DNA from: Bacillus sp. J33 | Lineage (GTDB): Bacteria > Bacillota > Bacilli > Bacillales > Cytobacillaceae | Reading direction: 5' to 3' | Assembly (NCBI RefSeq): GCF_000518885.1 | Contig: NZ_JAEL01000057.1 | Span: 1-34,804, forward strand | DNA: 34,804 nucleotides | Shown here: piece after piece, positions 1-34,804 of the stretch | Layout of the letters: every line of letters starts with the position of its first letter | Position numbering within the stretch: position 1 is the stretch's first letter | Made by a program: the position numbers and the translations under genes | The notes under the pieces: model-generated | What the model saw: the letters and a program-made list of their open reading frames with translations, nothing else | Database searches by the model: none | Told to the model about the DNA's origin: nothing

Positions 1-242
1 TGTGGGAGGAACATGTGGAAGAAGCAGATCATCTTCGCCACCATCAAGACGTCAAACCGATCTATGAAAAACGCAAAGAAACAATTGAACGAGTATTCGC
101 AGATGCAAAAGAAAAGCATGGCATGCGTTGGACAACCCTCAGGGGACTTAAAAAAATGTCGATGCAGGCGATGCTTACTTTCGCTGCCATGAATTTGAAG
201 AAAATGGCCAACTGGACTTGGCAAGGTCCAGAAATGGCCTAA
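1..242 (+). pseudogene. IS1182-like transposase, C-terminal fragment cut by the window edge
   Basis: An open frame enters from the left edge and stops at 240-242. Counting from codon 3-5 it gives about 79 residues; a GTG at 15 is only an internal codon. The peptide reads like the C-terminal end of DDE transposases of the IS1182/IS5 type: a Y-x-K-R-K-x-T-I-E-R-V-F-A-D segment (the region of the last catalytic Glu), then K-E-K-H-G-M-R, an L-R-G-L motif and a closing A-A-M-N-L-K-K-M-A-N-W. Whether the missing left part is intact cannot be seen, so calling it a broken gene is only a matter of the window. It converges on the efp operon. The family is assigned from recognition of the motif and was not searched. 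Confidence 0.7.
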
Positions 243-302
243 ATGATAACCTCGGAGAGGTCTGCAATTCTCTGTAATTACTTGAAGTCCTACAAAAAAT
301 CA

Positions 303-347
303 AAAAAAGAGTTCGGAATGAGACTATTCCGAACTCTTTTTGTCTAC
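303..347 (+). terminator. Hairpin at the right end of the IS element
   Basis: A long stem (AAAAAGAGTTCGGAAT, loop GAGACT, then its complement) ends in TTTTTGTCTACA. It lies 60 bases after the transposase stop. It can act as the transposase terminator, and its outer part probably marks the right end of the IS, because ends of this look are usual in the family. The exact terminal repeat cannot be fixed without the left end. Confidence 0.6.
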
Positions 348-352
348 AAACT

Positions 353-380
353 GAAATCCCGAGAAAACTCGGGATTTTTC
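353..380 (-). terminator. Terminator after efp
   Basis: A 10-bp perfect stem (AAATCCCGAG / CTCGGGATTT) with a 4-base loop begins a few bases after the efp stop codon. T-rich stretches flank it on both sides, so it can work for the efp operon and from the IS side. Confidence 0.75.
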
Positions 381-386
381 TTTTGA

Positions 387-944
387 TTACGCGCGTGATA
401 CGTAAGAACCATCAGTTGTGTTGATGATCAGCTTATCTCCTTCATTGATGAAGAAAGGAACTTGTACAGTTAGGCCCGTTTCAAGAGTAGCAGGCTTTGT
501 TCCGCCTGAAGCTGTATCCCCTTTAATGCCTGGTTCTGTTTCAGTTACTGTTAGCTCAACAGAGTTAGGAAGTTCGATTCCTAGTGATTCGCCCTGGTAA
601 AGCATTATGGCAACTTCCATATTTTCTTTCAAGAATTTTAATTCATACTCAATTGCAGATGCAGGCAATTCAATCTGCTCATATGATTCATTGTCCATGA
701 ATACATGCTGATCTCCATTTGCGTAAAGATATTGCATTTTACGGTTGTCAATTTGTGCTTTGGCAACTTTTTCACCAGCACGGAAAGTTTTTTCCTGGAT
801 CGCACCTGTGCGAAGGTTGCGAAGCTTAGAACGGACAAATGCCGCACCTTTTCCTGGTTTAACGTGCTGGAAATCCATTACACGCCAAATGCCGTTATCA
901 ACTTCAATCGTTAATCCCGTACGAAAATCGTTTACTGAAATCAT
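387..944 (-). CDS. efp: Translation elongation factor P
   Basis: EF-P binds the ribosome between the P and E sites and relieves stalling at proline runs. The product has 185 residues, the usual length, with the three-barrel layout: an N-terminal KOW-like domain, then two OB-type domains ending in N-T-x-D-G-x-Y-V-S-R-A. The loop K-P-G-K-G-A-A-F carries Lys32, the position modified in B. subtilis EF-P (known there as 5-aminopentanol-modified). The ATG at 944 has an AGGAGGA site 7-8 bases upstream. It is the last gene of aroQ-papQ-efp, 24 bases after papQ, and is followed by a terminator. The assignment is secure. Confidence 0.97.
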
Positions 945-968
945 AAATATGTCCTCCTAATTGTTCAA

Positions 969-2030
969 TTAAAGAATAATCAATTCTTTGGTAGAATGAG
1001 TAAGCGTTTCATTATGATCCTTTGTAATTACTGTATCATCCTCAATCCGGACGCCGCCAAGGCCTGGTATGTAAATGCCCGGCTCTACCGTTACAACCAT
1101 GCCAGGTTCAAGAATAACATCAGACTTAAATGACAAGCCCGGCCCTTCATGCACTTCAAGGCCAATGCCATGGCCTGTAGAGTGGCCAAAGTATTCACCA
1201 TACCCTTTTTCTGTTATGTAGTCGCGCGTTAAGGCGTCTGCTTCTTTACCGCTCATTCCTGGTCTGATGCCTTCCATTCCCCGCTCCTGTGCTTCAAGCA
1301 CAATATTATAAATTTCTTTCAGCTTTTCTTCAGGTTCTCCGACAGCTACAGTACGGGTAATATCTGAAACATAGCCTTTATAATAAGCGCCGAAATCAAG
1401 AGTGACAAAATCTCCTTTTTCAATAACCTTATCGCTTGCCACTCCATGCGGAAGGGCAGAACGGTGCCCGGATGCCACGATAATATCAAATGATGATGAA
1501 ACTGCACCCGCTTTTCTCATAAAGAACTCTAATTCATTCGATACTTCCAGTTCAGTAATCCCCGGACGAATGACATTTAGAATATGTTTAAACGCAGCAT
1601 CTGCTATGTCAGCTGCCACCTTTATTATCTTAATCTCTGATTCAGTCTTAATCAAGCGTAACTTTTCAATTGTTCCGGAAACAGGAACAAGCTCTGCTTC
1701 AACTGCTTTTTCATAGGCTTTATAAGCGGAAAACGTTAGATGATCCTCTTCAAATCCAAGCTTTTTAATGCCAAGCTGTTTAACCTGTTCTGCGACTTCT
1801 TCAGGAATGGCGCCAGTATGCTTAACAATCTCATACCCTTCGCATTGTTTAGCAGCCTGCTCGGTATAGCGAAAATCAGTGATGAATAACGCTTTCTCTG
1901 CACTGATTAAAACTACGCCTGCCGATCCTGTAAAGCCTGTCATATAACGGCGGTTATAGCTGCTGGTAATCAGCATCCCATCTATGCCTGATTGATCAAA
2001 ACTTGCACGAAGCTTTTGAATTTTTTCCAT
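969..2030 (-). CDS. papQ: Xaa-Pro dipeptidase (M24 family aminopeptidase P type)
   Basis: The enzyme cleaves the bond next to proline in short peptides, in the cytoplasm, with two metal ions. It has 353 residues: an N-terminal creatinase-like domain (about 1-125) and a C-terminal pita-bread M24 domain. Visible metal ligands are the two Asp of the D-F-G-A-x-Y-x-G-Y-x-S-D segment, the His of S-T-G-H-G-I-G, and the Glu of V-E-P-G and of R-I-E-D-D. The ATG follows the aroQ stop by one base and has a GGGGAGAGG site, so it is probably translationally coupled to aroQ. It corresponds to B. subtilis yqhT. A link to efp through proline-related metabolism is often noted but remains inference. Confidence 0.94.
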   Translation of the reverse strand: MEKIQKLRASFDQSGIDGMLITSSYNRRYMTGFTGSAGVVLISAEKALFITDFRYTEQAAKQCEGYEIVKHTGAIPEEVAEQVKQLGIKKLGFEEDHLTFSAYKAYEKAVEAELVPVSGTIEKLRLIKTESEIKIIKVAADIADAAFKHILNVIRPGITELEVSNELEFFMRKAGAVSSSFDIIVASGHRSALPHGVASDKVIEKGDFVTLDFGAYYKGYVSDITRTVAVGEPEEKLKEIYNIVLEAQERGMEGIRPGMSGKEADALTRDYITEKGYGEYFGHSTGHGIGLEVHEGPGLSFKSDVILEPGMVVTVEPGIYIPGLGGVRIEDDTVITKDHNETLTHSTKELIIL

Positions 2031-2031
2031 A

Positions 2032-2478
2032 TTATCCTCTCCCCTTTATAAGATCCATTAAAGCATGAAAAGCCAATTCATAACCCTTTAGGCCAAGCCC
2101 GACAATTTGTCCGCGGGCCACAGGGGCAATGACAGATGTATGCCGGAATTCCTCCCGGGCATGAACATTAGAAATATGTACTTCGATGACAGGAACCTGA
2201 ATTCCTGCTATGGCATCCCTTATAGCATAGCTATAATGAGTGAATGCTCCAGGATTGAAGATGATACCTTGTATTCCGTCTTCATTGGCAAGGTGAAGCC
2301 TGTCTATTAATTCGCCTTCATGGTTTGATTGGAAACAGCATACTTCCATCTCATTAGATCTTCCCAATTCAATCAGGTTTTCTTCCAGACTCTTGAGTGT
2401 ATCGGTACCATAGACGCCCGGTTCACGCTTTCCGAGCAAATTTAAATTCGGCCCATTTAAAAGGAGTATCTTCCCCAT
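2032..2478 (-). CDS. aroQ: 3-dehydroquinate dehydratase, type II
   Basis: It catalyses step 3 of the shikimate pathway, 3-dehydroquinate to 3-dehydroshikimate, as a dodecamer. The product has 148 residues, typical for type II. The N-terminus K-I-L-L-L-N-G-P-N-L-N-L-L-G-K-R-E, with the catalytic Tyr in G-V-Y-G just after it, is diagnostic, as are the F-N-P-G-A-F-T-H-Y-S and E-V-H-I-S-N-V-H-A-R-E-x-F-R-H motifs. The frame opens 15 bases earlier, but the AGGGGG site sits between the two possible starts and points to the ATG at 2478. It is first in aroQ-papQ-efp and equals B. subtilis yqhS. aroK, another shikimate gene, is in this window at 18867. Confidence 0.95.
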   Translation of the reverse strand: MGKILLLNGPNLNLLGKREPGVYGTDTLKSLEENLIELGRSNEMEVCCFQSNHEGELIDRLHLANEDGIQGIIFNPGAFTHYSYAIRDAIAGIQVPVIEVHISNVHAREEFRHTSVIAPVARGQIVGLGLKGYELAFHALMDLIKGRG

Positions 2479-2810
2479 AATCAACCCCCTCATACTTATT
2501 CGCTAATGGGCTTCTTTTCCGGAATAGCAGCATATTTTAAATCGATTCAAACTGCCAGTGAAAAAGATTGTCCATTAAGAACATTCTAACATAAAGCAAA
2601 ACTGCATACAGTTGCAATGTTTACATACTTTTCCTGATTTTATTGGACCTGCATTTTCTTTATGAAGGGAGGCCGGCAAGAGAGATGCATTCTCCCCGCT
2701 CGGCTTTTTAAATTGAATGCTTTAATACCACTTCTTTTGGCTATTAACGAGATAGCTGCATTATTGATGCACTTGACACCAAAAGACTTGTCCGGCATTG
2801 CCTGCCCGCT
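2479..2810 (-). other. Intergenic region yqhR-aroQ with structured elements and a candidate promoter
   Basis: This stretch of about 330 bases holds no gene. A possible minus-strand promoter for aroQ-papQ-efp is TTGCAA at 2612-2617 and TATGTT at 2588-2593, with 18-bp spacing. Two structures stand out. One is a nested inverted repeat: TCTTTTGG at 2733-2740 pairs with 2779-2786 and encloses TGCAT-N5-ATGCA at 2757-2771. The other is a bulged hairpin at 2672-2704 (GCCG...CGGC) followed by TTTTT on the plus strand. The first may end the yqhR transcript although it lacks a T-run; the role of the second is unknown. Confidence 0.4.
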
Positions 2811-3344
2811 TTAATCAAGGATACTAGGGTCTGTGCGGGCCTTCTTTTCGTCCTCATTTTTGCCGCGCACTTCATGAGCTTCATATGATATGGAATACCC
2901 GACAAAAACCCCAAATAAAATATAGAAACAAATTGACGTGATAATCGTATTCCGTTCTAGCTCCCAGAACGGGCTAATCCCAGGGAATATTGGATTAAGA
3001 ATAAAAAATACAATTAAGAAAAGGGCAATCCCATACCCCGCTCCTATGAAGATACTTTGGAATTTTCTGAGAGCTGCATAATAAATAAGTGCAGCAATGA
3101 CTGAGATGCCTCCTATTAAGAGTATTGAGATGACCGTTCCCAGCCAGCCTTCTTTCCAAGCTCCTATTGTCCAGGGTTCAAGGATGACATTCGGTCTTAT
3201 CTCCGTGAAATTGAACACATAAGCCAAAAAGGCGAGCCCGCTCCATAGGATGCCGCCAACCAAACCAGTAATAACTACCATAGCCATAAATGACATTGGC
3301 TTTTCTCTCTGATTTTGTTCCAACTGCTCTTTTTCTTCTGCCAT
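2811..3344 (-). CDS. yqhR: YqhR-family membrane protein
   Basis: A 177-residue integral membrane protein with about four hydrophobic helices (roughly residues 18-42, 66-90, 97-117 and 134-155), an acidic/Gln-rich N-terminus and a charged C-terminus. It matches what is known of B. subtilis YqhR by position upstream of aroQ and by character; its function is unknown. A GTG three codons upstream of the chosen start overlaps the GGAGG ribosome site, so the ATG at 3344, 8 bases after GGAGG, is taken as the start. In B. subtilis yqhQ lies between this gene and yqhP; here there is only non-coding sequence. Confidence 0.8.
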   Translation of the reverse strand: MAEEKEQLEQNQREKPMSFMAMVVITGLVGGILWSGLAFLAYVFNFTEIRPNVILEPWTIGAWKEGWLGTVISILLIGGISVIAALIYYAALRKFQSIFIGAGYGIALFLIVFFILNPIFPGISPFWELERNTIITSICFYILFGVFVGYSISYEAHEVRGKNEDEKKARTDPSILD

Positions 3345-3825
3345 TTGTGCCACCTCCGTTTCCTATTATGCCCACACGTTTTTATTCCTTTGCATCATAA
3401 TAAAAATTATATGCAAATTGGTTGTTCCTCCCGGAGAAATGAAGATATTTTTAATATATTTCCTATTCTATAGAGGTTTTTTGGGGTTTTAGGTCGAATA
3501 AAATTAATATGTGGAAATAAATTTTTACTCTCCCCGGAAAAGAGACCTATTTCTATAAAAGAGTGTACCGGGATTGGAGATTGGAGCATAAATTTTAATA
3601 AGGAGCGAACTCCAGGAGAGTGCGCAAATTTTTTTACTGTCTGTATTAGAAATGGAAATTGGCTAGTAAAAAACGTTAAAATTGCCAATCCTTTGTTTAA
3701 AATGTAAACAAATTGGAAAAGAAAAAACGGAAGAAAACTTTTTGTGAAGAATTCACTTAAACTTTTTCATATATAGTTTAAAAGCTTATAAATTTGCTCA
3801 TCATGCTTTTAGGGAGGTGGCTTTC
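3345..3825. other. AT-rich intergenic region between divergent yqhR and yqhP
   Basis: About 480 bases without a convincing gene; the one long minus-strand frame (3407-3688) has no ribosome site and no recognisable product. At 3685-3716 there is an inverted repeat: CCAAT, 3 extra bases, TTGTTTA, then AAATG, then TAAACAA-ATTGG. Its inner 7+7 bp are perfect. A second, weaker repeat (CTTAAACT ... AGTTTAAAAG) lies at about 3756-3785, just before the yqhP ribosome site. These are operator candidates for one or both divergent genes. Confidence 0.4.
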
Positions 3826-4203
3826 TTGAAAAATCGGATTTCACTTTACATTATCTCCGGGCTAGTTATTCTTGCTGCCCTTGGAGTTGCCGTCAGCCTG
3901 ATTTCAGATCCTGCCGGTTTTTTGCAGAGAATAGCTGTCATTGTCATTATAGGGGCTGCGATATACTTTCTATTTCAGCGCTTCAACAGATCTAATCCCT
4001 CTAAGCGAGAGCAGCGGGCTTTTATACGTGCAGCTAAAAAATCAAAAAAACGCTTTAACCATAAAGAAGCAGGTTCAACCAACAGCAGAAAGGCTTCCAT
4101 GGGTTCCCTTACTTCGATTAAAAAACCCAAGAAGAAGTCTTCTCCGCATCTGACTGTCATAGAAGGCAAGAAAGGCAAAAAGAAAAATCGAGCATCCCTT
4201 TAA
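3826..4203 (+). CDS. yqhP: YqhP-like small membrane protein with basic tail
   Basis: The product has 125 residues: two N-terminal hydrophobic helices (about 6-26 and 33-50) followed by a cytoplasmic tail very rich in Lys, Arg and Ser with K-K-P-K-K-K and K-K-G-K-K-K-N clusters. It corresponds in position and make-up to the SA1362/YqhP family; its function is unknown, though the tail could bind nucleic acid or phospholipid head groups (inference). The start is a TTG at 3826, 8 bases after AGGGAGG. The upstream GTG at 3817 overlaps that site and is unlikely. The stop codon lies inside the loop of the terminator stem. Confidence 0.75.
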   Translation: MKNRISLYIISGLVILAALGVAVSLISDPAGFLQRIAVIVIIGAAIYFLFQRFNRSNPSKREQRAFIRAAKKSKKRFNHKEAGSTNSRKASMGSLTSIKKPKKKSSPHLTVIEGKKGKKKNRASL

Positions 4204-4223
4204 TGGATAGCTCGATTTTTTTA
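4182..4223 (+). terminator. Terminator of yqhP
   Basis: The stem AAAATCGAGC-ATCC pairs with GGAT-A-GCTCGATTTT, and a TTTTTTT tail follows. The yqhP stop codon is within the hairpin. The structure faces the 3' end of yqhO and may serve both genes. Confidence 0.85.
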
Positions 4224-4232
4224 TTCTCCTGC

Positions 4233-5117
4233 TTAGTAGGTCCATTTCGCAAAAAAATTCTCTGCGCATTTCCTCCCATGGTCAAGCAGGGCTTTTTTCT
4301 TTTTGTCCGTCAAATCAAACTCTGCTGTCAATACCCCATCTGTCGGTATAAAGATAATATTTTGCGCGTGCTTCCTTGAGATATACCGTGCATCATGCGC
4401 ATCCTTCATGGTCGCAAATAGAGCTTCATACATTTGTATGGCATTGGCGATTTTATTTGTCGGCCGTTCGCTTAAATTATGGCTTAATTTCACTCCCAGG
4501 ACCGGCCTGGTTTTTTTTATATTTTCTTTATCAAAAAGCCACATCGGGAAATTGCTCAAAACTCCACCATCCACGATTACACTGGAGCGGCTATAAGCCT
4601 GCAGTTTAACAGGTTCAAAAAAATAAGGCAAGCTGCAGCTCATTCGTATTGCTTTCGCCACCGGAAATGAGCCTGGATCAATGCCGTAGTGCACCAGGTC
4701 ATCAGGCAAAACAACCAGTCGCCCGTTTGTCAGATCAGATGCAATTACCCTTAATGATTGGGGCGGCAGGTCTGCAAATGTTCTAATTCCTCTTGCAGCA
4801 AGCTTTTCAGTCATCCAGTTCTCCAACTCCACGCCTTTGTATAGGCCTAATCGCCAGTAGAGAAGGAGCCATTTTGTGATTGAAAAGGGTATAAAAGTTT
4901 TTCTTTCATCAAGAAACTTTTTAACATCCAATTCATCCACAAGCTGATAGATTTCCTCACTTGTATATCTGGCAGCAATTAACGCAGCTACAATGGATCC
5001 AGCACTCGTACCAGCTACCCTCTTAAATTGGAATCCCCGCTTTTGGACTGCGTCATATGCTCCGATTAGGGCAAAGCCCTTGATGCCCCCTCCTGAAAAA
5101 ACACCGTCTATATACAT
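4233..5117 (-). CDS. yqhO: Patatin-like phospholipase (YqhO)
   Basis: A serine-Asp dyad lipid acyl hydrolase of the patatin family, probably cytoplasmic or membrane-associated. It has 294 residues. Visible motifs are the oxyanion-hole loop S-G-G-G-I-K-G (about residues 8-14), the nucleophile elbow G-T-S-A-G (Ser38) and the catalytic Asp in V-D-G-G (about Asp183), all in the expected order. The frame opens at a TTG at 5135, but AGGAG lies between that codon and the ATG at 5117, which is therefore the start. The substrate is unknown. In B. subtilis the next gene is mntR; here it is nrdJ. Confidence 0.88.
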   Translation of the reverse strand: MYIDGVFSGGGIKGFALIGAYDAVQKRGFQFKRVAGTSAGSIVAALIAARYTSEEIYQLVDELDVKKFLDERKTFIPFSITKWLLLYWRLGLYKGVELENWMTEKLAARGIRTFADLPPQSLRVIASDLTNGRLVVLPDDLVHYGIDPGSFPVAKAIRMSCSLPYFFEPVKLQAYSRSSVIVDGGVLSNFPMWLFDKENIKKTRPVLGVKLSHNLSERPTNKIANAIQMYEALFATMKDAHDARYISRKHAQNIIFIPTDGVLTAEFDLTDKKKKALLDHGRKCAENFFAKWTY

Positions 5118-5352
5118 GTAAGCCACTCCTGTCAATGTACTTACTTATAGCGGAACGCTTCTTATACATCTTTAATCAGGAGCTTTTTAAAATAGTACGG
5201 CTGACAAGCAAAATTTCAGTTTAAGTAAAATATTGTACGTCAGCTTCCGGAAAATAGGAATGAATATATCCTCTTATTGTTTCATTTGCTTCTTAAGCCG
5301 GATAAACACCTGGGACCTAATAACAGCAGTATGAGCCACATCCTGCAACAGC
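5118..5352. other. Intergenic region yqhO-nrdJ
   Basis: There is no gene here, although B. subtilis has mntR at this point. The only visible structure is a long-range inverted repeat, GCTGAC with GTCAGC, at about 5203-5245, without a T-run. Candidate promoter elements for yqhO are not clear. Confidence 0.35.
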
Positions 5353-5389
5353 CAAAAAAGAAGATGGAACATTTCTTCCATCTTCTTTG
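5353..5389 (-). terminator. Terminator of nrdJ
   Basis: A 13-bp stem (AAAGAAGATGGAA / TTCCATCTTCTTT) with a short loop, followed on the minus strand by TTTTTT, 15 bases after the nrdJ stop. Confidence 0.88.
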
Positions 5390-5403
5390 ATTAACTATTT
5401 AAA

Positions 5404-7170
5404 TTATAAGCCGCATTTTAGCTGTGCATTACAGTTTGTACATGTATTGCATCCGCCAATTTCTTTGACTTTCCCTTTGCGGCAAACAGGACATGTATTG
5501 CCAACTTCTGAACCGATGGTTACATCTGTTGAACGAAGGTCGCTGATGGTATCCACAAGCACCACATGCTGCTTGTTTTTCTCTTTCTTAACAGTGTCTG
5601 TATCATCAAAGCTGTTCTCTTCAGCTTTAAGTGTTAAGACCTGGGAATCGCGTGATCCGTCAACATATACCGTACCGCCCTTTGCACCGCCGCGATACAG
5701 GCGTTCATATACTTTTTCTACCTGTTCAACACTATACCCCTTCGGCGCATTTACCGTTTTGCTTATTGAGCTGTCAATCCAGCGCTGAATCACACATTGA
5801 ACATCTGCATGCGCTTCAGGGGCCAAATCCATTGCTGCCACAAACCATTCAGGCAAGTTATCCGGATCAGCTTCGGGGTTGCGGTCTAAATATTCCTGAA
5901 CAATATCTGCCTTTACTTCAATAAACTTCCCTAAGCGGCCGCTTCTGAAGTATGAGAAGGAGAAATATGGTTCGAGGCCTGTAGAAACTCCCACCATGGT
6001 ACCTGTGGATCCAGTCGGAGCAACAGTTAACAGATGTGAATTGCGGATTCCGTTTTCTAAAATCGATTCACGAATATCCTCCGGCATTTTCTGCATAAAG
6101 CCTGTTTCTGTAAATGCTTTGCGCAGGCGATTCGTTTCTTCTGCAGTCTCGCCTGTTAAGAATGGGAAGCTTCCTTTTTCCTTAGCAAGCTCTACAGAAG
6201 CTCTGTAGGCTGTTGTTGCGATTGTCTCAAACACCTTGTCAATCAGCATATTTCCTTCTTCTGAACCGTATTCCGTTTCACAATAGATCAGCAAATCATG
6301 TAGCCCCATAACTCCAAGGCCAACACGGCGCTCACCCAATGCCTGCTTTTTGTTCTCTTCAAGGAAGTATGGTGTTGCATCAATTACATTGTCCTGCATG
6401 CGTACGCCTACTTCGACTGTACGCTTCAGCTTTTCAAAGTTTACTGTCTTGTTTTCCTTGTCTGCCATTTCTGCCAGATTCACTGCTGCAAGGTTACAGA
6501 CAGAGTATGGTGCGAGAGGCTGTTCCCCACAAGGGTTTGTTGCTACAACCTTCTGCCCATATGCCTGTGCATTTGTCATATCGTTTGCATTATCGATAAA
6601 GAAAATGCCCGGCTCTGCTGAGTAAGTTGCACAGATATTAATCAGGTTCCAAAGTTCTTTCGCTTTAATCTTGCGATGAACTCGAACTTTATACCCGAGT
6701 TTCTCCCATTCTCTTACGTCTCCGACTTTGTGCCATTCTTCATTATAAATTTTCATGGTCTCAGCATCGTAGGATTCTACATCCGGGAAACGAAGTTCAT
6801 ACTCTGTATCGTTCTCAACTGCGTCCATAAATTCTTTTGTCAGGCAGACTGAAATGTTTGCGCCTGTCAGGAATTCAGGATTATGGACACTGTAAGTGCC
6901 GCCAGCAGCCAGCTTTTCCTCTGCATCCTTGATGATCTTCTCGCTGAATCCGCCGTAGCCAGGAATGCTCTTGTAATTAACAATTCCCTGGTACATTGCG
7001 GTTTCCTGCTCAGTGAAAGGAGTAAACTTTAATTTTTCTTTTGCATATTTTTTAATTGTTCCATCATTTGTATTTTCAAGAAGGAATCGTAAAATCCTTG
7101 GATTTTGCATTTTAGATATGATGAATTCAATAATGTCCGGATGCCAATCAGATAGCATAATCATTTGAGC
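5404..7170 (-). CDS. nrdJ: Class II (B12-dependent) ribonucleotide reductase, exon 2
   Basis: This is the larger exon, 588 codons before the stop, of a gene split by a group I intron. Joined to exon 1 (8426-9220) it gives an 853-residue adenosylcobalamin-dependent reductase that makes deoxyribonucleotides from ribonucleotides. Spliced residues 477-481 are N-P-C-G-E, holding the thiyl-radical Cys479 with its Asn and Glu. S-V-C-N-L follows with Cys490, the partner of the redox pair. P-T-G-S-T-G-T (the conserved C-terminal barrel loop) is also present. The C-terminus has a Cys-rich tail (C-P-V-C, then G-G-C-N-T-C-T-N-C and C-G-L) typical of NrdJ zinc/redox tails. An in-frame TTG at 7173 is intron sequence and not a start; an unspliced annotation would wrongly begin there. 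Confidence 0.93.
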   Translation of the reverse strand, partial: AQMIMLSDWHPDIIEFIISKMQNPRILRFLLENTNDGTIKKYAKEKLKFTPFTEQETAMYQGIVNYKSIPGYGGFSEKIIKDAEEKLAAGGTYSVHNPEFLTGANISVCLTKEFMDAVENDTEYELRFPDVESYDAETMKIYNEEWHKVGDVREWEKLGYKVRVHRKIKAKELWNLINICATYSAEPGIFFIDNANDMTNAQAYGQKVVATNPCGEQPLAPYSVCNLAAVNLAEMADKENKTVNFEKLKRTVEVGVRMQDNVIDATPYFLEENKKQALGERRVGLGVMGLHDLLIYCETEYGSEEGNMLIDKVFETIATTAYRASVELAKEKGSFPFLTGETAEETNRLRKAFTETGFMQKMPEDIRESILENGIRNSHLLTVAPTGSTGTMVGVSTGLEPYFSFSYFRSGRLGKFIEVKADIVQEYLDRNPEADPDNLPEWFVAAMDLAPEAHADVQCVIQRWIDSSISKTVNAPKGYSVEQVEKVYERLYRGGAKGGTVYVDGSRDSQVLTLKAEENSFDDTDTVKKEKNKQHVVLVDTISDLRSTDVTIGSEVGNTCPVCRKGKVKEIGGCNTCTNCNAQLKCGL

Positions 7171-7411
7171 CAATTTGTTATGTTGGTTCGTTACACCAAC
7201 CCTCTAGGTCACCCTAGAGTTCAGACCATATCTTATACCTTTTTGGTATCCTCGCACTTCGGAAGCACTTGCTTCCTACTCTACTCCCTTCCACCTAGAG
7301 GTGTGGTTTCGATGGTCGTTGAACCTTCTCCACTCTTTCGAGACAGGAGCTTGGCTGCTGATTGTCTTTTTCCACTTGCTGTTTTCAAGCATTCACGCTT
7401 ACCGTTTCCAG

Positions 7412-8299
7412 TTACGTTGTAGCCAGCAAGTCATTTATGATGCCTTTGACATACCCTATGTTATTGAGTATATCATCTTCCCAAAAGCGAACAATTCGGT
7501 ATCCATTGCTCTCTGCGATCTCATTTTTCACTTGGTCAATTTTTATTCTTTCGACTTGCCATTCCGCAGGTTCCGGATAAAACTTGGGGTTGGCATGCCA
7601 ATAATCCCCATCGCACTCAATAATCAGATTATACTTCTTTAGAAGGAAATCATATTGCCTCTTTTGAAGAATGAAAGAATATTGGTATTCAGTATTCAAT
7701 TCCTTTAAGTACTCTTCCATTATTTCTTCTATTATTGTCTTTTTGAAAATCTGATTTTCCATCTGTTTCAGCGTGGCCTGTCGAATCTTTTCAATAGTCT
7801 CATCACTGTAGATATTTGTCTTTCCACTATTCCATGAAGGGGTATTATTCTCTCTTCTTGTCTTAGCTGTTTTAGATATAATATTTTTGAAATGCTTTTC
7901 TTTTGCCTCTCCATTCATAGATTCATGCCAGGCTTTCGTTCGTGATGACCTAAGTTGCCCTTCGCAATCTTCACTGCATGTTTTAGTTTCCCTATGGGGT
8001 CTTGTGCTTGTATCAAACTTGTTGTTACATACTACGCACACCAGAGGCTCTCCTTTGTTCCCGCAGGACGCTGAGCAATATTTCTTAGGCTTTCCTCTAC
8101 GAAGCCTTACAGACTTATGACAGAGTTCGTAAGAGCATTTCAAATCTTCTGGAGCATAATAGTAGTGTATTAAATATCCTTCCAGTGTTAGGCCATGTTC
8201 ATTTTTGATATGCGATGTAAATCGACCTTGCTTGTTATGAGAAATTTGGAATCCGCAAATGTTACATTTCTGAGATTCTTTTGCATCATACGGCCGCAT
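7412..8299 (-). CDS. Intron-encoded homing endonuclease, zinc-finger + NUMOD3-like + Vsr-like nuclease
   Basis: A free-standing frame inside the nrdJ intron, 295 residues from the ATG at 8299, which follows GAGGTGAT; the upstream GTG is inside that site. It begins with a C2H2-like finger (Cys12, Cys15, His30, His35), followed by further Cys pairs (55/60, 75/79, 88/91, 108/112) that suggest two more metal knuckles. Then comes a S-W-N-S-G-K-x-N-x-Y-S-D-E-T-I-E-K-I segment like NUMOD3 DNA-binding repeats. The C-terminal nuclease has Y-D-F-L-L, then I-I-E-C-D-G-D-Y-W-H-A-N-P (Glu228, Asp230, Asp232, His235), as in Vsr / EDxHD-type nucleases such as the phage enzyme I-Bth0305I. It likely cuts intron-less nrdJ near the insertion site to spread the intron. 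Activity is inferred. Confidence 0.85.
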   Translation of the reverse strand: MRPYDAKESQKCNICGFQISHNKQGRFTSHIKNEHGLTLEGYLIHYYYAPEDLKCSYELCHKSVRLRRGKPKKYCSASCGNKGEPLVCVVCNNKFDTSTRPHRETKTCSEDCEGQLRSSRTKAWHESMNGEAKEKHFKNIISKTAKTRRENNTPSWNSGKTNIYSDETIEKIRQATLKQMENQIFKKTIIEEIMEEYLKELNTEYQYSFILQKRQYDFLLKKYNLIIECDGDYWHANPKFYPEPAEWQVERIKIDQVKNEIAESNGYRIVRFWEDDILNNIGYVKGIINDLLATT

Positions 8300-8314
8300 G
8301 TTAATCACCTCAAG

Positions 8315-8336
8315 AATATAATATATCCATTATATT
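8315..8336 (-). promoter_or_regulatory. Hairpin just upstream of the endonuclease ribosome site
   Basis: A perfect 8-bp inverted repeat AATATAAT-N6-ATTATATT ends a few bases before the GAGGTGAT site of the intron endonuclease. It also contains a TATAAT-like box. It could weaken translation from the nrdJ transcript or be a promoter for the endonuclease alone. Both readings are inference; similar gating hairpins are known for T4 intron genes. Confidence 0.4.
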
Positions 8337-8425
8337 ACAATTGGGTGACATTCACTATGCATAGCCATAAAGAGTTCCCAGCAATTCACGAGGTTTATTT
8401 ATAGACGAGGCACTTAAGCTGATTT

Positions 8426-9220
8426 ACCACGTCTGGACCCTCCCTGCTCCACAAGGTGAGTCAGTTTCGCAATGTCGTCCAGCCAGGAGACGGACCCTGA
8501 AGATTTTCCGTTAACCCCTTTTGCCAGTGTGTTGCGAGGTCTTAGAGTAGAACCATTTGTTCCAACTCCGCCGCCGCGGCTCATGATTTCCATGACCTGC
8601 TTGCGGTGCTCAGAGATTCCTTCTCGGGAATCCTGCACAAACGGCATTACGTAACAGTTGAAATATGTTACATCAGTGTCTGCCCCCGCTCCATATAAAA
8701 CACGGCCGGCTGGAATAAAGTGCAGGTTTTTCAATTCCTGGTAGAACTTTTCAAACCATTCTTTTCTCTTTTCTTCGGTTTTCTCTACGGATGCAAGGCC
8801 TGTTGCGTTACGCTTGGCAATTTGCTCATAAAAGATTTCCAGCGGTTTTTCTATAACATCCAGCGGTTTTGTAATTATGCCCGTCCTGGCTTCTTCCGGA
8901 TCATCGAGAACTCCTCTGTAATCTTCCTCTACTAAAACCTTGGCTGTCTTGTTTTCCCAGTCAATATCCAGGATGAAGCCCAGACCGCGTGCAGGAAATT
9001 TTGGATCTTCTTTGATAGTGAGGACAACGAAGTCACCATTTGTCAGTGTCACTTTCTCGGTGTCTTTGAAAGTGTATCTGTCCAGCATGACTAAGCGTGA
9101 AACACCTTTGTGGGTCATTTTCATATCCGGGGTTACAGGGTGAACCTGAGGAAATAAACGGATGTCCTTATTTAAACGGTCAATATTCAATTTCATTTTT
9201 TGTCCTAGCGCAACAGACAT
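8426..9220 (-). CDS. nrdJ: Class II (B12-dependent) ribonucleotide reductase, exon 1
   Basis: This exon encodes residues 1-265 of the spliced 853-residue NrdJ. Visible family features are F-I-P-A-G-R-x-L-Y-G-A-G (about 168-179), F-N-C-Y-V-M-P with Cys189 (the N-terminal member of the redox Cys pair), and the G-G-G-V-G-x-N-x-S-x-L-R-P phosphate/substrate loop (about 216-228). The exon closes on G-G-S-R-R-G. Read without splicing, the frame runs only three codons into the intron (K-S-A) and stops at 8414. The ATG at 9220 has GAAGGAG 7-8 bases upstream. The gene needs adenosylcobalamin and no oxygen. Two NrdR-box-like sites upstream suggest repression by NrdR. Confidence 0.93.
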
Positions 9221-9344
9221 TGTTACAACTCCTTCGATATAAATTCATGCAATTTTTCTGTATGTTGTGTAAACATTTTCATAGTTTGAACAACTTTAGC
9301 TCTGTTAAAAGAGTACCCTAAAGTTACCATACCTTAAACCTCAA

Positions 9345-9394
9345 AATCAATATATAGTGTTTAAATTATTTTCGACACCACTACATATTGTGGT
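9345..9394 (-). promoter_or_regulatory. Tandem NrdR-box-like operators upstream of nrdJ
   Basis: Two palindromes resemble the NrdR consensus ACAC-WATATATW-GTGT. The distal one (9377-9394) reads ACCACAATATGTAGTGGT on the minus strand, a near-perfect palindrome. The proximal one (9345-9360) reads ACACTATATATTGATT. Their centres are 33 bp apart, about three helical turns, as is usual for paired NrdR boxes. The TATATT inside the proximal box is a likely -10 element. No clear -35 was found. A cobalamin riboswitch was looked for here and not seen. Confidence 0.72.
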
Positions 9395-9549
9395 TAAGGT
9401 CAGGTGAATTTGATTTTGTCAAACTTAAAAAATACTAGATTTTGAAGGAAACGAGAGGGAATGACAGATTTACGACAATTTATGATAAATTTTCATAAAT
9501 TTCGAGGCTTGCACTTTTAATATAGATTAATTGGTAAAATATTCTTAAA

Positions 9550-9582
9550 AAAGAAAAAAGCGACAGCGCCGCTTTTTATCTT
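9550..9582 (-). terminator. Terminator of lipM
   Basis: An AAAAAGCG / CGCTTTTT stem with a short loop, followed on the minus strand by TTTTTTCTTTTTT, overlaps the last codons of lipM. The remaining bases to 9344 hold the nrdJ control region and no gene. Confidence 0.75.
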
Positions 9583-10412
9583 TTATAATTCCACTCATCA
9601 TTTTCATAACGCTCTTTGGCAATTTTTTGAACGTAAGCCATTTCTTCAGCTGTCAGCTCATATGGTTCCAGTTCAATATTCAGCCCTTCTTCGAACCCTT
9701 TTTTGAATGCTTTTTTTGCTTGTTCCAGTGTGATTTTTTCCGATGTAAGCTGATTCATGGCCACTGCTTTACTTTTAAATGCTTTCTGCATCCGTTCTTT
9801 TACTCTTTCGTTTGGATACTTGAATAAGCTAAATAGCTTATCTTCATCCAGATCAAGCAGAATTGATCCATGCTGCAGGATTACCCCTTTTTGTCTAGTT
9901 TGGGCACTGCCGGCCACTTTACGGCCTTCCACTACAAGCTCGTACCAGCTTGGTGCATCAAAACAAACGGCAGACCTGGGATTTTTTAAGGAATCCCTTT
10001 CTTCGGCCGTTTTCGGAATGGCAAAATATGCTTCCATACCAAGAGCGTGAAAACCTTTTAAAATCCCCTCCGAAATAACTCTATAAGCTTCCGTGACAGT
10101 TGTAGGCATATCCGGGTGCTCTTCCGGAACAATTACACTATATGTAAGCTCATGCTCATGCAGTACGCCCCTGCCGCCTGTAGGTCTGCGTACAAAACCC
10201 AACCCATGCTGTTTAACGGAATCCATATCGATTTCTTTTTCAACCTTCTGGAAATACCCGACTGAAAGAGTCGCTGGATTCCACCCATAGAATCGAATAA
10301 CCGGAGGCATTTTCCCCTCGCTGTTCCAATCAAGCAAGGCCTCATCCAAAGCCATATTAAAAGAGGGCGATCCCTCTCCTGAATCAATAAAACGCCAAAC
10401 TTCTTTAGTCAT
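9576..10412 (-). CDS. lipM: Octanoyl-[GcvH]:protein octanoyltransferase LipM
   Basis: It transfers the octanoyl group from acyl carrier protein to GcvH, the first step of lipoate assembly in Bacillus; LipL then passes it to other lipoyl domains. The product has 278 residues and the LplA/LipM fold: [16 protein letters not shown], then [11 protein letters not shown], then the nucleophile Cys150 in [14 protein letters not shown], and the conserved Lys in G-R-K-V-A-G-S-A-Q. The Cys position equals that in B. subtilis LipM (YqhM) and distinguishes it from ligase LplA. The ATG has GAGGG 6 bases upstream. It lies close to the glycine cleavage operon, whose GcvH partner is its substrate. Confidence 0.93.
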
Positions 10413-10525
10413 ATGTAACCCTCATTTTCAAATTCTTTAACCAGTCATATGCGTTTAATAGTCTACCAAAATTCTTGGGAAATTCAAAGCATGTTGAATT
10501 TCCAATATAATTTTAAAGGATTCAC

Positions 10526-10555
10526 TTTACTCCCATAAGGAAAGGCTTATATAAT
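10526..10555 (+). promoter_or_regulatory. Candidate promoter of yqhL
   Basis: A perfect TATAAT at 10550-10555 is preceded 18 bp upstream by TTTACT at 10526-10531. The start region is followed by a short palindrome, CTTAGCTAAG, at 10564-10573. The distance to the yqhL start is about 40 bases. Confidence 0.55.
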
Positions 10556-10594
10556 ATAAGTTGGCTTAGCTAAGTGTGAAAGGAGAAAGACATA

Positions 10595-10978
10595 TTGGAT
10601 ACACTTTATTTCATTCTGATCATATTAGGTGCAATCATTACCTACTCCGTGATTACATGGTTTTATCAGCGCAGAATTGTTAAAACGCTTACCGAAGACC
10701 AGTTTCGCGAAGGTTATAGAAAAGCCCAGTTAATTGATGTCCGTGAGCCAAATGAATTTGAAAACGGCCATATTTTAGGAGCACGCAATATACCGCTTTC
10801 ACAAATGAAAATGCGCATGAAAGAATTGCGTCCGGACAAGCCTGTTTACCTATATTGCCAAAGTGGTATGAGAAGTGCCAGAGCTGCCCAGTTTTTGCAT
10901 CGTAAAGGCTACAAAGACCTTTCACACCTGCAGGGTGGATTCAAAAAATGGACCGGCAAAGTGAAAGCAAAAAAATAA
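10595..10978 (+). CDS. yqhL: Membrane-anchored rhodanese-like protein YqhL
   Basis: The product has 127 residues: an N-terminal transmembrane helix (about 3-22) and a single rhodanese domain. L-I-D-V-R-E-P-N-E-F and G-H-I-L-G-A-R-N-I-P are the CH2A-like signatures, and the active-site loop is C-Q-S-G-M-R-S, so the catalytic Cys is present. Such proteins carry sulfane sulfur; the physiological partner is unknown. The start codon is TTG, 9 bases after AAAGGAG. It is transcribed divergently from lipM and has its own terminator. Confidence 0.87.
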   Translation: MDTLYFILIILGAIITYSVITWFYQRRIVKTLTEDQFREGYRKAQLIDVREPNEFENGHILGARNIPLSQMKMRMKELRPDKPVYLYCQSGMRSARAAQFLHRKGYKDLSHLQGGFKKWTGKVKAKK

Positions 10979-10989
10979 AAGCAATATAT

Positions 10990-11024
10990 TAAAAGACCCC
11001 GTTAATCTTTGACGGGTTCTTTTG
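10990..11024 (+). terminator. Terminator of yqhL
   Basis: A 12-bp stem with one mismatch (AAAAGACCCCGT / ACGGGTTCTTTT) begins 12 bases after the yqhL stop and ends in a T-run. Confidence 0.85.
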
Positions 11025-11177
11025 CTTATAAGAGAATGAACCGCCACTTCTAATCAGGATCTATTCCTCATATTCGCTGTTCCATTCCCCAAGCTTTCCA
11101 ATTCTTTTCCCCAAGTCCGACCTTTATTACCGAATTTTTTAATTCCATTCCTAAAGTTCACAGTTAGCGTTTAATCC

Positions 11178-11215
11178 ACAAAAAAGGGCGCCCTATAAGA
11201 GGGACACCCTTTTTT
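11178..11215 (-). terminator. Terminator of the gcv operon
   Basis: AAAAAAGGG pairs with CCCTTTTTT around an inner CCCT/AGGG stem. It lies immediately after gcvPB, with the T-run on the minus strand. Between this and the yqhL terminator no gene is seen. Confidence 0.85.
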
Positions 11216-11219
11216 CGTT

Positions 11220-12680
11220 TTATTGCCTTTGATAGCGAAGAACCGGCTTTCTGGCAGCCATGGTTTCGTCCAGGCGGCCGATTACCGTTGTATGTGGAGC
11301 TTCCTGAACGATTTCAGGGTTTTCCTCTGCTTCTTTGGCAATTTGGATCATAGCATCAACAAATGAATCCAGTGTTTCCTTAGATTCTGTCTCTGTCGGT
11401 TCAATCATGATGCACTCTTCCACGTTAAGCGGGAAGTAGATTGTTGGCGGATGGTAGCCAAAATCAAGAAGGCGCTTTGCAATATCCAGTGTACGGACAC
11501 CCAGCTTCTTCTGGCGCTTTCCGCTTAATACAAATTCATGCTTGCAATGCCTGTCAAATGGCAGATCAAAAAATGGTGCAAGCCTTCTCATCATATAGTT
11601 TGCATTTAATACAGCATATTCTGTTACAGCCTTTAGTCCATCAGGTCCCATTGTACGGATATACGTATATGCTCGTACATTGATTCCAAAGTTTCCATAA
11701 TACGGCTTCACGCGCCCGATAGATTGCGGACGGTCATAATCAAATTCGTACTGGTCACCTTTTTTAACTAATACTGGCTTTGGAAGGTATGGTATTAGAT
11801 CTGCTTTTACGCCAACAGGTCCAGACCCCGGTCCGCCGCCGCCATGCGGGCCTGTAAAGGTTTTATGAAGATTAAGGTGTACAACGTCAAATCCCATATC
11901 TCCAGGGCGGGCTTTTGAAAGTACGGCATTCAGGTTGGCACCATCATAATAAAGCTTTCCGCCAGCACCGTGGACAATCTCAGCCATTTCAAGGATATTT
12001 TCCTCAAATAGCCCTAGTGTGTTCGGATTAGTCAGCATAAGGGCTGCAGTATCCTCGCCAACCACTCTTCTTAGATCTTCCAGATCGACCAATCCGTTCT
12101 CATTCGATTTAACTGTTATCGTTTCAAAGCCTGCAACTGTTGCGGATGCAGGGTTAGTTCCATGGGCTGAGTCAGGAACAATCACTTTCGTACGCTTTGT
12201 ATCGCCATTCGCCTCATGATAAGCCCGGATCATCATAAGCCCGGTCCATTCTCCATGTGCACCTGCAGCAGGCTGAAGCGTTACTTCATCCATTCCAGTA
12301 ATTTCAATTAAATGCTCCTGCAAATCATACATCAGCTCCAATGCACCTTGGACAGAGGTTTCATCCTGCAGAGGATGCAGATGGGCAAAGCCATTAAAGC
12401 GGGCAACATTTTCATTGATTTTAGGATTGTATTTCATCGTACATGATCCTAATGGATAGAAACCAGAATCCACTCCATGGTTACGTTTGGAGAGAGCTGT
12501 ATAGTGCCGCATAATATCAAGCTCAGAGACTTCCGGCAGCTCAGGCTCTTCTTCTCTTAGATAGCCTTCAGGGAGAAGCTCGCTTAAGTCTGTTTCCGGA
12601 ACATCCATTTCAGGCAGGCTATAACCAATACGGCCTTCTGTGCTTAATTCAAAGATGAGTGGCTGATCTTCCTTATGCAT
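11220..12680 (-). CDS. gcvPB: Glycine dehydrogenase (decarboxylating), subunit 2
   Basis: This is the C-terminal half of the P-protein, which decarboxylates glycine and passes the aminomethyl group to lipoyl-GcvH. It has 486 residues. The PLP-binding Lys273 sits in [29 protein letters not shown] and Y-Y-D-G-A-N-L-N-A are further cofactor-site motifs. The frame opens 30 bases upstream, but GGGGGA lies 5 bases before the ATG at 12680, which overlaps the last codons of gcvPA (stop at 12673), so the two are translationally coupled. It is the last gene of the riboswitch-controlled operon. Confidence 0.96.
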
Positions 12681-14019
12681 GGTAATCCCCCATTTCCTTA
12701 ACAAATGCATCGATTTCTTCTTTTGTTCTTAACTCAGTTACAGCAACAAGCATATGGTTTTTCAGGTCGGCAAAATCTCTTCCCAGATCATAGCCGCCAA
12801 TAATACCTTTTTGTAAAAGCTCCTGATTCACTTCTTTGACTGGCTTATTCAGCTTGATGACAAATTCATTAAATGAAGAACCTTCAAATGCGATTTCAAA
12901 ACCATTAGCTTTAAACTGCTGTTTGGCATAATGGGCCTTTTGCATATTGGCTGCAGCCATTTCTTTAACGCCCTTCTTGCCCAGAGCGGTCATGGCAACC
13001 GATGCTGCCAGGGCATTTAATGCCTGATTGGAGCAAATATTGGATGTCGCTTTATCACGGCGGATATGCTGCTCACGGGCCTGGAGCGTCAAAACAAAGC
13101 CTCTGCGTCCCTGGTCATCTACTGTTTGGCCTACAAGGCGGCCTGGCACTTTTCTCATCAGCTTGGATGTTACAGCAAAGTATCCGCAATGCGGACCGCC
13201 AAATGCTGTAGGAATTCCGAAAGGCTGTGCATCTCCTACGACAATGTCGGCACCGAATTTTCCAGGAGGCGTTAGGGCACCCAGAGAAAGCGGGTTACTA
13301 GATACTACAAACATGGATTTATGCGCGTGAATGATTTCTTCAAGCTCTTTTAAAGGCTCCACTCTTCCGAAAAAGTTAGGGTACTGGACGATTACAGCTG
13401 CGATATCATCGCCAATCATTTCTTTCAGAGCATCAAGATCTGTAATGCCATTTTTTTGAGGAATTTCAACTACCTCAATATATTGACCCTTTGCATAAGT
13501 TTTGACGACATCCTTTGATTCAGGATGAACGGCACTTGAGATCAGGACTTTTTTTCGGCGGGTACTGCCTGCGCTAAGCATTGCAGCTTCAGCAAGAGAT
13601 GTTCCGCCATCATACATGGAAGAATTGGCAACGTCCATCCCCGTTAACTCACAGATCATCGTTTGGAATTCAAAGATTGCCTGAAGTTCCCCCTGGGAGA
13701 TTTCAGGCTGGTAAGGAGTGTAGGCAGTATAGAATTCTGAACGAGACAATACATGGTCAACGATGACTGGCATGTAATGATCGTATACACCTGCTCCAAG
13801 GAAAGATGTATTTGTGCGAAGATCGGCATTCTTCTGAGCCATCCTAGTAAGCTCTTTCATTAGGGCTGTTTCAGATTTTGCCGGTTTAACTTTATATTCA
13901 CCTTTAAATCTTACGCTTTCAGGAATGTCACTGAAGAGTTCATCCACAGAATTAACGCCGATTGTTTCCAGCATTGCTTTCTGATCAGACTCTGTCATCG
14001 GTAAATAGCGATGTTTCAT
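12673..14019 (-). CDS. gcvPA: Glycine dehydrogenase (decarboxylating), subunit 1
   Basis: This is the N-terminal half of the P-protein. It pairs with GcvPB to form the PLP-dependent decarboxylase of the glycine cleavage system. It has 448 residues, the usual length for the two-subunit form. Recognisable segments are [28 protein letters not shown] and [18 protein letters not shown]. The open frame begins 54 bases upstream, but the ATG at 14019 follows GGGGGGAG by about 6 bases and gives the normal N-terminus M-K-H-R-Y-L-P-M-T. The gene starts 17 bases after the gcvT stop. Confidence 0.96.
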
Positions 14020-14035
14020 CGTTTTCTCCCCCCGG

Positions 14036-15142
14036 TTAATTCTTTTCTCTTTTATAGAAAGGTGTAGCTGCAATAGCTGCTTTTAATCGTTTTCCGCGGA
14101 TTTCAACTTCCACTTCTGTTCCCAGCTCGGTATGTTCCTTTTTGATAAGTGCCAGGCCTATGTTCTTCTTTAAGGTTGGAGATTGGGTGCCTGTGGTTAC
14201 TTCCCCAATAAGCTCTTCTCCTTTATATACAGGGTAGCCATGGCGCGGAATTCCACGGTCTATCATTTCGATTCCGACTAGCTTGCGGGGCACCCCGCTT
14301 TCCTTTTGCTGCTTCAACACATCTTTGCCGATAAAATCAGCATCTTTATTCACTTTAACAGCAAACCCGATTCCTGCTTCAAGCGGTGTAATTTCAGGTG
14401 ACAGCTCTTGGCCATATAACGCCAGATTAGCTTCAAAGCGAAGTGTGTCCCTAGCACCAAGACCGCATGGAAGCACTCCTTCTTCTTTGCCGGCTTCAAG
14501 GATTTCATTCCACAATGCTACTGCATCATTGGCATCACAGTATACTTCGAAGCCATCTTCTCCTGTATAGCCAGTTCTTGACACAAGTGCTTTTTTTCCA
14601 TTCAGTTCTACATCCTGCTGGAATTTGAAAAAGCCGATTTCTGCAAGGTTTGTGCTCCCAGCAAGCTTTTGCAGCACCTTTTCGGCAAGCGGCCCCTGAA
14701 GGGCAAGCTGTGCCATTTCTTCTGAGAGATTTTTCAATTCGACATTGCCTTCAACATGGTCCTTAAGCCAGCTGAAATCCTTTTCAATGTTGGAGGCATT
14801 TACAACTAGCAGATAGTGGTCATCTTCTATTTTATAGACAAGTAAATCATCAACAGTTCCGCCATTTTCATAACACATGGCTGTATATTGAGCACCTGAG
14901 CTCTTTAATTTTGAGACATCATTCGTCATCATTTTTTGAAGGTAAGCAAGGCTGTCTGTCCCTTTTACTTCGATTTCTCCCATATGGGATACATCAAAAA
15001 GACCAGCTTTGGTACGGACTGCTTCATGCTCCTCTTTAATGCTTGAAAACTGTACAGGAAGGTCCCAGCCTCCAAAATCGATGGTTTTTGCTCCATAATC
15101 TTTGTACACCTCATATAAAGGCGTTCGTTTTAACTGTGACAT
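14036..15142 (-). CDS. gcvT: Aminomethyltransferase (glycine cleavage T-protein)
   Basis: It releases ammonia from aminomethyl-lipoyl-GcvH and makes 5,10-methylene-tetrahydrofolate. The product has 368 residues: a folate-binding N-terminal domain (with F-D-V-S-H-M-G-E-I and Q-L-A-L-Q-G-P), the [11 protein letters not shown] segment, and a C-terminal barrel with V-T-T-G-T-Q-S-P-T. The ATG at 15142 has GGGGGAC 7 bases upstream. It is the first gene of gcvT-gcvPA-gcvPB and lies just after a tandem glycine riboswitch and its terminator. gcvH is not in this window. Confidence 0.97.
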
Positions 15143-15187
15143 TTACTCGTCCCCCTTATAATCTTTTAATTTGGAATAGGAACATAA

Positions 15188-15232
15188 AAAAGGACAGAGC
15201 ATCCCCTCATTTATGAGAAGATCTCTGTCCTT
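15188..15232 (-). terminator. Riboswitch-controlled terminator before gcvT
   Basis: AAGGACAGAG pairs with CTCTGTCCTT around an inner TCTTCTCAT / ATGAGGGGA stem, with TTTTTT after it on the minus strand. The left arm is also the closing strand of the second glycine aptamer, so glycine binding and termination compete for it. This is the standard 'on' layout in Bacillus. Confidence 0.88.
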
Positions 15233-15384
15233 GCACCTGAAAGTTTACCGAAACCGGCTTTCCCCTTGGGTGGCTCCATAAAAAGAGCGCTCTCCAGAGC
15301 TGCGTCAAACAAGAGTTCTTTTGCCTGAGAGATTCACAGGTGATTTGCTTGCTCCTTCGGCGCTACAAACGTAGTCTCTCCCCT
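15224..15384 (-). promoter_or_regulatory. Tandem glycine riboswitch
   Basis: Two consecutive glycine aptamers lie in the gcvT leader. Aptamer I opens with GGGGAGAGAC (15383-15374), carries GCCGAAGGAGCAA and closes with CTCTCAGGCAAAAG. Aptamer II opens at CTCTGGAGAGCGCTC (about 15307-15293), has CACCCAAGGGGAAAG and closes with CTTTCAGGTGCAAGGAC. Both show the conserved core of the gcvT RNA motif. Binding of glycine should disrupt the downstream terminator and switch on gcvT-PA-PB. Confidence 0.95.
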
Positions 15385-15544
15385 TGTTATCATTCGCATT
15401 TATAAAATTTTCCAAGTTGGTCATACTTATACCAAACAGAAAAAAGTGATTCCATTATTTCGGTAAACTAAATTTAATGTGTTAACTTTCTAAACTTTCA
15501 AAGCTACTATCATCCTACCACCTAAACCCGGTTTGGGCAATATG

Positions 15545-15745
15545 TTTTAGAGGAAGTTCAAAAAGTCCGGGAAAAATAGCTGTCGAATCTCTGCGTCAGC
15601 TTGCTTTTCCACTGCTCAAGTTTTTAAACCCATGCGCTCTGCTCCTTGAATAAGAAAACCGCTTTTCATTGCGTGCGATGTTTATTCGGAGAAGCTTTTT
15701 CTTTATGCGGAGCTTCGATGTTCTTCTCGGCTCTTTTTGTCCTCT
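15545..15745. repeat. Probable dispersed intergenic repeat
   Basis: The 400-base gap between the riboswitch and yqhH holds no gene. From about 15545 to 15745 it is richer in short inverted pieces (GAGAAG ... CTTCTC and GAAGCTTT ... GGAGCTTC), and phrases such as AAGTTCAAAAAGTCC and GGCTCTTTTTGTCC look like intergenic repeats common in Bacillaceae. The attribution rests on recognition and could not be checked here. A promoter for yqhH must lie in this region; none is clear. Confidence 0.4.
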
Positions 15746-15786
15746 TTATTTTCACTTGATATTTATAGATTAAAGGAGCTGTTTTT

Positions 15787-17475
15787 ATGACGGTGCAAAT
15801 TGGCTTTGATTCTTCCTGGCAGGATGAATTTTTAAAGAGAATAGAAGATGACGGCCCCTGGGGGAATTGGGAGCTGTATAAGCTGGCTGTAGAGGTTGAA
15901 AACCATACGATCATTCCTGAGTTTGAAGGCCTGCAGGCTCCAAAGCATCTTCCAAACCTGACTCCGCTTCCCCATCAGCTTGAAGTTGCAAAGCAGGTTG
16001 TTGAAAGCATGAACGGAAAAGCAATCCTGGCGGACGAAGTTGGTCTTGGCAAAACAATCGAAGCTGGCCTTATTTTAAAAGAATATATGATAAGAGGTTT
16101 AGTGAAAAAGGTTCTGATTCTCGTGCCAGCTTCTCTTGTATCTCAATGGGCCATGGAACTGAACAGCAAATTTTTTATTCCTGCTGTCGCCCAGCGGAAA
16201 AGTTATGTCTGGGAACAATGCGATGTTGTCGTTTCATCAATCGACACCGCCAAGCGCAACCCTCATCGGGATATTATCTATAGCCTGAATTATGACTTAA
16301 TCATTATTGATGAGGCCCATAAGCTTAAAAATAACAAAACAAAAAACTATGAGTTTGTGCAAAATTTAAAAAAGAAATTTTGCCTTTTGCTAACTGCAAC
16401 ACCTATCCAAAACCGGATCAGCGAAATCTTCAACTTGGTGTCTCTCCTAAAACCCGGCCATCTTGGCAATGAATCGGCTTTTTATGAGAGTTATAAAAAA
16501 GACTCACGTTCATTAAATGATGATGAACATTTAAAAGAACTTGTAAATAAAGTCATGATTCGAAACCGAAGGGCGGACACAGGGATTGAATGGACCAAAA
16601 GACATGTTGAAACGATTCCGATTGAATTTTCTCAGCCAGAGAGAGAGCTATATGATGCTGTAACAGAATTGCGCGGAGAAGGCGACTGGGTCAGTTCAAG
16701 CCAGTTTTCCGTAATGACTCTGCAAAGGGAAGCCTGCAGCAGCAGGGAAGCTGTTTATTTTACCCTGCAAAACATGCTTAAAAGACAGGAAGAACCATCT
16801 ATGGCATTTCAAGAGCAAATTCAATACCTTGTGTCCAAGGTAGAGGCTGTGCAGCAAAATTCAAAAGCCCAAAAAGCGCTGGAGTTAATTCAAAAAATTA
16901 ATGATAAAGTAATCATTTTTACAGAATACCGTGCAACGCAAATGTATTTGCAATGGTTCTTAAAACAACACGGCATAACCTCAGTTCCTTTTAGAGGCGG
17001 ATTTAAAAGGGGAAAAAAGGATTGGATGAGAGAGCTTTTCCAAAAGAATGCCCAGGTTCTCATAGCAACAGAAGCAGGAGGTGAAGGAATAAATCTTCAA
17101 TTTTGTAATCATATCATTAACTTTGATCTTCCATGGAATCCGATGCGTCTTGAACAGAGAATTGGCCGTATCCACCGTCTCGGCCAGGAGAAAGATGTTG
17201 TGATTTATAATTTTGCCACCAAGGATACAGTGGAAGAGCATGTCCTAAAACTGCTATATGAGAAAATTCATCTATTTGAGAAGGTAATTGGAGATCTGGA
17301 TGATATTTTAACAAAGCTTGAATTTGGAAATATTGACGATCATCTTGTGGACATTTTCGGAAAATCAGCTTCAGAAGGTGAAATGAGAATTAAAATGGAA
17401 AATTTCACAAGCATGATTCAATTTGCTGAGGATATGAAAGAAGGTGGACTGAATGCAGCAACAGGAAATTCATAA
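15787..17475 (+). CDS. yqhH: SNF2-family DEAD/DEAH-box helicase YqhH
   Basis: A 562-residue ATPase of the SNF2/RapA type with two RecA-like domains. Motif I is A-D-E-V-G-L-G-K-T-I-E-A-G (about 82-94), motif II is D-E-A-H (175-178), motif III is L-T-A-T-P-I-Q-N, motif V includes A-T-E-A-G-G-E-G-I-N-L-Q, and motif VI is E-Q-R-I-G-R-I-H-R-L-G-Q. It lacks the N-terminal Tudor-like domains of RapA. The DNA- or RNA-polymerase-linked role is unknown. The ATG has AAAGGAG 8 bases upstream. yqhG overlaps its 3' end by 23 bases, so the two form an operon, divergent from the gcv operon as in B. subtilis. Confidence 0.93.
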   Translation: MTVQIGFDSSWQDEFLKRIEDDGPWGNWELYKLAVEVENHTIIPEFEGLQAPKHLPNLTPLPHQLEVAKQVVESMNGKAILADEVGLGKTIEAGLILKEYMIRGLVKKVLILVPASLVSQWAMELNSKFFIPAVAQRKSYVWEQCDVVVSSIDTAKRNPHRDIIYSLNYDLIIIDEAHKLKNNKTKNYEFVQNLKKKFCLLLTATPIQNRISEIFNLVSLLKPGHLGNESAFYESYKKDSRSLNDDEHLKELVNKVMIRNRRADTGIEWTKRHVETIPIEFSQPERELYDAVTELRGEGDWVSSSQFSVMTLQREACSSREAVYFTLQNMLKRQEEPSMAFQEQIQYLVSKVEAVQQNSKAQKALELIQKINDKVIIFTEYRATQMYLQWFLKQHGITSVPFRGGFKRGKKDWMRELFQKNAQVLIATEAGGEGINLQFCNHIINFDLPWNPMRLEQRIGRIHRLGQEKDVVIYNFATKDTVEEHVLKLLYEKIHLFEKVIGDLDDILTKLEFGNIDDHLVDIFGKSASEGEMRIKMENFTSMIQFAEDMKEGGLNAATGNS

Positions 17476-18247
17476 GTTTCTTGAAAGGTATTTTCACGCA
17501 AATGGATGTGAAATGATCGAAAAAGGACCTGGATATATGACAGTCCAGCTGACAATTGAATTGGATAAGGAGCTTATGAACCGGCCGTTTTATTGGCATT
17601 ACCTCGAAAAGACAGGCGGGATCCCTAATCCCATGCAGCTGACTCTTATAACAAACCAGCAGCTGGCTCCTGAGCATATTAAGGGTGAAGTCATCCACTT
17701 TGGCTCCCCCCGCCTGCATCAGATATTTGAGACTGCACGAAACCTTGCAGGATATATCCGTCTTTATGAAAATCATAAAAATGCTCCCGGCATGCAAACC
17801 CCCTTAAGGCCGTGGCTGGGTATGAATGTCCGCATCTCCTATCAATGCGACCGGAAGAGGGATGTGTTCAAGTCGATTGGCCTGCAATTAATAAATGGAC
17901 AAATGGTAGAAGACTTCCATGATAAGCTGATGGGAATGAATTTAACTCCAAAAATCCCAGATTATTCATTCACGCTTTCACCGCTAATTATGCCAAAGAG
18001 CGGAGTATCAAGGGTAGCGAATTTTTTAAAGATGGGGATCGAGCAAGAAGAACATACGTGGGCCGATGAAGCCAGGAAGCGCTGGCAGAAAGACCTTGAT
18101 CTGCTGGAGCACTTTTACGAGGACGCTGAGGAGAAAGGAGAAAGCTACGAAACAGAAAAGACTGCACTCAAAGAGCAGTATGAACCAAAAATAAATATTT
18201 CCATCATAAATGGCGGCCTCTTCTATCTCACGGACAGCGCTGTCTGA
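17453..18247 (+). CDS. yqhG: YqhG family protein, function unknown
   Basis: A 264-residue soluble protein without recognisable catalytic motifs. It starts inside the end of yqhH (overlap of 23 bases, own GAAGGTGG site), so translation is probably coupled and the two proteins may work together. The sequence is aromatic- and charge-rich, with a Glu/Lys-rich, probably helical C-terminal part (about 195-240). Its position and length match B. subtilis YqhG, for which no biochemical function is established. Confidence 0.85.
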   Translation: MQQQEIHKFLERYFHANGCEMIEKGPGYMTVQLTIELDKELMNRPFYWHYLEKTGGIPNPMQLTLITNQQLAPEHIKGEVIHFGSPRLHQIFETARNLAGYIRLYENHKNAPGMQTPLRPWLGMNVRISYQCDRKRDVFKSIGLQLINGQMVEDFHDKLMGMNLTPKIPDYSFTLSPLIMPKSGVSRVANFLKMGIEQEEHTWADEARKRWQKDLDLLEHFYEDAEEKGESYETEKTALKEQYEPKINISIINGGLFYLTDSAV

Positions 18248-18253
18248 AAAGAA

Positions 18254-18286
18254 GCAAAAAACCGGCAAATGCTGCCGGTTTTTTGC
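18254..18286 (+). terminator. Terminator of yqhH-yqhG
   Basis: A perfect 14-bp stem, GCAAAAAACCGGCA / TGCCGGTTTTTTGC, with a 5-base loop, starts 6 bases after the yqhG stop. Confidence 0.92.
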
Positions 18287-18340
18287 TATTTAGGAAATTA
18301 TAAAATCCAATCATATGAATAACTTTGTGAAAAGTCGTCT

Positions 18341-18590
18341 GCGTCTAGCTCCAGCGCCTAGCCAGTTTTCATCCCGAATAGGCTCCCCTGAATATCTTGC
18401 GAGGAGCATGATTTGGAGAATGATGCTTCGAGCAGCTCGGGTCATAAGCCAAATCACTCCAGAAATTAAGATTTCCAGCGTGATTCGTCTTATGCCTGAG
18501 GCCCGCAGGATTCGGGTCATGCAGACGTTGCCACAGGACGTGGCTTAAGTCTGTGTTCCTTTAGTGGTCAAGGAGCTTCCGCTTTTGTTC
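18341..18590. repeat. Dispersed Bacillus-type intergenic repeat
   Basis: The segment begins with TCTAGCTCCAGCGCCTAG and ends with AAGGAGCTTCCGCTTTTGTT, end phrases familiar from a repeat scattered through many Bacillaceae chromosomes. The AGCTCC / GGAGCT ends are inverted. Near the right end is a hairpin, GCCAC-AGGAC-GTGGC with outer GAC/GTC, at about 18523-18552. Open frames in both directions across it have no ribosome sites and are ignored. It sits between the convergent yqhG and yqzE. The repeat status rests on recognition only. Confidence 0.6.
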
Positions 18591-18776
18591 CTATTTATGC
18601 TTTTTCTTTCTCAGTCCAAAGTAGAAGATATAAGGAAGCACGCCAAACCATCTATATAAAAAGGGTTCTTTCCTATCTTTCTTCTCCATCCGGTACCTTT
18701 TCCGTTCATCCTTTGGCTGGTCAATATATTTAACTACTGTCTGTGTAATATATTTTACATACTCATTCGATTTCAT
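18591..18776 (-). CDS. yqzE: YqzE family small protein
   Basis: A 61-residue highly basic protein. The N-terminus M-K-S-N-E-Y-V-K-Y-I-T-Q is followed by a charged K-D-E-R-K-R segment and a short hydrophobic stretch W-F-G-V-L-P-Y-I-F-Y-F-G before a K-K-K-H-K end. It matches the YqzE family, which sits at the end of comG operons in Bacillus; its function is unknown, and the hydrophobic stretch suggests membrane association. AGGTGTG precedes the ATG. It lies 90 bases after aroK and is probably cotranscribed. Confidence 0.8.
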   Translation of the reverse strand: MKSNEYVKYITQTVVKYIDQPKDERKRYRMEKKDRKEPFLYRWFGVLPYIFYFGLRKKKHK

Positions 18777-18866
18777 ATAGACACACCTGCCTTTTCCCGC
18801 AGACTCCTCTGTTAGCTAAAGCGAGATTATTGCTGTTCTTTCATTTACAAGTATGTCCAGGCAGGA

Positions 18867-19364
18867 TTATTCTAAACATTTAATAATTTCTTTAATAATT
18901 TCTCCGGTATCCTTATTAGTAGTGTCGATGATAACATTCGCTGCTTCCCTATATAAAGGCATTCGATTATTATAAAGATCACGAATACGGGCCATTTTAT
19001 CGCCTTTGAGCAGTGGTCTGGATTGGTCATTTTCAAGCCGTTTAAAGATTTCCTCAGGAGTTGCATAAAGAAAAAATACATTCCCATTTTCTTTTAAAGT
19101 TTGCCTGTTTTCAGGCTTTACCACTATTCCGCCTCCTGTTGTAATAATGGCATCCCGATTACTGAGATCTTTCAGCATTTTTGATTCAAGCAATCGAAAA
19201 TATTCTTCACCTTGTTCAGCAAAAATGGCATTGATGCTTTTTTTCTCTGCTTTAATAATTTCTTCATCCGTATCGATTACTTCTTTATTCAAAAAGGCAG
19301 CCAGTTTTTTTCCTATCATGGTCTTTCCTGCACCCATGAATCCGATTAAATAAATTGAATTCAT
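18867..19364 (-). CDS. aroK: Shikimate kinase
   Basis: It phosphorylates shikimate to shikimate 3-phosphate, step 5 of the chorismate pathway. The product has 165 residues. The P-loop is G-F-M-G-A-G-K-T (about 8-15), shikimate-binding D-T-D-E-E-I and T-T-G-G-G-I-V follow, and the lid holds R-P-L-L-K-G. The frame opens with TTG at 19391, overlapping comGG; the ATG at 19364, 14 bases after the comGG stop and preceded by TTGGGGAAAA, gives the family's usual N-terminus. Linkage to the competence operon suggests aroK is read through from comG or has an internal promoter. Confidence 0.93.
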   Translation of the reverse strand: MNSIYLIGFMGAGKTMIGKKLAAFLNKEVIDTDEEIIKAEKKSINAIFAEQGEEYFRLLESKMLKDLSNRDAIITTGGGIVVKPENRQTLKENGNVFFLYATPEEIFKRLENDQSRPLLKGDKMARIRDLYNNRMPLYREAANVIIDTTNKDTGEIIKEIIKCLE

Positions 19365-19377
19365 CTTTTTTCCCCAA

Positions 19378-19770
19378 TCAGTTTTTTTCAATCCATTTTA
19401 TCATTTTTTTCAAATCGGTGTCATAGTAGGCATAAGATATGGTTGGAGAATTGGAGTCGATAATGGTTTTGAATGTGATTTGATACAAAGTCTCAGTCAA
19501 GGGCGTTATGCTATAAGTCACTTCCCCATGGCTGTAATGATAATTCCCGGAAGCATTAAACTCTTTATGCTCTTTCAAGGCACTTTCGGTCCGTTTAACT
19601 GCATTAAATAAATAATATTCCTGCTTTAAAACTGTTTCCGCTTCTTCCAAAAGCCTTTTTTCAGATAAATATTGTTCCAGATGAATAGTCAGCAAGAATA
19701 AAGCAGCAAGGATAATGATAAAAGTAAGAGGATATACAAAACCTCTCTCGTTACGGTACATCAGAAACAT
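19378..19770 (-). CDS. comGG: Competence pseudopilus minor component ComGG
   Basis: A 130-residue protein with one N-terminal hydrophobic helix (about 11-30) and a soluble, Tyr/Thr-rich C-terminal domain. It follows comGF with a 20-base overlap and is the seventh comG gene, matching ComGG in position and size. Unlike ComGC, GD, GE and GF it lacks a clear Gly-Phe-Thr prepilin motif; R-G-F-V-Y-P is the nearest equivalent. A second ATG three codons downstream is a possible alternative start. The sequence is poorly conserved, so the call rests largely on context. Confidence 0.75.
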   Translation of the reverse strand: MFLMYRNERGFVYPLTFIIILAALFLLTIHLEQYLSEKRLLEEAETVLKQEYYLFNAVKRTESALKEHKEFNASGNYHYSHGEVTYSITPLTETLYQITFKTIIDSNSPTISYAYYDTDLKKMIKWIEKN

Positions 19771-20230
19771 CCCAATCTACATAGGAATAAACGGAGGCGG
19801 AATAATCCTCCCCAAAAGTATCTTCCACGGTTATTCTTAAGCCTCCGTTTATGCTTGTATAAGAGGCAGAATGGACCTGCTGCAGAACAACCTCATGGCC
19901 CTTCAAATCCACTCGCCTCCTTATATTTGATCCATATTTTTCATAAGCTACATTTTGTCCTGCTATTTTCAATGTGACTCTGCCATCTGCAACTTCTGCG
20001 CCATCTGCAAGCCGGACTTCTTTTTTCAATTGATTAATAAATACATTCCATTCAAGCCGCTGAGTTCTCGCCTCCAATTTCCAATCATGAAAAAGAAAGG
20101 TAAAACTTAGAGGCAAAAAAGAAACTAGCATTAGAAATATCGAAAAAGCAAAAAGCATCTCAAGCATGGTAAAACCATAATTATTTAAGAACATCACATT
20201 TTTCTTTGGCTTTATGAAATAGATCTTCAT
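19751..20230 (-). CDS. comGF: Competence pseudopilus minor component ComGF
   Basis: A prepilin-like protein with Y-G-F-T-M-L-E-M-L-F-A-F-S-I-F, the type IV prepilin motif followed by the N-terminal helix. The start drawn (159 residues) has GGAGGTT about 11 bases upstream but gives a 19-residue leader. The internal ATG at 20194 would give a 7-residue leader closer to the family, but has only a weak site. The gene overlaps the end of comGE by 50 or 14 bases depending on the start. It is processed by the prepilin peptidase ComC (outside the window) and takes part in DNA uptake. Confidence 0.82.
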   Translation of the reverse strand: MKIYFIKPKKNVMFLNNYGFTMLEMLFAFSIFLMLVSFLPLSFTFLFHDWKLEARTQRLEWNVFINQLKKEVRLADGAEVADGRVTLKIAGQNVAYEKYGSNIRRRVDLKGHEVVLQQVHSASYTSINGGLRITVEDTFGEDYSASVYSYVDWDVSDVP

Positions 20231-20510
20231 ACTTAATACAAACCTCCGTTATTCCTGCATCTTCCTTTTGGAATAATGAATATACCGTCTTTTCTATTTT
20301 TACAGTTTTTTCTAAAGGGAAATATCCTTCTGCAACAGATTGCTGAAGGGTTTCATAAAGAAGCTGAGTACTATCGAATTCCTGTTGCATTTCACCCGAG
20401 TCCATGGCTGCTTTTAAAATCAGAGGCAAAAATACTCCAGCAACAATCAGCCAGGCTGATAATGAGAGCAGGAGTTCAGACATAAAGAAACCATCATTCC
20501 TTCGCCACAT
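20181..20510 (-). CDS. comGE: Competence pseudopilus minor component ComGE
   Basis: A 109-residue minor pseudopilin. The N-terminus N-D-G-F-F-M-S-E-L-L-L-S-L-S is a degenerate prepilin motif, with the Glu at position +5 kept, and is followed by a hydrophobic helix to about residue 33. The ATG has GGGGGAG 5 bases upstream, inside the end of comGD (17-base overlap). Order within comGA-GG supports the name. Confidence 0.82.
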   Translation of the reverse strand: MWRRNDGFFMSELLLSLSAWLIVAGVFLPLILKAAMDSGEMQQEFDSTQLLYETLQQSVAEGYFPLEKTVKIEKTVYSLFQKEDAGITEVCIKYEDLFHKAKEKCDVLK

Positions 20511-20934
20511 GAAATCTCCCCCGCCCTATTAAAAAAGTAAACTGATAGCGCTCGTTCCCAGCCCTGATATAGAAACTCCCGAATTTATTCGCATTCCCAT
20601 TTGGCCCATATTGAAAATACAAAGGCATTGTCCCTTTCTCAATCTCAAACATTTTGGAATATTCACGGCTAATAATAGGATCAGAACCCATCTTCATATG
20701 CGCCGTATACATATGCTGGTCCGGAGCAAATTGGACAACTACATCTGTTTGATGTGTAATGGCGTACTGCTGAGCATATAAAAGGTCAGCTTTTACCTGT
20801 GTAAAAAACATCTGTTTTTCAAAGTATAGGAAATGTGGTTTGGCCAACAAAGCTGTAATTGAGGCGATTATTAGGAATATGCTAAGGACGCAGAGGGATT
20901 CAAGGAGAGTAAAGCCTTTTTGATCTTTCATCAT
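20494..20934 (-). CDS. comGD: Competence pseudopilus minor component ComGD
   Basis: A 146-residue GspH/FimT-like pseudopilin: leader M-M-K-D-Q-K-G, cleavage before Phe, then F-T-L-L-E-S-L-C-V-L-S-I-F, helix to about residue 30, and a C-terminal beta-rich domain. It overlaps comGC by four bases (ATGA), implying coupled translation. It is one of the minor pilins thought to prime assembly of the ComGC pseudopilus. Confidence 0.88.
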   Translation of the reverse strand: MMKDQKGFTLLESLCVLSIFLIIASITALLAKPHFLYFEKQMFFTQVKADLLYAQQYAITHQTDVVVQFAPDQHMYTAHMKMGSDPIISREYSKMFEIEKGTMPLYFQYGPNGNANKFGSFYIRAGNERYQFTFLIGRGRFHVAKE

Positions 20935-21353
20935 GATCCAGATGAATCTGCCACTGAAACGGCCCCAGCAGAATCTGCAAGTTCTACTTTTCCACTTGTT
21001 ATCTTAATTTCATCCCCATTTGGGCATGAGGTAGTTTTATCAGTAAGATACCCTGCATCAACTAATTGCTGTATAGCGGTCGGAGGTTCTTTTTTATCAA
21101 TTTCGTATGCCTGCACTTGAGCCTGTACCATTTGAATAAATGCTTCACAGCCCTTACTATTAATTTTTGAATTATGTTTGGTAACATTAGGTATCGTTAT
21201 GATTAAAAGCACTGAAATAACTAAAAGAACTATCATCATTTCTATTAAGGTGAACCCAAATTCACTATTTTGTTTTATTTTACTGAGAAATTTTGTGCAT
21301 CGGTTCTCTAATAATGTGAATGCTTTACCGTTCTTGATTTTCTGTAATTTCAT
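20931..21353 (-). CDS. comGC: Major competence pseudopilin ComGC with an unusually long leader
   Basis: The main subunit of the DNA-uptake pseudopilus. It has 140 residues against roughly 100 in B. subtilis. From Gly33 the sequence is standard: G-F-T-L-I-E-M-M-I-V-L-L-V-I-S, then I-T-I-P-N-V-T-K-H-N, K-G-C-E and a second Cys in T-S-C-P-N-G, the pair known to form the stabilising disulfide. Before it is a 32-residue Lys-rich leader that contains another prepilin-like phrase, G-K-A-F-T-L-L-E. The ATG has GGAGGG 6 bases upstream, and no other start codon in frame lies between it and the standard motif, so the long leader is encoded. The C-terminus is Ser/Ala-rich. Confidence 0.9.
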   Translation of the reverse strand: MKLQKIKNGKAFTLLENRCTKFLSKIKQNSEFGFTLIEMMIVLLVISVLLIITIPNVTKHNSKINSKGCEAFIQMVQAQVQAYEIDKKEPPTAIQQLVDAGYLTDKTTSCPNGDEIKITSGKVELADSAGAVSVADSSGS

Positions 21354-22390
21354 TAAAATCCCTCCAATAAATGAAACATTGGCAGCAATACTGCCAAATA
21401 CATGGAAACTATTAAAAAACCAATCAGCAAGTACAAGAGCGGCTGAATCAGTTTGAGGTGTTTCTCTGTTTTTTCCTCAAGCAGGCTTAAGCAGTGTTTG
21501 CTAAAAAAGTTTAACTCCTGATCGAGTCTGCCGTTTTTCTGGCCATGCCGGATGATATTAGATAATTCCCTTTCGAAAAATGGAAAACCATTTAATATGT
21601 CTTCTAGCTTATCTCCCCTGCGCAAATGGCTCTTAATGGCTTTTCCTATTCCTTTGTAAAATGGCTGTTTTTCATTTTGTTCAAATAAACTTAAAGCCTC
21701 ATAAACAGAGAGTCCGCCAGAAAGCAGATAGCTAAGCTGTACTGCAAAAAAATGGGTATAATACAAACGAAAAAAAGGACCTGCTATTGGAATCCTTACC
21801 AGCTTTCGTTTCTGGTCCAAAGGTGAATGCTTTCGAAACCTGAAAAGGTAGTAAGTCAGAAGAATCGTGACACAGAGGATAATCATGATTAAAAAGATAG
21901 GAAGAAAGTCACCAAAGAGGTAAACAACCTTAGTGAAGAAGTTAGGCTGGAGCTTCATAGAAACAAATAAAGAAGAAAAGCGGGGCAATAATGTATTCTC
22001 AACAAATACAAAAAGAAAAGAAGTTATGATCATCAAGAAGAGAGGATATGAAATTAGTTTTTTCAGTTTTTCTGCATCCTTTCCCCTTTTCAAAATCATT
22101 TCACTGCCTTCCAGGAAAGCGGAAGCCAGTCCGCCGTGCTGCTCAGCAAAAAATACATACCCAATCAGGCTCTTATTAAAATTCATATTTGAGAGAATTT
22201 GATAAAATGGGTATCCCTCTTTCAACTCTGAAAGACACTGAGCTATCTCCTGCTTTCTTTTACTGGGCAGCTGATGCACAAGTGATTCCAAAGCTTCCGC
22301 TAGAGGATACCCTCTTGACAAAAGATCACCGGTTTTTTTCAAAAAATATCCTTGTTCCTGAATGGTCCATTTATGTTGCTTCATCATCAT
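21353..22390 (-). CDS. comGB: Competence pseudopilus membrane platform protein ComGB
   Basis: A 345-residue PilC/GspF-family polytopic protein that anchors the assembly ATPase ComGA. Two GspF-type repeats are visible: L-L-S-R-G-Y-P-L-A-E-A-L-E with L-K-E-G-Y-P-F-Y-Q-I-L, and L-L-S-G-G-L-S-V-Y-E-A-L with L-R-R-G-D-K-L-E-D-I-L, each followed by membrane helices. The frame extends 45 bases upstream, but CAGGTGGG stands just before a run of three ATG codons at 22390-22382, so 22390 is the start. It overlaps the comGA end by 20 bases and meets the comGC start. Confidence 0.92.
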   Translation of the reverse strand: MMMKQHKWTIQEQGYFLKKTGDLLSRGYPLAEALESLVHQLPSKRKQEIAQCLSELKEGYPFYQILSNMNFNKSLIGYVFFAEQHGGLASAFLEGSEMILKRGKDAEKLKKLISYPLFLMIITSFLFVFVENTLLPRFSSLFVSMKLQPNFFTKVVYLFGDFLPIFLIMIILCVTILLTYYLFRFRKHSPLDQKRKLVRIPIAGPFFRLYYTHFFAVQLSYLLSGGLSVYEALSLFEQNEKQPFYKGIGKAIKSHLRRGDKLEDILNGFPFFERELSNIIRHGQKNGRLDQELNFFSKHCLSLLEEKTEKHLKLIQPLLYLLIGFLIVSMYLAVLLPMFHLLEGF

Positions 22391-23441
22391 GCACCCACCT
22401 GCTGTATTCCGATTCCTTAATATAGCCAAGTGCAATCCCTTTTGTTATAACCTCCTTTAGTGTTCTGTATTTAACAACGCATTCCTCTCCTCTCGCTTCT
22501 TTAATCGAAGCATTCAGAGCCCGTCCTGCCAGCAGTTCAAATACACTTGCCCTTTTCCATCTCCCATACCCAAAACAATAGGGCGAGCATTCAGCGTCAC
22601 AATATGGACAGCTCAGTTCAACCAGCCGCTGAGCAGTTACGGCAACTAGAGTCTGCTCAATTTCCAGCATATTAACCCCAAACTCGGCTAAACGGTATAC
22701 AGCCCCTTTTGCGTCCCTTGTATGCATAGTACTTAATACCAAATGGCCCGTCAATGCAGCCCTCACAGCAATTTTGGCTGTTTCTGCATCACGGATCTCC
22801 CCCACCATAATAATGTCTGGGTCATGGCGCAATATCGCCTTCAAGCCGGAAGCATATGAAACACCTGCTTTTTCATTTACTTGAACTTGAAGCACCGTGT
22901 CATTTTCTTTTTCTATGGGGTCTTCCAGAGTAATAACATTTCTGTGAAACATATGGGAAGTCTCATTTAATAAAGAATACAAAGTTGTTGTTTTACCGCT
23001 CCCAGTTGGCCCGGTGAATATTATTAGACCATGGGCATGCTTCAGAAGTGCCAGCATTTTTCTGGTCATGTTCGGGAAAAGACTGATTTGAAAGAAAGGA
23101 ATTTGTTCTTGCTGCGGAAGAATTCTTATTACGAGGCTTTCTTTTTGGCTGGAGGGTAGAGTTGAAAAACGGAGTCCGATCATTTGTCCATCGACTTCGA
23201 GAGAAAATGCTCCGCTTTGCGGCCGCCTCTTTTCTCCGATATCCATTGAGGCTGTAAACTTAAAATGGGAAATTAGCCTGTCACATTCTTCTTTGGGGAG
23301 ATAAAGCCTTGGGATCAGTTTGCTGCCAAGCCTTAACTGAATTAGAGTGTCTTTCTTGCGGGGAATAATATGAATATCTGAGGCATGGCTTCTGACGGCA
23401 TCTTTTATGATACGCTCAGCCATTCTTTCTATTGTGCTCAA
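22371..23441 (-). CDS. comGA: Competence traffic ATPase ComGA
   Basis: A PilB/GspE-family ATPase that powers pseudopilus assembly for DNA uptake. It has 356 residues: Walker A G-P-T-G-S-G-K-T (144-151), Asp box L-E-D-P-I-E, Walker B D-I-I-M-V-G-E-I-R-D (209-218), His box T-G-H-L-V-L-S-T-M-H-T (231-241). A C-P-Y-C ... C cluster near residue 270-285 looks like the zinc site of the family. The start is TTG, 9 bases after AAAGGTGGTG. It heads comGA-GG-aroK-yqzE. In B. subtilis ComK activates this operon; a clean ComK box pair is not seen upstream. Confidence 0.94.
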   Translation of the reverse strand: MSTIERMAERIIKDAVRSHASDIHIIPRKKDTLIQLRLGSKLIPRLYLPKEECDRLISHFKFTASMDIGEKRRPQSGAFSLEVDGQMIGLRFSTLPSSQKESLVIRILPQQEQIPFFQISLFPNMTRKMLALLKHAHGLIIFTGPTGSGKTTTLYSLLNETSHMFHRNVITLEDPIEKENDTVLQVQVNEKAGVSYASGLKAILRHDPDIIMVGEIRDAETAKIAVRAALTGHLVLSTMHTRDAKGAVYRLAEFGVNMLEIEQTLVAVTAQRLVELSCPYCDAECSPYCFGYGRWKRASVFELLAGRALNASIKEARGEECVVKYRTLKEVITKGIALGYIKESEYSRWVHDDEAT

Positions 23442-23599
23442 TTATTTTAACACCACCTTTTTTTAATGTAATGACTAAATTCGTTTTTTTGTCCGCTTTT
23501 CCTGCAGCTATCGACAAAACTTTTTGACGAATTTGTGAATAAAAAATCAGGTGCTGTCTAAAAATAGAACCGTAACCAGCTGCAAGGCAGTTTTATCTA
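23442..23599 (-). other. comGA upstream region
   Basis: This AT-rich gap separates comGA from the divergent tRNA-Gln. Only a single imperfect ComK-like half (TAAATTCGTTTTT, about 23475-23487) is seen, and two spaced AAAA-N5-TTTT boxes are absent. A promoter for comG must lie here, but no confident -10/-35 pair was found. Confidence 0.35.
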
Positions 23600-23670
23600 T
23601 GGGCTATAGCCAAGCGGTAAGGCAACGGACTTTGACTCCGTCATGCGCAGGTTCGAATCCTGCTAGCCCA
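23600..23670 (+). tRNA. tRNA-Gln (anticodon TTG)
   Basis: The 71-base gene folds into a standard cloverleaf: acceptor stem TGGGCTA / TAGCCCA, D arm with AGCGGTAAGGC, anticodon stem ACGGA / TCCGT around the loop CTTTGAC (anticodon TTG), and T arm CGCAGG-TTCGAAT-CCTGC. The 3' CCA is partly encoded by the acceptor stem. It is a single gene, divergent from comGA, with its own terminator. Confidence 0.95.
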
Positions 23671-23678
23671 GTTCTTAG

Positions 23679-23714
23679 AGGAAGGATGAGGATATGCCTC
23701 TCCTTCCTTTTTTC
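23679..23714 (+). terminator. Terminator of tRNA-Gln
   Basis: GGAAGGA-T-GAGG pairs with CCTC-TCCTTCC around a 5-base loop, and TTTTTT follows, 9 bases after the tRNA. Confidence 0.88.
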
Positions 23715-23842
23715 AGCTTCCATTCGCTTCTTTTATTCTGCTTATACTTCGTAGTCATCGGCCTATTTAACTGCATTTCTTCGGTGGCCTCTCACTGGTT
23801 TAATTGTGAACATTTTCTAAACTTATAGTGATTACAGTGTTA

Positions 23843-24014
23843 ACCTGTTGCGGCTGTATTATAATGGGAGAAAGTAAACCACCAAGGTTTAGATCAGGCT
23901 TTTGGCTGACTAATGAGCAGCTTGCATTATTGCCCCTTGTGAATTTTCAAAATTCAAAAAAGGTGTGCTTCTCGCCACATTGCAATAAAAATACCCTTTT
24001 GAGGTGACAATAAA
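23843..24014 (+). promoter_or_regulatory. Promoter and 150-base leader of the Cys-rich regulator gene
   Basis: TATAAT at 23860-23865 lies 17 bp after GTGTTA and is the best promoter candidate. The resulting leader of about 145 bases contains small inverted repeats (AAACC-N5-GGTTT near 23877; GAATTTT-C-AAAATTC at 23941-23955) and no peptide frame with a ribosome site. No known riboswitch fold is recognised. The stretch from the tRNA terminator to this promoter holds nothing else identifiable. Confidence 0.4.
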
Positions 24015-24713
24015 ATGGAACAGACATTAAAAATTACAAATGTGTTATCCGATCCAACACGCTATTATATTTACCAATACATTGCAAAAAGGCACAAAGA
24101 TGTTACCGTTCAGGAAATCGCCGATCACTTCAGCATCCATCCCAATGTGGCCAGATTGCATCTATCTAAGCTGGAAGATGTATATATGCTCGTTTCTGAG
24201 ACAAAAAAAACTGGAAAAGGCGGAAGGCCCAGCAGGCTGTACCGCTTGTCTGATGATGTAATTCAGCTGAATTTCCCATACAGGGATTATCAGCTTCTTG
24301 CGAAGATTGCCATGGAAACCATGCTTGAATTAGGCGAAGAAGGCAGGAAAGCTCTATATGCTACCGGCAAAAGATTTGGCAAAGAGCTAATTGGTCAGGA
24401 GCTTAAAAGATTCTCCAGCTCTGTGGAATTAACTTTTGACCATAAGTTGAATATTTTAAAACACGCTGCCAATTTGTCAGGTTTTCATCCGGAATTTGAT
24501 ACAAATGAAGAAAAAACAAAAATTTACTTCCAGATTTACAATTGCCCATTTAAAGAGGTAGCCGCCAAGCACACCGAGCCTGTATGCAATATGCACTTTG
24601 AATTTTTGCAGGGAATGTTTGAAAGCTTGTTTGATTCCATTCAGCTGGTGGAAAAGCAAAATATGCTGACTGGCTGTGATACTTGTTCGTACCAGGCGAT
24701 TGTTGGAAATTAA
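24015..24713 (+). CDS. Winged-helix transcriptional regulator with C-terminal Cys cluster (COG2345/SufR-like)
   Basis: The product has 232 residues. The N-terminal 80 form an ArsR/DeoR-like winged helix: L-S-D-P-T-R-Y-Y-I-Y, recognition helix F-S-I-H-P-N-V-A-R-L-H-L-S-K-L, wing with G-K-G-G-R-P-S-R-L-Y. The C-terminal domain has Cys177 (N-C-P-F), Cys191 and His194 (P-V-C-N-M-H-F), and Cys221/Cys224 (G-C-D-T-C). This layout resembles SufR-type regulators that bind an iron-sulfur cluster; a cluster or metal here is inference. GAGGTGA precedes the ATG by 7 bases. Target genes are unknown; yqgY next door has its own promoter. Confidence 0.8.
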   Translation: MEQTLKITNVLSDPTRYYIYQYIAKRHKDVTVQEIADHFSIHPNVARLHLSKLEDVYMLVSETKKTGKGGRPSRLYRLSDDVIQLNFPYRDYQLLAKIAMETMLELGEEGRKALYATGKRFGKELIGQELKRFSSSVELTFDHKLNILKHAANLSGFHPEFDTNEEKTKIYFQIYNCPFKEVAAKHTEPVCNMHFEFLQGMFESLFDSIQLVEKQNMLTGCDTCSYQAIVGN

Positions 24714-24738
24714 ATGTCCTGCAATCCATAACGGCCGG

Positions 24739-24787
24739 GAACTATGTGCCAGAACCTGGCGTCAGCTTGTTTTTCCCGGCTCTTTTC
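24739..24787 (+). terminator. Branched hairpin, probable terminator of the regulator gene
   Basis: GCCGGGAA pairs with TTCCCGGC and encloses a second small hairpin, GCCAG-AAC-CTGGC. A short TCTTTT follows. The weak T-run lowers confidence. Confidence 0.6.
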
Positions 24788-24807
24788 GATACTATTTAGA
24801 AACCATT

Positions 24808-24838
24808 ATTTACTTTTAATAAGTATTTACTTTATAAT
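24808..24838 (+). promoter_or_regulatory. Promoter of yqgY with a direct repeat
   Basis: TATAAT at 24833-24838 lies 18 bp after TTTACT at 24809-24814. The ten bases TATTTACTTT occur twice, at 24808-24817 and 24824-24833, spaced 16 bp. The repeat overlaps both promoter boxes and could be a protein-binding site. Confidence 0.55.
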
Positions 24839-24879
24839 ATTGTAGTGATGGACTTGTTAGGGTAAAAGGAGGGATACAT

Positions 24880-25125
24880 ATGGATCGTATGTACAGAGTG
24901 TTAGGATTCTGGACGGGAATTTTCGCCGTTATGTTTTACCTTGGCGACATGTATACAACGTCCCTAATTTTCTTCGGCCAAACAGGATTTTTCCTGCTTT
25001 TAAGCTACTTAAAGCTTTCCGAACGTATGTATATTTATGTTTTTGGAGCGTACTTAACAATTTTCTTTGTAGGCTTCACTTACTGGTCAACTTTTATGAT
25101 GACACCAGGCGCGGGCGGCCACTAA
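24880..25125 (+). CDS. yqgY: YqgY-like DUF2626 membrane protein
   Basis: An 81-residue protein with about three closely packed hydrophobic helices (roughly 7-22, 27-44, 50-70) and a G-A-G-G-H C-terminus, matching the small DUF2626 family represented by B. subtilis YqgY. Its function is unknown. GGAGGGA lies 7 bases before the ATG. It forms a single transcription unit with a shared downstream terminator. Confidence 0.82.
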   Translation: MDRMYRVLGFWTGIFAVMFYLGDMYTTSLIFFGQTGFFLLLSYLKLSERMYIYVFGAYLTIFFVGFTYWSTFMMTPGAGGH

Positions 25126-25152
25126 TAGCCCTTGCAATAATATCAATATTAG

Positions 25153-25190
25153 TTAAAAAAGCGATGAAGATTCATCGCTTTTTTATTTGG
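25153..25190. terminator. Bidirectional terminator between yqgY and the MidA-family gene
   Basis: A 13-14-bp stem (AAAAAAGCGATGAA / TTCATCGCTTTTTT) with A- and T-runs on both sides. The end of the convergent minus-strand gene (stop at 25183) lies within it. Confidence 0.88.
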
Positions 25191-26253
25191 CTTCAATTCC
25201 TTTATATTGAAGGACTGTATGAAATGCAGAACTCATTCCCGATGGCATAATAAGACTCCTGATCGCTCTGTTTCTTTTGCTTGTCTCTGAAAATGGATTA
25301 GGGTCGTAATGGCTTTCTAACTCTTCTAAAATACCTGCAGATAGCAAGTATTCATCCTGCCTCATTTTATAAATAAATTTCAGGCCGTGTTTCTCCCCTA
25401 TCCGGATTAGCGAATCAAAATGAATATGGCTGGTTATATCCATTTCTCCTGGGTGCTCCAGAATATTATTTATTTGTGTATGTCTGTAATATCCTCTTAG
25501 GCTCCCGGCTCTTCTGTACGGTTCTTGCCACTCCTCATTTGAATAGCCGTAATCCACTGTCAGCACCATTCCTTGGTCCAGAGCAGAAGCCATATTTTTA
25601 ATGATCGGTTCCATCTGCAGAGGAATTTCAATTCTCTGTCCTTCGCTTAATATTAAGCCGCTTTCTTCAAAAAATAAAAAAATCGATCCATCTTTTAAAG
25701 GTACAGCGATTTCTGACAGCTGCCCATCTTTAACCGTTACCATTACCTCCGATAACCCTTCCTCTGTCTTTTCAATAACATGGACAGGAAGGGCATCAAA
25801 CAATTCATTTGAGAAAATCAAACCTCGAAATGGAGTTATTTCATCAAGGCTTGCGATTTGCCTGATTTTCTCCGAAAATGAAATTTCCTCCCTCTGCAGC
25901 CCGCAGTGGTAAGGGCTTGTCTCCAAAATATTATATTGAAGCTCATCGACCGCAATCAAGTTCCACTCTTCAATGAATGCCTTTGCAAAGCGCCCGTTAC
26001 CGCCCCCTATTTCACATACTTGAAAAGGAAGCTGATGTTTCCTGGCTTCCTTGTAATACCATTTAGCAACTGTCCTTCCATAAATATCGGAAATATTGCT
26101 TGTAGTGATAAAGTCACCCTTAGGGCCGATTTTGGGTTTGTTTTTCATATAGTATCCGTATTCTGGATGGTAAAGGGCTTGCTCCATATACTTGGCATAG
26201 CTAATCATTTTTGAGGGGGTCTTTTCTATATAATCAATTAAAAAATTCAGCAT
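25183..26253 (-). CDS. SAM-dependent methyltransferase, MidA/NDUFAF7 family
   Basis: The product has 356 residues. The family hallmarks are M-E-x-A-L-Y-H-P-E-Y-G-Y-Y near the start, G-D-F-I-T-T-S, then the SAM loop V-C-E-I-G-G-G-N-G-R-F-A, N-E-L-F-D-A-L-P-V-H-V and L-T-V-D-Y-G-Y. The mitochondrial relative NDUFAF7 methylates an Arg of complex I; the bacterial substrate is unknown, and most bacilli of this type lack that complex, so the role here is open. AAAAGGTG lies 5 bases before the ATG. A terminator shared with yqgY follows. Confidence 0.87.
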   Translation of the reverse strand: MLNFLIDYIEKTPSKMISYAKYMEQALYHPEYGYYMKNKPKIGPKGDFITTSNISDIYGRTVAKWYYKEARKHQLPFQVCEIGGGNGRFAKAFIEEWNLIAVDELQYNILETSPYHCGLQREEISFSEKIRQIASLDEITPFRGLIFSNELFDALPVHVIEKTEEGLSEVMVTVKDGQLSEIAVPLKDGSIFLFFEESGLILSEGQRIEIPLQMEPIIKNMASALDQGMVLTVDYGYSNEEWQEPYRRAGSLRGYYRHTQINNILEHPGEMDITSHIHFDSLIRIGEKHGLKFIYKMRQDEYLLSAGILEELESHYDPNPFSETSKRNRAIRSLIMPSGMSSAFHTVLQYKGIEAK

Positions 26254-26323
26254 ACTGACACCTTTTCCCTATGGATTAAGTATAAAAATACTTTGTTATT
26301 AAAGTCCTTTATTTATCTATTTT

Positions 26324-26358
26324 TCACTATTGACATAGTGATTTCTGTGATATATTGT
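26324..26358 (+). promoter_or_regulatory. Strong-looking promoter with palindromic operator, no gene downstream
   Basis: A perfect -35 box, TTGACA at 26330-26335, is followed after 17 bp by TATTGT at 26353-26358. The -35 box is exactly the centre of a perfect inverted repeat, TCACTA-N6-TAGTGA (26324-26341), which looks like an operator. The transcript would run into the hairpin at 26412-26446 after about 85 bases. Confidence 0.55.
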
Positions 26359-26364
26359 TAAAGT

Positions 26365-26450
26365 AGTAGCTTAACTATATCCCCTCCCATTATATGAATA
26401 AAACATCCCCCAGAAAAGCCCTTCTCTTTAGGAGAAGGGCTTTTCTATTT
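26365..26450 (+). ncRNA. Candidate small RNA with C-rich motifs
   Basis: The span from the promoter start point to the terminator is about 85 nt. Before the terminator stem it carries two unpaired C-rich tracts, CCCCTCCC (26381-26388) and ATCCCCC (26405-26411). C-rich single-stranded tracts that pair with Shine-Dalgarno sequences are the working parts of known Firmicute sRNAs such as FsrA and RoxS/RsaE. A 25-codon frame from the ATG at 26394 lacks a ribosome site and runs through the terminator, so a peptide is unlikely. There is no sequence identity claim; this is an inference from layout. Confidence 0.45.
26412..26450. terminator. Terminator between the small-RNA candidate and yqgX
   Basis: A perfect 15-bp stem, AGAAAAGCCCTTCTC / GAGAAGGGCTTTTCT, with loop TTTAG. 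The downstream T-run is stronger on the plus strand (TATTTTCATTTTT) than on the minus strand, so it fits the plus-strand transcript at least as well as yqgX. Confidence 0.88.
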
Positions 26451-26456
26451 TCATTT

Positions 26457-27092
26457 TTAGAAGCCATTTAGAAAAGGATTGGAGTCCATTTCTTGGCCAA
26501 TAGTTGTAGCGGGTCCATGCCCTGGGAGAACAGCTGTTTCTTCGGGCAGGGCCAGTAGTTTGCTATGGATGCTATCAAGCAGCTGCTGATGGTTTCCGCC
26601 AGGCAGATCTGTTCGGCCAATGCTGCCGCTAAATAAGGCATCGCCAGCAACCACCAGTTCTGCATCTTTAAAATATAACGAAATGCTCCCAGGGGAATGC
26701 CCAGGTGTTTCGAGAATTGAAAAAGTAAACTCTCCTATCCTTAACTCTTTTTCGCCCGTTATAATATGATCGGCAGGCTTGGCTTTTATTAGTTTTCCCA
26801 CTTTAAAAAGGTGAGATCCGTTTAAAGCCGGATCAGGGAGCCATGCAGCCTCTTTTTCGTGTATGTATACCGGAATAGCATATTCTTCCCTAATATCATC
26901 GACCGCCCCAATATGATCAAAATGCGCATGAGTAAGAATGATAGCAAGAGGTCTTAACCCTTTTTGCTTAATAAACCTGCTGAGCTTTTCGCTTTCTTCA
27001 CCCGGATCAAAAATTAAGCATGCTTTGCTTTGATTAGTTAGGACATAACAGTTTGTTTGCAATGGGCCGAGGGGAATTTGTTTCCATTCCAT
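26457..27092 (-). CDS. yqgX: Metallo-beta-lactamase fold hydrolase YqgX
   Basis: A 211-residue glyoxalase II-like hydrolase with the metal motif T-H-A-H-F-D-H-I-G, a distal His in T-P-G-H-S-P-G-S, the bridging Asp in V-V-A-G-D-A-L-F and the final His in L-P-G-H-G-P. It lacks the extra C-terminal substrate domain of glyoxalase II, so the substrate is uncertain. The frame opens at TTG 27107, which lies inside the GGAGGTG ribosome site; the ATG at 27092 is the start. Divergent from the gene at 27193. Confidence 0.9.
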   Translation of the reverse strand: MEWKQIPLGPLQTNCYVLTNQSKACLIFDPGEESEKLSRFIKQKGLRPLAIILTHAHFDHIGAVDDIREEYAIPVYIHEKEAAWLPDPALNGSHLFKVGKLIKAKPADHIITGEKELRIGEFTFSILETPGHSPGSISLYFKDAELVVAGDALFSGSIGRTDLPGGNHQQLLDSIHSKLLALPEETAVLPGHGPATTIGQEMDSNPFLNGF

Positions 27093-27192
27093 CAATGACA
27101 CCTCCAAATTATGAATAATTTATCTTTTATTTTACACTATATTCGCTGCATAATTAAATGGGATGTATAAACCTCGATTAAAGGAGAAGAAG

Positions 27193-27672
27193 ATGCAAGT
27201 TCTTTATGGAATAGAAGCTAACTTTATAATTGAAGAAGTGCCGGAATTTATTGAATTCATAGCAAACAAAACAGAATTATTCGATTATCGGCAAAGGATA
27301 TTTTTCTTCGAAAAAAAAGAGCATGCGGAATATGCTAAAGGCGCCCTGATTGAAGCTGGCCTTTTCGAAGAATCCCTAAAAGCTTATTACATAGAATCAG
27401 GTGTAAAGGGAGAAACTTTTGATGACTTTGGAATTGAAATGGAAACAGGTTATTATTTGTTTTCAGAGCTGCTTTGCCTCTTTTCTATTACTCACGGCAG
27501 TGAAGAAGAGATTCAAATGGCCAAATATCAATTTCAGGAACATATCGTTTTTACGGCAAAGAATAACAGCAGTGCACCTGTTTACTTCTCTGAACTTCAC
27601 TTAAGGGAATTAATTAATGGCATTGCCGATGCATATGACATACAAGTGTCATTTTTAGACCTCGACAAATAG
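27193..27672 (+). CDS. Unrecognised 159-residue protein
   Basis: A clear gene: the ATG at 27193 sits 6 bases after AAAGGAG (the frame opens 30 bases earlier without a site), and codon use is like its neighbours. The product is soluble, acidic and aromatic-rich, with no signal peptide, no membrane segment and a single Cys (in E-L-L-C-L-F). E-E-V-P-E-F-I-E-F-I-A-N-K near the start and I-N-G-I-A-D-A-Y-D-I-Q-V near the end suggest alternating helices and strands. No family is recognised and B. subtilis synteny does not suggest one. yqgW starts about 125 bases later and may be cotranscribed, as no terminator separates them. Confidence 0.75.
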   Translation: MQVLYGIEANFIIEEVPEFIEFIANKTELFDYRQRIFFFEKKEHAEYAKGALIEAGLFEESLKAYYIESGVKGETFDDFGIEMETGYYLFSELLCLFSITHGSEEEIQMAKYQFQEHIVFTAKNNSSAPVYFSELHLRELINGIADAYDIQVSFLDLDK

Positions 27673-27798
27673 AAAAAAAAAATATAAAATAAATTACGAA
27701 TGTATACTTGGGCACTACATATAGGGTATATAAACCTGGAAAATGATTTAAGACATGGCGTTTTGCCTGCTGATTATGAAATAAAGGGGGCTACTTTA

Positions 27799-27972
27799 AT
27801 GGGATTAGTCATTATTTTTGCTTTGGTTGCACTGTTAGCAGCATTTGGTGCCGTTAGCGCACTTAAAAACAAGAATTTCCTTGGGTTATTTTTTGCTGCG
27901 GGTACTTTGGCCGTTTTCGGATGGTTTGCAGTAATGACATTAATAAACAGCGGATACCCAGCTGTTCACTAA
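27799..27972 (+). CDS. yqgW: YqgW-like DUF2759 small membrane protein
   Basis: A 57-residue protein with two hydrophobic helices: G-L-V-I-I-F-A-L-V-A-L-L-A-A-F-G at the N-terminus and L-G-L-F-F-A-A-G-T-L-A-V-F-G-W-F-A-V in the middle, joined by A-L-K-N-K-N-F. It matches the DUF2759 family (YqgW). The frame is open for 99 bases upstream, but AAAGGGGG lies 8 bases before the ATG at 27799, which is chosen. Function unknown. Confidence 0.82.
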   Translation: MGLVIIFALVALLAAFGAVSALKNKNFLGLFFAAGTLAVFGWFAVMTLINSGYPAVH

Positions 27973-28012
27973 AATAAAAGGGCTTCCCTAAACGGGCAGC
28001 CCTTTTATTTTT
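27972..28012. terminator. Bidirectional terminator between yqgW and yqgV
   Basis: A 13-bp stem, AAATAAAAGGGCT / AGCCCTTTTATTT, directly after yqgW. The yqgV stop codon (28005-28007) lies inside it. Confidence 0.88.
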
Positions 28013-28325
28013 CACTATTTAAGCGGCTCTCTACTCTCTCGACCTTTTCTTCCATTTTTCTTTTTACATCCCGCCTATCATCAATGCGGATGTTTGTTGC
28101 AACTCTCATTAGCCCTTTTTCAAAAGGGACTTCATGCATAGCTTGAATTACTTCAAATAAAACCGGAAGTTCGCCTTCAATGATCGTGTTCATTGGGGTT
28201 AATTGAAAACGGATTCGCCCGCTCTCTTCGTATTTCTTCAATACACGCTGTATGTCAGCTACATAACTGCTGACACTTGGCGTTTCTGTTCCAATTGGAA
28301 TAACTGTAACATCTGCAATTGCCAT
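28005..28325 (-). CDS. yqgV: Thiamine-binding DUF77/MTH1187 family protein YqgV
   Basis: A 106-residue single-domain protein of the MTH1187/YkoF-like fold: I-A-D-V-T-V-I-P-I-G-T at the start, S-S-Y-V-A-D-I-Q-R-V-L, and T-P-M-N-T-I-I-E-G-E-L-P in the ligand region. Relatives bind thiamine or hydroxymethylpyrimidine; binding in this protein is inferred from the family. AAGGAG lies 7 bases before the ATG. It follows yqgU on the opposite side of a 33-base gap and reads in the same direction, so yqgV precedes yqgU downstream only by position in a yqgV-first unit. Confidence 0.87.
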   Translation of the reverse strand: MAIADVTVIPIGTETPSVSSYVADIQRVLKKYEESGRIRFQLTPMNTIIEGELPVLFEVIQAMHEVPFEKGLMRVATNIRIDDRRDVKRKMEEKVERVESRLNSEK

Positions 28326-28358
28326 AATCAGACTCCTTATTTTTTGTCTTTGTAATAT

Positions 28359-29486
28359 TTATCCTTCCAGAAGCGGTACCTTGTTTTTGCTATCAAGCAT
28401 GATTACTTCTTCCAGATAAAAACCTGTTAAGCAGGCTTTCCCATTCGGTGAGCAGCTAATAGGCGTATTTTCCATCCCCTCCATCAAAACTTCCTTAACA
28501 CCTTTCTCACTATTAAAGGCTATAAGCTGAAAACCTCCTGCATAGGTATCACTTTCAGCACTGTACAGAGGCTGGAAGGTTATGAAATGATCTTCTGTCC
28601 AGTCATAATATGGAACCAGCCAATCGGAGAACCTGGTTAAATGGGGGACTGTCATAGTCGATTGCTTTTGGAAACGATTATCTAAAAATGTATAAACAGC
28701 TTGGCCGGGTTCTTCTGAGGGAACCGTTATGGCCATTACCTTATTTTTTTGTGAATCAACTTGAAAGATATTATCCATAACCTTTGTTTCATTCTCTCCA
28801 CTGATCGATTGCATTATTAAAGGAGCGAATAGAGACGGATTATCCTTGTCCCAGCCAAGATATAATAAATGGTCTTCATCCAACCATTTGGCGAATGGTT
28901 CCTTTATTTTAATTTCTTCAAGCCGGCCATCCTCAATATCCATATGGTAGGAAGTGAAATCCCAATCCTCTGTAAAGGCCGAAACAAATAGAGACTCCTC
29001 ATCATACGGATTCCACTCGACAGCCATGTCAAATGCTGAAAGACTTTCATCCAATACAATTTCTCCATTCTCCTTTACCGCCGTCAATATACTTTCATAT
29101 GTACCTGGAGACGAACGAATCAGCACATATTTTCCATTTGGGCTGATTGTAACCGATACGATAGGGACCGAGGTTTCATAAAGGAGGTGCTGTTCACCTG
29201 TAAATAAATGATAAGCATATACACTTGAATTGGTTCCTGCATTAACAGTGTAAACAATTACTTCATTGCTGAGCCAGCCATTTGCTTCCTGAAATTCGCC
29301 CTTAATTTCTCTTATAGGGACAAGAGCATTAGCTGGAGGCACGGACTCCTCTGAACTCTCCTGTTTTTGTTTTGATTCAGACTGAACCTTGGTCTTTTCT
29401 GCTTCTTCACAGCCAGTGATCCATAAGATAAAAAACAGGAATAAAAAAAGAAACTGGCATCTATATGTAATTTTTATCATTTTCAA
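28359..29486 (-). CDS. yqgU: YqgU-like lipoprotein with beta-propeller-type repeats
   Basis: A 375-residue exported lipoprotein. It has a basic N-terminus, a hydrophobic core F-L-F-L-F-F-I-L-W and a lipobox W-I-T-G-C (Cys26), followed by a Ser/Gln/Glu-rich linker to about residue 52. The rest alternates short strands with W and D-x-x-S patterns (S-P-N-G-K-Y-V-L; W-N-P-Y-D-E-E; S-C-S-P-N-G-K), as in WD40/TolB-like propellers. The TTG start at 29486 lies 7 bases after GGAGG; an ATG two codons later is the alternative. It matches B. subtilis YqgU by place and type; function unknown. Confidence 0.85.
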   Translation of the reverse strand: MKMIKITYRCQFLFLFLFFILWITGCEEAEKTKVQSESKQKQESSEESVPPANALVPIREIKGEFQEANGWLSNEVIVYTVNAGTNSSVYAYHLFTGEQHLLYETSVPIVSVTISPNGKYVLIRSSPGTYESILTAVKENGEIVLDESLSAFDMAVEWNPYDEESLFVSAFTEDWDFTSYHMDIEDGRLEEIKIKEPFAKWLDEDHLLYLGWDKDNPSLFAPLIMQSISGENETKVMDNIFQVDSQKNKVMAITVPSEEPGQAVYTFLDNRFQKQSTMTVPHLTRFSDWLVPYYDWTEDHFITFQPLYSAESDTYAGGFQLIAFNSEKGVKEVLMEGMENTPISCSPNGKACLTGFYLEEVIMLDSKNKVPLLEG

Positions 29487-29566
29487 ATCCGCACCTCCTT
29501 TTCTCCCTATATATGAGTACGTAAATACTGTAAAAAATGTTTCAATTATTGTTCATTTTTAATAGG

Positions 29567-29605
29567 AAAAGCCGTTTTTCCGGCTACAAGCTGGAAAAGC
29601 GGCTG
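29567..29605 (-). terminator. Hairpin upstream of yqgU, possible end of the yqgT transcript
   Basis: GCCGCTTTTCCAGC pairs, with two mismatches, with GCCGGAAAAACGGC on the minus strand, followed by TTTTCC. It lies beyond the dispersed repeat and may be the terminator of yqgT moved away by that repeat. Confidence 0.5.
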
Positions 29606-29730
29606 AACTGTTCTGAAATAATATGATAATTTATTTTAGTCTCTGGTGACATAAATTACAATAGAGGAACCGGCATCTTAATAAATATTTTTTCATATGG
29701 CTCTTTTTTCATAAATTGTTGTTTTACTTA

Positions 29731-29915
29731 CTGCCCGTTGATTTCAGCATGGGGCACTTAAGCTGTCAGCGGGGAGGAATGAGAGCCTCCTCAGCTTCGC
29801 CTGCGGGGTCTCCCACTTCCCTCACTTCCCGCAGGACATTGAATAAGCTTCCCTGACCTAGCACCGCACGAAGGAAATGCGATAGCATTTTCGAGGATCA
29901 AGTACCCTCCGCTCT
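29731..29915. repeat. Dispersed GC-richer intergenic repeat after yqgT
   Basis: This block is visibly richer in G and C than the flanks. On the minus strand it contains GACCCCGCAGGCGAAGC and GAGGAGGCTCTCATTCC, phrases of an intergenic repeat widespread in Bacillaceae. It includes a small hairpin, AAATGC-GATA-GCATTT, near 29875-29890. The 490-base gap between yqgU and yqgT has no gene; the frame at 29931-30140 is a shadow of yqgT. The repeat call rests on recognition and was not tested. Confidence 0.55.
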
Positions 29916-29979
29916 AATCAACTCAGTTGGTTAAACTAAGTTAGCCGTTAAAAAAGCAACAAACTTTACGAAAACAGCC

Positions 29980-31167
29980 TTACATATAGAGCGAGGCCAG
30001 GAAAATACCGAGGACCTCTTCATAAATTTCATCATATTGCGAAATAGGCAATGGGTTGATTCCTCTTCCCAGTTCAATCGTAAACCCTGGTTTACGGAAT
30101 TCTTGAATGAACCAATCCTTATATCCGGCAAAACTGTCAATATATTGGACAGCCCTATAGCCGCTTACCCTTTCAAATTCAGCCGCAATCACTTGAGACT
30201 CTGGCGGTTCCATTCCCTCATATCCCCAGTAGAACTCCGATCCCTGGGTATGGAATGCCAGCATTCTATCGAACTGATTGTTCCTTGCAAGGTCAGCCAT
30301 TGCAATGGCTTCCGGTTCTGTTAAAGGGGCTTCCCCTAGATAATCTCTAGGTGCAGGTGCATTTTGTTCAGATCTCTCTTTTTCAAATTCCCATTTGGCA
30401 GGGAATTGATTATTCAGATCCACCCCTCTAATGTTAGCTTTCCAGCCGGAAAAATCAGTACTCCCTCTATTGATTTCAATAACCTGTTCCCTCGCTTCAG
30501 GCGGAGGCCCATTTAAGACCAGGTCAACACCATCCGGATTAACCATTGGCACTATGGAAAGATCAACAGAATTATATAAAGGCATCGTCGACAATCCTCT
30601 GATCGGCCTGACATTGGTTAGGGATAATAGAAAGCTGTTTAATAATGCCATTAAAATGGGGGTTGTAATCCACTCATTCGCATGGAAAGAAGCATTTATA
30701 TGGACCTTTTTATTCCCCTTTCCCAGCCTAATTTCCTGAATAGGCTTCCCAAGAACACTATTTCCAATCGTATTTATCTTAATAAATGGATAGATAGCCG
30801 CCAATGTGGATAGATCAGCTGTTAAAGCCTGAAAGTCATATTGTCTCCTGCCTGCCACAATAGGTGAGATGACCCGCCTTGGCAGCTTTATGATTGTACC
30901 AGCAGTTAAGCTGTTTGGATCAAGGGTTTGATTAATCAGCAGAAGGGCATCTACAGACAGATTTCTGGAGGCGCTCAGCTTCCAGAAGGTGTCTCCCTTT
31001 TTAATAGTATAGTTTTGCAGGGTAAAGCCAGGTATGCTTATTTCCTGTCCAATCTGCAGTGCTGAAGGATTTATGCTAGGATTGGAATCAACAATAAGGT
31101 TTACCGGCATCATAAAGAGCTGGCTGTAATACCATAAAGAATCTCCGGAACGGACTTTAACTTTCAT
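29980..31167 (-). CDS. yqgT: Gamma-D-glutamyl-L-diamino acid endopeptidase I type (LysM + M14)
   Basis: The product has 395 residues: two LysM peptidoglycan-binding repeats (about 1-46 and 51-96; V-R-S-G-D-S-L-W-Y and I-K-K-G-D-T-F-W-K), then an M14 zinc carboxypeptidase domain. Zinc ligands are His162 and Glu165 in F-H-A-N-E-W and the His of A-F-H-T-Q-G-S-E-F-Y-W-G; the catalytic Glu is in F-T-I-E-L-G-R-G. Family members cut the D-Glu to diaminopimelate bond in spore or cell-wall peptides. No signal peptide is visible, as in the sporulation enzyme. The ATG at 31167 follows AAAGGGGGAG; the frame opens 21 bases upstream. Confidence 0.9.
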   Translation of the reverse strand: MKVKVRSGDSLWYYSQLFMMPVNLIVDSNPSINPSALQIGQEISIPGFTLQNYTIKKGDTFWKLSASRNLSVDALLLINQTLDPNSLTAGTIIKLPRRVISPIVAGRRQYDFQALTADLSTLAAIYPFIKINTIGNSVLGKPIQEIRLGKGNKKVHINASFHANEWITTPILMALLNSFLLSLTNVRPIRGLSTMPLYNSVDLSIVPMVNPDGVDLVLNGPPPEAREQVIEINRGSTDFSGWKANIRGVDLNNQFPAKWEFEKERSEQNAPAPRDYLGEAPLTEPEAIAMADLARNNQFDRMLAFHTQGSEFYWGYEGMEPPESQVIAAEFERVSGYRAVQYIDSFAGYKDWFIQEFRKPGFTIELGRGINPLPISQYDEIYEEVLGIFLASLYM

Positions 31168-31233
31168 CTTTCTCCCCCTTTCCATCATTTCAATCTTATG
31201 AAAGAAAAGAAAAAAGATGACTGTTTAGCCGCA

Positions 31234-31261
31234 GAAAAAAGCCCGTGAAATCACAGGCTTA
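31234..31261 (-). terminator. Terminator of yqgS
   Basis: AAGCC-C-GTG pairs with CAC-A-GGCTT around a 4-base loop (31239-31260), with TTTTTT on the minus strand. It lies between yqgS and the downstream yqgT. Confidence 0.82.
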
Positions 31262-31278
31262 AAGCTAGCTGTCACCAA

Positions 31279-33141
31279 TTAGGATTCCGGATTCGATTCC
31301 TCGTAGAACCTCAACAGGTCGCCATATATAATTTTATCTGAGTATTCAAGCTCATTTTTTGCTTTTTCCATATATGGCTCGCAGGCAGATTTATCAATTG
31401 GCTTTTCTGTCTCCTTTTCATAGCAGATACCCTTTGTATAAACATAATTTTTCGTTATAAAACTGCCGTCCCGCAATACTGTGAAATCCATTTTATCCTT
31501 CACAAATAAATCAGATCCAAATTCAATGGATCCTTTTGTTTCTATACCTAGAAGGTGAAGAATAGTCGGCTTAAGATCAATTTGGCCTGAAACCTTGGAA
31601 ATCACTTTCCCTTCACGCCCAGGAATATGAATGATTAACGGAACTTTTTGCAGCTGGGTGCTGACAAAAGGCGTAACTTTTTTTCCAAGGAATTCGCTCA
31701 TCGCTTCATTATGGTTTTCCGAAATTCCATAATGGTCTCCATAAAGAATAATAATTGAGTCTTCATATAGTCCTTCATCTTTTAAACGTTCAATGAAAAT
31801 TTTTAGCGCTTCATCCTGATAACGGACGGTTTGAATATAATTATTTACTGTTTTATCAGCTGAATGATATGGCTCAATAAACTGATCTTCTTCCCCCAGG
31901 TCAAAAGGAAAGTGATTTGTAAGGGTTATAAACTTTGCATAAAAAGGGGTAGGCATTTCTTTTAAGTGGTGTACAGATTGCTCGAAGAAATCTATATCCT
32001 TCAAGCCCCAGCCAACTGAATTTTTATTGCTGACCTGATAATCCGGCAAAGAGTAAAAACGGTCATAGCCAAAAGCTTGATACATGATATCCCTGTTCCA
32101 AAAACTTTTGTTATTTGCATGCAGTGAGGCAGTAAAATATCCTTGATCTTTTAATATTTCCGGAGTGGCATGGTATTTGTTATTGGAATGAGTGAAGAAT
32201 ACAGCTCCCCGGCTTAGCGGAAACAGCGAAGTATCCAGCAGGAATTCGGAATCTGATGTTTTTCCCTGGGCAGTCTGATGATAGAAATTTTCAAAATAAT
32301 AGCTTTCCTTAATAAAGTCATTCAGAAATGGCGTGATCTCCTGACCATTTACTGTTTCATTGATGACAAAATCCTGGGTTGATTCCATGGAAATCAGGAT
32401 AACATTCTTGTCTTTTGCTATACCAAACATCTCTTCATCTGGTTTCTTATAATCAGCCGCAACATAGTTAGCTATATCTGCTAGTTCACTTCCGTCTGCC
32501 AGCGCTCTTTGGGCAGATGACTTAGATTGAAGAAAGAGATCATAGATATGATAATTATAGGTTCCAATATTCTTAACAAGAATTTCCCTGTCAAATGTTC
32601 GTGTCAGCAGCTGCGGTCGTTCAGTTTCAGCTACTGCAAGATTAAAAAAAGCGATAGCAGCGGCAGCTAAAAAGTATGCTCTGCGATACATTTTGGACAC
32701 AGGACGATAAGCCGCAAATGCAGGTTTTAGGAAAACAATTAATACCAGAATTGCAAAGTCAGCGAAATAAATCCAATCACTCCAATTTAAAAGCTCATTC
32801 ACACTGCTCCCCAGATCACTCATATTACTCGCCTGAAAAAGTACGGGAATTGTTAAAAAATCATTAAAGAATCTGTAAAAAACCACATTGGCAAATAGGA
32901 CAGCTGAAATAATAAAACTGGAAATCAATAAAAAATGTTTTTGTCTTCTTTCTTTCAAAAATAAGCCAATCCCAAAAATAAATAGCAAAAAGCTTAATGG
33001 ATTGAGAAGCAAGATCAATTCCTGTTTCCAATTTTCTATTTTGATTTCAAAACTTGTTTTATAGACAATGTATGTCTTAAGCCAAAGCAGAATTGTCGCA
33101 AGGATTATCAGCGAGAACTTTGACCATTGAATTTTTTTCAT
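31279..33141 (-). CDS. yqgS: Lipoteichoic acid synthase family protein YqgS
   Basis: It has 620 residues: five N-terminal membrane helices (up to about residue 170) followed by an extracellular sulfatase-like domain that polymerises or primes glycerol phosphate on a glycolipid. The catalytic Thr295 lies in [10 protein letters not shown], with the metal ligand Glu253 in I-S-M-E-S and D-H-Y-G of the second metal segment. A-L-A-D near residue 213-216 is a possible signal peptidase cut, as in S. aureus LtaS. In B. subtilis YqgS is one of four LtaS paralogs with a minor, sporulation-linked role. The ATG has AAAGGA and GGGAGG upstream. Confidence 0.92.
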
Positions 33142-33367
33142 GATCCTTTTCTACCTCCCTTAAAATTGGAAGCAACAAAGCTCAGCCTATCTTGCATAAT
33201 AAAAAAAATATATTTTTCAAAACGAACTTTTATACATTTTACGTGAACTTAATCAAAGTGTTATAGTCTGCCTGTCAATAATAAAAATGCTGATATGTAA
33301 TTACCCCATTATAAGGCAGTTGAAACATTATTTTTATGATAATTCAGAATCTTTAGCCCAGCAATAA
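33142..33367 (-). other. Intergenic region yqgS-glcK
   Basis: About 225 AT-rich bases without a gene. It must contain the yqgS promoter on the minus strand; no -35/-10 pair stands out with confidence. Confidence 0.35.
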
Positions 33368-33398
33368 AAAAGTACCTGCTTTTACACAGGTACTTTAA
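33368..33398 (-). terminator. Terminator of yqgQ-glcK
   Basis: A perfect 10-bp stem, AAAGTACCTG / CAGGTACTTT, with an 8-base loop, ends in TTTTTT on the minus strand, 7 bases after the glcK stop. Confidence 0.9.
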
Positions 33399-33402
33399 TC
33401 AA

Positions 33403-34374
33403 CTATTTGTTTTTAGCCAACCAGGCTGCTCCAATTACACCAGCATCATTTCCCAAAGTGGCAATATCAATTACAGTTGATTCCTTTACTCTAGGGAATG
33501 CAAATTTTCCGAAGTTTTCAATAACTGGCTTTAACAATATGTCTCCAGCTTTTGAAACGCCGCCTCCCAATACTATTTTTTCCGGATTAAGCGTATTGGC
33601 AATATTGGCCAAAGCTAATCCCAAATGGAAGGCTGTTTCGCTGATCACTGAAAGTGAAGCTGCATCTCCTCCCCTTGCTGTATCGAAAACGTCCTTTGCT
33701 GTAATATGACCTTTCTCTTTGTAAAATGCAGCTAGTTCGCCTGTATTAACCATCTGAAGTTTTTCAACAGCCTGCCGAACAATTCCAGTAGCAGATGCAA
33801 TTGTTTCAAGGCAGCCCGTTTTACCGCAATTGCACTGAGCCCCTCCTGCAGGGACTGATGTAATATGGCCAATCTCACCAGCAGCACCGCTCACTCCCTG
33901 GACAATATCACCGTTCGCAATAACACCGCCTCCGACACCCGTTCCAAGAGTGACACATACCAGGTCTTTCGCCCCATTTCCGGCACCCTTCCACATTTCC
34001 CCAAGGGCAGCACAGTTTGCATCATTATCGATAATCACTGGAAGAGAAGTTTCTACTTCAAGCAGGTCTTTTAATGGGTAATTATCTTTCCATCCTAGAT
34101 TAACAGTATTATAAACCACACCGGTGGAAAGATTGACAGGTCCTGGAGCTCCCATGCCAAGGCCTATTATCTGGTCCTTCGACAGACCCAGTTCTTCCAT
34201 TTTGGTGTCTATCGCTTTTGCTATATTAATCGTAATATTTTTGCCCTCTTCGCTATTATCTGTTGGGATTTCCCACTTGTGAATAATTTCTCCATAATAA
34301 TTGATGAAAGCAAGTTTAGTCGTTGTCCCGCCCAAATCTACACCAATTAGCCACTTCTCTGCCAAAATAATCAC
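33403..34374 (-). CDS. glcK: Glucokinase (ROK family)
   Basis: It phosphorylates glucose with ATP in the cytoplasm. The product has 323 residues: ATP-binding [10 protein letters not shown] (11-20), catalytic D-N-D-A-N (116-120), L-G-T-G-V-G-G-G, and the ROK zinc site of His170 with Cys181, Cys183 and Cys188 ([10 protein letters not shown]). The GTG at 34374 has AGGAG 5 bases upstream; a TTG three codons later, preceded by GGTGAT, is an equally likely start and would match the shorter B. subtilis N-terminus. It follows yqgQ by 8 bases and is probably coexpressed. Confidence 0.94.
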
Positions 34375-34382
34375 CTTTTCTC

Positions 34383-34583
34383 CTATTTTTTCTCCTGCAG
34401 ACGCTGAAGTTCTGTCCGTATAAGCAAAGCTGCACTTTGATAGTCTTTTACTTCAATAAGCTGGGAATCATAGAGTTCTTTTAATTCAGAAGCCATCAGC
34501 TCCAAGTCAGCCTCTCTATCTCCTATGTATATGATTGTCCCAAATTTCTTCAGGAATTGCTGTATGTCATAAATGGTTTTCAT
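34383..34583 (-). CDS. yqgQ: YqgQ family small protein (DUF910)
   Basis: A 66-residue soluble, helical, acidic/Leu-rich protein starting [15 protein letters not shown] and containing [13 protein letters not shown]. It matches the DUF910/YqgQ family, which sits immediately before glcK in Bacillus and may be a nucleic-acid-binding helical bundle (family-level suggestion, function unproven). GAGGTAAAGGG stands before the ATG. Confidence 0.87.
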
Positions 34584-34804
34584 CCCTTTACCTCGACCTT
34601 ATCCATAAGTTTTTGCCACATTAAAGTATAATCTAATTTCCCCCCCTCCTCAAGAGGAAAGGAGCGCCTGTTAAATTCCACCCTAGAAGCCTTAGCCCGA
34701 CTTTAACATGTCCAAATATAAAAAAGAAACCCTCCCTAATACTGGTCAAGCCCCCATATAGTATAGATATTAAAAAACCGGAGCTGTATCCTCATGGAAA
34801 TGGC
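34584..34804. other. Region upstream of yqgQ to the window edge
   Basis: There is no supported gene. TATACT around 34625-34630 on the minus strand is a possible -10 for yqgQ. Further right, from about 34700, the sequence changes character (AAACCCTCCC, CAAGCCCCC, CCGGAGCTG) and could be the edge of another element or gene lying outside. In B. subtilis yqgP would follow; it is not seen here. Confidence 0.3.

Follow-up and report, generated by a model that had tools for sequence, protein, structure and literature searches.

The interrupted nrdJ gene

The window (the whole stretch of 34,804 nt of DNA that was analyzed) carries on its reverse strand a class II (B12-dependent) ribonucleotide reductase gene, nrdJ, of the PRK08115 type. 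The gene is divided into two exons by a group I intron, which itself contains an ORF.

8426..9220, (-): nrdJ exon 1, 795 nt, codons 1-265, ends GGSRRG (PRK08115, E 3.5e-152)
7171..8425, (-): group I intron, 1255 nt, phase 0, last base G (omega G)
7412..8299, (-): intron ORF, 295 aa, start context GAGGTGATTAACATG at 8311-8297
5404..7170, (-): nrdJ exon 2, 1767 nt including the stop, codons 266-853, begins AQMIML

Joining of the two exons produced a single open frame of 853 aa without an internal stop. The exons cover contiguous positions of the NCBIfam model PRK08115, 2-264 for exon 1 (queried without its last codon) and 266-858 for exon 2, with no gap at the join, and the exact in-frame joining of GGSRRG to AQMIML that had been proposed in a sequence-only reading of this locus is thereby borne out. 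Exon 2 alone scored 1191 bits, above the equivalog cut-off of 854, and exon 1 scored 508 bits.

The dN/dS of the window NrdJ was 0.017-0.022 in comparison to six congeners picked out of 28, and a control pair of uninterrupted nrdJ genes had the same ratio (0.0185/0.993). NrdJ is thus strongly constrained, and we infer from this that the intron must be removed in life. An unspliced nrdJ mRNA would present a stop three codons into the intron. The comparison with intron-less relatives that had been suggested for this gene found nrdJ uninterrupted in 27 of 36 genomes of the genus, and an intron between codons 265 and 266 in just 2 of the genus' 34 nrdJ genes of this kind. Together, the dN/dS values and the uninterrupted genes of the congeners give good support to the earlier proposal that production of full-length NrdJ would depend on splicing of its pre-mRNA. 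NrdJ need not be the sole reductase of the cell, since the genome of the window also has a gene for a class I alpha subunit (1233 bits to PRK09209).

Fold of the intron and covariation

The pairing elements of the intron were placed as follows.

8403..8434, (-): P1, exon AGACGTGGT (8434-8426) with internal guide sequence (IGS) GCCTCGTCT (8411-8403)
8389..8393, (-): P3 5' strand CCTCG, partner CGAGG at 7254-7250
8379..8384, (-): P4 5' strand TTGCTG, partner CAGCAG at 7360-7355
8369..8373, (-): P5 5' strand TCTTT, partner AAAGA at 7369-7365, ORF inside the P5 loop
7375..7430, (-): P5a, CTTGCTG (7430-7424) with CAGCAAG (7381-7375)
7328..7349, (-): P6, CTCC/GGAG, from the 21-intron alignment
7312..7317, (-): P7 5' strand GACCAT, partner ATGGTC at 7229-7224
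7261..7303, (-): two hairpins in the interval from the P7 5' strand to the P3 3' strand, CACCT/AGGTG and GGAAGC/GCTTCC
7235..7249, (-): P8, ATACC/GGTAT, from the 21-intron alignment
7202..7219, (-): P9 hairpin, CTCTAGG-GTGA-CCTAGAG, from Rfam and the 21-intron alignment
7182..7200, (-): hairpin 3' of P9, GTTGG/CCAAC

In the Rfam covariance search, which had been named as a check on the intron, RF00028 matched positions 7449-7202 at 51.4 bits, a margin of 1.4 bits over the cut-off of 50. This low score is probably caused by the 295-aa ORF splitting the ribozyme, as an ORF-less sister intron at the same site in a congener (L002, genome G010), 92% identical to that of the window over 248 bases of the 3' part, reached 80.5 bits. 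RF00028 was over its cut-off in 18/20, 7/20 and 0/6 loci of three batches; the two misses in the first batch (L150 and L161) both bear ORFs, and one of the seven positive loci in the second is a flagellin locus (L211, see below). The model misses mainly endonuclease-bearing introns, and most such relatives searched scored below the cut-off. With its coordinates, the RF00028 match, the helices and the terminal G, the assignment as a group I intron within a class II nrdJ is upheld. No riboswitch was detected in the intron by Rfam at its cut-offs.

The fold was analyzed with a 14-helix model drawn on the window sequence and tested on an alignment of 21 introns of the 265/266 site, made up of that of the window with its ORF excised and 20 more, taken from 22 other unique introns no longer than 360 nt. 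The remaining two (L178 and L194) were dropped beforehand, having the sequence of another intron lineage. The position of P5 was fixed by comparison with ORF-less introns (e.g., L002 and L003). In this alignment 98.9% of 1595 cells were paired, compared to 35-44% when the 3' partners were slid and 91.6% after shuffling, and two-sided changes were found in 32 of 76 pairs, a count reached by 0/500 shuffles. The pairing of the 14 helices is therefore beyond chance. P3, P4, P6, P7 and P8 (100%, 100%, 100%, 99.2% and 98.1% of cells paired, respectively) are present in the order of the P3/P7 pseudoknot arrangement, and P7, P9 with its GTGA loop and the terminal G were all found as first described. 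P1, P3, P4 and P7 are nearly fixed in the 21 introns and had no two-sided change; with P4 invariant and P3 and P7 almost so, hardly any support by covariation, or none, can be drawn from these three helices. The helices that covary are P5, P5a with its inner stems, P6, P8 and P9, along with another three hairpins. Two-sided changes were observed in 6/7 pairs of P5a, whose 5' strand also encodes the last residues of the ORF product (DLLATT-stop), and in 5/5 pairs of the hairpin 3' of P9. The CACCT/AGGTG and GGAAGC/GCTTCC hairpins (helices 10 and 11) had such changes in 5/5 and 4/6 pairs, and presumably stand where P7.1 and P7.2 would be. Extra P7.1/P7.2 hairpins between the P7 5' strand and the P3 3' strand are a trait of group I subgroup IA.

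Several other RNA elements were noted in this genome. A flagellin gene (L211, G000:C190:47500-53000) holds a further pair of group I introns that exceed the Rfam cut-off (1941-2293 and 1501-1830 of the locus, (-)), with a possible LAGLIDADG-like ORF, labeled by eye, nearby on the opposite strand. In the window itself, a glycine riboswitch aptamer (15393-15303, (-)) is present upstream of an ORF at 15142-14036 that looks like gcvT, and a Bacillaceae-1 RNA lies at 18565-18502, (-).

P1, the guide sequence and the codons at the splice site

P1, formed by AGACGUGGU and the IGS GCCUCGUCU, does extend over nine positions with a U.G at the splice site, as the sequence-only reading had it, but only eight of the nine pair, the other being a U.U mismatch. 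Among 102 unique introns from four sites in nrdJ, the mean best P1 score was 16.3, in comparison to 7.8 with the exons of other sites and 7.7 with shuffled introns. Scores were ≤10 in seven introns (L146, L147, L148, L149, L152, L190 and the 273/274 intron of L199), and the guide is implausibly late in L142 and L143. The guide is altered in step with synonymous exon codons in L068, L184 and L207, and also, with the pairing judged by eye, in L215, L216, L217 and L219. Two of the 102 introns (L141 and L070) have a terminal A rather than G. By best in-frame mapping, 265/266 introns ending in A were seen in L141 (G140) and in L070 and L091 of Pallidibacillus, in which the intron at this site is 1953 nt long.

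Codons 263-265 read AGA-CGT-GGT in 43 of 47 unique 265/266 introns, as against 3 of 57 uninterrupted loci. These 57 are not a random draw: they combine 27 loci from the genus with the 30 top matches in the order sample, and G019 is among them twice. The codon footprint may reflect homing together with the flank, selection for P1, or both. Sliding identity between the window gene and those of G010 and 27 uninterrupted congeners showed no clear wide co-conversion tract. The exceptions were the last codons of exon 1 and nt 765-825, where the window gene is 90.0% identical to G010 and on average 81.4% (best 86.7%) to the uninterrupted congeners.

The intron ORF, a putative homing endonuclease

The 295-aa ORF was absent from the earlier account of this locus, and the element is thus more than a ribozyme. 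Its product has three invariant Cys/His or Cys quartets, which are probably zinc fingers, followed by a nuclease domain of the Vsr/EDxHD fold; the predicted structure has a pTM of 0.42, and residues 231-250, which include part of the conserved ECDGDYWH, have a mean pLDDT of 55-68. D217, E228, D230, D232 and H235 are invariant among nine homologues and may correspond to the active-site residues of I-Bth0305I. The ORF of the window is full length and retains the residues invariant in these homologues, and the endonuclease family has a pN/pS of 0.19-0.41. The ORF matched PHROG 559 (7.9e-13), and a protein encoded next to the terminase gene of phage Goe9 showed 28.2% identity to it over 98% of the ORF's length. 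A search of PDB sequences gave no match up to E 1, and a tblastn search of plasmids gave none at 1e-5. The close relatives found sit at nrdJ 265/266, and we consider that the product would most likely cut intronless nrdJ across this conserved stretch.

Within the genus 6 of 36 genomes matched the ORF (E 0.001), only that of the window closely; the other five matches were weak (26-37% identity). In the order sample 14 of 397 genomes matched at E 1e-6, and in 13, the window included, the match is at nrdJ 265/266 (one of these, G291, being read on the exon 1 side only), the other (G241) being a weak match with no nrdJ adjoining. A collection of genome contigs gave 29 ORF-related loci: 14 at nrdJ 265/266, 14 weak and without adjoining nrdJ, and one fragment just before nrdJ exon 2 (L101). 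At class level 8 of 398 genomes matched at E 1e-8, namely the window, six at 265/266 and one weak match without nrdJ. These counts are not additive, as the sets share members: five introns occur in identical form in both the order set and the contig collection, and the class loci L214, L218 and L219 share match values with L087, L089 and L090. Among the named hosts are Oceanobacillus, Tuberibacillus, Domibacillus, Metabacillus, Rossellomorea, Sutcliffiella, Sporosarcina, Aneurinibacillus, Pallidibacillus and Ornithinibacillus. In five loci (L089, L090, L217, L218 and L219) exon 1 is just 41-42% identical to the window NrdJ, and the site is unchanged.

The endonuclease and NrdJ trees are incongruent. 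A sister relationship of the two Domibacillus is rejected by the endonuclease data (p-AU 0.001), and a grouping of the window with Domibacillus M46 by the NrdJ data (p-AU 1.75e-41), in tests of ten rows each with clades that were chosen after a first FastTree look.

Introns along the conserved stretch of nrdJ

To survey the site more widely we queried the order sample (n=397) with a 124-aa fragment from around it (E 1e-13). The fragment matched 347 genomes, 85 of them at least twice, and a split pattern of two half-length matches was found in 82 of these 85. The sequence-only reading held a chromosomal nrdJ to be a less usual host, which is not so here, as nrdJ is split at this position in 82 of the 347 genomes that gave a match. 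Of the split genomes, 81 were mapped to the base (G291 was again read on one side only), and five odd cases were left out (G051, whose stretch runs into the contig end, G159, G164, G237 and G386). The introns of the 81 genomes, all in phase 0, lie at 265/266 (40), 263/264 (26), 264/265 (6) and 273/274 (18). Nine genomes have two introns, and the in-frame exon between them is 24 nt in one genome and 30 nt in eight.

A tree of the 3' core was made from the 102 unique introns, some of which come from outside the order sample. It contained a lineage spanning the sites after codons 263, 264 and 265 (27, 6 and 5 introns, respectively; support 0.999) and a lineage of 22 introns at 273/274 (support 0.971), while the other 42 introns of 265/266 grouped without support (0.075). 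Based on these values two intron lineages are firm and three are likely. Intron ORFs of at least 200 aa formed three BLAST clusters of 17 (including four duplicate loci), 11 and 6, which Pfam searches with five representatives over the three clusters characterized. A Vsr-like cluster is found at 265/266 and an HNH cluster at 273/274, and a LAGLIDADG cluster has seven members at 263/264, one at 264/265 and three at 265/266. Vsr-type ORFs were broken in eight loci (L069, L072, L073, L074, L081, L086, L093 and L094), and many introns have no ORF. An automatic "remnant" class was dropped from the counts, as many of its matches to LAGLIDADG 1-27 or Vsr 287-308 were the ribozyme core read as protein.

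Taken together, these data make it probable that 30 nt of nrdJ, lying between GGSR and WHP, form a convergent homing hotspot in Bacilli, with two to three intron lineages and three unrelated endonuclease families (Vsr-like, LAGLIDADG and HNH) at four in-frame sites. One lineage would have shifted by 1-2 codons with a re-tuned guide, and twin introns would leave a micro-exon of 8-10 codons that needs splicing on both sides.

Further insertions were noted in nrdJ. An additional group I match (89.3 bits) lies downstream of the 273/274 intron in L146 (G076; 1892-2125, (+)), so that nrdJ probably has more sites than four. Inserts of ~230-360 nt with group I-like motifs, recognized by eye, were seen at 480/481 (NPCG|EQPL) in L067 (~3284-3554), L081 (~6778-7008), L216 (~615-257) and L212 (~3442-3731), and longer gaps at the same position in L090 and L101. 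No Rfam match was obtained for those of L067 (even at E 5) or L081. L212 (NZ_CP045273.1, 847033-852324) is an nrdJ on a Priestia megaterium plasmid of 1.08 Mb; the gene has inserts at 265/266 as well as at 480/481, and the plasmid is a possible vehicle for spread. In L071 (G068), which also carries a 265/266 group I intron, two Rfam group II intron matches (915-1013 and 3150-3332) lie beside the exon pieces on the same strand.

A proposed mobile intron and the alternatives

We hypothesize that the element is a mobile group I intron that both splices and homes, and hold this account to be very likely correct. The nrdJ pre-mRNA would fold into the ribozyme, with P1 pairing the 3' end of exon 1 (...GGU) to the internal guide sequence. 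Splicing would be initiated by a guanosine cofactor, the last intron G would serve as omega G, and the exons would be joined in frame with GGSRRG-AQM restored; the exon sequences, P1 and the covariation all point to this. The ORF in the P5 loop would be translated from its own start into an endonuclease of the Vsr fold (EDxHD type) that cuts intronless nrdJ, and repair would copy the intron in, a cycle suggested by the fold, the selection on the family and its restriction to one site. Because splicing leaves NrdJ intact the intron would be tolerated. It would persist by homing and horizontal spread, and decay to forms with broken ORFs and to ORF-less forms.

That the intron splices yet no longer moves, its endonuclease being dead or silent here and its inheritance vertical, is possible though distinctly less probable. 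Decay is common at the site, with the eight broken Vsr-type ORFs and the many ORF-less introns described above. The window ORF, however, is full length with its invariant residues kept in a family under selection (pN/pS as above), the endonuclease and NrdJ trees disagree, and within the genus the intron of G010 lacks the ORF and 27 congeners are free of the intron altogether. It is rather unlikely that the intron is a regulatory switch whose splicing answers growth state or a cofactor and so sets the level of NrdJ beside the class I enzyme. The class I alpha subunit would allow NrdJ to be conditional, and the early stop in unspliced mRNA would suit such a role, but the patchy presence in the genus and the replacement by unrelated introns point to tolerance, and the Rfam search of the intron for riboswitches was negative.

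A gene that does without splicing, with NrdJ made as two assembling pieces by analogy with a split phage reductase, would have a possible TTG start for exon 2 at 7173, and nrdA of phage Aeh1 is split without an intron and still functional (PMC3653736). We regard this as very improbable given the conservation of P1, the P3/P7 core and the omega G, the strong covariation, and an IGS that follows synonymous exon changes in several introns, which would be needless for protein assembly. The genome is a draft of 196 contigs, and an assembly artefact or chimeric contig might be suspected, but the same layout of intron and ORF recurs at the same codons in many other assemblies and the ORF-less sister intron in G010 is nearly the same over its 3' part, leaving this a negligible prospect. 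The account of a mobile intron that splices and homes is accordingly the one that we prefer.

Under that account, one short stretch of nrdJ displays, across many sequenced species, every stage of the homing cycle, from the empty site through introns with intact and with broken ORFs to the ORF-less intron, and it is a point of convergence for three unrelated families of endonuclease. How group I introns are gained, decay, are lost or shift site in bacterial genomes can be counted here rather than told as anecdote. There is also a warning for annotation: nrdJ is often split in this group, and gene callers blind to introns report fragments.

Comparison with known systems

Group I introns are well known to reside in ribonucleotide reductase genes (PMC2795772, PMC3984707, PMC3653736): more than 100 were curated in entries of RNRdb by 2009 (PMC2795772), and the hosts named in a review include Bacillus recA and nrdE (PMC3984707). 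Homing endonucleases of the Vsr type are also known already (PMC3943268, PMC11878797), including proteins of PHROG 559 that have a VSR domain and are reported from introns in terminase genes of phages (PMC11878797), as is a small exon flanked by two group I introns, which was seen in reads for the reductase large subunit of phage phiNIT1 (PMC11878797). No published description of the nrdJ intron site in Bacillaceae, or of a hotspot in the nrdJ of Bacilli that combines four sites, three families of endonuclease and micro-exons, was found in a search that mostly did not extend to subscription papers and is thus weak evidence of absence.

In comparison to the introns in nrdE, nrdF and nrdB of phages and Bacillus, the ribozyme class and the kind of host gene are the same, whereas the class II nrdJ host, the four neighboring sites and the large share of one order are different. 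Relative to the uninterrupted PRK08115-type nrdJ of congeners, the full-length protein is the same and the congeners lack the intron. The ORF shares with I-Bth0305I and PHROG 559 the Vsr fold, a modular N-terminal part and its coding within a group I intron, and differs in its predicted target gene, nrdJ; its relatives in Bacilli are ~50-75% identical to it, in contrast to 22-32% for the seven phage records found.
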